Source: a virus
Direction: 5' to 3' (one strand)
Length of the DNA: 42,820 nt
Virus record (IMG/VR): IMGVR_UViG_3300046534_000753
Location: 1 to 42,820 of that record
In this document: positions 1-42,820 of the stretch, piece after piece
Numbering within the stretch: position 1 is the stretch's first letter
Layout of the letters: the number at the start of each line of letters is the position of its first letter
The notes under the pieces: generated by a model
What the model saw: the letters and a program-made list of their open reading frames with translations, nothing else
Database searches by the model: none
What the model was told of the DNA's origin: nothing
Position numbers and translations under genes: made by a program

Positions 1-127
1 AGCGCGGATTTCGTCGCGGTGTTCGGGACAGCCCCATTTGTAGCCCTTGTGGGCTTGCGTGCTGTATCGGCCCGGAAGGCGCGTGGCCCAGGTTGTGAAT
101 GCGTGGCATATGTGGCAGGCATGGCTC
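1..127. repeat. Left copy of 127-bp terminal direct repeat (assembly overlap)
   Basis: Bases 1-127 are identical to bases 42694-42820. A perfect repeat of exactly 127 bases equals a common assembler k-mer length, so this most likely marks a circularly closed contig rather than a biological terminal repeat. It lies inside a coding frame that continues across the junction, which also argues against a true genome end here. A headful-packaging, circularly permuted genome would give this result. Confidence 0.95.
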
Positions 128-129
128 AT
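1..129 (-). CDS. Small Cys/His protein spanning the contig junction (5' part)
   Basis: Joining 129..1 to 42693..42580 on the minus strand gives an 80-residue protein that starts MSHACHICHAF and ends GGFDL. The start ATG overlaps the stop of the upstream gene as ATGA, and AAAGGA lies just before it. The N-terminal CHIC and the later GCPEH form a possible zinc-binding CxxC...C-P-x-H pattern at about residues 5-8 and 34-37. The C-terminal half is polar and low in complexity. It sits between small early genes and a methyltransferase. No function is recognised; a zinc-finger-like small protein is the best description. Confidence 0.75.
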   Translation of the reverse strand, partial: MSHACHICHAFTTWATRLPGRYSTQAHKGYKWGCPEHRDEIRA

Positions 130-347
130 TCCTTTAATGCAGCAGCGGCTTCGTTTGCAGCGTTCTGTATCCACTCGTTTGGGTCGCGCCCTGTGTGGTC
201 ATCATAGGGCCTTGTTTCGTCGTTCCAACAATCTGTGTGGTGATAGGCTTTTCCGGCACAGGCCACTGCACCTAAGATTTTATCTATGGCCGCGTTGCCC
301 GTCGCCTCAAATCCAATATAGTACCCGTCTAATCTGCGATTGTTCAT
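126..347 (-). CDS. Hypothetical small early protein (73 aa)
   Basis: This 73-residue acidic protein starts MNNRRLDGYY. It overlaps the previous gene (stop at 344-346) and the next gene (start at 129) by ATGA junctions, so it belongs to the leftward early operon headed by the regulator at 695-877. It has two Cys and several His residues but no clear metal-binding spacing, and no membrane segment. I do not recognise the family. Confidence 0.75.
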   Translation of the reverse strand: MNNRRLDGYYIGFEATGNAAIDKILGAVACAGKAYHHTDCWNDETRPYDDHTGRDPNEWIQNAANEAAAALKE

Positions 348-505
348 GGCTTAGGCTCCTGTTCTTTGTGTTCGTCGGCAGTCATGCGCAAAGAACGTTG
401 CAATTCCTTGTTGCTGGCCCAGCGTTCAACAGCCTCCGCGCGGCGTTGCTTGGCGGTAGACATGAAGTGGGTTTGCTCGTCTCGGCTTAACGGCGGATTG
501 CTCAT
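344..505 (-). CDS. Hypothetical small charged protein (53 aa)
   Basis: This 53-residue, highly charged, probably helical protein starts MSNPPLSRDE and ends KEQEPKP. It fits exactly between its neighbours: its ATG overlaps the stop of the upstream gene (ATGA at 502-505) and its TGA overlaps the next ATG (344-347). No family is recognised. The double coupling and the charged composition support a real gene. Confidence 0.7.
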   Translation of the reverse strand: MSNPPLSRDEQTHFMSTAKQRRAEAVERWASNKELQRSLRMTADEHKEQEPKP

Positions 506-702
506 GGCTCAGGCTCCTTTAAAATGTATGCGTAAAATTCCCAATTAGGCCCATCAAGGTAGGGGCGCTTGGATACCAACACGCAGCAAACCGTCCGCAT
601 CCACAACCATTGGCCCGACTGCGTTTTCACAGGATACCACGCAAACCATTGAAACGGACGGCCTGCGAAGTATCCAAAACAATATGACCTAAACCTAACC
701 AT
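502..702 (-). CDS. Hypothetical aromatic-rich small protein (66 aa)
   Basis: This 66-residue basic, Trp/Tyr/Phe-rich protein starts MVRFRSYCFGYFAGRPFQWF. It follows the regulator gene with an 8-bp overlap and is coupled to the next gene through ATGA. Aromatic residues are spread throughout and no single hydrophobic stretch looks like a membrane helix. It looks like a compact beta-rich phage accessory protein of unknown role. Confidence 0.65.
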   Translation of the reverse strand: MVRFRSYCFGYFAGRPFQWFAWYPVKTQSGQWLWMRTVCCVLVSKRPYLDGPNWEFYAYILKEPEP

Positions 703-877
703 CAGACGCCTCCCCCGTCAGATAATCAGACAGCGCCTTGAGGACGGCATATGTTGGGTTGGCGTTCCTGCCGCTGCGGATTGCTGAGACGGTCCCGCGT
801 GACAATCCAGTCTGTGCCGCGACGAAGCCGGGAAGCCGGTCGCGCAGGCCCTCTTTGACTTTAGGCAGTGTTAACAT
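695..877 (-). CDS. Small Cro/CI-type helix-turn-helix regulator
   Basis: This 60-residue protein starts MLTLPKVKEG. Residues about 17-48 (FVAAQTGLSRGTVSAIRSG) form a lambda-repressor-like helix-turn-helix, and there is no oligomerisation domain, as in Cro-type proteins. The start was set at 877 because AGAGGTG lies 4 bases upstream; longer frames run through the divergent promoter. It is transcribed away from the recombination operon and sits next to a perfect 7-bp inverted repeat at 913-939. It therefore probably controls both directions, as Cro/CI proteins do. It heads the leftward early operon. Confidence 0.85.
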   Translation of the reverse strand: MLTLPKVKEGLRDRLPGFVAAQTGLSRGTVSAIRSGRNANPTYAVLKALSDYLTGEASDG

Positions 878-908
878 TTCGCACCTCTGTTTAAACTGTT
901 GCACGTTA

Positions 909-943
909 TGCCTATTGACTTGCGCGCGGCTTGTCAATAGATT
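909..943. promoter_or_regulatory. Interleaved divergent promoters with operator-like inverted repeat
   Basis: TATTGAC (913-919) and GTCAATA (933-939) are perfect inverted repeats. Rightward, TTGACT (915-920), a 17-bp spacer and TAGATT (938-943) resemble a sigma70 promoter for the erf operon. Leftward, TTGACA (complement of 932-937), a 17-bp spacer and TAGGCA (complement of 909-914) resemble a promoter for the regulator. Each half of the palindrome contains one -35 box, so a dimeric repressor bound here would block both directions. Confidence 0.65.
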
Positions 944-998
944 GGTCGTGCGGCGGGTGGAAAACTGGCCGCGACACAACAGGGAATGGAGCAAAGCA

Positions 999-1610
999 AT
1001 GATTGACACGCCAAACGGAATGCCAATAAACGCGGCGATTGAGGCGCTCGTGAAAGCGCAGCAAGAAATGGGCGCGGTCCTCAAGAACGCAAAGAATCCG
1101 CACCTCAAAAGCAAATATGCAGACCTTGGGTCAGTCATTGACGCGACGTTTCCAGCGCTCCACGCCAACGGGTTTGCGGTAATGCAGCCCGCCGGGATGG
1201 ACGATATGGGCCAGTTTGTCGAGACGCATTTTTGCCATATCAGCGGCAAGACATTCAGCAGCCGCATCTATCTTGTCATCGGCAAGAACGATATGCAGGG
1301 CGTTGGCTCGGCTCATACTTACGCGCGCCGCTATGGCCTGCTGGCAATGGCCGGGGTTGCTCCGGAAGACGACGACGGCGAGGCGACAAAGGCACCAAAG
1401 CGCCAAGATGCGCCGCCGCCATTTAACGCCGCCGCCTGCGAAACTCGCTTGCGCCATGAGATGGCAAAGCTGAAGACCAAACAGGCGCGGGCAACGTTTT
1501 GGGAAAACGAAAAGCCAGCCTTTGGCGCAATCAAGGATGCCGACCCCGCCGCCTATGCCACGCTGCGCGAGGATTTGGGCGCGCTTGTCCTTGAGGACGC
1601 AGGCGAATGA
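999..1610 (+). CDS. erf: ERF-family single-strand annealing recombinase
   Basis: This is a 203-residue protein of the ERF superfamily. These proteins coat single-stranded DNA and anneal complementary strands in phage recombination or recombination-dependent replication. Diagnostic parts are the N-terminal segment around residues 20-45 (GAVLKNAKNPHLKSKYADLG), and HTYARRYGLLAMAGV followed by an acidic EDDDGE stretch near 110-130, where ERF proteins carry YARRYAL..L. The C-terminal ~70 residues are a more variable helical region. GGAG lies 7 bases before the chosen ATG. It is the first gene of the rightward operon and is coupled by ATGA to the NinB-like gene. Confidence 0.92.
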   Translation: MIDTPNGMPINAAIEALVKAQQEMGAVLKNAKNPHLKSKYADLGSVIDATFPALHANGFAVMQPAGMDDMGQFVETHFCHISGKTFSSRIYLVIGKNDMQGVGSAHTYARRYGLLAMAGVAPEDDDGEATKAPKRQDAPPPFNAAACETRLRHEMAKLKTKQARATFWENEKPAFGAIKDADPAAYATLREDLGALVLEDAGE

Positions 1611-2038
1611 CAACCCGAACAATCCGCACCGAAAGCCATCTTGCCGATTGGGTCGCGTATCTTGAGGCTAGGAAGTTACCTTTGACGGTAACGGCTATCA
1701 AAGGCGAGGCCCGGACCCAGCAACAAAACCGCACGCTTCACATGTGGTTTCGGGAAATCTCGCAGGAGATTGGCGACGAGGCGTCCGAGGTCAAAGGCTT
1801 CTGCAAGGGGCGCTTTGGCTTGCCCATTGTGCGGCGCGACAATCCCAAGTGGCTCAAGAAGTATGCGCCGATGTACGTCCCGCTTAGCCATGAATTGCGG
1901 ATTGGGTTTTTTGCTATTGTGCCCATGACGCGAGACTTTAAACTACCGCAGATGATGGAGATTATGGACGAGGTGCAGCGCTACTATCTACAGCAGGGCA
2001 TTCGGCTGACCGACCCGGACCCAATGGCAAAGCAATGA
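1607..2038 (+). CDS. ninB: NinB/Orf-like recombination mediator
   Basis: This 143-residue protein matches the NinB (lambda Orf) family of single-strand DNA binding recombination mediators. The family hallmark is RTQQQNRTLHMWFREIS near residues 35-52, followed by the acidic/helical segment and FGLPIV. Lambda Orf helps load annealing proteins on gapped DNA, which fits its position directly after Erf. It starts inside the erf stop (ATGA) and its own stop overlaps a short ATG frame leading to the next gene. Confidence 0.88.
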   Translation: MTTRTIRTESHLADWVAYLEARKLPLTVTAIKGEARTQQQNRTLHMWFREISQEIGDEASEVKGFCKGRFGLPIVRRDNPKWLKKYAPMYVPLSHELRIGFFAIVPMTRDFKLPQMMEIMDEVQRYYLQQGIRLTDPDPMAKQ

Positions 2039-2064
2039 AACGAACGAAACAAAGGAGTGAAGAC

Positions 2065-2271
2065 ATGGAAAAGTTTTTGATAGCGACCGGAGTAATAGCT
2101 TTTGCCTGCGCAGTTATGGCTGGGGTTTGGTGGCTGTTCTACTGGCTTTGGAACAGCATAGCCGCTGACATATTCGGAGCGCCGGAGCTAACATTCTGGC
2201 AGTCAGTTGGGTTGTTGATTTTAGTGGGTCTTTTGACTAGCGGTTTGCGCGCCGTCACAAACTCGAAATAA
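2065..2271 (+). CDS. Small two-helix membrane protein (68 aa)
   Basis: This 68-residue protein starts MEKFLIATGVIAF and has two probable membrane helices, at about residues 4-27 (very Trp-rich at its end) and 44-63. The start was chosen because AAGGAG lies 7 bases upstream of the ATG at 2065; an in-frame ATG at 2035 has no such site. It is embedded in the recombination operon. It could be a holin-like or superinfection protein, but nothing beyond topology supports that. Confidence 0.75.
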   Translation: MEKFLIATGVIAFACAVMAGVWWLFYWLWNSIAADIFGAPELTFWQSVGLLILVGLLTSGLRAVTNSK

Positions 2272-2278
2272 AGCCCCC

Positions 2279-2629
2279 TTGAAGCGCTCACCCCTGCCCG
2301 CGCAAAGCAAGAAGCGCAAGAAATACCGGGCGAGCAACGTTTGGCGCGATGCCCTGGCCTACATGGGCGCGGTCAAGCAACTGGCGTGCGTCATTTGCGG
2401 GCAAGGGCCATGCGAAGCGCACCATTGGCACCACGACCGGTATTCGTCACGCAAGACCTCAGACTTTGAAGTCATACCGCTTTGCGTCTGGTGCCACAAA
2501 GAAGGACCGCAAAGCGTCCACAAGGACAAAGCTGGATGGAAGGAACGCCACGGCCCCGACCACAGCTATACAGAGCCAACCCGCCGCAATGTCGCGGCAC
2601 TACTAGGAGATACCAATGGGACAAGTTGA
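2279..2629 (+). CDS. HNH-type nuclease of the Ref/DUF968-like group
   Basis: This 116-residue protein has the zinc/HNH arrangement CVICGQGPCEAHHWHH (residues about 38-53), then VIPLCVWCHKEG near 69-80, and SVHKDKAGWKERHG near 84-97. The same order, Cys pair, His pair, second Cys/His cluster and an H-x(n)-W-ERHG end, is seen in Ref-like RecA-dependent nucleases and related DUF968 proteins. It probably nicks or cuts recombination intermediates. The start is TTG with a weak ribosome site, and the end overlaps the GapR-like gene by 14 bp. Assignment to Ref versus DUF968 is by motif layout only. Confidence 0.8.
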   Translation: MKRSPLPAQSKKRKKYRASNVWRDALAYMGAVKQLACVICGQGPCEAHHWHHDRYSSRKTSDFEVIPLCVWCHKEGPQSVHKDKAGWKERHGPDHSYTEPTRRNVAALLGDTNGTS

Positions 2630-2870
2630 GCAGGCACACAGCGCAACGGGCGCGGAAGTCCGGCAGTTTATTGAGCGCTACGAGCGCCTAGAGCAGGAAA
2701 AGAAAGGCATTGCCGATGGGCAAAAGGAAGTCATGGCCGAAGCAAAGGGCCGGGGATATGACCCGAAGGCATTGCGCGCGCTGGTCAAGATCCGGGCAAC
2801 CGACCCGAGCGACCTGAGCGAGCAAGAGGCTATCTTGGAACTGTATAAATCAGCATTGGGAATGACATAA
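2616..2870 (+). CDS. GapR-like (DUF2312) DNA-binding protein
   Basis: This 84-residue protein matches the GapR/DUF2312 family almost end to end: FIERYERLEQEKKGIADGQ near residues 18-36, EVMAEAKGRGYDPKALRALV near 38-57, and SEQEAILELYKSALGM at the end. In Caulobacter, GapR is an essential nucleoid protein that encircles overtwisted DNA and helps topoisomerases ahead of replication forks. The phage copy sits between a nuclease and SSB, which suggests a replication or supercoiling role. AGGAG lies 6 bases before the ATG; the stop and the ssb start share TAATG. Confidence 0.92.
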   Translation: MGQVEQAHSATGAEVRQFIERYERLEQEKKGIADGQKEVMAEAKGRGYDPKALRALVKIRATDPSDLSEQEAILELYKSALGMT

Positions 2871-3265
2871 TGAAAACGCTAACCATCGCCGGGAACATCG
2901 GCAAAGACGCAGTGACACGAACAACTCAGGGCGGCGATAGCGTCACCGGCTGGACCGTCGCTGTTACCGAACGGGCCAAGGGCGAGGAAAAGACGCTTTG
3001 GTTTGATTGCTCAATGTGGGGCAAGCGCGGCGAGGCGCTGGCGCAATACCTCACGAAGGGCAGCAAGGTCACGGTTGCAGGCGACTTCGGCACGCGCGAG
3101 CATGATAGCAAAACGTACCTCACATTGCGCGTCAATGACCTGACATTGCAGGGCGGCAAGCCTGGCGATTCCGGCGGGGACAATGGCAGCAGCAATGCGC
3201 AACGCAGCGACGGTTATGGCGCAGGCGGTCGCGGTAGCGCTGACGAGGACTCGATTCCCTTTTAG
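2870..3265 (+). CDS. ssb: Single-stranded DNA-binding protein SSB
   Basis: This is a 131-residue OB-fold SSB. It begins MKTLTIAGNIGKDAVTR, continues with WFDCSMWGKRGEALAQYL and GSKVTVAGDFGTREH, which are typical SSB strands, and ends after a Gly/Ser-rich linker with the acidic tip DEDSIPF that recruits host replication proteins. It protects single-stranded DNA during replication and recombination together with Erf and NinB. It is the last gene of the operon and is followed by a strong hairpin. Confidence 0.95.
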   Translation: MKTLTIAGNIGKDAVTRTTQGGDSVTGWTVAVTERAKGEEKTLWFDCSMWGKRGEALAQYLTKGSKVTVAGDFGTREHDSKTYLTLRVNDLTLQGGKPGDSGGDNGSSNAQRSDGYGAGGRGSADEDSIPF

Positions 3266-3267
3266 AC

Positions 3268-3305
3268 AAAAAAACGCCCCCGGCAACGCTTGTTAACCGG
3301 GGGCG
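3268..3305 (-). terminator. Rho-independent terminator for the leftward regulator cassette
   Basis: CGCCCCCGG (3275-3283) and CCGGGGGCG (3297-3305) form a perfect 9-bp GC stem with a 13-base loop. Read leftward, the stem is followed by seven U residues (A at 3268-3274), a classical intrinsic terminator for the 4296-3397 genes. Rightward it lacks a U tract but could still slow transcription coming from ssb. Confidence 0.9.
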
Positions 3306-3396
3306 AGTTATACCAACAGGGAGGTGTTGTGGGTCGAGCAGATCAGACCGTACCCAACCCTAGACGCTATTGCCTGCGAACGTCAATGGGTAAAAA

Positions 3397-3600
3397 TCAA
3401 CCACTGGGGCGCTCTAAATCAGAACGTGCTGACTTGATGTCACCCACAAACGTCAATTCAGCGCCGCGCTCGCCATTGGCGTTCTTCAAGTCGAGACGCT
3501 CAATAAAGTGCCCCTCTGTCGCCATCGCTGCGCAGATTGCAGTCACGAGGCTTGACATGCCGTCAAAGCCGCATTCGGCGTTTTCAATCTTAATCCGCAT
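3397..3600 (-). CDS. Hypothetical protein (67 aa), last gene of regulator cassette
   Basis: This 67-residue protein starts MRIKIENAECGFDGMSSLV and has a regular alternating pattern that suggests beta strands with one helix. The ATG at 3600 was preferred over 3627 because AAGGG lies 7 bases upstream and it reduces overlap with the regulator gene to 11 bp. It sits directly before the terminator. No family is recognised; its place behind a repressor-like gene suggests co-regulation. Confidence 0.65.
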   Translation of the reverse strand: MRIKIENAECGFDGMSSLVTAICAAMATEGHFIERLDLKNANGERGAELTFVGDIKSARSDLERPSG

Positions 3601-3862
3601 CTGTTTGCCCTTGTCTGCGAGCGTCAAGCGCCTTGCGCATATCCTCCGGCAAAAAGTCCCGCATAGTCACGCCGCCGCCGGTTGCTAATTCCAAGCGCGC
3701 GGCGACGTCAAGGCTCGTAATCTGGCGATAGCCACTTAGCATTTGGCTGTAAAAAGGCCCGCTAAACCCGGCATGTTGGCAGAACGCCTTTTGCGAGTCG
3801 AAGTTTGCGGCAACGTATGCGCGGAGCTTGACCACGCCGGGAAGGTCGGGGGCGGGTGTCAT
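3590..3862 (-). CDS. Small helix-turn-helix regulator (90 aa)
   Basis: This 90-residue protein has a probable helix-turn-helix at about residues 12-45 (YVAANFDSQKAFCQHAGFSG, then FYSQMLSGYRQITS), followed by a helical tail with FLPEDMRKALDARR. The layout resembles YdaS/Cro-like phage repressors. Its start overlaps the upstream stop (ATGA), and AGGGGA lies upstream. It is encoded divergently from the 4452-7578 operon, so it probably controls the promoter at 4383-4444 or its own cassette. The assignment is by fold pattern. Confidence 0.7.
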   Translation of the reverse strand: MTPAPDLPGVVKLRAYVAANFDSQKAFCQHAGFSGPFYSQMLSGYRQITSLDVAARLELATGGGVTMRDFLPEDMRKALDARRQGQTDAD

Positions 3863-4296
3863 GGGGTAGGTTCCCCTAGCGCGGGGGCGGCGGGCATAAC
3901 CACCAATCTGGAAATAAAGTCATATTCCGATTTAACTTTTTGATACTCCCCCTTTGTGACGATGCGATATCCCAGATCTCTATACTGCTCTGCTTTCTTG
4001 GATCGGCCATGAATAACGACGTGCTTTTGACCAAGGCGCTTCTTAACGAAGTCATCGTATGGCATCAGGGCCGACCCTAGCCCCGCCGTCTGGCTGTCTC
4101 CGAAAAGACCGTCGCCGCCCAACTCAAGCGCCCCCACTTCGTTAAGATCCTCTATAACGCCGCTTGGAATCGGCCCCCCGTCGCAGGTCTGCCAGACGCG
4201 GTGGCCCGCCTCGGTAATATGCTGCATTAGCCTTTCCCCGGAGTTTAATCGAAGGATAGCGGCCTCTAGGGCGCTGCGTTGGTATGCGGTCATCAT
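3859..4296 (-). CDS. Hypothetical protein (145 aa), first gene of regulator cassette
   Basis: This 145-residue protein starts MMTAYQRSALEAAILRLNSG. The N-terminal ~50 residues look like a helical or winged-helix segment, with an acidic middle and a basic stretch VKKRLGQKHVVIHGRSKKAEQYRDLGYR region near 85-110. AAGGAA lies 10 bases before the first ATG. It is coupled to the regulator by ATGA and faces the rightward operon. A regulatory partner is possible, but I do not recognise it. Confidence 0.65.
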   Translation of the reverse strand: MMTAYQRSALEAAILRLNSGERLMQHITEAGHRVWQTCDGGPIPSGVIEDLNEVGALELGGDGLFGDSQTAGLGSALMPYDDFVKKRLGQKHVVIHGRSKKAEQYRDLGYRIVTKGEYQKVKSEYDFISRLVVMPAAPALGEPTP

Positions 4297-4382
4297 GGCT
4301 TTAGTTTCCTTCTGGTGAGTTTATCTATGCGCTACACTAGGCCACGGTTAGCGGACGCGCAAGTATTTTACGCAATGGCGCA

Positions 4383-4444
4383 TTTAGCGCTTGCGCAAGG
4401 TCCAAACTGTGATAGGTAGGGGATAGAAACGCAAACGAAGGAAC
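4383..4444 (+). promoter_or_regulatory. Rightward promoter/operator, diverged copy of the repeated element
   Basis: The 16-base string TTTAGCGCTTGCGCAA, containing the palindrome TTGCGCAA (4391-4398), recurs on the minus strand at 37144-37159 apart from the edge. GAAACGCAAACGAAGGAAC (4426-4444) resembles the leader part of that same copy. It lies just before the first gene of the 4452-7578 operon. TTGCGC may act as the -35 box, but the -10 is unclear here (GATAGG at 4411-4416 is the best candidate). Confidence 0.55.
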
Positions 4445-4451
4445 CGAGGAT

Positions 4452-4658
4452 ATGACACAAGACTTGACGCCAATTATCGCAGTAAACCCTAACAGCTACG
4501 GATTGTTTGAGGGTGAGCCAAACGACAGAGAACGCCATACGCTCAAAGTTGAATTTATCCTCGACATGGTGCCGGGTGCATTTCATCAACCAGACGATAT
4601 AATTAACTGGATTATGCAAAACCCTTACGTTACCGGCGCAACCTTCACTCCAGATTGA
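4452..4658 (+). CDS. Hypothetical early protein (68 aa)
   Basis: This 68-residue acidic protein starts MTQDLTPIIAVNPNSYGLFE and has no membrane segment. It is the first gene after the 4383-4444 promoter and has AAGGAA and GAGG upstream of the ATG. First position in an early operon is often a host-takeover or anti-defence gene in phages, but the sequence gives no specific hint. Function unknown. Confidence 0.65.
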   Translation: MTQDLTPIIAVNPNSYGLFEGEPNDRERHTLKVEFILDMVPGAFHQPDDIINWIMQNPYVTGATFTPD

Positions 4659-4718
4659 TTCAAGCAAATCAGGAAAATGGCTGGAATCAAGTCGCAAAGC
4701 CAGCAGGGAAGTAATCAC

Positions 4719-4910
4719 ATGAGCTTAGCCGACGACAACCGGGCGATGCAGTATCACAAGGACAACGGCACCCTAGCCGAGTTTATGGCGGGCACCCTCA
4801 CGCTTGAGGAATGCCAGGTGCCGCCCGATCCGATGCCCCACGACCGCAGCGTCACGATGGATGCGGGAACAACGCCCGTAATTGCGTGGCTTGCCGCTAG
4901 GGGTGATTGA
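4719..4910 (+). CDS. Hypothetical early protein (63 aa)
   Basis: This 63-residue protein starts MSLADDNRAMQYHKDNGTL. The start at 4719 was chosen because AGGGA precedes it at a good distance, while the in-frame ATG at 4677 has none. The sequence is soluble and acidic with a Pro-rich middle. Family unknown. It shares the operon with its neighbours. Confidence 0.6.
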   Translation: MSLADDNRAMQYHKDNGTLAEFMAGTLTLEECQVPPDPMPHDRSVTMDAGTTPVIAWLAARGD

Positions 4911-4940
4911 TATGACCAACACAACCGAGGGACCGAAAAT

Positions 4941-5324
4941 ATGACCGACATCGCAATCAAAGACATTCCCGCCGCGCTGGTGAATATTCACGCCAAGCTA
5001 GTTAAGAAGCTGGGCGCGCAGCCCGCTTATGACCCAGCCTTGCGGTGCAACCATCAAGGCACCTGGTCCGTGATTCTTTACGGCGCACAAGGCAGGTGCA
5101 TCAAAATCGTCACTGATCGGGATGCGTCATCTGCAATCAATCAAGCGCTAGACTTTATCGCATCAATGGTCAGCGATGACGAACCGCAAAAACTTGACTG
5201 GCAGGCGCGACTTGCAAGCCTCATTAGCGAAGGCCACGACCTCAACCTGCCCGACACTGTGCTTGCACCGCTGCGCGCGTCGTCACAAATCATGACTGAA
5301 AATCTTATTGGAGTGGCAAAATGA
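4941..5324 (+). CDS. Hypothetical early protein (127 aa)
   Basis: This 127-residue protein starts MTDIAIKDIPAALVNIHAK. It has a mixed alpha/beta pattern with a central strand-rich stretch (TWSVILYGAQGRCIKIVTDR) and two helices after it. GAGGGA lies upstream and the stop overlaps the next ATG (ATGA). A ten-codon open frame (4912-4944) just ahead contains the ribosome site and may be a leader peptide. Function unknown. Confidence 0.65.
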   Translation: MTDIAIKDIPAALVNIHAKLVKKLGAQPAYDPALRCNHQGTWSVILYGAQGRCIKIVTDRDASSAINQALDFIASMVSDDEPQKLDWQARLASLISEGHDLNLPDTVLAPLRASSQIMTENLIGVAK

Positions 5325-5500
5325 TCGACCAGCACCACCACCGCCCCCCGCACCCGATTGACCACGACACACACAACCGCGCCTCAGATGCGCACTACGC
5401 CAGCAAGCGCCGCGGCCTTATCCGCGAATACCTTGGCGAAATGGCCGGCGGGATTGTCGTCATCGCAATCATTGTTGTCGTGCTAGTGGTGACGCCATGA
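5321..5500 (+). CDS. Small His-rich single-pass membrane protein (59 aa)
   Basis: This 59-residue protein has a His-rich, hydrophilic N-terminus (MIDQHHHRPPHPIDHD) and a strong C-terminal membrane helix, GGIVVIAIIVVVLVV, ending in VTP. It is joined to both neighbours by ATGA overlaps (5321-5324 and 5497-5500), so it is almost certainly translated. It is probably a tail-anchored inner-membrane protein. The His cluster could bind metal, but this is only compositional. Confidence 0.75.
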   Translation: MIDQHHHRPPHPIDHDTHNRASDAHYASKRRGLIREYLGEMAGGIVVIAIIVVVLVVTP

Positions 5501-5814
5501 GCTGCATTCAAGCAACCCAACCCATGACTGATTTACCCAAAACGATATGGGCGCGCGTAAAGCCTACGGCTGTCCTCTATGGATCCAACCGTGAAGTCGG
5601 AGAGTTGCGGGAATGGTGTGAAGGATATGCAACGCCGGAAATTGCGGAGACTTGCGGGGCGAAAGAGTTCATCCGCACTGACGTACACGCCACGGCCAAG
5701 GCGCGGATCGCTGAGCTTGAGGCGGCGCTACAGTGGGTTAAAGACGACGCTAAGAAATCAAACGACTATCCAATGTTTTACAGGGTGGACGCAGCCCTAA
5801 AGGTGAAGCCATGA
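5497..5814 (+). CDS. DAPExIWA-family phage protein, paralog 1 (105 aa)
   Basis: This 105-residue protein has the family N-terminal motif MTDLPKTIWARVKP (from residue 10), the middle motif FIRTDVHATAKARIAELEAAL (residues about 58-78) and ends AALKVKP. The same three blocks occur in the protein at 36234-36596, and the first two in the adjacent 5811-6230 gene. The charged RIAELEAAL helix is likely a coiled coil. Proteins of this layout are common in alphaproteobacterial phages, but their role is unknown. It overlaps its neighbours by 4 bp on both sides. Confidence 0.75.
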   Translation: MSCIQATQPMTDLPKTIWARVKPTAVLYGSNREVGELREWCEGYATPEIAETCGAKEFIRTDVHATAKARIAELEAALQWVKDDAKKSNDYPMFYRVDAALKVKP

Positions 5815-6230
5815 CCGATGCACCTGAAACGATATGGGCCAATAAGGAATTTGGCTGCGACGACTGGGACGCAGGGACGTTTTGCACGGTAGACGATGGC
5901 AGCACCTCATACACCCGCACCGACCATTCCCAAGCCCTGATAGCTGCGGCCTATGAGGCGGCGGGCAAATACCTTAATGAGCAGTCGAAGCTATACCCCG
6001 ACAATGTTGCGTGGGCCGTCCGAGACGATGGGGCGGAAATTTTAGGGTTCGCCCCAGACGATGCAAATGCCGCGCTTGATAGGCTGATAGCCGATGCAGA
6101 GCGCCGAGGCATGGAGCGGGCGGCTGAGCTTGTAGAGCCAAAAACCCCCAGAAGCGACTGGACCGAATATGCGCGAATTAGCGCGGTGAAGGCCCGCCTC
6201 ATTCGCGCGGCAATGGAGGACAAGCCATGA
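5811..6230 (+). CDS. DAPExIWA-family phage protein, paralog 2 (139 aa)
   Basis: This 139-residue protein starts MTDAPETIWANKEFGCDDWD and contains SYTRTDHSQALIAAAYEAA near residues 33-51, the family middle motif. The C-terminal half is a longer helical region (ADAERRGMERAAELVEP) that replaces the short coiled coil of its paralog. It follows paralog 1 directly, which suggests a tandem duplication with divergent tails. No catalytic motif is visible. Confidence 0.75.
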   Translation: MTDAPETIWANKEFGCDDWDAGTFCTVDDGSTSYTRTDHSQALIAAAYEAAGKYLNEQSKLYPDNVAWAVRDDGAEILGFAPDDANAALDRLIADAERRGMERAAELVEPKTPRSDWTEYARISAVKARLIRAAMEDKP

Positions 6231-6397
6231 ATATCCCCGGATACGACGCATGGAAATTGGCAGGACCACCTGAAGCCCCAGAGCCGTGCGTGTGCGGTTA
6301 TGGCTATTGCACTTGCGACGAAGACGAAGCGAACGAAAGGGGCGATTACCTTTACGAACAAGCCCGGGACCGCAGAATGGAGGACAAGAAGCCATGA
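6227..6397 (+). CDS. Small Cys-cluster protein (56 aa)
   Basis: This 56-residue protein carries CVCGYGYCTC at residues 21-30, followed by an acidic stretch (DEDEANERGD) and a charged tail. Four closely spaced Cys residues could bind a metal ion, although the spacing is not a standard zinc ribbon. It is coupled to both neighbours by ATGA. Function unknown; a small metal-binding adaptor is possible. Confidence 0.7.
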   Translation: MNIPGYDAWKLAGPPEAPEPCVCGYGYCTCDEDEANERGDYLYEQARDRRMEDKKP

Positions 6398-6822
6398 ATA
6401 TCCAAGCATCAATCCTAGCTGGCGCGTTTGCGCTATCGGGGTGCATGTCAGCCGCCCCGCAAGTGTCGCGCGGAGATACAAACGGCGGCAGCGTTGTGGA
6501 AGTCCGGCAGGAGATTGGCGAACTGATATTCTCGGATGAAGTGCTTTGCCTAAGTGCTGGGGTTTACTCGGCGCACACAATGCTCGTTTTGCTGGGGCCG
6601 GATCGCGTCAAGACAAAGCCGTATACTGTCTGGGGCTTCCACGGTGCTGAAAACGCCAATACTGGGCAATGGGCTGAGCGTGGCACTAGAGAACTTGCGG
6701 CAACGTATCCACCACCTCTTGCCCGTTGGTTCTGGGCAAACGCGGCGCACCTTCACGGCGATGATTTTGCCCGCGTTAATGGCGCGTGGATGATTGCCAA
6801 CGGCTTTGCAGGGGAGTGTTGA
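6394..6822 (+). CDS. Phage lipoprotein with a possible ClpP-like/crotonase-type domain
   Basis: This 142-residue protein starts MNIQASILAGAFALSGC, a type II signal peptide with the lipobox LSGC (Cys17), so it should be lipid-anchored. The mature part contains LCLSAG (51-56), WGFHGA (80-85) and YPPPLARWF (105-113). These blocks resemble, in order, the segments of periplasmic ClpP/crotonase-like proteins of Rhodobacteraceae. Those usually read C-x-S-A-C, GFH and YPPxLR-x-WF. The usual SAC is SAG here. It could be a superinfection-exclusion lipoprotein or a modified pseudo-protease. It is coupled by ATGA to the gene before it, and a 23-residue membrane peptide follows it. Confidence 0.7.
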   Translation: MNIQASILAGAFALSGCMSAAPQVSRGDTNGGSVVEVRQEIGELIFSDEVLCLSAGVYSAHTMLVLLGPDRVKTKPYTVWGFHGAENANTGQWAERGTRELAATYPPPLARWFWANAAHLHGDDFARVNGAWMIANGFAGEC

Positions 6823-6823
6823 A

Positions 6824-6895
6824 ATGTGGCTAGGATATGCAATTCCCGCCGCGCTAATTTTCTGGACGCTCCTTGCTGTTTGGGCATTGGGCTAA
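6824..6895 (+). CDS. 23-residue membrane micropeptide
   Basis: The frame encodes MWLGYAIPAALIFWTLLAVWALG with no charged residue, i.e. one membrane-spanning helix. GGAG is placed 7 bases before the ATG, an optimal ribosome site, and the frame begins one base after the stop of the lipoprotein gene. Such peptides can modulate a neighbouring membrane protein. Real translation is likely but unproven. Confidence 0.6.
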   Translation: MWLGYAIPAALIFWTLLAVWALG

Positions 6896-6938
6896 CGCAG
6901 CGACAAAAAACCATCACCTAATGACAAGGATCAAAACC

Positions 6939-7262
6939 ATGCCCCTGCAAAAACGGACTGCAATAGTCTACCACACCTGCGCTATGTCATCGCAAGAGCG
7001 CGTGCCGCACCCCGTTTCGCTGGCCTGCGTTGAGCCTTGGATGACGCCAGACGCCAAGCCCCCGCAGACACTACATGAGCGCGTGCTAGGCGGGTTAAAC
7101 GACGTGCCCCGCACCGCCAGGACCATTGCAGGCAATCTGGGCTTAGACGCGCGCGCAGTGAGTAATCTGCTAAGCGAGCTTTGCCGCAGGGGCGAGTGCA
7201 TCAAAGGCAAACCGCAAAGCAACCGCGCGCATCTTTATCGCCGCGCAAATATGGAGAATTGA
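6939..7262 (+). CDS. Winged-helix DNA-binding protein (107 aa)
   Basis: In this 107-residue protein the C-terminal half is a winged helix: LHERVLGGLNDVPRTARTIA, then GLDARAVSNLLSELCRRGEC and a basic wing ending HLYRR. The N-terminal ~40 residues look extended (AIVYHTCAMSSQERVPHP). AAGGA lies 8 bases before the chosen ATG at 6939. It is probably a transcriptional regulator acting late in the operon; the target is unknown. Confidence 0.75.
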   Translation: MPLQKRTAIVYHTCAMSSQERVPHPVSLACVEPWMTPDAKPPQTLHERVLGGLNDVPRTARTIAGNLGLDARAVSNLLSELCRRGECIKGKPQSNRAHLYRRANMEN

Positions 7263-7266
7263 GAAT

Positions 7267-7578
7267 ATGGGAATTAGATCAGCAGATTTAGTAAAACCCT
7301 TCGCTTGGGGGTTTGCGATTGAAGAGATAGAGATTGGGCCGTATATTGTTCGCGCCTACCACCCGCGCAAGGAAATTGACGGCGGCACAATGTCCGATAA
7401 TGACCTAAGCAAAATTCATTATCACGGCTACATTGACGGCAAGGATTGCAACGAAAGCTGGCTCACCTTAGACGCAGCTTTGGTAGGCTTGATTGTCCGC
7501 CGAAACCTTGGCGCGAATTACCGCCAAATAAACGAACATTTCATGGCAGGATTGAGCGCCTTGAGGTCAGACACGTAA
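7267..7578 (+). CDS. Hypothetical protein (103 aa), last gene of rightward operon
   Basis: This 103-residue protein starts MGIRSADLVKPFAWGFAIEE and looks like a small alpha/beta protein, with strand-rich N-terminal and helical C-terminal (LTLDAALVGLIVRRN) parts. It ends 4 bases before the convergent phosphoesterase gene. The gap shows only a weak inverted match, so how the converging transcripts end is unclear. Family not recognised. Confidence 0.65.
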   Translation: MGIRSADLVKPFAWGFAIEEIEIGPYIVRAYHPRKEIDGGTMSDNDLSKIHYHGYIDGKDCNESWLTLDAALVGLIVRRNLGANYRQINEHFMAGLSALRSDT

Positions 7579-7581
7579 ATT

Positions 7582-8709
7582 TCACAGCAACAACTCAACC
7601 TCTTTAAACCGCCCGCGCTTGGCCGTATCAAACGAGGCCCCGTATATCCCGCTAGTGTCCACGTAACTCATTACCTCTTCGTGCTGAGTCGTGGACACTA
7701 TTGACGGAAACTGTCGCCAGTGCATTCCTGCGAACGTGTCAGATTTTGAGCTGTGAAGGTGGCCCGTGTAAAAATAGTGAAAATCGCTTATTCCATACAG
7801 CGCGCGGAAAGTGTGCTTGATATTCTCAGCCATCTTTTCAGGCTTAACCCCGTGCCCATGATGCGAACAAATAAACAGCCGCCCGCGCTGGAAAATGCCA
7901 TAGTGACTTTCCTGGCCGTTAATCGTCACGCGCGGATTGTTGGCGTATCTCTGCCCTAGCGCAATCAGAACAGGCTGGGGAATGTTGGGGTCGTGGTTGC
8001 CGGGGTTTGATTCATAGATAACTTCGGCGTGAGTTGTCAGCGCCATTTCGATTTGCCAAATTGCGACCTCTATCCCAAGCAACAGGTTTTCGCCGTGACT
8101 GCCTTCGACTTTCAGTTTGTGCAAGCTCCGCACTGTCACGTCTCGGTCGTCGTTAGCGTGGAGCCGGTCGCCGTTGTCTAGAATGAGTGCTGTGTCTGCT
8201 GGGGATAGACTGCCGTGCAACTCGCCGAAGCCCTCTTTGACGCGCTTCACCGCTATCTCTCGGTTGTAAGCTCGGTGCCCCTTGCCCTCGGATATAACCG
8301 CGCCAAGGTGAAAATCTGAGTTGGCGAATAAGTTAACGATATTTTCGCGGGGCCGGTTGCCGAGGATGATTTCGGGGATAGCTAGAACGCCATCAAGCAA
8401 CTTCACGATGCGCTCAGCAACGGCTTCAGGCGCGGCGGGTTCGGGTGCTAGTTGTAGCGAATAGGATATGTCGCCCGCTGGTGTGGTCTTAAGCCAAGCC
8501 GTCTTTGGGACCATGCCCGTTCCCAAGGCTTTCATCGCCGCTTGAATGGCCGGATCTTGGCCCAATATCTTTGACGCGCGGGTCACGCGAGAATTGAGGG
8601 TTTCGCGGGCTAGACCTAACGCCTTTGCGGCTTTGGTGACTGTGCCGTGCGTTTCTACGGCATCAACGGCTTCTTGTGCAAGCTCAGGGGATAGGGGTGG
8701 CGTCGGCAT
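7582..8709 (-). CDS. Calcineurin-like metallophosphoesterase with N-terminal helix-turn-helix
   Basis: This 375-residue protein has an N-terminal segment (about 8-50: VETHGTVTKAAKALGLAR, then ETLNSRVTRA) that is a helix-turn-helix of the terminase-small-subunit or Fis-like kind. The rest is a metallophosphoesterase with the full metal set: SDFHLG (131-136), LDNGDR (177-182), PGNHD (236-240), SHHGHG (282-287) and TGHLHS (315-320). The start at 8709 has GGAG 9 bases upstream; longer frames only extend into the previous gene. It is last in the leftward late transcript. It may process DNA or nucleotides; similar HTH-MPE fusions occur in phages, but their substrate is uncertain. Confidence 0.88.
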   Translation of the reverse strand: MPTPPLSPELAQEAVDAVETHGTVTKAAKALGLARETLNSRVTRASKILGQDPAIQAAMKALGTGMVPKTAWLKTTPAGDISYSLQLAPEPAAPEAVAERIVKLLDGVLAIPEIILGNRPRENIVNLFANSDFHLGAVISEGKGHRAYNREIAVKRVKEGFGELHGSLSPADTALILDNGDRLHANDDRDVTVRSLHKLKVEGSHGENLLLGIEVAIWQIEMALTTHAEVIYESNPGNHDPNIPQPVLIALGQRYANNPRVTINGQESHYGIFQRGRLFICSHHGHGVKPEKMAENIKHTFRALYGISDFHYFYTGHLHSSKSDTFAGMHWRQFPSIVSTTQHEEVMSYVDTSGIYGASFDTAKRGRFKEVELLL

Positions 8710-8974
8710 TTGAGAGTTCTCCAGCAAGGGCCATGTAGCCCGCACCGTCGACGTAGCTGTCGTGGTGTGGTCCATTCACTAGTCGTGCAATCTTCAGCCA
8801 AGCCATGCAAAGCGCAACCTGCTCAGAAGAAACATTCGCGCCGAGAATGACTTGCCAGCCCGTCGCTATGCGCTGGAAGTTTTCAGATGGGGGGCCGTAT
8901 GACGCCGCGCGGGGGCCGCAAACTAGGCTTGTCGCCTCGGCTAGGATTTCGGCGCGGTCGGGGGCGGCGCTCAA
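8684..8974 (-). CDS. DUF6378-like phage protein
   Basis: This protein of about 96 residues has ILAEATSLVCGPRAASYGPP, then ENFQRIATGWQVILG and MAWLKIARL....DSYVDGAGYMALAGEL. That is the common phage family with YG-x-P-x-ENF and D-x-x-D-x-AGY-x-ALA, annotated DUF6378. It is small and all-helical; the role is unknown. I place the start at TTG 8974, which overlaps the upstream stop (TTGA) and has AAGGCGAG in front. It overlaps the phosphoesterase start by 26 bp. Confidence 0.8.
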   Translation of the reverse strand: MSAAPDRAEILAEATSLVCGPRAASYGPPSENFQRIATGWQVILGANVSSEQVALCMAWLKIARLVNGPHHDSYVDGAGYMALAGELSNADATPIP

Positions 8975-9183
8975 GTCAGCTCGCCTTGCGGTGCGATTTC
9001 GCGGCAAGCCGTGTTGGTCCTAGCGACTGGCACGCCCTTCGCAAGAAACGCATCAAGCGCCTCCTGCGCGCGCGGCTGCAACTGCGCTTCGCAATCGGCG
9101 AGTGATTCATATGAATTTTGGCTTTGGAAGGATGCGGGGTCAGCAACGCCAACCAGCCAGACGAACAAAATCATTTCAAACAT
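8971..9183 (-). CDS. Small secreted or membrane-anchored protein (70 aa)
   Basis: This 70-residue protein starts MFEMILFVWLVGVADPASFQ, a short hydrophobic N-terminus that reads as a signal sequence or membrane anchor. The rest (LADCEAQLQPRAQEALDAF, then NTACREI) has two Cys that could form a disulfide in the periplasm. It follows the spanin pair, so it may have an accessory lysis or envelope role. Family unknown. Confidence 0.65.
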   Translation of the reverse strand: MFEMILFVWLVGVADPASFQSQNSYESLADCEAQLQPRAQEALDAFLAKGVPVARTNTACREIAPQGELT

Positions 9184-9195
9184 CGTTATTCTCCC

Positions 9196-9393
9196 TTATT
9201 GCACCGCGTCAAATGTTGAGACCACGTTACGCGCTGCGGCAATAACGGGGCCTGGAGCGCCATTGGTGGCGACTGCTTCGGCAAGTTGGACGATGGGGCC
9301 GCGCAGTGCGTCACTTACGCCCTCGCCGCTCTGCGAAGTCCCGCAGGACGCCAAGGTCATTGTCAACATCGCCAGTGCTAAGGTCCGCTTCAT
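9196..9393 (-). CDS. Rz1: Outer-membrane spanin Rz1-like lipoprotein
   Basis: This 65-residue lipoprotein starts MKRTLALAMLTMTLASC, with lipobox LASC at Cys17. It is encoded in a different frame inside the 3' part of the Rz-like gene (83-bp overlap), the classic arrangement of overlapping spanin genes. It would sit in the outer membrane and fuse it to the inner membrane with the i-spanin. AAGGAAA lies upstream of the ATG. It is less Pro-rich than lambda Rz1, so the call depends largely on lipobox, size and position. Confidence 0.8.
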   Translation of the reverse strand: MKRTLALAMLTMTLASCGTSQSGEGVSDALRGPIVQLAEAVATNGAPGPVIAAARNVVSTFDAVQ

Positions 9394-9553
9394 CGGCCTG
9401 TTTCCTTGTGTTTTGATAATCCTTTAGCGCGTCTGTGGCGGCGTCTATGCGGCCCTCACGCTTTCCAGCGACCCACGTGACCACCAGCAGCATGACAAAG
9501 GCCCCGGCGGCGTTCAGCGCGCGGCCTAGACGTGTGGTGAGAAGCCATGTCAT
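9311..9553 (-). CDS. Rz: Inner-membrane spanin Rz-like protein
   Basis: This 80-residue protein has an N-terminal membrane helix (about 11-28, AAGAFVMLLVVTWVAG) and a charged helical, coiled-coil-like periplasmic part. The ATG at 9553 overlaps the endolysin stop (ATGA) and has GAGGGG upstream. The Rz1-like lipoprotein gene begins inside it. Together they would fuse the two membranes in the last step of lysis. Confidence 0.82.
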   Translation of the reverse strand: MTWLLTTRLGRALNAAGAFVMLLVVTWVAGKREGRIDAATDALKDYQNTRKQADEADLSTGDVDNDLGVLRDFAERRGRK

Positions 9554-10197
9554 CGGTCGCCCCTCGCCCACCGCTTGAGACGCTCCTTAGCCATCCATGC
9601 CAAGCCTGCAATCGCCAAGACCGCGCACGCGATAACGATAATCTGAGCCGTGCCGTCTAGCTGCGACACTGCCGTGCCAGCGCTTGCGACAACGGACAAC
9701 GCAACGCCGGAGCCTGCTTGCAGCGTGGTTGATTGTGCGGGGGATGTGCGAGGGGCTGATACCGTCCGCGCAAACCACGACCGCACGTCAAAGCATGGGC
9801 AAGCCTTGTTGGCGTATTCGTGATGCCCCGACAATTTCAGGTTTGGACCGTGTTCGGCTTGCAGACGTGAGACCAGCCGTCGCAGCGCCTCGCCCTGCTC
9901 TACGGTAAAGTTGTCCTCAAACGAGCCGTCTTTTTCGCCACCGTGACCGCCAAACAAGCTAATGCCGATGGTGCCCGTGTTGTGGCCTTTGACGTGTGCG
10001 CCTGTGCGCTCGACCGGTCGGCCCTCTTTCACAGTGCCGTCGCGGTCAATCAGGAAGTGGTATCCGATATCTGACCAGCCCCGCCCTTCAACATGCCACT
10101 TGCGCACCTCGGCAACCTTTTGCGCCGTGGTTTTGTCGGCCCACCAGTCCGCGCGGGTCGCAGTGCAGTGAATAATGATTTCGCTAATAGGTCTCAC
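9550..10197 (-). CDS. Endolysin: T7-lysozyme-like N-acetylmuramoyl-L-alanine amidase with C-terminal membrane segment
   Basis: This 215-residue protein has an Amidase_2 domain at about 5-145. Expected T7-lysozyme-type residues are visible: zinc ligands His10 (IIIHCTAT), His125 (SGHHEY) and Cys133 (KACPCFD), catalytic Tyr46 (DIGYHF) and Lys131. It cuts the amide bond between muramic acid and the stem peptide. Unusually, a hydrophobic helix near 184-203 followed by a basic tail (KERLKRWARG) ends the protein, so it may be membrane-attached. It lies between holin candidates and spanins. Confidence 0.92.
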   Translation of the reverse strand: MRPISEIIIHCTATRADWWADKTTAQKVAEVRKWHVEGRGWSDIGYHFLIDRDGTVKEGRPVERTGAHVKGHNTGTIGISLFGGHGGEKDGSFEDNFTVEQGEALRRLVSRLQAEHGPNLKLSGHHEYANKACPCFDVRSWFARTVSAPRTSPAQSTTLQAGSGVALSVVASAGTAVSQLDGTAQIIVIACAVLAIAGLAWMAKERLKRWARGDR

Positions 10198-10206
10198 GTC
10201 ATGCTC

Positions 10207-10437
10207 CTATCTGATAATCTCGGGCAGGTTCTTCCAAAGAACCCCGGCAAGTATCACGATTACACCGCCCAGGGCCGAAATGCCAGAAACAAGGTAGCGG
10301 CGTTCTTTCGCTACGTTTGCCGCAACGATCGAAGCAATGCTGGCCTCCATTTTCTTGAACTCAAGTTCAAGTTTGGCTAGGTCGGATTCTGCTGCTTGAA
10401 GCCGCCATGCTGTTTCGCCGCTTGGGGGTGGTGACAT
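10207..10437 (-). CDS. Holin candidate of the XhlA-like type (76 aa)
   Basis: This 76-residue protein has a coiled-coil-like N-terminal half (WRLQAAESDLAKLELEFKKM) and a C-terminal membrane helix (YLVSGISALGGVIVILAGVL) with a short tail. This matches haemolysin XhlA/phage holin-type proteins. The start at 10437 was chosen because GAGG lies 6 bases upstream. It directly precedes the endolysin in the transcript, which supports a holin role. Confidence 0.7.
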   Translation of the reverse strand: MSPPPSGETAWRLQAAESDLAKLELEFKKMEASIASIVAANVAKERRYLVSGISALGGVIVILAGVLWKNLPEIIR

Positions 10438-10445
10438 AACTGGCC

Positions 10446-10871
10446 TCACTTAGGTAATCGTTGAATAGCATAGGCGAGGCACAAGCAAAACGCTAGTGCA
10501 ATGAAACCGGCAAGATATCCGTTGTGCAATTCCAGCGTGGATATCCAGCCGTTGAATCCGACTTCCTCAAACGAGGCCGCAATGGCAACAGGACCGAGCG
10601 CTACGAATGCCGTGTCTTCGATTGAGTCGCGCCCCTTCCAGCCTTGCGTCCACCATTCTATGACGACCGCATAGGCCGCGATTTGCAGCATGGCGACGGG
10701 CCACCGCAAAGGCATTTCGCCGAATATAGCGGACCATCCAATGCAGATTGCCGCGAAGACAGCCGCCGATGCAGTGCAGTGCGACCATTGATTCATAAAG
10801 CCGCCGTAGGGGTCATTCTCAAACTTTGACGGCGTGTTAAGTATCGCCCAGATTGCCCATAAAGCGTTCAC
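10446..10871 (-). CDS. Four-helix membrane protein in the lysis cassette (141 aa)
   Basis: This 141-residue protein has four probable membrane helices near residues 33-51, 57-75, 86-101 and 115-134. It begins MNALWAIWAILNTPSKFEND. It is placed between the tail-fibre block and the holin candidate. It could be a second holin, an antiholin or a membrane anchor for lysis. No family is recognised. Confidence 0.65.
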   Translation of the reverse strand: MNALWAIWAILNTPSKFENDPYGGFMNQWSHCTASAAVFAAICIGWSAIFGEMPLRWPVAMLQIAAYAVVIEWWTQGWKGRDSIEDTAFVALGPVAIAASFEEVGFNGWISTLELHNGYLAGFIALAFCLCLAYAIQRLPK

Positions 10872-10875
10872 GGCG

Positions 10876-11376
10876 TCAAATCCTCAACGCGGGGCTGTTC
10901 GGGTGACATGAGTAAACCCCGTTAACCGTTTTGCTTTCCCTAGCCTCGACCACGAGCGCTTCGCAGGCGTCTGCGAGGGCAGGGTTAGCGCACGTGATGT
11001 TGACGTGATAGCCGGGCACAACAACGCCGGGGGTGGCGACTTCGCCGTCTGCGTTGCGGATAGGCTCAGTTCGCCAGATAGCGCCAACCGGATGCACGTT
11101 TGTGAGGCTTGCGTCTGAGGTCCACGCCTTTGCAGCGTTCATGTCCACATAGACGCCCGCGTCTTTCGCAGCCTGAACAAGTGCAGGGTCGTCGGTCATG
11201 GTCGCAAACGTCTCCCCAGCGGCTTCGTCAGGCGCAACAAGGAAGCCCATAGCAAGGGCTGCGGCTTCGTCTGCGACACTCCAGTGCGGGGTGTATATAA
11301 CGAACCTCCAAGCCAATAGCGCTGCGTCCATTGCGGGTTTGTCTGTCGCAGTGAGGTATAGTTTAAACATGCTCAT
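10876..11376 (-). CDS. Hypothetical protein linked to the tail-fibre genes (166 aa)
   Basis: This 166-residue protein starts MSMFKLYLTATDKPAMDAAL. It is soluble with an alpha/beta pattern, and the second half contains WRTEPIRNADGEVATPGVVV and HVNITC, which suggest a small beta domain. It is coupled to the fibre gene by ATGA, the usual place of a fibre chaperone or a fibre-tip accessory protein. That role is inferred only from position. Confidence 0.65.
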   Translation of the reverse strand: MSMFKLYLTATDKPAMDAALLAWRFVIYTPHWSVADEAAALAMGFLVAPDEAAGETFATMTDDPALVQAAKDAGVYVDMNAAKAWTSDASLTNVHPVGAIWRTEPIRNADGEVATPGVVVPGYHVNITCANPALADACEALVVEARESKTVNGVYSCHPNSPALRI

Positions 11377-13265
11377 GATCCACTAATAACGGCAAGCTGT
11401 GCGTTTGACCAGCCGGGGGATGCAACGGGGCTGGCGTAGGGGCCGATTGAGAAATGGCTGACGCGGATGGGGCGGGTGACGCCGTTTAGGTCGCCAAGGC
11501 GGACTGTCGTAAGTGTCGGCACAGATCCACTAGTGTCTGCAACCGCCGCCGAACCGCTGTACGAAGCCGCAAAATCATTAGCAGAATATCTTGCAGCCGC
11601 TTTGAACGAAATTCCTGAAGCAATGGCAGTGGAGCTAAGCACAGCCTGCGCTGTATCAGATGTTATGGCGTAGCGATTTACATACACGCCCGAAGCCTCG
11701 GCGGCAAAAATGCTTACGCGATCAAAATTATCCCCATCGTCAATCTGTATAAGCCTAGGGAACCCACTCCCGCCCGCCTCATAATCACAAGACCCCTCAA
11801 ACACGAGCGACCCGCTGCCTTGAATAAAGCCGGGGATGCTGTCCGCGATAACGCACGACGCCTCGTCTTTGGCCCGTGCTTCTGCCGCGCCGTATGTGGG
11901 GATGACCGAGGTGGCGACGTGGTACTCCTCCATCTGCGGCATGTAGATGCGGAGGGTTATATCGATAGCGCCGGAGGACCAAGCAAACGATACAGCGGGC
12001 CTGACATAAGCGGTGGTGGCAGAGACTAATGTTTGAACGGTCGAATGCCTTTGATAAGTGGCCGACGGCGTGATTGCGTCGCCAAGGAGTGCAACCAGAA
12101 ACGCGGAGGCCGAACTGTACTCGTAAGAAGCTAACTTTATGTTGTCAATGTTTGTTTCGTCTCCAGCAATGAGTTTAATTCCCATAGATTTTGCCCAAAC
12201 TTCATTTTGAAGAGCAGCAATTTGACTGTTGGTGTCAGAAAACAAAGCAAAATTTCCGAATGGAGTGCCGTCAAACTGTAAGTCTATATAGCTTTCGCCG
12301 TTCTCCACACCAAAACCAGCGACGGTTATGCCAGCTGTCGGGAACCCAGTGGTTGCCCAATTGTTCGGCAAAGACCCCGCGCCAGAAACAACACCAACCG
12401 CAGCCCCCTGCATCGTGTTGTTGCGGAGGCTGTTCACGCCCGCAGGCTCGCCAAGTGTTTGGCCGTCCACGGGCAGGCGGGAGTAATCCCGGCGCAGAGC
12501 GTAGCCAGCAGCCCCACTGGTGGGGAGATAGTCGGTGCCGTCTTTGCTGTTAAGCTGCATTCCGCCGAGGTCGGAGCGGTAAGACCATGCCTTTGTAATA
12601 AAAACAGTCTCGCCCGCTGTGTTGGTGTTCGGACCAAATCTAGGGCCGTTGTTAATGGCCCCGCCAGTTGCTAAGGTGGCGGAAACTTCTAGCCTATACG
12701 CGCTGCCGCCAAGCGCTGTGTTGACAATAACCACGTCGCTCACGTTCGTGGTCGTAATAGCCGCACCCTCTCCCACATCACCGACTACTCGCAAATCTAT
12801 TGTTCCGGGGGAAGTGTCTGCAAGCCGAAAGAGGATTTTGCCCGACGTGCCTGCCGCGTACTCAAAGACCCACGTATACCGTCCTAAGTCTTCAAAACCG
12901 TCTGCTGCAGATTGGGCGGCGTCTGCTGATGCACCACCGGATGTAACCTCCAAACCACTTGCGGTATCTGCAATAGTGGAGCCTCCGCTAGTGGACCACG
13001 CCGCTACTGTCGGTATGCTGTCGTGTTGGAGATTATGCAGCCCCCACTTCAGCACCCCATCCTTGTCAATCGTGGTAGCAAGGCCAAGCGCCACGCTGGT
13101 CATTAGCTCAGACAGATTGTCCGAAACCTCCGGCCCGCTCGTCAGGTATTTGTTCTTTGGCGTGTCGAGGACGAAATACGGGCGCACCCCAAATTGCGCA
13201 AACGCAGCCGTGCCCGCAAGGATGTTGCGAACCGACAAGCTAAGGCCGAGCGATAAACTCATCAT
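11373..13265 (-). CDS. Tail fibre or spike protein, distal (630 aa)
   Basis: This 630-residue Gly/Ala/Ser/Thr-rich protein has many short beta strands and almost no charged helices. The middle (about 85-240) looks like a carbohydrate-binding jelly-roll domain, and a second similar block follows near 280-450. The end (YSANDFAASYSGSAAVADT, then FSIGPYASP) resembles the C-terminal part of concanavalin-like head-fibre proteins. It follows the likely proximal fibre protein with an ATGA overlap and probably binds a surface glycan of the host. Exact fold not identified. Confidence 0.75.
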   Translation of the reverse strand: MMSLSLGLSLSVRNILAGTAAFAQFGVRPYFVLDTPKNKYLTSGPEVSDNLSELMTSVALGLATTIDKDGVLKWGLHNLQHDSIPTVAAWSTSGGSTIADTASGLEVTSGGASADAAQSAADGFEDLGRYTWVFEYAAGTSGKILFRLADTSPGTIDLRVVGDVGEGAAITTTNVSDVVIVNTALGGSAYRLEVSATLATGGAINNGPRFGPNTNTAGETVFITKAWSYRSDLGGMQLNSKDGTDYLPTSGAAGYALRRDYSRLPVDGQTLGEPAGVNSLRNNTMQGAAVGVVSGAGSLPNNWATTGFPTAGITVAGFGVENGESYIDLQFDGTPFGNFALFSDTNSQIAALQNEVWAKSMGIKLIAGDETNIDNIKLASYEYSSASAFLVALLGDAITPSATYQRHSTVQTLVSATTAYVRPAVSFAWSSGAIDITLRIYMPQMEEYHVATSVIPTYGAAEARAKDEASCVIADSIPGFIQGSGSLVFEGSCDYEAGGSGFPRLIQIDDGDNFDRVSIFAAEASGVYVNRYAITSDTAQAVLSSTAIASGISFKAAARYSANDFAASYSGSAAVADTSGSVPTLTTVRLGDLNGVTRPIRVSHFSIGPYASPVASPGWSNAQLAVISGS

Positions 13266-14452
13266 GCCTTGACCTCCGTTATGGATAGGCTCGTTTTAAG
13301 AACGCCGCCGCCTATTCGTGCGCCGCTCGTTCCATTGATTGTGACAGTCGTTGATGTTGTAGGCCCAACGCGGATCTTAAAAGTCGTCTCTGACGTTGTT
13401 CCCGCCGCAATTTCAAAATCAAAGGCCATGCTTTTAAGCGCGGCATTTTGTGGGTTGTAGTCCCAGATCTGGGCCAGCGCGTTGGCTGTAGAGTCTTGGA
13501 AAAGTGCTAGAGAAACCCGCGCAGCACCGCTGGTGGAGTACTGAACGCTTCCAGCTATGCGCAAGCGATTGCCTGAAGCCGTGGGCGTGATTGCCGCCGT
13601 TATGACCTCGAAACCTTCCGAGTTCTGGGATATAGTGTCGTCAAGGGGAGACTGCGTTGTCCCTGTGCTGGCTGTGGCTGTTTCTGCATAGACCGTTTGC
13701 ACGACCCCGTGCGCGTCAACATAGGCTTTTGTAGATTGCTGCGATGGAACAGACAGCGGGTCGTTAGACGCCATGTTGTCTTCGTCCAAAACCTCCGCAA
13801 CGGGCGTTGTGTGCCAGTTTGTCCCGTCACAAAACACGCGCGCCCAGCCGTTAACAACTAAAGTTGCCGCGCCGTCTATTGTTTCGCTGCCCGCTGGGTC
13901 AATCGTGACTACAACTCCGCCAACAGATTTTGCATAGAACGTAAACCCGTCTCCGAGCGTAGCTGCCTCAGTCAGCGCCAGCGTTAGCGCGTTGGTGCAT
14001 CGGATTAACTTTGTCTTATCCGCCGCGACAACGGTATAGCCCGCCGTTTTGGTTATAACCTCGAAATTCACCGATGCGTTCGCGTCAACTCGCTCAATCG
14101 CAGATTGCACGTTATCCTCGGGGATAGAAGTCGTCGGCGCAAACGTAATGCTTGACGCACCCGTAGCGTCACCCGTGACCCGTCGCACGGGGTCAATCGT
14201 GTAAAGCGTTGCGTCCGCCGCGTCGTCAACGCGAACCTTCGCCGCCGTTGCCGCGCCGTAATAGACTGCCGCGAACACGCCCCCGCTATCCGCAACCAAT
14301 GGCGTTGGATGGGCGACTGACAGTGCGTCGTCAGAATATACCGTCAGGGGCGTTGTGGTTCCCGTGGCGAAGAAATACGCCTTAGCCCCTGATACGGGGT
14401 CGCCCGATGAATCAAAAGCGCGGAGGCGGTTAATGTCTAGCTGGTCGGCCAT
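13262..14452 (-). CDS. Tail fibre/spike protein with tail-attachment N-terminus (396 aa)
   Basis: This 396-residue protein begins MADQLDINRLRAFDSSGDPV and then GAKAYFFATGTTTPLTVYSD. That N-terminal adaptor (about 1-75) is seen in many podovirus fibres and spikes and attaches them to the particle. A repetitive strand-rich centre follows (around 110-210), then a C-terminal beta domain (270-395) rich in Ser/Thr/Ala. It is co-translated with the longer fibre gene, so the two may form one receptor-binding complex. Confidence 0.85.
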   Translation of the reverse strand: MADQLDINRLRAFDSSGDPVSGAKAYFFATGTTTPLTVYSDDALSVAHPTPLVADSGGVFAAVYYGAATAAKVRVDDAADATLYTIDPVRRVTGDATGASSITFAPTTSIPEDNVQSAIERVDANASVNFEVITKTAGYTVVAADKTKLIRCTNALTLALTEAATLGDGFTFYAKSVGGVVVTIDPAGSETIDGAATLVVNGWARVFCDGTNWHTTPVAEVLDEDNMASNDPLSVPSQQSTKAYVDAHGVVQTVYAETATASTGTTQSPLDDTISQNSEGFEVITAAITPTASGNRLRIAGSVQYSTSGAARVSLALFQDSTANALAQIWDYNPQNAALKSMAFDFEIAAGTTSETTFKIRVGPTTSTTVTINGTSGARIGGGVLKTSLSITEVKA

Positions 14453-14456
14453 GTTG

Positions 14457-16541
14457 TTACTGCCTCAATACGTTTGGCCCGGAGGCCGTGGGCGCTCCAA
14501 GCGCGTTGAATCTGGTCGGGCCGTCCTCGCCTCTAGCTTGCTGAGAAACAATGCTTCGCACAGCGCCCTCAATAGAACGCCGCACTGGGTTTGTTGATTG
14601 TTGTAGCAGGTTGCCCAGCATGACTTGGGGATCTGAGGACATGAGTGCTTCTGCAATTAGCTTGCGCGTTTCTTGCGAGACTCCGGTGGCAGCGGGAACC
14701 ACTGACCTTGCGCCACGCATCAAGGCATTGCCCGCTTGAAAGTTTAACAGCTCGCGCGCGGCTTCAAGGAATTGGCTTTGCGTTTGCCCCGCAAGCTCCT
14801 CCATTGCCGCAAGGTTTTGAGCTGTTGAACTGTTGCCCATTCCGGCATTGAAGTTTTCAAACATTTCGGTTTCACGGCTCAGCTTTTCGCGCAAAAGCGA
14901 CGGGTCGTTTGCCATCTCGTTAGCCAGTTCGCGGTCTCTAATTGACCCCGTGACTTCGCTTGTTACGTCGCCAAACGCGCCCTTTCGGCCCTCAATCGGC
15001 TTCATTATGGAATCGCCATAGCCTGCGCGCGCGCCAGATTGGGCGTCAGGGGCAAGCGCGCGGAATTCGTCAATTGAATCAGCCGCCCGCTGCGTTCTAA
15101 AGCCCTGCCCTAGCTCAACCGCATCAATGCGCGCGGATGCCGCCCGGAAACTGTCATTCGCCACGCGGTATCCGTCCGAAGCGCCCTCAAGCGCCAGGTC
15201 AAGCTGCCTGTAAACCGAAGACATTTGAGGCGGGACAGACACGCCGCTGCGCTTCATAATCTGCATCTGGCTGTATAGGTCAGACTTAACCTGCAAGACC
15301 TCATTAAAGTCTATAAGCTGTTCTCCACCAGCCTGCATTTGCGAGCGCAAGCCCGCCAGCCGCTGCCCAATGCGAGACCGAACCAAGTCAGTTTGAGTGT
15401 CAAGCAATGGGTTAATGCCTAGAAGGTCGTCAATTACATCAATGGCCGGAGATAAATTCACCGCGCCCGAAATGTCCCTCGCAGCTGCATAGAGTGTATC
15501 GGCTTCAACCCGCCGCGCGTCGGACAGATCGCCGCGAAGCTGCCGCGCCGTTGCCGTGTCTGATGGCATATATGCTTCGGAAGCGATTTCCGCCACGCGG
15601 TCCCGTTGGTTAAATTGACGGTCTGCGAGGAAGTCGCGCAGTTCGTCCGCTGACTCGCCGCCTGCGCGCGCCAATCCGCGCACCTTGTCTTGGCCCGGAG
15701 TGCCCAGGGCGTCCATCATCCGGTATCCTGTCTGACCTGCCGCCGCAGCCGCATCAATCTCAGACTGCACGTCGGCAATGCTACGCCCCGACCGCCGGAT
15801 TGTGTCGTCTAAGACCTCGCCAGCGCGGCGTCTGCTTGCGGTCCCTGTTGCCGCTCGGACCATGCCGCTAATCGCGTTTCGAGGCACATTGACTGCGGCC
15901 TTAACGCCTGCAATAGCATAAGGCGCGGCAACGCCGACCCCCGCCCCAATGGCACTATCTGTCACCGCACTGCCAAGCCTGTCATTGAGGTTTTCGCCTC
16001 GCCCCAAACCATATGTCGCGCCCTCAGCCGCCCCGATAGCGCCACCACGCAGCGCCGCCTGCCCAAGCGTTGAAGCGCCGAAGGTCAAAGGCGCAGACGC
16101 ACCCGCTGCAGCGATTCCGCCGCCTATTTCCCCCGCGAGATATGCGCCGCCGTGCTGGTCCCGCGCAGTCTCATTCATTGCCCGCGCACGTTCTCGCCCA
16201 AATATGTAGCGTTCTTCACTTGTGCCGCCGCTTTGCGACATGGCGTCAACACGGCCCTGAATTTCGTCACCAAAGTTAAACGACAAGCCCTGAGTGCCGC
16301 CACGCCTGAACGCTTGCCCCGCTGTCATTGGGTCAACATTGCCCGCAATCAAACTGCGCTCGGTCATTTGGCCGGTATACGGGTTTGGAATCATGCCCTC
16401 GGGTGGCGTGCCGTATGTGCCATCGGGGTTGCGCGCGGACGCGCCTGTATCCTGCGCGGGTTGCCCTTGCGCAGACTGTTGCCGCGCCTGCTCAGCCATA
16501 AGGGCTTGAAGCATTGCGTTAATTTTTTCTGCTTCGGTCAT
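14457..16541 (-). CDS. Ejection (internal virion) protein, P22 gp16/gp20-like role (694 aa)
   Basis: This 694-residue protein has a disordered Gln/Ala/Pro-rich N-terminus, a Gly/Ala-rich hydrophobic region at about 130-220 (LAGEIGGGIAAAGASAPLT; SAIGAGVGVAAPYAIAGVKA) and a long charged helical C-terminal half. That pattern, amphipathic or membrane-inserting segments plus long helices, is typical of proteins ejected into the cell envelope before the DNA. It is the last of five ejection-block genes and overlaps the previous one by ATGA. The function comes from position and composition. Confidence 0.75.
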   Translation of the reverse strand: MTEAEKINAMLQALMAEQARQQSAQGQPAQDTGASARNPDGTYGTPPEGMIPNPYTGQMTERSLIAGNVDPMTAGQAFRRGGTQGLSFNFGDEIQGRVDAMSQSGGTSEERYIFGRERARAMNETARDQHGGAYLAGEIGGGIAAAGASAPLTFGASTLGQAALRGGAIGAAEGATYGLGRGENLNDRLGSAVTDSAIGAGVGVAAPYAIAGVKAAVNVPRNAISGMVRAATGTASRRRAGEVLDDTIRRSGRSIADVQSEIDAAAAAGQTGYRMMDALGTPGQDKVRGLARAGGESADELRDFLADRQFNQRDRVAEIASEAYMPSDTATARQLRGDLSDARRVEADTLYAAARDISGAVNLSPAIDVIDDLLGINPLLDTQTDLVRSRIGQRLAGLRSQMQAGGEQLIDFNEVLQVKSDLYSQMQIMKRSGVSVPPQMSSVYRQLDLALEGASDGYRVANDSFRAASARIDAVELGQGFRTQRAADSIDEFRALAPDAQSGARAGYGDSIMKPIEGRKGAFGDVTSEVTGSIRDRELANEMANDPSLLREKLSRETEMFENFNAGMGNSSTAQNLAAMEELAGQTQSQFLEAARELLNFQAGNALMRGARSVVPAATGVSQETRKLIAEALMSSDPQVMLGNLLQQSTNPVRRSIEGAVRSIVSQQARGEDGPTRFNALGAPTASGPNVLRQ

Positions 16542-17797
16542 GGCCGCACGCCTTGCTCAATCCGCTTGCGAAGGATTGTCACCTGTTGTTCAATAGGCAT
16601 TGACGAAAACGTAACAATGTCAAAGTTTGGCGACTGCATAAGGCTGTTTAGTCCAGCGCTCATTTGATCCTCCGTCAGGGGCGGCGCAGCGGGCGGCTCT
16701 CCGAGGCCCGCCGCCGGCGGAGGCGTGCCGGACGGGCTGGGTTCTGGATTTCCTTCTTGCCCGTAAAACTCGTTAATCGCATAAATCAATGGATTGGGGA
16801 TTTCGGCGTTAACATCGCCGCGCAAGGTAGCTCCAAGAACTTCTTGATAACCGTCGCGCATGGCCCGCTTAAATTGGATAGTCTCGAGCGTATCGCCAAC
16901 TTGTGCAAAATACATTCCCTTGATGCGGGTGTATTCTTCCGGTGTTGCCGCTGCACCCGTGGCGAGACGCAGAGCGCCTTCAGCCCAAGCGCCGCCTGCG
17001 GATTCATACATCTGCCCCTCAGTGCTTCGCAGCCAGTTACCGCCCAAAACACCAGACGCGAAACGGTCTTGAACATTAGACGGGTCGAACCCTTCTGCTT
17101 CGATCCGATTGATAGCGGGCGCTGTTTGGGATTGCATGTTGTTAAACATGAAAATCCGCCGTTCGCTTTCTGTCATGTCATAGTCAGCGCCCCCCGAATT
17201 GGGATCCAGAAGGCCCGCATCAATGTCCGCTTGGCGCTTGCCGTCCGGCGATTGCGGAGCAGGCCCTGACGCCAGATCACGCGACCTAATCATGGCGTCA
17301 TAGGTGTCCTTCCCTTGCGCCATTAGGTTCTGCATCCCTGCGACATCCGCCACAGGGGGGAGGCCAAATTCTGCAATTCGGGCATTGAAACCCGCCACGT
17401 CGCCGCTTTGAACAAAAGGAACCGCGCCCACAAGGCCTTGGCGGACCTCCTCAGCCATAGCATCCCTTTCGTTCTTGGAAAGCGTGGCCGCGTGGGTTTG
17501 GATCGCCCGCAACTCAGCGGAATCTGCGCGCGAGTTAGCCTGCGTCCGCACATCCATTACCTGCCGCGTGTTTTGCACGCCAAGCGCGGCCTCCGGGCCT
17601 GCAAGCGCCGCATATTGGCCCAATGCCTGCTCGTCGCCAGCCATAACAGCGCCGCCGTTCGTCTGCATGAATTGCTCAAGCGCGTTGTTGCGTCGGTTTT
17701 GATTGGTCAGCCCAGCCGCTGCCGTGCCCTGCTGAATGGCCTGCAAAGCGTTGACGCCTTGGCCCATCATTGGGATGTTCGTGTTCATTGCGGCCAT
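16538..17797 (-). CDS. Ejection (internal virion) protein (419 aa)
   Basis: This 419-residue protein is Gln/Ala/Asn-rich in its first third (MAAMNTNIPMMGQGVNALQA). It is helical in the middle, with a Pro-rich linker near 350-375 (EPSPSGTPPPAAGLG) and a short C-terminal helical domain. Such compositions are common among podovirus DNA-injection proteins. Its ATG shares one base with the stop of the M15-like gene, so the block is translationally coupled. Confidence 0.75.
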   Translation of the reverse strand: MAAMNTNIPMMGQGVNALQAIQQGTAAAGLTNQNRRNNALEQFMQTNGGAVMAGDEQALGQYAALAGPEAALGVQNTRQVMDVRTQANSRADSAELRAIQTHAATLSKNERDAMAEEVRQGLVGAVPFVQSGDVAGFNARIAEFGLPPVADVAGMQNLMAQGKDTYDAMIRSRDLASGPAPQSPDGKRQADIDAGLLDPNSGGADYDMTESERRIFMFNNMQSQTAPAINRIEAEGFDPSNVQDRFASGVLGGNWLRSTEGQMYESAGGAWAEGALRLATGAAATPEEYTRIKGMYFAQVGDTLETIQFKRAMRDGYQEVLGATLRGDVNAEIPNPLIYAINEFYGQEGNPEPSPSGTPPPAAGLGEPPAAPPLTEDQMSAGLNSLMQSPNFDIVTFSSMPIEQQVTILRKRIEQGVRP

Positions 17798-18444
17798 TAT
17801 GCCCTCGCCCTTTGGGGGTTGCCCACGTTAAAGCCCGATGTGTCTAGCGCGTTCATCCGCTGCGACATAAATTCGCGCGGGTCAATCTGCATGGACGCCA
17901 TTTGGGGCCGCTCAAGCGCGTTCTGTGGCGCGCCTGGCCGTTGTTGGGGTTGTTGTTCGCCTGCGGGTCCGGCCAGTGCATTGCCCGCTGGTGGTGAGTA
18001 GGTGCCCTGAGCGCGATTGCCGTCACGCGCACCAGCAAGCTCCACTTGCCACGGCTCCCAATCCATAGGGACCGCCAAGCCAAACCGCTCGGCGTTGGCC
18101 CGCAGCCATTGCGCTTCGGCGCTGCTCGCGTCACGCAACAGCCCGCCATCTGCCCCAGCAAAGTCAACCGCCGTTCCATAATTGTGCTGTGAATTGCCCG
18201 GAGGCGCGACCCATTTGCGCGCGGCCTCTGGCGACCCGTACCTTTCAAGAGCGGCTTCATAAAGCTGGCCCTGCAATTCCGGCGAGCGATACGCCGAGGT
18301 AATCCGCAGAGCGCCAGGGCCAAGATCCTGCTCAGCCGCCGTTAACATCTGCGAAAGGTTATCGCGGAATGACGGATTTAAGCTGGTGAAGCTATCGCCA
18401 CGCGCCGCTGCGCCTCCAACTGCGTATTGGGTCCAGTCGACCAT
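17797..18444 (-). CDS. Virion-associated M15-like peptidoglycan peptidase with a replaced zinc ligand
   Basis: This 215-residue protein has the M15 (VanY/D-Ala-D-Ala carboxypeptidase) core at about 45-136: ITSAYRSPELQGQLY, then SQHNYGTAVDF with zinc ligands His87 and Asp94. The third motif, normally E-P-W-H, reads EPWQVE, with Gln133 in place of the zinc His. The Gln/Pro-rich C-terminal tail resembles neighbouring ejection proteins, so it likely rides in the virion and opens or binds the cell wall during DNA entry. ATG 18444 lies one base after the previous stop. Confidence 0.82.
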   Translation of the reverse strand: MVDWTQYAVGGAAARGDSFTSLNPSFRDNLSQMLTAAEQDLGPGALRITSAYRSPELQGQLYEAALERYGSPEAARKWVAPPGNSQHNYGTAVDFAGADGGLLRDASSAEAQWLRANAERFGLAVPMDWEPWQVELAGARDGNRAQGTYSPPAGNALAGPAGEQQPQQRPGAPQNALERPQMASMQIDPREFMSQRMNALDTSGFNVGNPQRARA

Positions 18445-18445
18445 G

Positions 18446-19156
18446 CTAGTATTCCCAGCCGGACGAGAACGGCATTTGCGTCTGCCTCTCGCCGAGGTTG
18501 CTAATCGCATTCATTGGCGAATTGGACTGTTTGTTGTTTTGGTTCTGGCCGAGGCCCTGCTGATATTGGTAAAGCCCCATGCCGTTTTGAATGGTGCCGC
18601 TGATTGCGTTGCCCACGCCGATTGAGCCAGCCGCCTGCGCGTTGCCCATGTTGCCCAGGGCGTTCGTCACGCCGGAAAGATTATTGGTCTCCGCTGCCGC
18701 TGTCTGCGCCGCTGCGTTCTGCCCGCTAGACGCCAAGCCGCCAAGACGGTCAAGCTGTGAGTCGCGGTCAGACTGAGCAAGCCCCATGCGGTACTGCTCA
18801 AGCGCCTGCATTGCGCGGCCTGAGTTAAGCCCGCCGCCATACGATGCGCCAGCCTCGATTGTGTCCCGGCCCTGCTCAAGCGCGAACTTGGACGCCGGGG
18901 TCATGGATATGCCCTGCCAGCTTTCCGGCTGGTCGCCTAAGCCCATCTCGTATTGCAGCGCGTTATATGCTCGTGACCCGCCTTCGCGGTAAGGCTCCAA
19001 GTCGCCACGGATAATATCGCGCGTCTTGCGGGATTCCTCTAGCTGAGCCTGCGCCGCGCGCTCTTGTGCGTCGGCTGCATCGCTGGCAGCATTAGCCTGA
19101 GAAACGCCGCCAATAATGCTGGCACCGCCCATTACTGCTGAGATTGGATCAGGCAT
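18446..19156 (-). CDS. Ejection protein, P22 gp7/T7 gp14-like (236 aa)
   Basis: This 236-residue protein starts MPDPISAVMGGASIIGGVSQ, a Gly/Ala-rich hydrophobic N-terminus. It continues with a charged coiled coil (AADAQERAAQAQLEESRKTR) and a motif near 50-75 (GDLEPYREGGSRAYNALQYE) found in small DNA-transfer proteins of podoviruses. The C-terminal third is Gln/Asn/Gly-rich. It probably forms the outer-membrane part of the ejection channel. Confidence 0.82.
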   Translation of the reverse strand: MPDPISAVMGGASIIGGVSQANAASDAADAQERAAQAQLEESRKTRDIIRGDLEPYREGGSRAYNALQYEMGLGDQPESWQGISMTPASKFALEQGRDTIEAGASYGGGLNSGRAMQALEQYRMGLAQSDRDSQLDRLGGLASSGQNAAAQTAAAETNNLSGVTNALGNMGNAQAAGSIGVGNAISGTIQNGMGLYQYQQGLGQNQNNKQSNSPMNAISNLGERQTQMPFSSGWEY

Positions 19157-19601
19157 TGCGGGTCATTTCCTCGGTAAAAGCTGTTCGACCTTCGCCATAT
19201 GTGCGCCAGATTTCTGGCCCGCATTTTAGCGCGTGTTCGTGTCCGCCTATCAACCAAGAAACCACGTGAAAGACCCGATAAAGGCCAGCACGCAGCACCC
19301 ATGCTTTCCCTATATCATCTTCCGAACCTTTTTCCAAGACGTTAGCTGCGGTCCAATCTAAATACATCTGCAAAAGTGCTGGCTTTAGGACGTGAGTGTT
19401 TGCCGCAAGGAACGGATCGCGCATTGCTTCAAACGATAACCAGTTCAAAACCGCGTTGTGATTGCCCGCGCCCTCGTCCTCTAGGTCGTCCCATTGCTGA
19501 GCCGCTTCCCACAGGTCAGACGCGAACCGGATTGCGCCGGGGTCGCCCATAAACCACTCGGCAAAGAACGGGCGCAGCATGTCTAGGCGTGCATCGCTCA
19601 T
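19149..19601 (-). CDS. Hypothetical helical protein in the ejection block (150 aa)
   Basis: This 150-residue, probably all-helical protein begins MSDARLDMLRPFFAEWF and contains LWEAAQQWDDLEDEGAGNHN near 30-49. An acidic DDLED after a helix superficially recalls isoprenoid-synthase DDxxD sites, but the second motif is absent. It overlaps the neighbours by 8 and 4 bp. It may be a small virion or assembly protein; the family is not recognised. Confidence 0.65.
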   Translation of the reverse strand: MSDARLDMLRPFFAEWFMGDPGAIRFASDLWEAAQQWDDLEDEGAGNHNAVLNWLSFEAMRDPFLAANTHVLKPALLQMYLDWTAANVLEKGSEDDIGKAWVLRAGLYRVFHVVSWLIGGHEHALKCGPEIWRTYGEGRTAFTEEMTRNA

Positions 19602-21544
19602 CTGTAAATGTCCTTCATAAATGCCAACTCAGGCGCAAGCGGGGGTAATTCCCGGCGTTCCTCGGGCTGACGTGATTGCGCGGCAATGCCAACAGCGCCA
19701 GCGCCCGCCACGCCTGCGGATAGGTTGCGCAGGTGCGAGAGGCGCGGGTCAAAGCGGGCGAACTTGCTGCGGATGTTGGAGGGGTCGAAAGTGACGCGCT
19801 CAGTTTGCCAATCTGGGGCGTCCCCATATAAATCGCGGTCGTTTCGCATTTGCGTTCCGTCATACCCCAAACTTGATATGTCACGAGTTCCGCTGCGCGC
19901 GTCGTTAGCATTGCCAAAAGGTAACTGGCCCTCTGGCCAATTCATGTGCTTCCCAGCAATGCGAACCGGGATTATATTCTGGCCTATTTCCGCCTCGTCG
20001 TAGTTTGCATATCCAGCCGCAACTTCTGGGTCTGTGTCTGTCGTCACGCCTCGGCCATACCACCCTGGGTCTTTTTGTCCAAACCGCGCGGGGTCAAACT
20101 CTGCCACCACTTGATCGGTCCCATGGTATCCCTCCCCTGGCAATCTTTCATCAGCCCTTGCCATTCGGCTTGGCGTATCCATCGGCATATCAACGCCCGT
20201 CGCCCCGCTGGTATATAGCTGGTGCAATTCCTGCGGGTCGGCCTGCGCGTATAGCTCGTCTGTGACCTCATCCGCGCGGCCCTCGCTTAGAAGGCGCGCT
20301 ATCTCTTGGGCGGGGGTTGCGGGAATGTCTGCCGAATATGCGGTGTCGCCCCCAAAATCAACGATTTGTTCAGCGTCGGGAACGTCCTGAGTGGCCCAAG
20401 GTGGTGTTTCAATTCGCCGTGCTGGCGACATGGCCGCGCGGAGGCTTGCGTTTCTAGACTCAACCTCGCCTGCTGAGTTGTTGTAGTTCTGGCGCGCGGT
20501 GGCATTGGCTGTGGAAGTGTCAAATTCCATAAGCGAATTATACTCATCGGACAGAGGCGTAAGCCTTGGGTGAGACGCCCCGTATCCGTGCAGGCCCTCC
20601 TCTGCTCTTACCTTGTCCATTTGCGCTGAAAGTTCGCGCTTCCTTATATTTCGGCCTTCGTAAATTTTTGACAATTCCCGCTCCGGGCTAGACCCCCGTG
20701 CAAAACCTTCACGGCCCTGAATCCCGTGCTGCACTTCGTGCAGGAGGACGGACCGCCCCTCTACGCTGTCTGCTGCGCCAATTTCTATGTCTCCGGTGCG
20801 GTGGTTATACGATCCTGATGTCCTGGCGTTTCGGGTCGAGTTAACAAACCCCTGCCCTAAATCTTCATACGCGGCTTGATAGCTTTTCCCGCGCCGGTCT
20901 CCGCCTAGAAGCTCTTGATGCAACATTGCTCCGTCAAGGTCTGTTCTTAGATTTTGACCTGCTTCGCCATTATTAAGAAGGCTTGCAGCATCCTGACGCA
21001 TGACGGACCCGCTGTCGTCAATTTCAAAGCGCATCCTGCCATCAATGCCACGGAACCAACCAGTGTCGCGCAACACGTCATCGCGCGATGCGCCGCCTTC
21101 CAGCATATCTTCAGCACGCGCGAGAGTTTCGGTGTCAGCCGTCGCGGCATTGCGGCCAGCGAACATGTTGAGCACATTCGGGTCATAAGCCCGCACCCCT
21201 GCGTCCACCACAGACTCAACGCCCTGACGAACAGACGACGCGCCACCCGGCATAAGCATCATAGCGCCAGCGCCAACCATAGCCGCGCCAGACGCCGCCC
21301 TGTCCATTGGGCTACGGTCGGGCGCAAACATATCACGACCCGCCTGCTGCGCCTCCATAACGTCTGCTCCGGGCGATATCATAGCACCAGCTTGCGCCAG
21401 TGCGTTAACCCGCGGCGCAATATCCGGCCCAAGCGCATAATCTAGCGCATTGCCAAACTGCTCCTCTTTGCCGGTCAACCATTGGCGACGTTCTTGCCCA
21501 GATTCAGCGCTGAAAAACTCTGCTATGACGTTCTTTAGGCCCAT
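19598..21544 (-). CDS. Polyvalent-type virion effector: zincin-like metallopeptidase plus ADP-ribosyltransferase-like domain
   Basis: This 648-residue protein has, in order: an Ala/Gly/Met-rich hydrophobic segment at about 82-102; TGWFRGIDGRMRFEIDDSGS (161-180), typical of large polyvalent proteins; a zincin-like motif LLHEVQHGIQGREGFARGSS (267-286) with HEVQH at 269-273; and AGEVESRN (358-365), where the third zinc ligand (Glu) is expected. From 472 an ADP-ribosyltransferase-like domain follows: GYHGTDQVV, GRGVTTDTDPEVAAGYA (497-513) and VTFDPSNIRSKFARFDP (584-600). A catalytic Glu of the ART is not obvious. It lies between gp10-like tail factor and ejection proteins, so it is probably injected with the DNA to modify host targets. 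The role is inferred from domains and position. Confidence 0.85.
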   Translation of the reverse strand: MGLKNVIAEFFSAESGQERRQWLTGKEEQFGNALDYALGPDIAPRVNALAQAGAMISPGADVMEAQQAGRDMFAPDRSPMDRAASGAAMVGAGAMMLMPGGASSVRQGVESVVDAGVRAYDPNVLNMFAGRNAATADTETLARAEDMLEGGASRDDVLRDTGWFRGIDGRMRFEIDDSGSVMRQDAASLLNNGEAGQNLRTDLDGAMLHQELLGGDRRGKSYQAAYEDLGQGFVNSTRNARTSGSYNHRTGDIEIGAADSVEGRSVLLHEVQHGIQGREGFARGSSPERELSKIYEGRNIRKRELSAQMDKVRAEEGLHGYGASHPRLTPLSDEYNSLMEFDTSTANATARQNYNNSAGEVESRNASLRAAMSPARRIETPPWATQDVPDAEQIVDFGGDTAYSADIPATPAQEIARLLSEGRADEVTDELYAQADPQELHQLYTSGATGVDMPMDTPSRMARADERLPGEGYHGTDQVVAEFDPARFGQKDPGWYGRGVTTDTDPEVAAGYANYDEAEIGQNIIPVRIAGKHMNWPEGQLPFGNANDARSGTRDISSLGYDGTQMRNDRDLYGDAPDWQTERVTFDPSNIRSKFARFDPRLSHLRNLSAGVAGAGAVGIAAQSRQPEERRELPPLAPELAFMKDIYR

Positions 21545-21546
21545 AG

Positions 21547-21693
21547 TTACGGCTCCAGCGCTGTGATGCGTGCTTCGTGGTCTTTAAGCATATTTATCAT
21601 CCGCTCAAACAGCTTCATGCCCTCAAGCGTCAACCTGCCATCAGCGTCAATATATTGCTCAATCAGCACGGGTTCTAAAAGTTTAACGGTCAC
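21547..21693 (-). CDS. Small protein between gp10-like gene and polyvalent effector (48 aa)
   Basis: This 48-residue protein is read from GTG 21693, which overlaps the stop of the gp10-like gene (GTGA) and has GAGG 7 bases upstream. A longer frame to 21756 would overlap that gene by 67 bp with no better start. The sequence ends in a charged helix (LFERMINMLKDHEARITAL). It could be a small coiled-coil tail component; unknown. Confidence 0.65.
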   Translation of the reverse strand: MTVKLLEPVLIEQYIDADGRLTLEGMKLFERMINMLKDHEARITALEP

Positions 21694-23054
21694 GCTGCCA
21701 CCTCGATCCGCGCATCCGATAGCAACGAAAAGTCTGTCGGGTCGGTCATATTCCACTCAACTGTGAACTGCCGCCCAGCGCCAAGCCTGCGGTAAACCAA
21801 GCGCTTATCATAGTCGCCCAAATCACCCACACTGCGCTGCATTTCATCGCCATAGGTTAGGCTGTTGTCTCGACTGATCCTGATATAGCAGGCAGCATCG
21901 CGCCCCAAATCAGACCGCCCGAAGCGCCCGCGAAACTCTAGCGCCGACACGCCAAACCGCGCGCCGTCTAGGTAGAGCGTGCGCGACACCGCTGTGCGCC
22001 GCATTACCGCGCCGTTGTCTGTGTTTGCCTTGCCAAGCGTGCTGAGCAAGCCGCCCTCGGTCCCGACAACCCACGAATTTCCAAGACGTACCGAACAGGA
22101 CGCCGACCAACTGCCAAGAGTCACGCCCTCAGCCCGTTCGTGCCATTCGCCAGTAGACATGTCATAACACCATGACGGGCGGTTTCTAAACCGAACAACG
22201 CAAATCTTGTGGCCCTCGTCCTCATAGTAAAAGCACGATTTGGGCGTTTCCGCCGTGATAGCGGTCTCAACCGCCGGGATGGATATGGGCTGCAACTGCG
22301 CGCCGCTGACAAGGTAGCAGATCCCGTCGTCACCGACAAAGAACCCGCCGCCGTCCAGCTTCGTGATTAGGTTGTAGCCCTTCAAGCCAATGTCCCGGAC
22401 GCCCCCGGCAAGCCTGGTGAATGCGCTTGATCCGCTTTGCCCGCTCAACGTCCAAATCTCGTGGCTGTCGCTCTTGAACAGCCAATAGTTGCCGTTGATC
22501 TCAAGCCCCCGGATTAAATCGCCGTCCCGCCCTTCCGCCGTGGCGAAGTTGAGCGCAGGCAACGTGGTCGCGTCGGCCAGATCCGTCCAGCAAAACCGCC
22601 TGCCGCCGTATTCCGTCAACAGAGAATAGTTGCCGAGGAAATCAACAGACCCAAAGTCGTCAAACTGACCCGCCGTGGGCTGTGCGATGGTTGCCCCGTC
22701 CCAAGTGTAATAAAGCCCCTCGCCAGCAATCGTCACAACGCCGTTGTTTGCTGCAACAGAGCAATTTTCGCCCACAACAACAGCGCCAAGGTTTTCGACA
22801 CTTCCTGCCGATGAAGCCTTAAACAGTTGATTATTCGCCACGGCGTAGGCAATCCCGCCCGACAACCCGATTTGCCGAACCAACAGCGTTCCGGTGTCTG
22901 CAAGCTCGGTCATGCCTAGAACGGTCTTCAACAGGTACTGCGCCTGCCCCATTGATGCGATAGGCTCACGATACAGGTTAACCAGCCGCGACGATTGCGC
23001 GAATATGGCATCACTGTCTTGGGCGGATTGCCCTACAAACTCAAGTGTCGGCAT
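21690..23054 (-). CDS. P22 gp10-like tail factor (packaged DNA stabilisation protein)
   Basis: This protein of about 454 residues begins MPTLEFVGQSAQDSDAIFAQ, then SSRLVNLYREPI. That opening is typical of the P22 gp10 (Phage_stabilise) family, which extends the portal-gp4 assembly and plugs the DNA channel. The body shows the repeated blade-like pattern expected for its beta-propeller, e.g. SVDFLGNYSLLTEYGGRRF and ALNFATAEGRDGDLIRGLE. The start at 23054 leaves a 14-bp overlap with the gp4-like gene; an in-frame ATG at 23105 gives 17 more residues and cannot be excluded. Confidence 0.85.
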   Translation of the reverse strand: MPTLEFVGQSAQDSDAIFAQSSRLVNLYREPIASMGQAQYLLKTVLGMTELADTGTLLVRQIGLSGGIAYAVANNQLFKASSAGSVENLGAVVVGENCSVAANNGVVTIAGEGLYYTWDGATIAQPTAGQFDDFGSVDFLGNYSLLTEYGGRRFCWTDLADATTLPALNFATAEGRDGDLIRGLEINGNYWLFKSDSHEIWTLSGQSGSSAFTRLAGGVRDIGLKGYNLITKLDGGGFFVGDDGICYLVSGAQLQPISIPAVETAITAETPKSCFYYEDEGHKICVVRFRNRPSWCYDMSTGEWHERAEGVTLGSWSASCSVRLGNSWVVGTEGGLLSTLGKANTDNGAVMRRTAVSRTLYLDGARFGVSALEFRGRFGRSDLGRDAACYIRISRDNSLTYGDEMQRSVGDLGDYDKRLVYRRLGAGRQFTVEWNMTDPTDFSLLSDARIEVAA

Positions 23055-23706
23055 ATGGCCCCGCGAAAAATACTGACCCTTCACGGTCAAATTGAAGCGC
23101 AGCATTCAGTGTTGATTGCGCCCTTGGGGCAAGCATGGAAAGCGGAGCCATCAGCATATAGCTTTCGGCAACCCGCGCGCCTAGCCCGTAAAGCGTGGCC
23201 TCCCACCATTCGGCTGGAACGTCCAAGACTGAATCCGGGTCTGTCACGTCTTCAAACTCGCGCTCGTATGTGTACTCGATTGTCTCGCCCGCTGCGGTCG
23301 CCAGCACAGGCCAAACATACAATTTCGCGGCCTCACGCTGCCGATCATAATAGAACTGCGTGGGAAGCCCCGTGGACGTCTTCTGAGGCAGGTTGTCATA
23401 CTCCTGCCGCGTCATCACTTGCATGGGAAGCTCAATGCCACCTTGCTTGAGGCGCGCAGTGATAATCTGCATGGGCCGCACGGGATCTAGCGTGTAGCTG
23501 AGCGCCGTGGTCAGGGTCAGGCTTCCGTTGGTGTAGGTCCAGATGTTGTAGCCGGACATTTGCCAAGCCTTCAGCATCATATTCAGCAACTCCACAGCTT
23601 CCGCCATATCATCGCCGCTTGGCGTTTCGCTCATGCCAACAACCTGCGCCTTGCGTAGCGCGCTGGTGCATATGGCCCTAACGGTCTTTGTTCCGGTGAC
23701 GGCCAT
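23041..23706 (-). CDS. P22 gp4-like tail accessory (head-completion) protein
   Basis: This 221-residue protein begins with ICTSALRKAQVVGMSETPSG and has EAVELLNMMLKAWQMSGYNI (about 36-55), the hallmark of gp4-like adaptors that bind under the portal after packaging. The strand-rich centre and GLGARVAESYMLMA near the end also fit. It joins portal and gp10-like protein and supports a short-tailed particle. Confidence 0.88.
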   Translation of the reverse strand: MAVTGTKTVRAICTSALRKAQVVGMSETPSGDDMAEAVELLNMMLKAWQMSGYNIWTYTNGSLTLTTALSYTLDPVRPMQIITARLKQGGIELPMQVMTRQEYDNLPQKTSTGLPTQFYYDRQREAAKLYVWPVLATAAGETIEYTYEREFEDVTDPDSVLDVPAEWWEATLYGLGARVAESYMLMAPLSMLAPRAQSTLNAALQFDREGSVFFAGPYADT

Positions 23707-23715
23707 TTTGACCCC

Positions 23716-23976
23716 TTATAAATCGGCGGGTGTGATTTCGTTGCCCGAACCGGGCTGAACTTCAATGTCGGGCGGCTCAGGGCGAACCCAAGGCGGCGCT
23801 TGATTGTCTGTGCGCCCCTTGAGCATTTCTTGCGGGTGCCGAGGCTCAAAGCATGGTCCACACACTCTAAGCCCCGTCCATTCCCGCCGCAGCGCGCTCG
23901 ATTTGTAATCAAAGCCGCAACGGTCGCAGACGACATTCCACTTGCCTAATGCAAGGTATGTAATGCCGTCTCCCAT
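23716..23976 (-). CDS. Zinc-ribbon phage structural-block protein (86 aa)
   Basis: This 86-residue protein has a zinc ribbon formed by CDRCG (17-21) and CGPC (39-42), with RREWTGLRVC between. The tail is Pro-rich (APPWVRPEPPDIEVQPG). Similar small ribbons lie near head-completion genes in many phages; the precise role is not known. It sits between gp4-like and the lectin-like gene, with 1- and 9-bp gaps. Confidence 0.78.
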   Translation of the reverse strand: MGDGITYLALGKWNVVCDRCGFDYKSSALRREWTGLRVCGPCFEPRHPQEMLKGRTDNQAPPWVRPEPPDIEVQPGSGNEITPADL

Positions 23977-23977
23977 A

Positions 23978-24667
23978 TTAGCGCTCTTTGGCTACGAGGA
24001 TGTAATCAAAGTCAGCCGTTTCAGCGCCAGCCGCACCGTTGAGGTAGCCAAGGCCAACCGCCATTTCAGCGCCAGGAATGCCCACGTCGGTCATACTGCC
24101 CACATGCACGTCATTCAGGAATAGCTCAATTGTGGTCTTGCCGTCGTAGTAGGCAGCGACAACAACAGCCACATCATCGGCCAGCGTGGCGACTGTGGCG
24201 CTATCCGCGTCGGTCGTGTTGTCGTCAACATTGAAATACAGCGCGGCAGAACCATCGTCTGAAATAAACGCCATGCGCATTGTTGCATCAAGCGGGGTTG
24301 TGTCGGACGAGTGCAGGCCGATAATCAGGTCGCTCTGAATGGCATCGCCAACGGAAAAGCGCGCCTTGATCCAAGACTTCTTGCCGGATTCAATCAGCCA
24401 CGATTCAGCTTGAGCCTCAAGAAATAGCCCGTCGTTTTCGTTTGCCGCCGTGGTGACGCGGAGAATGCCGCCGTCTGCGTCTGCAATGGCTGGCGTCGAT
24501 GTGCCAGATCCAACGCTGGTAGCCGTAACGGTCCAATCGCCTGCGGTGTAAACGTCAAAGTCGTTGAAATAGGTGTGAAACTGTGTCGGGTCTGGCGCGC
24601 CATACATGCCGAGGGGCTTGCCCTTAGCTACTGTGGAAATGCCGGAAGGAAAACGGGTAGGGGACAT
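23978..24667 (-). CDS. Lectin-like (concanavalin-type fold) virion protein (229 aa)
   Basis: This 229-residue protein looks like a LamG/concanavalin-type beta-sandwich: FNDFDVYTAGDWTVT at about 34-48, GILRVTTAANENDGLFLEAQ, SWIKARFSVGD, then ALYFNVDDNT, TTIELFLNDV and a final TADFDYILVAKER. It follows the major capsid gene, where decoration or head-fibre proteins often lie. It may decorate the capsid and bind glycans. The fold assignment is by strand pattern. Confidence 0.72.
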   Translation of the reverse strand: MSPTRFPSGISTVAKGKPLGMYGAPDPTQFHTYFNDFDVYTAGDWTVTATSVGSGTSTPAIADADGGILRVTTAANENDGLFLEAQAESWLIESGKKSWIKARFSVGDAIQSDLIIGLHSSDTTPLDATMRMAFISDDGSAALYFNVDDNTTDADSATVATLADDVAVVVAAYYDGKTTIELFLNDVHVGSMTDVGIPGAEMAVGLGYLNGAAGAETADFDYILVAKER

Positions 24668-24692
24668 TAGAAAACTCCATCGTCATAAATGA

Positions 24693-24739
24693 CGCCCGAT
24701 GTGGGCGATGGGGTAGGGCGAGGCCGTTAAGCCCCGCCC
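24693..24739 (-). terminator. Tandem hairpins downstream of the major capsid gene
   Basis: On the minus strand after the capsid stop codon, a 9-bp stem with one G-U pair forms (24716-24724 with 24731-24739, 6-base loop). A second 5-bp stem CGCCC/GGGCG follows (24693-24707). Neither is followed by a U tract, so this is more likely a partial terminator or mRNA stabiliser that boosts capsid expression over downstream genes than a full stop. Confidence 0.6.
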
Positions 24740-24746
24740 GCTTAGT

Positions 24747-25655
24747 TTATGCGCCGGGGGACGCTACCGCGCCGCGCCAGTCAGCCCATCCGGCAACATA
24801 GCGCTCTGTGGCCTTCATCCGGGCGTTCTCGGTGTCAAAGTCGTTGTCCTGGGTAAGCTCCAAGGCGCGACGTTTTTGATTTATGAGACCATCAGGGACG
24901 TCCGTCTTGACGAAGAACGCATCGGCGTCGGTCAGGTAATCCCAAACCACAACACCCTTGGGCAACATGCCCATCGCCTTCATGGCGTTGATGTCGTTGT
25001 TTGCATTGCCGGACTGAAGCGTGGACTTGAGAATGCGCGTGGCCTCAAACTCAAGCGCAGACGGTACAACCAGCATTTGCCCGGTTGCCTGAATGCGAAG
25101 GCCACGGCTATCCTTCAAGCCGCGAATGAGGGTCATCATGTCCTCAAGCGATGCTTCAGACAAGTCAGCCGCCACAGCCAACTCGTTCGACTGGGTGCCG
25201 TCTTTGGTCGGGTGTGCAGTGGAGAAAAGTTCAACGCCATCCCCGCCGGTGTGGCCCGAGTCAAAGCCACGGTTGAGGATGTTTGCAAAGACGTTCTCTT
25301 TCGTCTGTCGCATGGAACGTGCCAGCTTTGCGGCCTTCTTACGGGCCACACTCTCATACTGGTTGTCCTCAATCGCCTCGCGCGTAACAATGGCACCGAG
25401 GCCATAAGTCACGTTGCGAAGCCGCTGGGTGAAGCCCTGTGCGTCGGTGTCATAAGACACTGCGCCGCCCTCAGACTTAACGCCAGCCAAACCGAAGCCC
25501 GTCTCCTCGACATATTCATCATATGCCTTTTCAGAGGACTCCAAGTCAAAGATCATATCGCAGATCAGTTGCTTCTCTTTGTAGGTCGCTCCGAAAAACG
25601 CCTTCACACCAGGCCAAAGGGCTTTTGGGTGTGAACCTGTGCTAATTACTGCCAT
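24747..25655 (-). CDS. Major capsid protein (Mu gpT-like, HK97 fold)
   Basis: This 302-residue protein has the layout of Mu-like major head subunits. It has ALWPGVKAFFGATYKEKQLI at the N-terminus, then YGLGAIVTREAIEDNQYESV, where capsid shells start their E-loop/spine region. The diagnostic ELFSTAHPTKDGTQSNEL (about 141-158) and a C-terminal block ending KATERYVAGWADWRGA follow. It forms the icosahedral shell. The order portal, scaffold, AT-hook protein, decoration and capsid supports this. Confidence 0.9.
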   Translation of the reverse strand: MAVISTGSHPKALWPGVKAFFGATYKEKQLICDMIFDLESSEKAYDEYVEETGFGLAGVKSEGGAVSYDTDAQGFTQRLRNVTYGLGAIVTREAIEDNQYESVARKKAAKLARSMRQTKENVFANILNRGFDSGHTGGDGVELFSTAHPTKDGTQSNELAVAADLSEASLEDMMTLIRGLKDSRGLRIQATGQMLVVPSALEFEATRILKSTLQSGNANNDINAMKAMGMLPKGVVVWDYLTDADAFFVKTDVPDGLINQKRRALELTQDNDFDTENARMKATERYVAGWADWRGAVASPGA

Positions 25656-25667
25656 TGGTCAGACCTC

Positions 25668-26288
25668 CTAAATGCCAATCGCGCCATAAGCGCGGGTGTG
25701 GTTGTTGATGAGAACTTCGACCTTAGTATAGGCCGAGGCGGCTTCGTTGCCTTCACGATTCACAACGCGCTGAATGGTCAACTGGTTGGAAGCGTCGGCT
25801 GCTGGCGCGTCGGAAGTCGTATCCAACTCAGCGCCGGATTGACCGGTGACGGTACTGCCTGCGTTGGTGTAGATCAAGACCGCGTTGAGGCCAACCTGAG
25901 TGGCAGCAATCGCGCCATCAGCTTGAATCTCGAACATCATATCGGGATCGTCGCAAACGAGGATTACCCGCTCAGTTGATACCGGGTTGTAGATGCGCTC
26001 AAGCCCATTGGGATCGGGTGCAAACCCAACAATAACGCCAGTGATTGCGTTGCCATCGCCTGCGGCGGTCAGGTTGACTTCCGGCAGGGTGCCGATTGCG
26101 AAGGAACCAGCGCCCGCTGCATTCACCTGAGTGGTGTTCGCGGTGCCGGTAATCGTAACCGCGTCGCCAATAAACAGCGCGGTCGCGTAGGTTGAAGGCA
26201 CATAGTAAGCGGACGCGGCCCCGTTATAGGGCGCTCCGCTCTTGTGCTTTACTGGCACGAGGCCAGATGGGATGTCGGCGTTTGCCAT
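25668..26288 (-). CDS. Capsid decoration/stabilisation protein candidate (206 aa)
   Basis: This 206-residue protein begins MANADIPSGLVPVKHKSGAP and is rich in Ala, Gly, Thr and Val with regular strands (FIGDAVTITGTANTTQVNAA; NAITGVIVGFAPDPNGLERI). It lies 12 bp upstream of the major capsid gene. The N-terminal PSGLVPV...G.PYNG pattern is common in small head proteins next to gpT-like capsids. It probably binds and stabilises the shell. Confidence 0.75.
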   Translation of the reverse strand: MANADIPSGLVPVKHKSGAPYNGAASAYYVPSTYATALFIGDAVTITGTANTTQVNAAGAGSFAIGTLPEVNLTAAGDGNAITGVIVGFAPDPNGLERIYNPVSTERVILVCDDPDMMFEIQADGAIAATQVGLNAVLIYTNAGSTVTGQSGAELDTTSDAPAADASNQLTIQRVVNREGNEAASAYTKVEVLINNHTRAYGAIGI

Positions 26289-26306
26289 TGCAAAACTCCA
26301 TGAAGA

Positions 26307-26774
26307 TTACTGAATGCTAGACGCTACGTTATAGTCGCCTTGCTTTGAACCGGACCTATCGTTACCGGCCCGCATGTCTTTCAGTTGTCTATCCAGTTCG
26401 GCGTTTTTGCCTTTCTGGTCATCTTCATAGTGACTTTTCAATTTGCGGCACAGATACGCGAGCTTCTTGGACCCGTCCGCATTGCTTCCCACGACTTGCG
26501 ATACTGCATCGCCAAGGTCAGCTTTATCTGCCTTTACCACAGAACCACCCTCCTTGACAATATCCCAATCGTCAAACTCTGTCATCGCGCGGATGCGGTC
26601 GGGGTTGTCGTTGATCCAGCGATATTTGAATCTGGTAAAGTCCAGCCGGTCTTCGCTCACGCCGAGACGCTTGCCGTGGACGGTCCCGCCCTCACGACGA
26701 CGCCGCTTAGGCTCGCCCTCGTCAACTGCGCTGCGTGGGCGACCTGGGCCGCGCTTTTCGGTTGTATCATTCAT
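26307..26774 (-). CDS. AT-hook-bearing head-block protein (155 aa)
   Basis: This 155-residue protein has EKRGPGRPRS near residues 6-15, an AT-hook-like DNA minor-groove motif, then a basic stretch KRRRREGG. The middle contains FKYRWINDNPDRIRAMTEFD and DDWDIV, a pattern recurring in small proteins near scaffold genes of podoviruses. A charged C-terminal helix follows. The start at 26774 has GAGGG 8 bases upstream. It may link DNA to the shell or assist assembly. Confidence 0.72.
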   Translation of the reverse strand: MNDTTEKRGPGRPRSAVDEGEPKRRRREGGTVHGKRLGVSEDRLDFTRFKYRWINDNPDRIRAMTEFDDWDIVKEGGSVVKADKADLGDAVSQVVGSNADGSKKLAYLCRKLKSHYEDDQKGKNAELDRQLKDMRAGNDRSGSKQGDYNVASSIQ

Positions 26775-26778
26775 GGGT

Positions 26779-27645
26779 TCAGCCCTCGTTATACATTTTG
26801 ACGAAATCTTTTTTGCCTGCGGAGTCGTTCTTGAACAAGCCCTGCTCGACAAAGCGCGAGAACTGCGTCTTCACGTCAGACGGCAATCGGGCATATCCCC
26901 CATCATTGCCAGCGCCGCCCAATGCCATGCCACCGCCCTCAACAGGCGATTGCCGCGCGGCTTGACGTGGTGCCGGTACCGAAGCGTCAGGGAACATGTG
27001 TGGGTAGTATTTGCCCAACTCAGCGCGGGCATAGGCAATTTGCTCTTGCGCGGGCCGCTCCATGATTGCGGGGTTGGCGTTAATCATCGCGGCACCCTGC
27101 GCCTTCAGGGATGGGTCACTTAGCCACTTGCCATCGTCAGACGCCGAGTATTGCGCAATGTAGGGGTCTGGACCCGGCTGCTCGGGCGCTGGTGCCATTT
27201 GCTTTGAAACTGCGTCACGCTGTCGGGAAAGGTCATCATACGCCTTCACATCGCCAGACGCTACGGCTTGCCTTTGGGCCACACCAATTTGCGAAATCCG
27301 GTCCTCGTATTGCTGGCGCTGCATTCCCAAGGCGCGTTCGCTCATCGTCTCGATTTTGCGCAGGCGTTCTTCGCGGGCGGTCAGGTCGGCCTCAGCCTTC
27401 TTGATGCGGTCAGACATAACCCGGAAAGGTTTGGTGTTGCCCAGCCGTTCAAGGTATGCTGTCGGGTCATCAACAAACCCGGCAGGCTTCTCGCCCTTCC
27501 AATCGTCCGCTGACTTCCAGCCTAGCGCGCGGGCCTCGGCTGCGTCGGCCTCGTCAAATGCGGGCGGGGCTTCTGGGGTCTCGTCAACTACGGGCGCGTC
27601 GGCCTCGATTGGTTCGACTGCGGATTCAAGTGCTTCGTCTGTCAT
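26779..27645 (-). CDS. Scaffolding protein
   Basis: This 288-residue protein has a very acidic N-terminus (about 1-50), a helical coiled coil in the middle (DRIKKAEADLTAREERLRKI; RALGMQRQQYEDRISQIG) and a small C-terminal domain ending QGLFKNDSAGKKDFVKMYNEG region with basic residues. This is the usual design of phage scaffolds that organise the procapsid through a basic C-terminal helix. The ATG overlaps the groES stop (ATGA). It lies just upstream of the capsid genes in the transcript. Confidence 0.85.
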   Translation of the reverse strand: MTDEALESAVEPIEADAPVVDETPEAPPAFDEADAAEARALGWKSADDWKGEKPAGFVDDPTAYLERLGNTKPFRVMSDRIKKAEADLTAREERLRKIETMSERALGMQRQQYEDRISQIGVAQRQAVASGDVKAYDDLSRQRDAVSKQMAPAPEQPGPDPYIAQYSASDDGKWLSDPSLKAQGAAMINANPAIMERPAQEQIAYARAELGKYYPHMFPDASVPAPRQAARQSPVEGGGMALGGAGNDGGYARLPSDVKTQFSRFVEQGLFKNDSAGKKDFVKMYNEG

Positions 27646-27962
27646 TGTCCGATTACTCCGATGATTGTTCTGTCTCGCATTAGCCAGTAGGTCTTGCCGT
27701 CTGCGTCGTTCTTCCATTCCTCAGCTTGATATTTCGGGAACAGCACGCGGTCGCCAATCTGGGGCGTGGGCGCATCGTCAGGCCAACCCTCTATGCCTCG
27801 GAAGGCTGCTGGTGACATTGCAACTAGGATGCCCTCACGGCGCGCGAACCCTTCACGGTCGGCGGTGTCTTCGGGGATGAATAGCCCGCCGCTGGTTTTG
27901 TGTTCAACCTCGATGGGTTCAACGACGACAAAGTATTCAAGTGGCTTTAGAGGGAAGGTCAT
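27642..27962 (-). CDS. groES: Phage-encoded co-chaperonin GroES
   Basis: This 106-residue protein aligns with Cpn10/GroES: KPLEYFVVVEPIEVEHKTSG opens the fold, then GLFIPEDTADREGFARREGI forms the mobile-loop region and the strand before it. IGDRVLFPKYQAEEW matches GroES GDxVLFxKY, and the end IIGVIG closes the barrel. No groEL is in the window, so it must pair with the host GroEL, as T4 gp31 does, probably to fold the capsid protein. It lies between portal and scaffold genes with ATGA overlaps on both sides. Confidence 0.92.
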   Translation of the reverse strand: MTFPLKPLEYFVVVEPIEVEHKTSGGLFIPEDTADREGFARREGILVAMSPAAFRGIEGWPDDAPTPQIGDRVLFPKYQAEEWKNDADGKTYWLMRDRTIIGVIGQ

Positions 27963-28315
27963 GGGCGGACCCCCAGATTTCCCATGTAAGCTTCGGCCAA
28001 CAAACTTCGCTGCCTTTCAGCAAGATCTATAAGCTTCTCGGTGGCCGTGGTGTGCTTAGGTGACACGTATTCCGCACCCTCACCCTTGGGAGGTGCCATC
28101 CCGAACGGGCCGTTCTCGTCCAAATCGTCTTCGGCGTCGCGCCTCATGGCATCGGCCCAATCAAGGTGCGCCTCGTCGTATTGCTCGCTGTCCTCCGAAT
28201 CCTCGGCCCATTCGCAGACAAACTCTGCCCCAAACTTTTCGGTTATGGCCTCGATCCAAGCAACCGCTTCAAGCGTTGACATTTCGCCAATGTGGATTTC
28301 GATACTATGCGTCAT
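27959..28315 (-). CDS. Acidic hypothetical protein in the head operon (118 aa)
   Basis: This 118-residue, strongly acidic protein begins MTHSIEIHIGEMSTLEAVAW and has EWAEDSEDSEQYDEAHLDWA near 35-54. The C-terminal helix has TATEKLIDLAERQRSLLAEA. It is joined to the overlapping small gene and groES by ATGA. Acidic small proteins between portal and scaffold may be assembly co-factors, but the family is unknown. Confidence 0.65.
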   Translation of the reverse strand: MTHSIEIHIGEMSTLEAVAWIEAITEKFGAEFVCEWAEDSEDSEQYDEAHLDWADAMRRDAEDDLDENGPFGMAPPKGEGAEYVSPKHTTATEKLIDLAERQRSLLAEAYMGNLGVRP

Positions 28316-28578
28316 TCGGCATTCTCCTGTTCTGTCAGTATTTCCTCAAGCGTCAAAATGTCTTCGGCGCTGGATTCAAAAAAGTCCTCCCATGCCTTCT
28401 GCGCCCGGTGGAAGGCCAGCCGCTCCTCCTCCGATGGGGGGTTGCCCTCCAACCATGCTTGGCACATTAGGCGCTCCTCCCGGACCGCTAGGCGATCCAT
28501 TAGGCCCTTTAGCCGCACCGTCGTTGGGTGGCCCTGCCATTCCTCTAGATTTTCCGATAGCTGTTTCAAGCCGTCCAC
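28312..28578 (-). CDS. Small head-operon protein encoded inside the portal 3' end (88 aa)
   Basis: This 88-residue helical protein starts with GTG 28578, preceded by GGAGG 6 bases upstream, an ideal ribosome site within portal codons. It overlaps the portal gene by 203 bp in another frame. Its sequence (LKQLSENLEEWQGHPTTVRL, then LAVREERLMCQAWLEG and FHRAQKAWEDFFESS) looks like a folded protein, whereas the portal tail opposite is Gly/Pro-rich. It is joined to the next gene by ATGA. Likely an assembly co-factor; family unknown. Confidence 0.75.
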   Translation of the reverse strand: MDGLKQLSENLEEWQGHPTTVRLKGLMDRLAVREERLMCQAWLEGNPPSEEERLAFHRAQKAWEDFFESSAEDILTLEEILTEQENAE

Positions 28579-30568
28579 GTTCTTCCTCCAACATCAATTT
28601 CAATCCCGCAAAGTATGCGTTCTTCTCGGCAGCTTCCGCGTCGGTCAAGTCCTTCACGGTCTTCGCGCGCTCACTTTCTACCTTAGCAAGCGTAAGTTCA
28701 ATATTAGCCCGCGCTTGGACAACCTCGGCTTGCGCCGTGTCCATCTGCATTTCCGTCAGCATTGCCGCTTGTGGGTCCGGCTGTGGAATAAGCTCCTCCA
28801 CGTCATCAATCTGCATGGCCTCAAGCAAGCGCGTCACTGCCGCCGCCTTGTCAACCAGACCGCCTTCGGCAAGCTGCATGAGCAACTGGGCCTTGCCCGC
28901 CTCCTGCATTTTGGTGACGCTGCGCGGGTCGGCAATCGGCTCTATGTCCATGTCGGCAAGGTTGTAGTCTTGCTCGGCGCTAACCTCGTCCATTGCGTCA
29001 TGGAATGCCGCATATCGGTCTTCTTCAAGCGTTTCCGAGTTGATGCGCGCAAGCAACTTGAACTCTTCAGCAAATGCCCGGAACAGCCGCTTGAAAATAG
29101 CGTTACTCATCATCATGCCTTGCTCAATCAGAGCGATGGTGGTTGTCGCGGTCATGTTCTTTGACCCGGTGTCGCCCGTCATGATGTCTTTGACCGATGC
29201 GACTTCTTTGCCCGCCTCAATCATCATGCCAAGCATTTGGAACAGCACAGCGTTAGGGCCGGGATAGGTCATAGGCACAATGGCGGATCGAACATCTTGC
29301 CCCGTTGACCCTACCGTCTTGAACTCGCCCGGACGCATACGCTGACCGCCGCCCTTTAGGCGCAACTCTGACCCAATAAACCCGCCGCCGAGGCTGGCAT
29401 AGTGGCCGCTGTCAAGAAGCATGTTGAATGTTGTGTTGACGGTCTCGGACATATCGCCAAGCAAGAAGCCCAGCCCAGTGCCGTGGACGCCGCCATCCAT
29501 AGACGGCAGGAACTTGAAGTTGACGTAGTATGTGCCGCGGCGAATAGACTTGATCCTGACCGGAACGTCCTCGACTGTGGCCTGCTGCGACGGCTGGCCC
29601 ATCATGTCAAGCATAGGTTGCCCCGCCTGATCCATAACCGGGGCCATGACCTGCTGTTGCTCGGTCACATAGCGCACGTCCTCTGGCTGGAAGTCAGCGA
29701 CCAACCGAACAAGCTGTTGCCCGTCTGCGTGGACCGTGGCGATGTAGGGTTCTGGATATCCGTCGTCGTCAAGGTCAAAGCGCATATGCTGCTCAATAAA
29801 CTCAACCGGATCTTGCGCGTCGTCGGAAACCTTGGAATATTCAAACTGCACAAACGTCTCAGACCGAATGCGGCTTTCGACCTCAAACGGATAGAGCGGG
29901 ATTTCCTCAGAACAACGCGGCGCGCTTCGCATTGATTGCGCTTTGTTGTTCACGATGAATTTGCCGGGATCAACTAGGCGACACTTGGGCCTGCCTTCTT
30001 CCGCGTCATACCACCACTTGCGCTGAGCCTCGCCAACGATGGGCAGGACAACTAGCATTTGATCAGTGCCTTCTTCCCACTCGGGGATGTCGTTGCGCAA
30101 CTGGTCAGACATATGCTCGGAAACGCGCTGCGCCCGTGCCGCCTTCTTGCCGCCCTCGTCATTGCCGCGCACTTTGACTTTGACGATTTCGCCAGGAGGA
30201 ACCAACGCCTGATAAGCCCGCGCGTTGAATTGCAGCGCCGCCGTCGTGACCATTGGATACATGATATTTGCAGAGCCGGGATATGGGTAATTGCGGTCTT
30301 CTTTGACCATCTTCGCCAGCTTTATGCCGCGATCCATCTGCTCTTTCCACTCGGCACCGCTGCCCTTGTCGGCTTCATAGTCACGCAGGACTTGCTGCGA
30401 TATTTCTTTGGCCTGCCCCTCGTCCATGTCCGGCACGAGGTTGCGAGATTGCGTGACGTACTCCACGAACTGCTCAGGCGACACTTGCGGGTCTTCGCCT
30501 TCTAGCGCGTCCGGCTCGTCAAGCATTGGCTGATCCATCAATAGCCCGTCGTTCCTGATCTCGTCCAT
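28376..30568 (-). CDS. Portal protein (P22-like size, 730 aa)
   Basis: This 730-residue protein is the DNA entry ring. It has YPYPGSANIMYPMVTTAALQ and FNARAYQALVPPGEIVKVKV near 100-135, the wing/clip region around FLPSMDGGVHGTGLGFLLGD and GSKNMTATTTIALIEQG at about 465-480, which is the stem-to-crown signature of this portal group. The last ~50 residues are Gly/Pro-rich and overlap the 88-aa gene. Start 30568 has GAGGA 9 bases upstream and overlaps terL by 31 bp; an ATG at 30538 (TGATG junction) is an alternative. Confidence 0.9.
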   Translation of the reverse strand: MDEIRNDGLLMDQPMLDEPDALEGEDPQVSPEQFVEYVTQSRNLVPDMDEGQAKEISQQVLRDYEADKGSGAEWKEQMDRGIKLAKMVKEDRNYPYPGSANIMYPMVTTAALQFNARAYQALVPPGEIVKVKVRGNDEGGKKAARAQRVSEHMSDQLRNDIPEWEEGTDQMLVVLPIVGEAQRKWWYDAEEGRPKCRLVDPGKFIVNNKAQSMRSAPRCSEEIPLYPFEVESRIRSETFVQFEYSKVSDDAQDPVEFIEQHMRFDLDDDGYPEPYIATVHADGQQLVRLVADFQPEDVRYVTEQQQVMAPVMDQAGQPMLDMMGQPSQQATVEDVPVRIKSIRRGTYYVNFKFLPSMDGGVHGTGLGFLLGDMSETVNTTFNMLLDSGHYASLGGGFIGSELRLKGGGQRMRPGEFKTVGSTGQDVRSAIVPMTYPGPNAVLFQMLGMMIEAGKEVASVKDIMTGDTGSKNMTATTTIALIEQGMMMSNAIFKRLFRAFAEEFKLLARINSETLEEDRYAAFHDAMDEVSAEQDYNLADMDIEPIADPRSVTKMQEAGKAQLLMQLAEGGLVDKAAAVTRLLEAMQIDDVEELIPQPDPQAAMLTEMQMDTAQAEVVQARANIELTLAKVESERAKTVKDLTDAEAAEKNAYFAGLKLMLEEERGRLETAIGKSRGMAGPPNDGAAKGPNGSPSGPGGAPNVPSMVGGQPPIGGGAAGLPPGAEGMGGLF

Positions 30569-32019
30569 TGGTCTTCGTCCTCTTCGTCGTCCTCGCCATA
30601 CAAATCAGGCGCATTGTAGCCACAGGCGAAGGTCATAAAACCGTCAGCGCCGTTGCTGTTTATATCATGCCGCGGCTTATCACGCCATACATCTCGAATG
30701 TCGTCCCACTCCTTGCGGTAGTGGCGCAGCCTCTTAATACCTATAGCGCACCCTACATCATCGAAGTCGCAAGACGCAAACACAGCGCGCGCTGCATCAA
30801 TCGCATTCATCTTGCTAGACGTGCGGGGAACAATGCGCGGCCTTAGCCCATGCTCTTCGGCCTCACCTAAGCGCCCATTCTCTAGGAACAAGTCTTGTCG
30901 GTTGCCGTCGTGGGGCCAATAGTGGTCGCCAAACTCGGCGTCGTGGTCGCGCGCCCATTCCCGCAAATATCGTGCGTAGTGGCTGATGTGTTCGCCGCTG
31001 CTCTCATAATAGCCCACGAAGCGATTGCGCGCGCCTATGCGCTGGTGCATCCAAATCGTGTTTAGGTCATTGCGGCCCAGATCCCAAAAAGTATTGACGG
31101 GGAAACGTGGGTCATATGGAAACGCGCCAATCTGCCCGCGCTTGTCGGCATGGCCTAGCTGCGTGGCGAAGTAAGCGCCCTCGATAGCCTGCTGGAATGC
31201 CTCCTCGGGCGTTGACGGGTTCTCGCGCTTCATGTCGCCGCCTAGTAGGTGTTCTTCTTTGACCCACCACGCCTTTTGCCAATCGTCCAGCTTGATCTTG
31301 TTCGTGTGTTCTAGCGTGGAAAAATAGGCGTCATGCTCAGGAAGGAAACGCACGGAATTAGGGTCAACGCGATTCCCCTCATCCTCCCACCACGAAAAGA
31401 AATGGAACTTGAACGAACCCTCGCCCCGCATTGCCTCTTGGCAGAACTGGTAAAAATAACCGTCTTGGCCCTCGGCGGTGCTTTCAAGCGTCTTGGGGTT
31501 CTTGCCAACGGCAGGGAATGCGCCGGTAACAATCTCACGCGCCTTGGCCGGATACTTGGCGCAAATCTTACCAAACTCGGAAATGTGCAAGCGCTGCAAT
31601 GTGCCAGACCGTGCGCTAGTTGCCACCCTAATGCTTGACCCGTGGTCAAACCGCAGCAAGCCGGACCTGTCGTTGCTTGCGGGCCGCGCGGTTTTAATCG
31701 CTTCCGGCAAGTTTTCATATGGGAACTTCACTTTGCTGTCAAATATTTCGGCAGCGTCGTTCAAGGTGTGCGCAATAATTGCAACCTTGTGGTCATCCAG
31801 AAATAAAGACTCGTCTAGGCCAATCAGGCACATCAGCGTCGTAAACCCGCGCTGCCGCGCTTTTAGAATCAAGTCGCTGAACGTGGCGCTCTGCATATAT
31901 TCAAATTGCGAAGAGTTTGGCTTGAACTTGACGCGCTCGCCCGCCTTGTTCTGAATCCAGTATAGATTGCTAAGCCGCCACATCGGGTCGGAAAGCTGGT
32001 CAATCGTCGGATTTGCCAA
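30538..32019 (-). CDS. terL: Terminase large subunit
   Basis: This 493-residue packaging motor has an N-terminal ATPase with the Walker A-like KARQRGFTT (53-61, the RQRG-type loop), LHISEFGK (about 145-151) as Walker B/catalytic Glu, and ESTAEG (coupling motif). The nuclease part has NTFWDLGRND and a later acidic HDGNRQD. The very acidic tail (GEDDEEDEDQW) may contact the portal. It cuts and pumps DNA by a probable headful mechanism, consistent with circular closure of the assembly. It overlaps terS by 20 bp. Confidence 0.93.
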   Translation of the reverse strand: MANPTIDQLSDPMWRLSNLYWIQNKAGERVKFKPNSSQFEYMQSATFSDLILKARQRGFTTLMCLIGLDESLFLDDHKVAIIAHTLNDAAEIFDSKVKFPYENLPEAIKTARPASNDRSGLLRFDHGSSIRVATSARSGTLQRLHISEFGKICAKYPAKAREIVTGAFPAVGKNPKTLESTAEGQDGYFYQFCQEAMRGEGSFKFHFFSWWEDEGNRVDPNSVRFLPEHDAYFSTLEHTNKIKLDDWQKAWWVKEEHLLGGDMKRENPSTPEEAFQQAIEGAYFATQLGHADKRGQIGAFPYDPRFPVNTFWDLGRNDLNTIWMHQRIGARNRFVGYYESSGEHISHYARYLREWARDHDAEFGDHYWPHDGNRQDLFLENGRLGEAEEHGLRPRIVPRTSSKMNAIDAARAVFASCDFDDVGCAIGIKRLRHYRKEWDDIRDVWRDKPRHDINSNGADGFMTFACGYNAPDLYGEDDEEDEDQWTRSGTTGY

Positions 32020-32401
32020 TGCGTCGTCCCTGTGATGCTATCTGCGCGAACAGTTCTGCCATCGGGTCTGACATGTCGTGCTTGTTGTCGATTTCCTGCC
32101 TGTCGCGCCAGTCCTCTTTGAACCGGTTTTTCATCTGGAAAATGTAGGATGTGGCGTTGTATCCGGGGAAGCCGCCAAAGGTAGCAAGTCGACCATTATT
32201 CTCCCACCAGGCCTGCGCATGGTCCAGCCCGCTGTTTATGGCGCTAGAAAATTCAGGGTATTCCGCTACCCAAGCCGTTACTGTCGCACGGTTTACGTCT
32301 AGCTCCGACGCCATTTCCGCAAGGGTTTTCCCCTCACGTCCAGCTTCAATGACCACATCGCAAAACTCTGGCTTGTATTTGGTGGGCCGTCCTGCTGGCA
32401 T
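32000..32401 (-). CDS. terS: Terminase small subunit
   Basis: This 133-residue protein begins MPAGRPTKYKPEFCDVVIEA and has a helix-turn-helix at about 25-50 (GKTLAEMASELDVNRATVTA) for DNA recognition. A helical oligomerisation region (HAQAWWENNGRLATFGG, then YIFQMKNRFKEDWRDR) follows. It recognises the packaging site and feeds DNA to TerL. The order terS-terL-portal is classical. Confidence 0.92.
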   Translation of the reverse strand: MPAGRPTKYKPEFCDVVIEAGREGKTLAEMASELDVNRATVTAWVAEYPEFSSAINSGLDHAQAWWENNGRLATFGGFPGYNATSYIFQMKNRFKEDWRDRQEIDNKHDMSDPMAELFAQIASQGRRIGKSDD

Positions 32402-32404
32402 TGC

Positions 32405-32719
32405 TTAGGCCACGTCGATTGCGCTGACGTTTCCGGCTGTCGCACATTCCCATTCTAGGGTTGTCTCCGCCGGTACATAGAAGCCCGTTCCAACTGTTGC
32501 TGCGACATTGCCGAAGCTGAGCCACATGGCTTCGTCTGCATAGACGCGGAGGACTTCCCCAAGGGCCATGATGATGTCAGTTGCGTCGGCTTCGACATTA
32601 GCTGCGCTGGTGGATGTTGTGAACGCATCACTTGCGCGGATGTTGGACGACATGATTGTAGCCGCGCCGCTGCCTTTGGATTTGGCATAGCTGCCGACTG
32701 TGAAATTTAGCGTGCCCAT
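32405..32719 (-). CDS. Small beta-rich virion-block protein (104 aa)
   Basis: This 104-residue protein begins MGTLNFTVGSYAKSKGSGAA and consists of Ala/Thr-rich strands. It ends FGNVAATVGTGFYVPAETTL and a short strand segment. GGAGAG precedes the ATG at 32719; the longer frame from 32854 runs through the upstream zinc-ribbon gene. The pattern is that of a small head or tail decoration protein. It lies 3 bp before terS. Confidence 0.7.
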   Translation of the reverse strand: MGTLNFTVGSYAKSKGSGAATIMSSNIRASDAFTTSTSAANVEADATDIIMALGEVLRVYADEAMWLSFGNVAATVGTGFYVPAETTLEWECATAGNVSAIDVA

Positions 32720-32775
32720 AGGTCTCTCCGGTTGGTTGCGCGCAATATACGCTTGTTTGGGTTGGAATGCTAGTG

Positions 32776-32973
32776 TTATCCTGCCCCGCAGTTTTCGCAC
32801 TTGTGGTTGCCGTCTGCCGAACGAAGACTGCCAAAGCCGCCGCAATATAAACACTTGACGTGGGTTCGCATTTTTATTGGTTGCTGCCCATAAGCCCGAA
32901 ACGCGCTTTGATGTCCTTGCGCTGCACGACTTGCTGCGATGCCATCTAGCACACTAGAATCCCAAAATATCAT
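32776..32973 (-). CDS. Small zinc-ribbon protein (65 aa)
   Basis: This 65-residue protein ends with a zinc ribbon CLYCGGFGSLRSADGNHKC followed by ENCGAG: Cys pairs CxxC at 41-44 and CxxC at 59-62. The N-terminal part is helical (LDGIAASRAAQGHQSAFRAY). AAGGGAGAG is placed 4 bases before the ATG. Similar short ribbons occur beside terminase genes; the role is unknown. Confidence 0.75.
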   Translation of the reverse strand: MIFWDSSVLDGIAASRAAQGHQSAFRAYGQQPIKMRTHVKCLYCGGFGSLRSADGNHKCENCGAG

Positions 32974-33018
32974 ATCTCTCTCCCTTGCTGTGTGGGCATC
33001 CCGCCCGTTAGCTATTCC

Positions 33019-33372
33019 TCAATCTGTGATAGCGTGAACGATACTGCGAAACAGCGCGTCTTTAATCTGCTGGACCTTTGGCAACTGGTCAAACGGAACG
33101 ATGCAGTGATGGGTCGGAGGCGTTGCGTCGGGGTTCTTTTCTTTGCCGTAAACCCAGCCATCCAAGACCTTCTGAGCCATCCAGCTATCGTGCGAGGCGC
33201 TGTCACCCGCATCGGGGTTGTCGATGTGAAACTGCACGCCCATCAAGACGCTTTCTCGCTGCCAATCTGGGGCGGTATCCCAAAGGGGTTGAGTGAAATC
33301 CCCATTGGCGGCGCACCAGGCGCGGTTTGCTTCTTGCGCCACGCGGGCAGCGGCTTCGATTTGGTCTGTCAT
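33019..33372 (-). CDS. RyR-domain protein (117 aa)
   Basis: This 117-residue protein has a RyR (ryanodine-receptor) repeat-type domain: DSASHDSWMAQKVLDGWVYG (about 57-76), then KNPDATPPTHHCIVPFDQLP (79-98) and VQQIKDALFRSIVHAI. The fold is used in eukaryotic calcium channels and recurs in many bacteria and phages, often beside nucleotide-derived signalling genes; here the ligand is unknown. Its first codons follow the copied groES 3' end at 33369-33417, and its start ATG overlaps that stop just as scaffold does after groES. Confidence 0.88.
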   Translation of the reverse strand: MTDQIEAAARVAQEANRAWCAANGDFTQPLWDTAPDWQRESVLMGVQFHIDNPDAGDSASHDSWMAQKVLDGWVYGKEKNPDATPPTHHCIVPFDQLPKVQQIKDALFRSIVHAITD

Positions 33373-33417
33373 TGTCCAATTACTCCGATGATTGTTTTGT
33401 CTCGCATTATCCAGCAG
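33369..33417 (-). pseudogene. Remnant copy of the groES 3' end
   Basis: Bases 33368-33417 match 27641-27690 at 46 of 50 positions by direct count. On the minus strand they read WIMRDKTIIGVIGQ-stop, against YWLMRDRTIIGVIGQ-stop in GroES, with three changes in the last 13 residues. The stop overlaps the next start (ATGA) as in the groES-scaffold junction. It is too short to fold alone; a possible ATG at 33407 would give a 12-residue peptide. Confidence 0.85.
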
Positions 33418-33419
33418 CC

Positions 33420-33578
33420 CTAACCGTCTACAGCTTCATTTAGCGCCATGACGGCCACGTCGTAGAATTGTTCGTCATCAATGTGCGCCGCGTCTTCCTG
33501 CATACGTTCGCGCATCCAGTCTACTAGGTCTGCGTGGAGTGTGGCGCGGGCCTGGGCGCTGCGTTCGGCTTTGGTCAT
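33420..33578 (-). CDS. Hypothetical acidic helical protein (52 aa)
   Basis: This 52-residue protein begins MTKAERSAQARATLHADLVD and has an amphipathic helical pattern with an acidic end (DAAHIDDEQFYDVAVMALNE). It starts 3 bases after the stop of the upstream gene. The stop is followed in the same frame by the groES remnant. Function unknown. Confidence 0.6.
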   Translation of the reverse strand: MTKAERSAQARATLHADLVDWMRERMQEDAAHIDDEQFYDVAVMALNEAVDG

Positions 33579-33581
33579 GGC

Positions 33582-33725
33582 TCAGGTTTTAGGTCCGACA
33601 AGTGGCGAGTAAAAATGCGACAGCGCAAGCATTAAGCACCTCCATCGCCCGAAGTAACCGAGGCTGCGCAGTTTTGGATACGTCATCCAAGCGGCGGCGA
33701 ATGGGTTGCGGCGTTTTAACTTCAT
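33582..33725 (-). CDS. Small basic protein (47 aa)
   Basis: This 47-residue, very basic protein begins MKLKRRNPFAAAWMTYPKLR and has a hydrophobic-aromatic centre (RCLMLALSHFYSPL). AAGGGG lies 6 bases before the ATG and the ATG overlaps the upstream stop (ATGA). It is too short for the usual gene-length cut-offs, yet the ribosome site and coupling support translation. Confidence 0.55.
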   Translation of the reverse strand: MKLKRRNPFAAAWMTYPKLRSLGYFGRWRCLMLALSHFYSPLVGPKT

Positions 33726-33934
33726 GTCTTGCCCCTTGGGGTTAGATGCTTAGAATAGGTTGAGCGCGGGCAATTCTGACCCATTACGGCACTGGCCTTG
33801 CGCTTTTGATTTGCTACGCTGGAAGATGCACTATCTACCTTTGCCCACCTCCCGCGCTCATGAGGTGTGACTTGGCCAGGTCTAGCCTGGACTTTCGCAT
33901 AGACAGGCCATTCGGTCCCATGTCTGCTAGTCAC
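33722..33934 (-). CDS. Hypothetical basic protein with GTG start (70 aa)
   Basis: This 70-residue, basic protein is read from GTG 33934, which overlaps the stop of an upstream open frame (GTGA), and ends overlapping the next ATG (ATGA). The sequence (TEWPVYAKVQARPGQVTPHE, then SVANQKRKASAVMGQNCP) is Ser/Lys-rich and probably disordered. Only the tight junctions on both sides suggest it is real. Confidence 0.45.
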   Translation of the reverse strand: MTSRHGTEWPVYAKVQARPGQVTPHERGRWAKVDSASSSVANQKRKASAVMGQNCPRSTYSKHLTPRGKT

Positions 33935-34062
33935 ACCACATCAAAGCGGCTCTTGATCACCTTGCCCCATTGCGCGCGACGTTGCAAGCCTTGGGGGTAA
34001 CAGCCCGCGCACCTCTCACAATGCACGGGCCTGCCCGTCTCGTGGGCTAATCGACAACTCAA
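33931..34062 (-). CDS. Possible small Cys-rich protein without ATG start
   Basis: The frame 34158-33931 is open with no ATG; TTG 34062 (43 aa) or GTG 34026 (31 aa) are candidate starts. It contains PVHCERCAGCYPQGLQRRAQ, a CxxCxxC cluster, and a basic tail KVIKSRFDVV, and it ends at a GTGA overlap with the next gene. The cluster looks like a metal site. No clear ribosome site is visible. The rest of 34063-34197 shows no convincing feature on either strand. Confidence 0.35.
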   Translation of the reverse strand: MSCRLAHETGRPVHCERCAGCYPQGLQRRAQWGKVIKSRFDVV

Positions 34063-34197
34063 ACCGAGTGAAAGGATAAACCCCAGTCCGTTGTTGCGGG
34101 TGTATGCGCTGGTGTCGGGGCTTATGAACTCCCAAGAGGCACGCGACCGCCCGCTGCGCTAGATTATGCTAGGCCAGCTTGACCGTAAACGCTAGGG

Positions 34198-34533
34198 CTA
34201 TTTGTCCTCCTGCACAAAGCGCACGGGCTTGCCGCTGGTTCGCGCGTTCAATCTACAGCATTCCTCGCGCGAGATGTTGTTGTCCTCGCTCACACTGCCG
34301 TCCATGAACTGCCATATCCAAACCTCGGCCTTCACCTCTACTAGGTCGTGGCAAGAAGTGTTCTCTTCCGAGTAACAATGCCCGCTCTGGGTCCATGACG
34401 CCTTATCCCAATCTGCGGTTCCCCCCAGCCCTAACGTTGCCCCATGCACGGGATAATCCCCACCAGCGTCCACGGCATAAATGCGGACCTCGCGCCCGTC
34501 GCGGGTGCGGTATTGCTTGCTTATGTCAATCAT
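34198..34533 (-). CDS. Hypothetical phage protein with KQYRTRDGREV opening (111 aa)
   Basis: This 111-residue protein begins MIDISKQYRTRDGREVRIYA. The segment DISKQYRTRDGR-x-V followed by a small strand domain recurs in alphaproteobacterial phage accessory proteins. Four Cys residues are scattered and no catalytic motif is seen. It starts in the stop of the DUF551-like gene (ATGA). Confidence 0.75.
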   Translation of the reverse strand: MIDISKQYRTRDGREVRIYAVDAGGDYPVHGATLGLGGTADWDKASWTQSGHCYSEENTSCHDLVEVKAEVWIWQFMDGSVSEDNNISREECCRLNARTSGKPVRFVQEDK

Positions 34534-34703
34534 GGGGTCTCTCCTGTTGGTTCTGCGGGCAGGTGCATCCAGTGGGTAGGGAATATTTCCTCGCCCCTTC
34601 TCATCCAGCGGGTTCCCGTTTTTGTTGCTGTGAGAACATGGCCATGTGCGTAAACAATGTATCTTTGGCCAGATTTCGCGGCATCAATCGGCTGCCATGT
34701 CAT
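34530..34703 (-). CDS. DUF551-like small protein (57 aa)
   Basis: This 57-residue protein begins MTWQPIDAAKSGQRYIVYAH and ends with EIFPTHWMHLPAEPTGETP. The W-x-P-I-x-x-A opening and THWMxLPxxP ending define the DUF551 group of small phage proteins. It is coupled on both sides by ATGA overlaps. Function unknown. Confidence 0.75.
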   Translation of the reverse strand: MTWQPIDAAKSGQRYIVYAHGHVLTATKTGTRWMRRGEEIFPTHWMHLPAEPTGETP

Positions 34704-34942
34704 GGCGTTTCTCCCTTTGGTGTCTTGCGCGCCTCTAGCATTTCGTCGGCGTATTTATACGCATAGAAGTCAGCCTCGTGGTGTATCGCGTCGTGCGGCA
34801 CTGTATCGGCAAACCCGCCCGCAAGGATTCCCGCCAAAGCCTGCCCCGCAAAGTAATCGCGCAGGGACATGCCGTTATAGTCGGCGCGGCTTTGCATCCC
34901 AGGCACCGGATATGCTGGCCCGCCATCTTGCTCCATGCTCAT
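34700..34942 (-). CDS. Common phage protein with GMSLRDYFAGQAL motif (80 aa)
   Basis: This 80-residue protein has GGPAYPVPGMQSRADYNGMS, then LRDYFAGQALAGILAGG, the signature of a widespread small phage protein, and an end with YAYKYADEMLEARK helix. It is probably soluble and helical at the end. The role is unknown. ATGA overlaps link it to both neighbours. Confidence 0.8.
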   Translation of the reverse strand: MSMEQDGGPAYPVPGMQSRADYNGMSLRDYFAGQALAGILAGGFADTVPHDAIHHEADFYAYKYADEMLEARKTPKGETP

Positions 34943-35421
34943 CGTGTCGCCTCCATAAATTCAGTTACAACGCCAAGCGCCTCGGCTTGTACAAACAACC
35001 GCGCTTTCGCTGTGCGCCAATCGTCACGGTCTGCCAAGTCCGGCTTGTGGTGTATCGCCCACTGATACGCATCAAGACGGTCGGCAAATTTCAGGCGGTT
35101 AAAATTATCGCCCGTCGCTTTGGGGTAATCCTCGCCCCAAATGTCCGCCATTGCCTGCGCCTCGACCCTCACAAGCCAATCAGCCACATCAGCAGGCATT
35201 GAACGCTTGAGCGGTGATGGTAGGTCAGCCGTTGCGGACTCGCCGTCGTCGTGGATTAGCGCGTGACATGCCAGCTCAAATTCCTGCGGCCATAAGGCTA
35301 GGCAGATCCGCGCAACCCGGCCTGAGTGCCCGTCGACATAATCGCTCGTCAATGACAAGTCCGCGTTGGTGTGCCATCTGCGCACCCGTCCAGCGGCAAA
35401 GATTGCTTTGAGATTGCTCAT
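34939..35421 (-). CDS. HD-domain nucleotidase, YfbR-like
   Basis: This 160-residue HD hydrolase has metal residues in YVDGHSGRVARICLALWP (His32), ALIHDDGESATAD (His57-Asp58) and KFADRLDAYQWA (Asp114, possibly Asp117). The order and size fit YfbR-type 5'-deoxynucleotidases, which dephosphorylate dNMPs. It could shape nucleotide pools during infection. The start 35421 is preceded by GGGAGGTG 5 bases away; the longer frame to 35571 overlaps upstream genes. Confidence 0.82.
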   Translation of the reverse strand: MSNLKAIFAAGRVRRWHTNADLSLTSDYVDGHSGRVARICLALWPQEFELACHALIHDDGESATADLPSPLKRSMPADVADWLVRVEAQAMADIWGEDYPKATGDNFNRLKFADRLDAYQWAIHHKPDLADRDDWRTAKARLFVQAEALGVVTEFMEATR

Positions 35422-35717
35422 TCTAGCACCTCCCGAACGTGGATATATCTTGAAGAGCAAGCGGGCCGCGATGCAAGCACAACACTGTAGTCTGGGTGAA
35501 GCCACCACTCGCGCGGCTTGGGTGGCTCTACGTGTGCCTTGGTTACGCGGTATGCGAATACGTCGGCCCAATCAATCGAAATGGCGGAATGCTCAGAAGT
35601 GAGGGCCATGGTTGGCCAATAACCTTCAACGGTTGAAAGCTCATGCACCATCACAGGCTTTGGCCCGCCTGCGTGTCGGTGCCATTGCCCATCGTTTACG
35701 TCTGGAATATTGCTCAT
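35418..35717 (-). CDS. VNDGxWHxH-family small protein, paralog A (99 aa)
   Basis: This 99-residue protein begins MSNIPDVNDGQWHRHAGGPK and continues with strands and FAYRVTKAHVEPPKPREWW. It shares PDVNDG-x-WH-x-H, the later A(F/Y)RV and the final IH-x-REV with the next gene upstream, so the two are tandem paralogs. Family function unknown. Linked by ATGA to the HD gene. Confidence 0.72.
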   Translation of the reverse strand: MSNIPDVNDGQWHRHAGGPKPVMVHELSTVEGYWPTMALTSEHSAISIDWADVFAYRVTKAHVEPPKPREWWLHPDYSVVLASRPACSSRYIHVREVLE

Positions 35718-36043
35718 GTCTTAACCTCCCTCATGTGAATAATATCGCCGCCGAACCGGTCAGCGTACTCTTTTGCGCCTGCCTCTGACAGCGCCATCGT
35801 CCCGACAATCCAGCGCTCGCCAGCGGGTGCGGCCTCGGCCTCTTTGTACTGCTTCACCACTCTAAACGCCCCCGAATATCCCAGCCATGAAAATTTACGC
35901 GCAGCGGCGGTATCGGAGTCGCGTGTCGAATATAACACCTTTACGATGGTGTCAGGGTGGACCGGCATCACGGTCTGATTGTGCCCGTGCCAGTTGCCGT
36001 CGTTCACGTCGGGCAGAGGCGGCGTTACGTCTATCTGGGTCAT
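35714..36043 (-). CDS. VNDGxWHxH-family small protein, paralog B (109 aa)
   Basis: This 109-residue protein begins MTQIDVTPPLPDVNDGNWHG, then HNQTVMPVHPDTIVKVLYS, and later GAFRVVKQYKEAEAAPAGER. The shared blocks with paralog A are at matching places. It looks like a small beta-rich domain. Start 36043 is internal to a longer frame and is coupled to the membrane-protein gene by ATGA. Confidence 0.72.
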   Translation of the reverse strand: MTQIDVTPPLPDVNDGNWHGHNQTVMPVHPDTIVKVLYSTRDSDTAAARKFSWLGYSGAFRVVKQYKEAEAAPAGERWIVGTMALSEAGAKEYADRFGGDIIHMREVKT

Positions 36044-36237
36044 GGCTTCACCCCCCAAAAAGTAAGGAACAACACAAACGCAATCACTACCAGCATTTGA
36101 ACAATGAAAGACAGTTTGGCTTCTTGGCTCATTTTTACGCTAACAGAATACGGCATTGGAACAGCCATAAACTCAACATACTCAACTCGGATTGAAACCG
36201 TGCATTTCTCAGAAAAGGCCCGCCACCGCTTGATCAT
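36040..36237 (-). CDS. Single-pass membrane protein (65 aa)
   Basis: This 65-residue protein begins MIKRWRAFSEKCTVSIRVEY and ends with a membrane helix at about 42-62 (LSFIVQMLVVIAFVLFLTFW) and VKP. The start 36237 overlaps the stop of the DAPExIWA gene (ATGA). It is probably a tail-anchored inner-membrane protein of unknown role. Confidence 0.72.
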   Translation of the reverse strand: MIKRWRAFSEKCTVSIRVEYVEFMAVPMPYSVSVKMSQEAKLSFIVQMLVVIAFVLFLTFWGVKP

Positions 36238-36596
36238 GGCTTCACCTTTAGGGCTTGGCTGATGTTTCCATTGTTCGCATACAGCCTTTCCGCCCAATCT
36301 CCGTCAGCGTGATTAAATCCCACAACAGCCCCTTCGCAAATTATTGACCTTGTAGCCACCAAAGCCGCCTCAAGTTCGGCTATCCGCTCGTCCTTTCGCA
36401 TCATAGCGTTTTGGTTGAGTATCCGCGCAAACTCCAAGTCCGCTATCCGCGCCAGCGCCGTGTCGTGTATGTCGGTGCGAGTGTATTTGGTTCTGCTAAA
36501 ACTTGGCAGCTTTACGTTTGTTCCAGCGTGAAATGTTGGCTCTGCCTGTCCATACCAAAATGTCTCGGCCCATATCGCTTCAGGAGCATCGCTCAT
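36234..36596 (-). CDS. DAPExIWA-family phage protein, paralog 3 (120 aa)
   Basis: This 120-residue protein begins MSDAPEAIWAETFWYGQAEP and has KYTRTDIHDTALARIADLEF (about 37-56), DERIAELEAALVATRS (68-83) and ends NISQALKVKP. These blocks match paralog 1 (5497-5814) from the N-terminus to LKVKP, and paralog 2 in the first two. Finding the family in both early operons suggests a reused adaptor. Function unknown. Confidence 0.75.
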   Translation of the reverse strand: MSDAPEAIWAETFWYGQAEPTFHAGTNVKLPSFSRTKYTRTDIHDTALARIADLEFARILNQNAMMRKDERIAELEAALVATRSIICEGAVVGFNHADGDWAERLYANNGNISQALKVKP

Positions 36597-36859
36597 GGCG
36601 TCACCCGTGGCGCGTTGTGGAGGTAGCTCGTGTTGTTGCGCAGCACTGCGTTGATGCTAAGGACGCCCTGAGTACGCAGGGAAAATATAGCAGTGTCCGT
36701 CGCGGTCTTTGACACCTGCTTGCGGTACGGCCTCAGCCATCCGCCCTTGGTCGAGTTGTTGAGCCTGAGCATGATGTCGGCCACGAGGCGCGGCTTGCCG
36801 TCGGCCATGATAGCCTCGATCGCCTCAATCTGGCATGGCTCTGTGGGTTGTTTTGGCAT
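36593..36859 (-). CDS. Small winged-helix-like protein (88 aa)
   Basis: This 88-residue protein begins MPKQPTEPCQIEAIEAIMAD and has a pattern of helix, then GKPRLVADIMLRLNNS, and VSKTATDTAIFSLRTQGVLS, close to a winged-helix fold with a recognition helix near 50-65. It may bind DNA. Start 36859 has AGGGA upstream; a longer frame overlaps the 59-aa gene. Confidence 0.65.
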   Translation of the reverse strand: MPKQPTEPCQIEAIEAIMADGKPRLVADIMLRLNNSTKGGWLRPYRKQVSKTATDTAIFSLRTQGVLSINAVLRNNTSYLHNAPRVTP

Positions 36860-36902
36860 TTGGTTATCCCTGTTAGTGGCGGTGGTGGGCGGTGGGGCGT
36901 TA

Positions 36903-37082
36903 TTAAGCGGCGATGTCTTCCATGCATTCCAAGACTTCGGTTGCCAAGTCTGCGCGGTGTGTCGATATATATTCTGCAACGGTGGCGCGCAAATTGGCGT
37001 TAGACTCGCTTAAAACGCGGTAAACGTCGTCATTGCGTAGGGATTCGATGCTGTCTGCTGCAATTTTAATAATCTCAGGCAT
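36903..37082 (-). CDS. Hypothetical small helical protein (59 aa)
   Basis: This 59-residue acidic helical protein begins MPEIIKIAADSIESLRNDDV and ends with LATEVLECMEDIAA. AAAGGAAC is 8 bases before the ATG and belongs to the leader of the repeated promoter element at 37089-37160, so this is the first gene of that transcript. Function unknown. Confidence 0.68.
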   Translation of the reverse strand: MPEIIKIAADSIESLRNDDVYRVLSESNANLRATVAEYISTHRADLATEVLECMEDIAA

Positions 37083-37088
37083 GTTCTA

Positions 37089-37160
37089 GTTCCTTTGGCT
37101 GCGTTTCTGTTCCTGAGATATGTTTAACGCTCACGCGGTCATTGCGCAAGCGCTAAAATC
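37089..37160 (-). promoter_or_regulatory. Leftward promoter with leader, repeated element copy A
   Basis: On the minus strand TTGCGC (37149-37144), a 17-bp spacer and TAAACA (37126-37121) form a sigma70-like promoter overlapping the palindrome TTGCGCAA (37142-37149). A conserved leader down to AAAGGAAC follows. It matches copy B (38553-38623) at 50 of 60 bases counted from the leader end. The -35 lies within the last codons of the regulator gene 37131-37679. Confidence 0.65.
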
Positions 37161-37679
37161 TCCATGGGGTATAATAATATCAGCGCCCCGCTTAGCCAAC
37201 ACGCCAGACTTGATTAGCAGGATGATATCCTTGCTGATCGTCGTAGCCGATGCACCGACCTCGCGCCCAATATCCGCGTTGGACATGCCCAGCCTGTGCA
37301 GCTTAGCGACCTTGGGGCGGCGCGCCTTGGCCTTAGCTGACCGGAGCGGCGCGGATAGCCCCTGATCCTTTGTCACAAGACCCGCCTTGAGCAATGCCGC
37401 GAAGTCGTTGCGCACGCTGTGGTAGCTTATCCCCATATGCGTTGCGACGTTCTGGCGGGTTAGACCCTCGTTAATCAGCCGCCGCACCTCGGCCTGGCGC
37501 TCAACGATTGCATCTGCCGATGTGTGTTGGCGCTGGGGCTTTTCCCGTGGCTCGTCGTCGTCATGGGCCTCCCATAATGCCGCAAGCATGGCCTTGGCGA
37601 TGTCGCCTTCAATGCTGGTTGCGTATGTGCGGTTAAGCCTGAACGCGAATGGGATGTCTGGATTGTCTTCGGGTCTCAT
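37131..37679 (-). CDS. Double helix-turn-helix regulator (182 aa)
   Basis: This 182-residue protein has two helix-turn-helix units: GLTRQNVATHMGISYHSVRN (72-91) and GMSNADIGREVGASATTISK (131-150), each followed by a helix with LLKAGL or LIKSGV. The linker is basic (AKAKARRPKVAKLHRLG). It probably binds the palindromic promoters nearby, one of which overlaps its own 3' end. Start 37679 is coupled by ATGA to the gene before. Confidence 0.82.
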   Translation of the reverse strand: MRPEDNPDIPFAFRLNRTYATSIEGDIAKAMLAALWEAHDDDEPREKPQRQHTSADAIVERQAEVRRLINEGLTRQNVATHMGISYHSVRNDFAALLKAGLVTKDQGLSAPLRSAKAKARRPKVAKLHRLGMSNADIGREVGASATTISKDIILLIKSGVLAKRGADIIIPHGDFSACAMTA

Positions 37680-37993
37680 GGCTTGGTCCCCCCATTGAAT
37701 GCGGCCATAATGGCGGCGCGGTGGTGTGCGTTGGCCCATGTCACAGCTTTATCATAGCCTTTGATTTGCCGACAAACCACTTTGCCGCCAAGCCTTACGC
37801 GCCACGTATCGGTAAGGCACCACGCGATCTGATAATCGTGGCGCTTAGACCCCCAGTAATTATTCCGCCCCTCTTCAAAAACCAGCGGCGCAATCATGTC
37901 GGGAAGGGCTGCAAGGATGCGGTCGGCGTAGTCCTCAATGTCAAGATGATCACTTGTTGCAAGTATCTCCGCAATCTTGTCCCGCGCGCTCAT
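37676..37993 (-). CDS. Hypothetical protein (105 aa) in the regulator operon
   Basis: This 105-residue protein begins MSARDKIAEILATSDHLDIE; its first half is helical and the second half has RLGGKVVCRQIKGYDKAVTW, AH and a final helix. A D-Y-A-D-R-I-L-A-A-L stretch near 21-30 looks like an amphipathic helix used for partner binding. No family recognised. ATGA overlaps on both sides link it to two DNA-binding proteins. Confidence 0.65.
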   Translation of the reverse strand: MSARDKIAEILATSDHLDIEDYADRILAALPDMIAPLVFEEGRNNYWGSKRHDYQIAWCLTDTWRVRLGGKVVCRQIKGYDKAVTWANAHHRAAIMAAFNGGTKP

Positions 37994-38214
37994 GCGACCG
38001 CCTCCCTAAGTGGCAACAGCCGCGCCGCCCGGTGCGACCCTGGCACCCGTGTTAGCGCACCCCGTTTTTCCATGCGCTTAATCATCCGGCACACTGCCGA
38101 GACGGTCTTGATTTGCATGGCGTGCGCAATCTCTGAGTGCGTCGGCATAACTCCATGCGCGGCGTGATGCGCTTCCATTGCGCGGTAGCAGATAAGTTGG
38201 CCTGGTGTTAGCAT
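37990..38214 (-). CDS. LexA-type winged-helix DNA-binding protein (74 aa)
   Basis: This 74-residue protein is essentially a LexA N-terminal winged helix: LTPGQLICYRAMEAHHAAHG, then VMPTHSEIAHAMQIKTVSAV with MIKRMEKRGALTRVPGSHRA and a basic wing. No autocleavage (S24) domain follows, so RecA-driven self-cleavage is not possible. Start 38214 has AAAGGAAC upstream; the longer frame overlaps the previous gene. Likely a phage regulator. Confidence 0.82.
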   Translation of the reverse strand: MLTPGQLICYRAMEAHHAAHGVMPTHSEIAHAMQIKTVSAVCRMIKRMEKRGALTRVPGSHRAARLLPLREAVA

Positions 38215-38263
38215 TGGGGTTCCTTTGGTTGTTGGCGGGGATGGGGCCGAAACCCCACCTTGA

Positions 38264-38488
38264 TTAGCACAAAATAAAGTCTTGCGCTTTGAACTGGTGC
38301 CCAAACCAGCGAGGGGCAGGGTTCGACCCTTGCAGGTCGGCAAGGTCGGCCCATTCGGAATTGCCGCGCTCGTCAAAACGCCAAACGCGCGTGGTGCCGT
38401 ATGGCGTCTGCGCTTGCTCAACCCATGCACCGCCTGCGAGCGTTGAAAACTTGGCAACAATGCCAGCGAAAGAAGAAGAAAGAGCCAT
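38264..38488 (-). CDS. Hypothetical small protein (74 aa), first gene of copy-B transcript
   Basis: This 74-residue protein starts MALSSSFAGIVAKFSTLAGG and has a strand-rich part, ending GHQFKAQDFILC. Start 38488 has GGAGG 6 bases upstream. An in-frame ATG at 38545 is also well placed behind the AAAGGAAC of the promoter leader and would add 19 residues. Family unknown. Confidence 0.65.
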   Translation of the reverse strand: MALSSSFAGIVAKFSTLAGGAWVEQAQTPYGTTRVWRFDERGNSEWADLADLQGSNPAPRWFGHQFKAQDFILC

Positions 38489-38552
38489 GAGAACCTCCAA
38501 GGGCTGTGCTGCGGAATTGCAGCTATGTGGCGTTTTGTTGGTCATTGTCTGG

Positions 38553-38623
38553 GTTCCTTTGGCTGCGTTTGTGTTCCTAAAGTATGTCTAACGCCTACGC
38601 CTCCATTGCGCAACAGCTAAATC
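38553..38623 (-). promoter_or_regulatory. Leftward promoter with leader, repeated element copy B
   Basis: TTGCGC (38613-38608), a 17-bp spacer and TAGACA (38590-38585) mirror copy A, and the leader to AAAGGAAC is nearly the same. Just upstream, CTGACATG occurs twice at 11-base distance (38641-38648, 38652-38659), about one DNA turn, as for an activator or repressor site. It drives the 38488-37131 genes. Confidence 0.65.
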
Positions 38624-38665
38624 AACCTAGGGCCGGTCTACTGACATGCTGCTGACATGGGCGGG

Positions 38666-38887
38666 TCACGAGAACTCACCGCAACCGTTGTGGAAGTCCA
38701 GAACCTTTAGAACAAACACCGTTCGCGCATAATGATTAACGACGTCTCTCCCGCGCTCGTTTCTTAAGATAAACTCAGCGTGCCATCCGCCAGAACGAAG
38801 CCATGTCCATCCAGTGTTGGCGTCATCGACAAAGACGCGCCCGTCTCGCTTCAGTACAACTCTTTGTGCGTCACTTTTCATTTCCAT
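38666..38887 (-). CDS. Hypothetical basic/aromatic protein (73 aa)
   Basis: This 73-residue protein begins MEMKSDAQRVVLKRDGRVFV and looks like a small beta-rich domain (GWTWLRSGGWHAEFILRNER). AAGGA precedes the ATG by 5 bases. It overlaps the loader candidate by 17 bp and is last before promoter copy B. Function unknown. Confidence 0.65.
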   Translation of the reverse strand: MEMKSDAQRVVLKRDGRVFVDDANTGWTWLRSGGWHAEFILRNERGRDVVNHYARTVFVLKVLDFHNGCGEFS

Positions 38888-39350
38888 AGCCTTCCTTGTT
38901 TGGTTCGTGCATCGTCTTCGCTCTCGCGTTAACTTGCGCCATAATCTCGGCAGCGGCCTCCGGCGTCACGCGCGGCAACTGTGCAGGCTCTGGGGCGCGC
39001 TGTGCGGTGCGGGCGACCTTCGCGCCGCGGGCTTGCTTGAGAATGGCTAGGACGTGCCCAGGGTTTGGCTTCTTGCTCGGGTTTTCGTTCCGCCACTTGC
39101 GCAGCCCATAGACCACTTGCTCATGCGACCAGTCTTCCAGCGTGTCGGCCCAGTCTGCGAGTATGCCAGCCTTGATATCTGGGGGGGGCATTCGGTCCCA
39201 ATATCCGTCAAGCGCCACTTCCACGTCAAAAGCAATCGATTGTCGGTGCGCGGCGAGCTGTTGCGGCGATAGTGATTGCGCGTGTTGTGGCGTCGGCGCG
39301 GGAATGCTGCGGAGAATTGCCGCCGGTAGGTTTGTCGGTGCGGTCGTCAT
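38871..39350 (-). CDS. Helicase-loader candidate (159 aa)
   Basis: This 159-residue protein has a helical core: IAFDVEVALDGYWDRMPPPD, then ILADWADTLEDWSHEQVVYG with LRKWRNENPSKKPNPGHVLA, and a Pro/Arg-rich tail. W-x-x-x-L...V-x-x-A-L/LR-x-WR...P-x-PG-x-V/I is the pattern of small replication proteins after O-like initiators, which probably load the host helicase. GGAGGG sits 5 bases before the ATG, inside the initiator gene (125-bp overlap). Confidence 0.75.
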   Translation of the reverse strand: MTTAPTNLPAAILRSIPAPTPQHAQSLSPQQLAAHRQSIAFDVEVALDGYWDRMPPPDIKAGILADWADTLEDWSHEQVVYGLRKWRNENPSKKPNPGHVLAILKQARGAKVARTAQRAPEPAQLPRVTPEAAAEIMAQVNARAKTMHEPNKEGYGNEK

Positions 39351-40071
39351 AATTGCCCTCCATGAGCTTTGTAAAATTGGTTTGCTTGCTTAGGAAATCA
39401 AAGGTTAGCCGGAAATCTCCGCGCTCGCCTCTGAGGAATGACGACGCTTCAGCTTTTCCCAAGGCAATTCCCCAGCCCTCTATGCCGCCGGCGTCCTTTA
39501 GCCTGCCCTTAACCGCCGCGCGCCTTGCTGGCGTTAGCTTCTGCACTGACGACCATCCGACCCGCGCAGCAACCGCGTTGTAATCTGAGACAGCCTGAGC
39601 AACCTCGTCTATCGCTGGGGGCGCATTTGCCAAGACTACGTTAGTAGTCTCTAATCTTGTTCCTTTGTTCTCTTGTTCCTTTTGTGCGTTAGGGTTGCGT
39701 TGGCGTTGCGTTAGGGTTGCGTTAACCTCTGCGTTAGCCTCGCCTTTCGGGTCTTGATATTTCTCATAGTTACAAAGGCTTATCAGGCTTTTGCCGTGCG
39801 TTGGCTGTGCGTTAACCATGTGTTCGATTTTGAAGCGCTTGATGGCGGTCCTAACCACCTGATAACCGACCCCGCAAGCCTCAGATATGTGGCGCTCGGA
39901 CACGCAAACGGACCCGCGCGGCACGTTGACCGTGTGCCCCTTTACGTCGTGCGTGGTGTCTTTCCACACGGCATTGTCGAGCAGCCACAGCCATACAGCC
40001 AGCCGCTCAGGCTTGCCTTTGAATAGTGCGTGCGAGGTTATGCCCCGCTTGACTGCAAACCATCCGCTCAT
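39226..40071 (-). CDS. O-like replication initiator (281 aa)
   Basis: This 281-residue protein begins MSGWFAVKRGITSHALFKGK and has a winged-helix DNA-binding region at about 45-105 (GSVCVSERHISEACGVGYQV, then VRTAIKRFKIEHM). A charged linker follows. The C-terminal block WGIALGKAEASSFLRGERGD, then FRLTFDFLSKQTNFTKLMEG ends phage O and plasmid-type initiator proteins. It should bind the phage origin and recruit host helicase with the overlapping loader candidate. Repeats in the linker DNA (GTTAGGGTTGCGTT-like runs near 39690-39735) may be origin iterons inside the gene. Confidence 0.85.
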   Translation of the reverse strand: MSGWFAVKRGITSHALFKGKPERLAVWLWLLDNAVWKDTTHDVKGHTVNVPRGSVCVSERHISEACGVGYQVVRTAIKRFKIEHMVNAQPTHGKSLISLCNYEKYQDPKGEANAEVNATLTQRQRNPNAQKEQENKGTRLETTNVVLANAPPAIDEVAQAVSDYNAVAARVGWSSVQKLTPARRAAVKGRLKDAGGIEGWGIALGKAEASSFLRGERGDFRLTFDFLSKQTNFTKLMEGNYDDRTDKPTGGNSPQHSRADATTRAITIAATARRAPTIDCF

Positions 40072-40472
40072 ATCAACGCCTCAAGCCCACGCTTGCGACC
40101 CACCACATTCCACGGCGGATCGTATCTGCGTATATTCCGCGCCTCTACCTTCCGCAAATCTTGCTTTGGGACGCGCAAAAACCATTTTTGAACATAGACA
40201 TCTAACGCCTCCAATTCTGCAAGAATCGGGTGGCCGGACCATCTTTGAGATAGCCTGGTTGACATGCCAACATATGCAGGCCGAGCGCGAAGATAAAATT
40301 CACGCTCAACCAACAAAAAAACGTAAACCGCAGAAAAATCTGCATCAGAATCAAACGCGGATGATGTGTAAGTTTGCGGCGTGCGCCAGCCTTCAGACTC
40401 AAGTCCGCATATCAAATCTTGGTAGTCATGAGTTAAAATGTCGTTTTTTATTTCACGTGTAACTACTGGCAC
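40068..40472 (-). CDS. GIY-YIG nuclease-domain protein (134 aa)
   Basis: This 134-residue protein has the GIY-YIG fold: VYVFLLVERE (49-58) in the place of GIY, RPAYVGMSTRLSQRWSGH (64-81) with YVG as YIG and Arg77, Glu110 in LRKVEARNI and PPWN at 119-122. These are the expected catalytic and structural residues. It could be a stand-alone endonuclease for degrading host DNA or a homing-type nuclease; no DNA-binding module is attached. ATGA overlap with the initiator. Confidence 0.82.
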   Translation of the reverse strand: MPVVTREIKNDILTHDYQDLICGLESEGWRTPQTYTSSAFDSDADFSAVYVFLLVEREFYLRARPAYVGMSTRLSQRWSGHPILAELEALDVYVQKWFLRVPKQDLRKVEARNIRRYDPPWNVVGRKRGLEALI

Positions 40473-40577
40473 GTTTAGCCCTCGTGTTTGGGCAGGCCTT
40501 GCGGATGATACGTTTTTGGTGTATCTGTGGCCTGCGTTGTTTGCACTCGCACACTACCCGTCTTTCTGGACAAGTTC

Positions 40578-40607
40578 AAGGCCCGGAGTTTCAACGCTTC
40601 GGGCCTT
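40578..40607. terminator. Hairpin downstream of the nuclease gene
   Basis: AAGGCCCG (40578-40585) and CGGGCCTT (40600-40607) form a perfect 8-bp stem with a 14-base loop directly after the stop at 40610. Leftward it lacks a U tract; rightward it is followed by TGC. It is thus a weak or factor-dependent terminator, or an mRNA stabiliser. The remaining 40473-40577 gap has only a 7-bp inverted repeat (GCAGGCC/GGCCTGC). Confidence 0.5.
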
Positions 40608-40609
40608 TG

Positions 40610-40894
40610 CTATTCCACAGCCTCAGCCCTCACCCGCTTTGCAAATGCGTGTGCCTCGTCGTCAGTGCGGATTATTTCATGGCACCCGCTCCAGCGCCTC
40701 AAAAACGCCACCTGTGGGGCCGTCAGCTTTCCTATGGGCGTCTTGACCTCGACTAGGTAGCTGCGCCCCCCATAGCCCACTACAGCGTCACACGGCAGGT
40801 CCATAGGCTCGACTGTGAGTCCGTATGCTCGGAGAATGGCGAATATCTCAGGCTCGTTGCCGTCTCGCTTGGCTTTGGCGGGGGGTCTGCGCAT
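40610..40894 (-). CDS. VRR-NUC-like PD-(D/E)XK nuclease (94 aa)
   Basis: This 94-residue protein has an N-terminal helix GNEPEIFAILRAYGLTVE. Then comes DLPCDAVVGYGGRSYLVEVK (33-52), the nuclease core with Asp37 and E-V-K, and KLTAPQVAFLRRWSGCHEII. This is the VRR-NUC layout (short, single domain), used to cut branched or structured DNA. A replication/recombination role fits. Its start shares a base with the methyltransferase stop. Confidence 0.82.
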   Translation of the reverse strand: MRRPPAKAKRDGNEPEIFAILRAYGLTVEPMDLPCDAVVGYGGRSYLVEVKTPIGKLTAPQVAFLRRWSGCHEIIRTDDEAHAFAKRVRAEAVE

Positions 40895-41643
40895 TAGAGG
40901 TCTAGCCCTGATTGCTGTGGTGCTTCGTGTGCGCCCTGAATCCGCTTAGACGCCAGCGCAAAATAGTCCGCGTCCATCTCGATACCGATAAACGAGCGGC
41001 CAAGGTTCTTGCACGCAACGCCTGTGGTTCCGCTGCCCATTGTGAAATCCAGCACGGTTTCGCCTGCGTTGGTGTAGGTGCGGATGAGATATTCCATAAG
41101 GGCGACGGGCTTTTGCGTGGGGTGGAGCTTGCCTTTGTCCCTTTTAAACTGCAACACTGTTAATGGGTATCTGTCGCCATTGCTGACTGTTACAGCCCCC
41201 GTCTGCGCGCCGTAGTTCTGGCTTTTGGTCGCACCCTGCTTGCAAGTATAGGGCTTAAAGCCCGTCCTCATTTGCGGGTTGTAAGCTGGCAACCTATCGT
41301 AAAAAACTAAAATGTTTTCATGGTTTTTTAAAGGCATCTTCCTTGCGTTTAGGTGCCCGGTCCCCATTTCCTTTTGCCATATCCACTCCGTTTTCAATGC
41401 CGTAATGTTGGAGGCACCCAATACCTTATCAAAAGGCGATTGAGCCATCAGCACAATAGCACCATTTGGCTTGATGATCCGCCTGAGCTGCGCCCACATC
41501 GGCGCGAACGGGATTACCGTATCCCACTTGCACGCCGTCGTGCCGTAGGGAACATCCGCCAGCACCATATCGACCGACCCATCGGGGATATCCGGCATGG
41601 CTTGCAGGCAATCCGCGTTGATTAGCTGTCTTTGAACGGTCAT
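40894..41643 (-). CDS. DNA methyltransferase, N4-cytosine/N6-adenine type (249 aa)
   Basis: This 249-residue methyltransferase has the catalytic motif in the form DVPY (30-33, ADVPYGTTACKW) and then the SAM-binding motif FTMGSGTTGVA (200-210). The target region lies between and KLHPTQKP at 172-179. Catalytic motif before SAM motif is the beta-type order. It may protect phage DNA from restriction; no partner endonuclease lies nearby. It starts in the stop of the next gene (ATGA). Confidence 0.92.
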   Translation of the reverse strand: MTVQRQLINADCLQAMPDIPDGSVDMVLADVPYGTTACKWDTVIPFAPMWAQLRRIIKPNGAIVLMAQSPFDKVLGASNITALKTEWIWQKEMGTGHLNARKMPLKNHENILVFYDRLPAYNPQMRTGFKPYTCKQGATKSQNYGAQTGAVTVSNGDRYPLTVLQFKRDKGKLHPTQKPVALMEYLIRTYTNAGETVLDFTMGSGTTGVACKNLGRSFIGIEMDADYFALASKRIQGAHEAPQQSGLDL

Positions 41644-41996
41644 AGGTCTAGCCCTTCTTGCGTTGGGGGTGGCGCTGGCTGCGCTTCCGATATGAGCGCC
41701 TGGAGGATTGCGATTAGCCATGCGCGGGCGGGGTTAGCGTTGTGGGTTTCCTCGTAAATCTTACCGTCGGTAGGGTGGCCGACAAGGAAATGCCCATCAT
41801 CGCTGTAATAAGACCACCCCCACCCCGGCAGCACCGCATCATGCAGCGCCTTGGCCTCGTCAATTGAACCTAGAAAAGCGCCTTCTGCAAGTGTCGCATC
41901 TTCCCACCCAAAAGCGCCAACGCCCATATGAAAAGGCAACTCCCCCGCCTCAACCTTTGCCAGCAACTCGATTAGTGCGTCTTTACGTTCAGTCAT
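41640..41996 (-). CDS. Hypothetical phage protein between methyltransferases (118 aa)
   Basis: This 118-residue protein has EAKALHDAVLPGWGWSYYSD, then GHFLVGHPTDGKIYEETHNA and NPARAWLIAILQALIS, a recognisable small alphaproteobacterial phage family. A compact alpha/beta protein; function unknown. ATGA overlaps on both sides tie it to the two methyltransferases. Confidence 0.75.
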   Translation of the reverse strand: MTERKDALIELLAKVEAGELPFHMGVGAFGWEDATLAEGAFLGSIDEAKALHDAVLPGWGWSYYSDDGHFLVGHPTDGKIYEETHNANPARAWLIAILQALISEAQPAPPPTQEGLDL

Positions 41997-42532
41997 AATG
42001 CAATCCGTCCTACAAATTCCGTTGGCCCGTTGGCGTTCTGGTCAAACAGGTACCACGCGCAATTGTCTTTGCCCGTCATTTTGCTGTCAGGTATCCACTT
42101 GACGCGACCGACCGAAACCACCTTCCGCAGCCACGGCATGAAGCGCGCGCTTTGCTTTGTGTGCACCCAGTCTGCATCGAACAACAGCCAAGTAGGGCGC
42201 ATTGACGAAAAATGCTCAATCATCGGGTGCAGTATCTTGCGGTCCCACGGCGGGTTTGTAATTATGCAATCCGCCGATGTCCCAAAGCACGGGTCAAAAT
42301 TTGCATCAAGCGCATCACGGTCAACGATGAAGTCGGCGCGAGGATTTATGTCATAAGCCTCTTGGCAAGACATCCCAACATACTCAAGATGCTTAACTAG
42401 CGCTCCGTCTCCTGCGCACGGCTCAACAAACGCAGTCCCGTATTCAAGGTGCGCCACAAGCGGAATCACCGCTTCAAATGGCGTGGGGTAGAAGTCGCGC
42501 TCTACCCGTTCAAAGTTTGAGCGCTTACCCAT
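41993..42532 (-). CDS. NPPW-type DNA methyltransferase (179 aa)
   Basis: This 179-residue methyltransferase has FVEPCAGDGALVKHLE (35-50) as the SAM site, then DCIITNPPWDRKILHPMIEH (88-107) with NPPW as the catalytic motif, of the gamma-type order (SAM motif first). ERDFYPTP at the start is typical of phage adenine methyltransferases. Start 42532 has AGGGGG 7 bases upstream; TTG 42583 (TTGA junction) is possible. It may add a second layer of DNA protection. Confidence 0.88.
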   Translation of the reverse strand: MGKRSNFERVERDFYPTPFEAVIPLVAHLEYGTAFVEPCAGDGALVKHLEYVGMSCQEAYDINPRADFIVDRDALDANFDPCFGTSADCIITNPPWDRKILHPMIEHFSSMRPTWLLFDADWVHTKQSARFMPWLRKVVSVGRVKWIPDSKMTGKDNCAWYLFDQNANGPTEFVGRIAL

Positions 42533-42579
42533 TTGCAGACCCCCTGCGCAGAATTTCCAGTTTAGTCGCGGCCAGCCCG

Positions 42580-42820
42580 TCAAAGGTCGAACCCGCCTTG
42601 ACGCTCTTCGGACCGCTCGTCATTACCGCGCGCCGGTGCTGTGACTGCAACCGGGCGAGGCGCAGACGTAACGCCAGAAACGGCATCACGCTCAGCGCGG
42701 ATTTCGTCGCGGTGTTCGGGACAGCCCCATTTGTAGCCCTTGTGGGCTTGCGTGCTGTATCGGCCCGGAAGGCGCGTGGCCCAGGTTGTGAATGCGTGGC
42801 ATATGTGGCAGGCATGGCTC
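42580..42820 (-). CDS. Small Cys/His protein spanning the contig junction (3' part)
   Basis: This is the 3' portion of the 80-residue protein whose first codons lie at 129-1. The frame runs from the right edge to the TGA at 42580-42582. Its own first base is missing in this copy because the terminal repeat stops one codon short. The frame is preferred to the alternative 96-codon frame here because it has coupling, a ribosome site and Cys pairs. Confidence 0.75.
   Translation of the reverse strand, partial: SHACHICHAFTTWATRLPGRYSTQAHKGYKWGCPEHRDEIRAERDAVSGVTSAPRPVAVTAPARGNDERSEERQGGFDL
42694..42820. repeat. Right copy of 127-bp terminal direct repeat
   Basis: Identical to 1-127 over all 127 bases. 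The genome is therefore circular as assembled, with about 42,693 bp of unique sequence, and this copy is redundant. Confidence 0.95.

What the first reader, a model, noticed from the sequence alone, without database searches (positions are those of the whole stretch)
19598..21544. Probable injected effector combining zincin-like peptidase and ADP-ribosyltransferase-like domains
The 648-residue protein has HEVQH plus a later GEVESRN, as in zincin-type domains of polyvalent proteins, and a C-terminal YHGT...GRGVTTDTDPEVAAGY...FDPSNIRSKFARFDP block that resembles ART domains. It sits among the ejection proteins, so it may enter the cell with the DNA and cut or modify host proteins before any phage gene is expressed. 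The pairing in one virion protein is the best candidate here for a new host-takeover or anti-defence system.
Basis: partly seen in the sequence, partly recalled or inferred. Interest (0 to 1): 0.88.

Follow-up and report, generated by a model that had tools for sequence, protein, structure and literature searches.

The report
Swappable injected enzyme of a phage
A bacterial virus carries, among the genes for proteins it ejects into its host, a protein that joins a probable protein-cutting enzyme to a probable ADP-ribosylating enzyme, and related viruses swap these enzyme parts like cartridges, which suggests a fast-changing tool for taking over or disarming the host cell.

Summary
The 648-aa ORF is real (minus strand, 19598-21544) and lies between a P22 gp10-like head-closure gene and ejection genes. 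It contains LPD23 (2.7e-22), a zincin-type domain (HExxH plus E360) and a C-terminal ART-fold domain. It is a small polyvalent protein, a known kind. Injection is inferred, not shown.

A near-identical phage, L004, has the same N-terminus, linker and tail, lacks LPD23-zincin and has an unlike ART core. Among 44 usable sequences (946 pairs), 44 pairs share the N-terminus (>=55%) but not the core (<35%); 12 show the reverse, 7 of these without detectable upstream similarity. The place before the linker may be short or hold LPD23-zincin, GNAT, ParB-like or a second ART-like stretch. L020 lacks the gene except its last eight codons, yet keeps the downstream gene, which is thus probably no dedicated immunity gene.

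The window's ART is atypical: T501 stands where most relatives have Tyr, in the window and its 5 closest aligned homologues, and E582 replaces the Asp described for this clade. Verdict: a cassette-swapped variant of phage polyvalent effectors.

The parts
19598..21544 (-). effector gene, 648 aa
   Evidence: single open frame from ATG
21179..21544 (-). constant N-terminal part, residues 1-122
   Evidence: first 120 residues 97% identical to L004, 65% to L019, 68% to L053 (same contig as L017); no local match upstream of the linker to L028 or L033, which share the core
21008..21166 (-). LPD23 domain, residues 127-179
   Evidence: Pfam PF18838 2.7e-22, above cut-off
20330..21007 (-). zincin-like metallopeptidase domain, residues 180-405 (bounds approximate); together with LPD23 absent from L004, L017 and L019
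   Evidence: AF2 model with LPD23 pLDDT 88.8, pTM 0.84; absence in relatives
20726..20740 (-). HEVQH zinc-binding motif, residues 269-273
   Evidence: present in 15 of 15 aligned rows, of which 6 relatives were found without this motif as bait
20450..20470 (-). GEVESRN, residues 359-365, with third zinc ligand candidate E360
   Evidence: E360 in 15 of 15; E362 in 14 of 15
20150..20329 (-). constant linker (TPAQEIARLLSEGRA...MPMDTPSRMARA), residues 406-465
   Evidence: 96% nucleotide identity to L004; median pairwise identity 56% in the family against 28% for the core (the family was collected by linker and tail patterns)
19775..20149 (-). variable ART core, residues 466-590; H474, T501 and E582 in the three catalytic-motif positions
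   Evidence: AF2 model and VIA-align matches; motif columns
19598..19774 (-). constant tail (RSKFARFDPRLSHLRNLSAG...), residues 591-648, and stop
   Evidence: 96% identical to L004 over 45 residues; first 22 residues median 73% in the family (same caution)
19149..19601 (-). downstream 150-aa gene overlapping the effector stop; kept where the effector is lost
   Evidence: phrog_21390; 94.7% identical in L020, which lacks the effector
18446..19156 (-). DNA ejection protein (P22 gp7-like position; P22 gene order recalled)
   Evidence: phrog_598, 4.4e-27
17797..18510 (-). VanY/M15 peptidase beside the ejection genes; its middle part differs in L004 and L020
   Evidence: PF02557 4.9e-17
21690..23105 (-). 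head closure protein (P22 gp10-like, name recalled)
   Evidence: phrog_578, 3.2e-63

Best explanation
The gene encodes a small, cassette-built polyvalent effector that is made late, packaged in the podovirus head and ejected with the DNA. Shown: a constant chassis (N-terminus, linker and tail) carries two exchangeable enzyme places. Place 1, before the linker, here holds LPD23 plus a zincin-type metallopeptidase domain. Place 2, between linker and tail, holds an ADP-ribosyltransferase-fold core. Inferred: the N-terminus fits the protein to its own virion; the zincin cuts the protein itself, freeing the ART, or cuts a host protein; the ART modifies host or defence macromolecules with NAD before phage genes are expressed; and selection by varied hosts and defences drives swapping of the cores.
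For: LPD23 2.7e-22. Zincin ligands in 15 of 15 aligned rows, with the bait caution for HExxH but not for E360; order three strands, HExxH helix, insert, helix with E360 in a confident model; 16 viral predicted structures at E<=0.001, 7 of them named large polyvalent protein-associated. ART: H474 in 25 of 25 aligned; ART-PolyVal hit in 19 of 25; of 50 displayed VIA-align rows 49 are ART-superfamily chains by title or by my recall, and the remaining one, tied for first, is a cyanophage A4 pre-ejectosome chain (Z 6.4, rmsd 3.7, 113 aligned). Position beside head-closure, DNA-ejection and VanY genes. Family context: 28 of 49 downstream neighbours match virion structural family phrog_2941 and 6 of 49 portal family phrog_1216; the commonest family among 45 upstream neighbours is a terminase large subunit (phrog_2, 9 of 45). 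Exchange: L004 against the window; 44 of 946 pairs with like N-termini and unlike cores, 12 of 946 the other way. Accessory gene: deletion-like scar in L020. Other domains in the family: GNAT (best-represented profile in 4 of 47 members), ParB-like in 1 of 47.
Against: No proof of virion content or injection. The ART model is middling (pLDDT 69, pTM 0.51); its VIA-align Z-scores (best 6.4) lie in the range that models without a clear match also reach (note), and Foldseek gave no solved structure at E<=0.001 (best 0.025, PARP4, TM 0.28). The window's ART match is below the Pfam cut-off. T501 and E582 differ from the H-Y-D set, so activity is uncertain; three family members lack the His. Sequence-profile searches of solved structures found no ART and no zincin. 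Foldseek's best solved zincin has E 0.21. Linkage of this zincin to this ART core rests on the window contig alone: L002 (residues 1-464) and L003 (424-648) each cover one side. Confidence was lowered from 0.66 to 0.64 after I saw that the HExxH motif had served as bait.
Confidence: 0.64

Rival explanations
1. The zincin is mainly a self-processing protease. It cuts the chain, perhaps at the linker, before or after ejection, and has no host target; only the ART acts on the host.
For: Iyer et al. proposed this for MPTases in polyvalent proteins, from phage P1 DdrB processing (section read). The cassette lies just before the linker.
Against: Members without the zincin (L004, L017, L019) keep the linker and tail, so this protease is not part of the chassis. 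N4 vRNAP, RP4 TraC1 and pSa ArdC are packaged or transferred uncut (same section).
Confidence: 0.4
2. The C-terminal domain is an ART-fold pseudoenzyme that binds NAD, ADP-ribose or a partner, or serves a structural role.
For: T501 at the Tyr position in the window and 5 homologues; the third motif residue is Ser in 6 of 25 aligned members; L090, L091 and L102 lack the first-motif His at the usual place.
Against: H474 in 25 of 25 aligned and E582 in the window and the same 5 homologues; cores occur as whole units in phages with unlike N-termini.
Confidence: 0.2
3. A toxin of polymorphic-toxin type with a cognate immunity protein, used by lysogens against competitors, as proposed for MuF toxins.
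For: A small gene follows directly (150 aa); core exchange resembles polymorphic toxins (MuF passages).
Against: The 150-aa gene is 94.7% identical in L020, which lacks the effector, and 97% identical in L004 with another core, unlike an immunity gene. No Mu-F match in Pfam at E<=1. No integrase among the 17 window ORFs that I scanned with Pfam; most ORFs were not scanned.
Confidence: 0.1
4. A late-expressed moron protein that acts in the producing cell (for example superinfection exclusion or lysis timing) and is not packaged.
For: Variable gene, absent from L020; packaging not tested.
Against: Place among head and ejection genes in this phage; structural neighbours across the family; ART-model match to an ejectosome chain.
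Confidence: 0.15

Closest known systems
Phage polyvalent proteins (Iyer et al. 2017, PMC5512222)
   Same: LPD-type domain, zincin and ART in one chain; encoded with virion genes; predicted injection
   Different: Most relatives here are about 320-680 aa; fixed N-terminus, linker and tail with two exchange places; near-identical phages differ in cassette. My searches found no report of this, but they cover open-licence papers only.
ART-PolyVal / Tox-ART-HYD2 clade
   Same: ART-like model, His in strand 1, profile similarity of most relatives
   Different: H-T-E instead of the described H-Y-D; window below the Pfam cut-off
Phage T4 Alt (R-S-E ART, packaged and injected; from Iyer section 9)
   Same: Model for how it could work: an injected ART that modifies host proteins
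   Different: Different active-site class (His, not Arg, in strand 1); here fused to a zincin
MuF polymorphic toxins of temperate phages (Jamet et al. 2017, PMC5576092, passages)
   Same: Phage-borne constant part with variable enzymatic part
   Different: No MuF domain found, constant parts on both sides of the core, no immunity-like downstream gene
Cyanophage A4 pre-ejectosome chain (PDB 9k3a_B)
   Same: A stretch within its residues 949-1602 aligns with the ART model (Z 6.4, 113 residues)
   Different: No sequence match found. The A4 paper is not held, so I do not know whether its authors call that part an ART; the title does not say.

Membership tests
Polyvalent proteins | two or more domains of disparate activity in one chain | tested here: met
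   LPD23, zincin motif and fold order, ART-like core; activities themselves not tested
Polyvalent proteins | encoded among virion morphogenesis genes | tested here: met
Polyvalent proteins | injected with the DNA | not testable with these tools
   needs virion and infection experiments
LPD23 (PF18838) | profile match above curated cut-off | tested here: met
   78.8 bits against 27
Zincin-like MPTase | HExxH plus a downstream Glu ligand | tested here: met
   15 of 15 aligned rows; HExxH was bait for 8 of them, E360 was not
Zincin-like MPTase | strands before the HExxH helix, then a helix with Glu | tested here: met
   DSSP of a model with pLDDT 88.8
Zincin-like MPTase | fold match to solved zincins | tested here: inconclusive
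   top Foldseek rows are ArdC, PprI and meprin, but E>=0.21 and poor TM; VIA-align rows follow the helical insert
Zincin-like MPTase | peptidase activity | not testable with these tools
   -
ART-PolyVal (PF18760) | profile match above curated cut-off | tested here: not met
   16.3 bits whole protein and 19.7 bits domain, cut-off 31.2; best of 25 aligned relatives has E 1.5e-10
Tox-ART-HYD2 | His in strand 1 | tested here: met
   H474 in strand 471-476
Tox-ART-HYD2 | Tyr in strand 2 | tested here: not met
   T501 in strand 500-503
Tox-ART-HYD2 | Asp in strand 5 | tested here: not met
   E582 in strand 581-585, which I take as strand 5
ART superfamily | ART fold | tested here: inconclusive
   49 of 50 displayed VIA-align rows are ART-superfamily chains by title or recall, Z 5.4-6.4, but the model has pLDDT 69 and Foldseek's best E is 0.025; I take the fold as likely
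T4 Alt/VIP2 (R-S-E) ARTs | Arg in strand 1 | tested here: not met
   His at that place
MuF polymorphic toxins | MuF domain | tested here: not met
   no Pfam Mu-F match at E<=1
MuF polymorphic toxins | downstream immunity gene | tested here: inconclusive
   the 150-aa gene is conserved without the effector in L020, which argues against it

The most novel reading that the evidence does not exclude
A previously undescribed two-place polymorphic ejection effector. A constant chassis (virion-specific N-terminus, linker, tail) delivers enzyme cartridges that move between phage lineages, the counterpart on infecting virions of bacterial polymorphic toxins. The window member pairs a zincin with a non-canonical H-T-E ADP-ribosyltransferase whose changed second motif gives a new target or chemistry, possibly to block a host defence in the first minutes of infection.
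Probability: 0.4. Interest if true: 0.78.

Novelty: new variant of a known kind. Interest (0 to 1): 0.62.

Why it matters
If right, one gene position in many environmental phages is a natural library of ART cores, and of a few other enzyme domains, selected for action in the first minutes of infection. The linker and tail give a search handle: one scan of viral contigs gave 259 relatives. Comparing cores across phages with near-identical backbones would let one ask directly what each injected enzyme counters. The H-T-E set would widen the known range of ART catalytic sets if it is active.

Tried and rejected
DNA search of phage records with the region gave no match. NCBIfam gave nothing. The first genome-contig scan (alignment A1) gave 99 pattern matches, none confirmed. 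The second (A4) gave 111 pattern matches, 7 confirmed, at 28-51% identity; four titles are alphaproteobacterial (Rhodobacterales, Mesorhizobium, Bauldia, Bradyrhizobium), the others a Gammaproteobacterium, a Planctomycetota bin and an unnamed bacterium. I did not analyse these loci further. Profile searches of solved structures gave only chance-level hits, as did single-sequence searches. The solved-structure fold search of the LPD23-zincin model was uninformative because the helical insert filled the VIA-align list. A cognate immunity gene was considered and set aside (see rivals). Degeneration of the ART was considered; H474, T501 and E582 are all kept in the window and 5 homologues, which speaks against it. 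An assembly chimera was considered: L004, L019, L017, L038 and L042 are separate contigs with the same layout of parts, but the window's own cassette combination is spanned only by the window.

Papers: PMC5512222 abstract, sections 8 and 9 and passages; PMC9503650, PMC10386132, PMC10684548, PMC12810830 and PMC5576092 passages only; all others only as search listings. The A4 ejectosome paper is not held. AcrIF11, RES, NatT and MbcT as ART-fold proteins, and P22 gene names, are from recall.

Counts: one search kept 80 of 259 relatives and collected them by linker and tail patterns, so conservation of linker and tail in that set is partly by construction. I left out L027 and L002 (near copies of the window) and used 78; 55 remained after removing near-duplicates. 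L102 was lost by my linker pattern, so 54 plus the window were segmented. One search's first count (60 and 15 of 1225 pairs) took the first 120 residues as N-terminus even where these ran into the linker; one search repeats it with the first 100 residues and drops 11 of the 55 for short or incomplete upstream parts, leaving 44. Of its 12 core-alike pairs, 5 (all with L083) still show weak upstream similarity (28-35% over 43-87 residues). The Pfam scan of full proteins used 47 of the 55; eight partial or very long ones were left out. Neighbour scans used 49 downstream and 45 upstream genes, those found on the contigs. One search's regular-expression count of second-motif residues is unreliable and not used.

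Full report
Observation. The window is a 42.8-kb virus record. The ORF at 19598-21544 is on the minus strand, 648 aa, ATG start. The neighbours are, upstream, a head-closure protein (phrog_578) and, downstream, a 150-aa protein of phrog_21390, a DNA-ejection protein of phrog_598 and a VanY peptidase. The coat protein's best match among phage records is an environmental Caudoviricetes record at 56%.

LPD23 and zincin. LPD23 is certain (2.7e-22). In 15 aligned rows, window included, H269, E270, H273 and E360 never vary. Eight of the rows (L005-L016) come from a search with HEVQHGIQ among its patterns, so HExxH is partly a bait there; the six rows found otherwise (L025, L026, L038, L042, L104, L105) all have it, and E360 was never bait. 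The AF2 model of residues 118-408, from the window and 11 viral-contig rows, is confident (pLDDT 88.8, pTM 0.84). It shows three strands (residues 233-238, 243-246, 253-257), a helix with HExxH, a long helical insert and a helix with E360. That is the order Iyer et al. give for zincins of polyvalent proteins (section read). Against viral predicted structures 16 hits have E<=0.001, seven of them named large polyvalent protein-associated. Against solved structures the result is weak: the first rows are ArdC, PprI and meprin, but with E of 0.21 or more, and VIA-align follows the helical insert.

ART. The window's domain scores below the ART-PolyVal cut-off. Nineteen of 25 aligned members, window included, match that profile at E<=1, best 1.5e-10. 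The model is middling (pLDDT 69, pTM 0.51). Foldseek's best solved match has E 0.025 (PARP4; TM 0.28), none at E<=0.001, but most of its top 50 are PARPs. Of 50 displayed VIA-align rows 49 are ART-superfamily chains by title or by my recall: MbcT, tankyrases, diphtheria toxin variants, ParT, RES, NatT, AcrIF11, PE-like toxins. The other, tied for first, is a chain of the cyanophage A4 pre-ejectosome (Z 6.4, rmsd 3.7, 113 aligned), whose own annotation I could not read. Z-scores of this size alone prove little, but no row is known to me as another fold. H474 lies in strand 1, T501 in strand 2, E582 in strand 5. In 25 aligned sequences the second position is Y in 13, T in 6, W in 4, S in 1, E in 1. 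The third is E in 13, S in 6, and other residues in 6. The six T sequences are the window, L028, L029, L030, L031 and L032, and all six have E in the third position. So the change is kept, not a random loss. Outside the 25, L090, L091 and L102 lack the first-motif His at the usual place.

Cassettes. Against L004, each 200-base step of the window from 25762 to 21963 rounds to 100% identity. The next four steps, to 21163, show 88-100%; residues 123-404 have no counterpart; the linker is 96% identical; the two steps over most of the ART core show 47% and 41%; and from 19762 to 18563 identity is 88-96% before a second drop in the VanY gene. At protein level window-L004 is N 97%, linker 98%, core 29%, tail 96%. 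Window-L028 is N 28%, core 65%, with no local match upstream of the linker. L004 shares its core with L079 (69%) but has no local match to it upstream. L053 (same contig as L017, with no match to the window's other structural genes that I compared) has the window-like N-terminus (68%) and the core of L037 (56%). Over 946 pairs of 44 usable sequences, 44 pairs have N>=55% and core<35%, and 12 have core>=55% and N<35%; 7 of the 12 have no local match upstream. Shuffled cores give 21.6 +/- 3.1%, maximum 32.2%. Thirty-eight of the 44 pairs come from one set of related phages (L047-L099), so they are not independent; the other six are window-L004, window-L053, L004-L019, L004-L053, L028-L035 and L034-L042. 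Exchange in both directions is thus seen in several groups.

Caution on the chassis. The family was collected with linker and tail patterns, so the family-wide medians (linker 56%, tail 73%, core 28%) favour linker and tail by construction. L004 and the window, compared after a search with patterns from the whole protein, show the same layout directly.

Place 1. Of 43 complete single-linker proteins, 23 have 200 residues or fewer before the linker stretch and 20 have more (the limit is arbitrary). Filled examples are LPD23-zincin (window, L038, L042), GNAT (4 of 47 scanned), ParB-like (1 of 47), and, by an HG[ST] motif alone, a second ART-like stretch (L031, L065, L076, L089). L042 has the window's LPD23-zincin at 51% identity with another core (31%). 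The two places therefore vary independently in that pair.

Loss. L020, 81% and 84% identical in the two matching stretches next to the gap, runs from the small gene after the head-closure gene directly into the last eight codons of the effector frame (AFMKDIYQ, stop) and the 150-aa gene. This looks like a deletion; insertion into such a site is less likely because those codons match the effector's own tail. The 150-aa gene stays 94.7% identical there, so it is unlikely to be a dedicated immunity gene.

Context in the family. Of 49 downstream neighbours, 28 match virion structural protein phrog_2941 and 6 portal family phrog_1216; the commonest family among 45 upstream neighbours is a terminase (phrog_2, 9 of 45). 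This supports, but does not prove, packaging. Seven weak relatives lie in cellular genome contigs, four of them alphaproteobacterial by title, which hints at the host group of the family.

Mechanism. Best-supported: packaged, ejected with the DNA, zincin for self-processing or for a host target, ART modifying host or defence molecules. Shown here: domains, conserved residues, gene position, cassette exchange, loss. Inferred: packaging, ejection, both activities, targets. T4 Alt is the working model for an injected ART, as described by Iyer et al..

Known and new. Polyvalent proteins with these domains, predicted to be injected, are known, and ARTs near head genes are known (PMC9503650 passages). 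I found no report of the two-place exchange with constant linker and tail, or of the H-T-E core, in searches, which cover open-licence papers only and which I saw mostly as listings. The general shuffling of domains in phage proteins is known (PMC10684548 passages).

Noticed in passing
window 17797-18510; L004 6489-7166; L020 4067-4720: The VanY/M15 peptidase beside the ejection genes is also partly swapped: L004 and L020 share its last part (L004 also its first residues) but carry another HDHGGAGD-type middle part without a Pfam match at E<=0.01.
   Followed up: partly
L022 6618-7139: Another contig has an ORF that looks GNAT-like by eye (not scanned) in the slot between its head-closure and ejection-protein genes.
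   Followed up: no
L010 7463-16093: A very long ORF (2877 aa or more, reaching the contig end) holds two LPD23-zincin units in a row, each with HExxH and GEAEAR.
   Followed up: no
L064, L073, L084, L100: In large proteins (1149-1614 aa) the linker-ART-tail unit lies near the N-terminal end, followed by long further sequence.
   Followed up: no
window 738-1610 and 40894-41721: ERF-family protein and an N6/N4 DNA methylase; a phage annealing protein of the ERF kind might help short-homology exchange at the linker (speculation).
   Followed up: no
L106-L112: Seven weak relatives of the ART half in cellular genome contigs, four alphaproteobacterial by title; prophage context not examined.
   Followed up: no

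Follow-up and report, generated by a model that had tools for sequence, protein, structure and literature searches.

The window analysed here is the whole of a 42,820-base stretch, positions 1 to 42,820 of IMG/VR virus record IMGVR_UViG_3300046534_000753. It carries a GroES (Cpn10) gene among phage head genes, in the order terminase, portal, 88-aa protein, 118-aa ORF, groES, scaffold, 155-aa protein, 206-aa protein and coat. From portal to coat, the features are as follows:

28376..30568 (-), portal protein, 730 aa (phrog_1216, E 2.2e-24; PF23899 SU10_portal, 30.3 bits, at the cut-off)
28312..28578 (-), conserved 88-aa protein on the portal side of groES, its frame overlapping the portal 3' end
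27959..28315 (-), 118-aa ORF found in the window only, with ATGA overlaps on both sides
27642..27962 (-), phage Cpn10/GroES gene, 106 aa (Pfam Cpn10, phrog_3188, AlphaFold and Foldseek)
26779..27645 (-), probable scaffold protein, 288 aa, acidic, its ATG overlapping the groES stop
26307..26774 (-), 155-aa basic head-module protein, with a 155-aa orthologue in the close relative L002
25668..26288 (-), 206-aa protein encoded just ahead of the coat gene (phrog_37556, function unknown; E 1.3e-13)
24747..25655 (-), major capsid (coat) protein, 302 aa, 32.9 kDa, HK97 fold, Mu gpT-like

Elsewhere in the window we observed genes for an Erf-like annealing protein (738-1610, plus strand), a DNA-ejection protein (18446-19156), a VanY-type peptidase (17797-18510) and two DNA methyltransferases (40894-41721 and 41993-42583), the last four on the minus strand.

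The groES frame (27642-27962) is coding on the minus strand, a point absent from the earlier note on this DNA; stops interrupt the plus strand. Its product scored 46.5 bits against PF00166 (Cpn10; E 3.8e-12, cut-off 21.1), with residues 5-104 aligned to profile positions 2-93 of 93, and matched phrog_3188 ('co-chaperonin GroES') in PHROG, confirming the full-length Cpn10-like protein described in an earlier note on this DNA. An AlphaFold (AF2) monomer model, built from an alignment of 55 family sequences that included no rows from the phages collection, predicted a beta-barrel with a mobile loop at about residues 17-44 (pLDDT 84). Residues 22-28 and 32-38 fell below 50, both within the mobile loop, as would be expected of a flexible loop. 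When the model was searched with Foldseek, the top matches were solved Cpn10/GroES structures (best E 7e-7, probability 1.00) rather than a non-chaperonin fold; the T4 gp31 structure (1g31) was also matched (E 1.6e-4), which places both references proposed for comparison in the earlier note among the structural matches. Compared with its 86% identical counterpart in L002, the gene gave a dN of 0.082 and a dS of 1.24 (dN/dS 0.066), and it is under strong purifying selection. A chance ORF was ruled out by the curated family score, the fold and this dN/dS ratio. Four-nucleotide ATGA overlaps at both ends, joining the stop of the preceding ORF to the groES start and the groES stop to the scaffold start, suggest translational coupling. 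A profile search of the whole record found no Cpn60/GroEL (PF00118), in agreement with the earlier claim that the gene has no groEL partner.

The placement of groES inside a head-assembly operon also held, with head genes on both sides and the arrangement conserved in relatives. Its reported position between portal and scaffold was correct, with the qualification that two small ORFs (88 and 118 aa) intervene on the portal side. The 88-aa protein is 66% identical in L002 and has homologues in L195, L094, L017 and others (~20 loci), which sit upstream of groES in the loci checked; in the window and L002 its frame shares about 200 nt with the portal 3' end. No homologue of the 118-aa ORF was found in the fetched loci or the phages collection, and in L002, which has no such ORF there, the 88-aa gene joins groES directly by an ATGA-type overlap. 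The gene that follows groES (pI 4.8) matched no Pfam or PHROG family and is a probable scaffold by position, size and acidic composition; its orthologue starts close to the end of groES in 121 of 128 loci. Named phages carry a similar-sized gene at the same position as the 155-aa head-module gene, and the 206-aa protein, with a 206-aa orthologue in L002, is a possible decoration protein. The coat protein matched PF25209 (E 1.9e-17), PF10124 (E 2.1e-14) and phrog_371. By sequence it matched none of the solved structures, and its likeness to T5, HK97 and other capsids came from a fold search with its AF2 model. Its small size, remarked upon previously, was measured at 302 aa and is characteristic of the family (about 33 kDa throughout, ORF 301-324 aa), while the portal and terminase of the window are 80 kDa and 57 kDa.

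Gene order in relatives shows groES to be a constant component of a single head module (portal, small ORF, GroES, scaffold, 155-aa protein, 206-aa protein, coat) rather than a stray host gene. A search of viral contigs with the coat protein gave 54 usable loci, which either contained a Cpn10 or extended 3.5 kb or more beyond the coat on its upstream side, and 26 that were too short to judge. All 54 have a Cpn10 on the coat strand, 1.8-3.0 kb upstream. The same search of 84,980 bacterial and archaeal species genomes returned 22 loci, mostly in Alphaproteobacteria (Leisingera, Gluconacetobacter, Bradyrhizobium, Zavarzinia, Sphingopyxis), all 22 with the order portal, Cpn10, scaffold, coat. Both sets were selected independently of groES. 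A search that started from groES found coat and scaffold in all loci with enough DNA (70/70), which is weaker evidence of linkage because that set was chosen by loop motif and similarity. In addition, groES was carried by each of the 18 named phage records whose coat is at least 38% identical. Because the locus sets overlap in ancestry, these counts refer to loci and not to independent events. Linkage of groES, scaffold and coat was seen in podo-, sipho- and myovirus-labelled relatives; by tblastn, genes similar to groES turned up in no more than a few dozen of 50,697 phage records. A role in head assembly is favoured by the conservation of groES within this module in the 18 named phages, in about 100 viral contigs and in the 22 prophage loci.

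Each of the 28 searched records of this head-module type contained one Cpn10 and no Cpn60, implying that host GroEL is needed. Among the prophage-bearing genomes searched, a strong second Cpn10 with scores typical of cellular GroES was present in 13 of 13. We took this copy to be that of the host, which means that the phage retains a lid of its own even though one is available.

The module has limits. No Cpn10 was found in the Mu-like prophages BK070158, Mushu and MK388859, whose coats are far more distant members of that broad family, implying that a private lid is not an intrinsic requirement of this coat fold. Archaeal virus vir526 and phage MW202601 have coats about 30% identical and carry Cpn10 elsewhere in the genome; in vir526 (BK063670, assigned to Methanomicrobiales) the gene lies at 94-450, upstream of terminase, has a cellular-length loop and is possibly a separate acquisition. 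Two relatives retain the position of the gene with a strongly altered Cpn10: Alcaligenes phage QDWS535 (L162), which has no GG motif in the mobile loop, and ct7L0027 (L163), which sits on a very long branch.

Loop lengths from regular expressions were ambiguous, and the mobile-loop segment was instead counted from the alignment, from the GG motif to the glycine of the next strand, together with the gap in an hhalign comparison. The segment spans 17-19 residues in 101 of 103 non-redundant phage copies (17 in the window copy) and in none of 22 cellular sequences, all of which have 13. The two exceptions are one copy with 16 residues and Bacteroides phage DAC16 with 13, the latter having its own GroEL and falling outside the groES head-module type. 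The loop of the phage proteins is thus 4 residues longer, and hhalign against E. coli GroES showed the same 4-residue gap. The GroEL-binding tripeptide of the window copy is LFI (residues 27-29), and at least two of the three residues are hydrophobic in 101 of 102 non-redundant phage copies. The roof segment has 21-29 residues in most phage copies versus 24 in most cellular ones, and thus shows no deletion. In a tree built without the insert columns, one branch split phage from cellular copies (SH-aLRT 99), although the inner order was poorly resolved on only 103 columns. This single branch ruled out recent host capture of the gene. An Acinetobacter 'phage' groS match (H14) was rejected as a bacterial groES-groEL contig within the phage collection and counted as cellular; H15 bears the same annotation. 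The record CAKLQH020000021.1 (L008), labelled Acinetobacter phage MD-2021a, was bacterial chromosome over the stretch viewed, which carries glpK, glpD, groES-groEL and acrB.

The window protein thus resembles cellular GroES (PF00166) in fold, architecture, roof length and hydrophobic tripeptide (hhalign 98% with E. coli GroES), and differs from it in the longer mobile-loop segment and the separate branch. Phage-encoded lids without a GroEL of their own include T4 gp31, with which RB49 CocO is grouped. The earlier note had cited gp31 as an example of co-chaperonins that remodel the host GroEL cage for large capsid proteins, a logic that was not supported here. Although gp31 has the same fold as the window protein, that fold does not distinguish the window protein from GroES, and profile comparison detected no sequence kinship (hhalign probability 1.2%), which ruled out orthology. 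The gp31 mobile loop is longer than that of GroES (22 versus 16 residues) and the roof loops are missing; both features enlarge the cage for the 56-kDa T4 coat (PMC6318259). By comparison, the roof segment is present here and the coat is 33 kDa, so cage enlargement as in T4 does not fit. The extra loop residues also differ in place, following the tripeptide in the window family, while in gp31 three precede it (in a short, weak alignment). Unlike the window groES, T4 gene 31 has no head-structure genes among its listed neighbours.

Closer counterparts are the phrog_3188 GroES proteins of pelagiphage HTVC023P, Roseobacter phages CRP-901/902 and Caulobacter phage RW, which belong to the same family and, as in the window, are encoded ahead of scaffold and coat with no GroEL (29-31% identity between the window copy and those of CRP-901/902). 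GroES is one of 13 core genes in HTVC023P-type pelagiphages (PMC9599517), and a genome map of the CRP-901 type carries a GroES label (PMC10149686). Other phages combine chaperonin parts differently from the window, which carries a lid only: DAC16 has a Cpn10 and Cpn60 pair, and EL, OBP and AR9 carry GroEL-type chaperonins that work without a co-chaperonin (PMC9598537).

We consider it likely that the gene encodes a phage-specific GroES that would act as a heptameric lid on host GroEL and help to fold head proteins, the 33-kDa coat being the likeliest client. By analogy with cellular GroES, a heptamer that binds the GroEL apical domains through its loops and seals the cage, the phage protein would form a seven-membered lid, attach its loops to the apical domains of the host GroEL and enclose a head protein. 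That protein is probably the coat, since it is scaffold and coat, not portal, to which groES remains linked. The capsid protein of phage lambda is folded by the host GroEL-GroES complex (PMC9598537), so a coat of ordinary size can be a client. The longer loop may shift the affinity or height of the lid on GroEL rather than adapt the cage to an oversized coat, and could allow the phage lid to compete with host GroES. A broader proposal, to which we give slightly less than even weight, is that, in a large set of phages and prophages, host GroEL can fold the small HK97-type coat only with a private lid of this longer-looped kind. Such a lid would serve client specificity or lid affinity, not cage enlargement, and would be an obligate, co-inherited part of the head module. 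A point against a private lid is that a 32.9-kDa coat is small enough for the normal GroEL-GroES cage.

The main client of a lid for host GroEL could instead be the portal, terminase or scaffold. These include the large, harder proteins (portal and terminase), groES usually adjoins portal and scaffold, and Cpn10 distances track those of the portal almost as well as those of the coat (Spearman correlation of distance trees 0.58 and 0.61, respectively), a difference that makes co-evolution too weak to choose the client. We nevertheless regard this as unlikely: in CRP-901/902 the portal lies 9-10 kb off while groES still abuts the scaffold and the coat remains nearby, and in seven more contigs no portal was detected in more than 5 kb upstream, with groES again in position beside scaffold and coat. 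Moreover, an 80-kDa chain exceeds the usual limit of the GroEL-GroES cage. Less probable still is a host-derived auxiliary gene that tops up GroES under infection load and has no dedicated client. Captured host genes do occur in phages, and the sequence is plainly GroES-like; however, the phage copies form one group apart from all cellular GroES sampled, the loop insert is confined to phage copies, and auxiliary genes are typically patchy in distribution, whereas the position of this gene is fixed, with no loss in the sets examined. Reuse of a protein that has ceased to work with GroEL, for instance as a procapsid structural or assembly part or to inhibit the host chaperonin, would accord with the lack of GroEL in the record, the abutting scaffold gene, the altered mobile loop and the degenerate loops of a few relatives (L162, L163), but is very improbable given that nearly all copies keep the GroEL-binding tripeptide and that the Cpn10 fold is retained.

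Textbooks explain a phage-borne GroES by the oversized coat of T4. Here, a co-chaperonin with its own loop signature was never seen missing from its module and yet stands alongside a 33-kDa coat, in viruses and prophages whose hosts span Alphaproteobacteria (including Pelagibacter), cyanobacteria and Alcaligenes. Phage GroES itself is already known, while its universal linkage to the coat gene and its loop signature seem undescribed: we found no account of either in the open-access literature. The portions of PMC9599517 and PMC10149686 considered here list the gene and do not discuss coat linkage, loop signature or mechanism, and a history of the podovirus head module (PMC10386132) mentions neither GroES nor chaperones. 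This pairing makes the role of a private lid beyond cage enlargement directly testable, with cultured systems at hand in Caulobacter phage RW and the Gluconacetobacter prophages, and L162 and L163 are useful natural variants with regard to GroEL binding.
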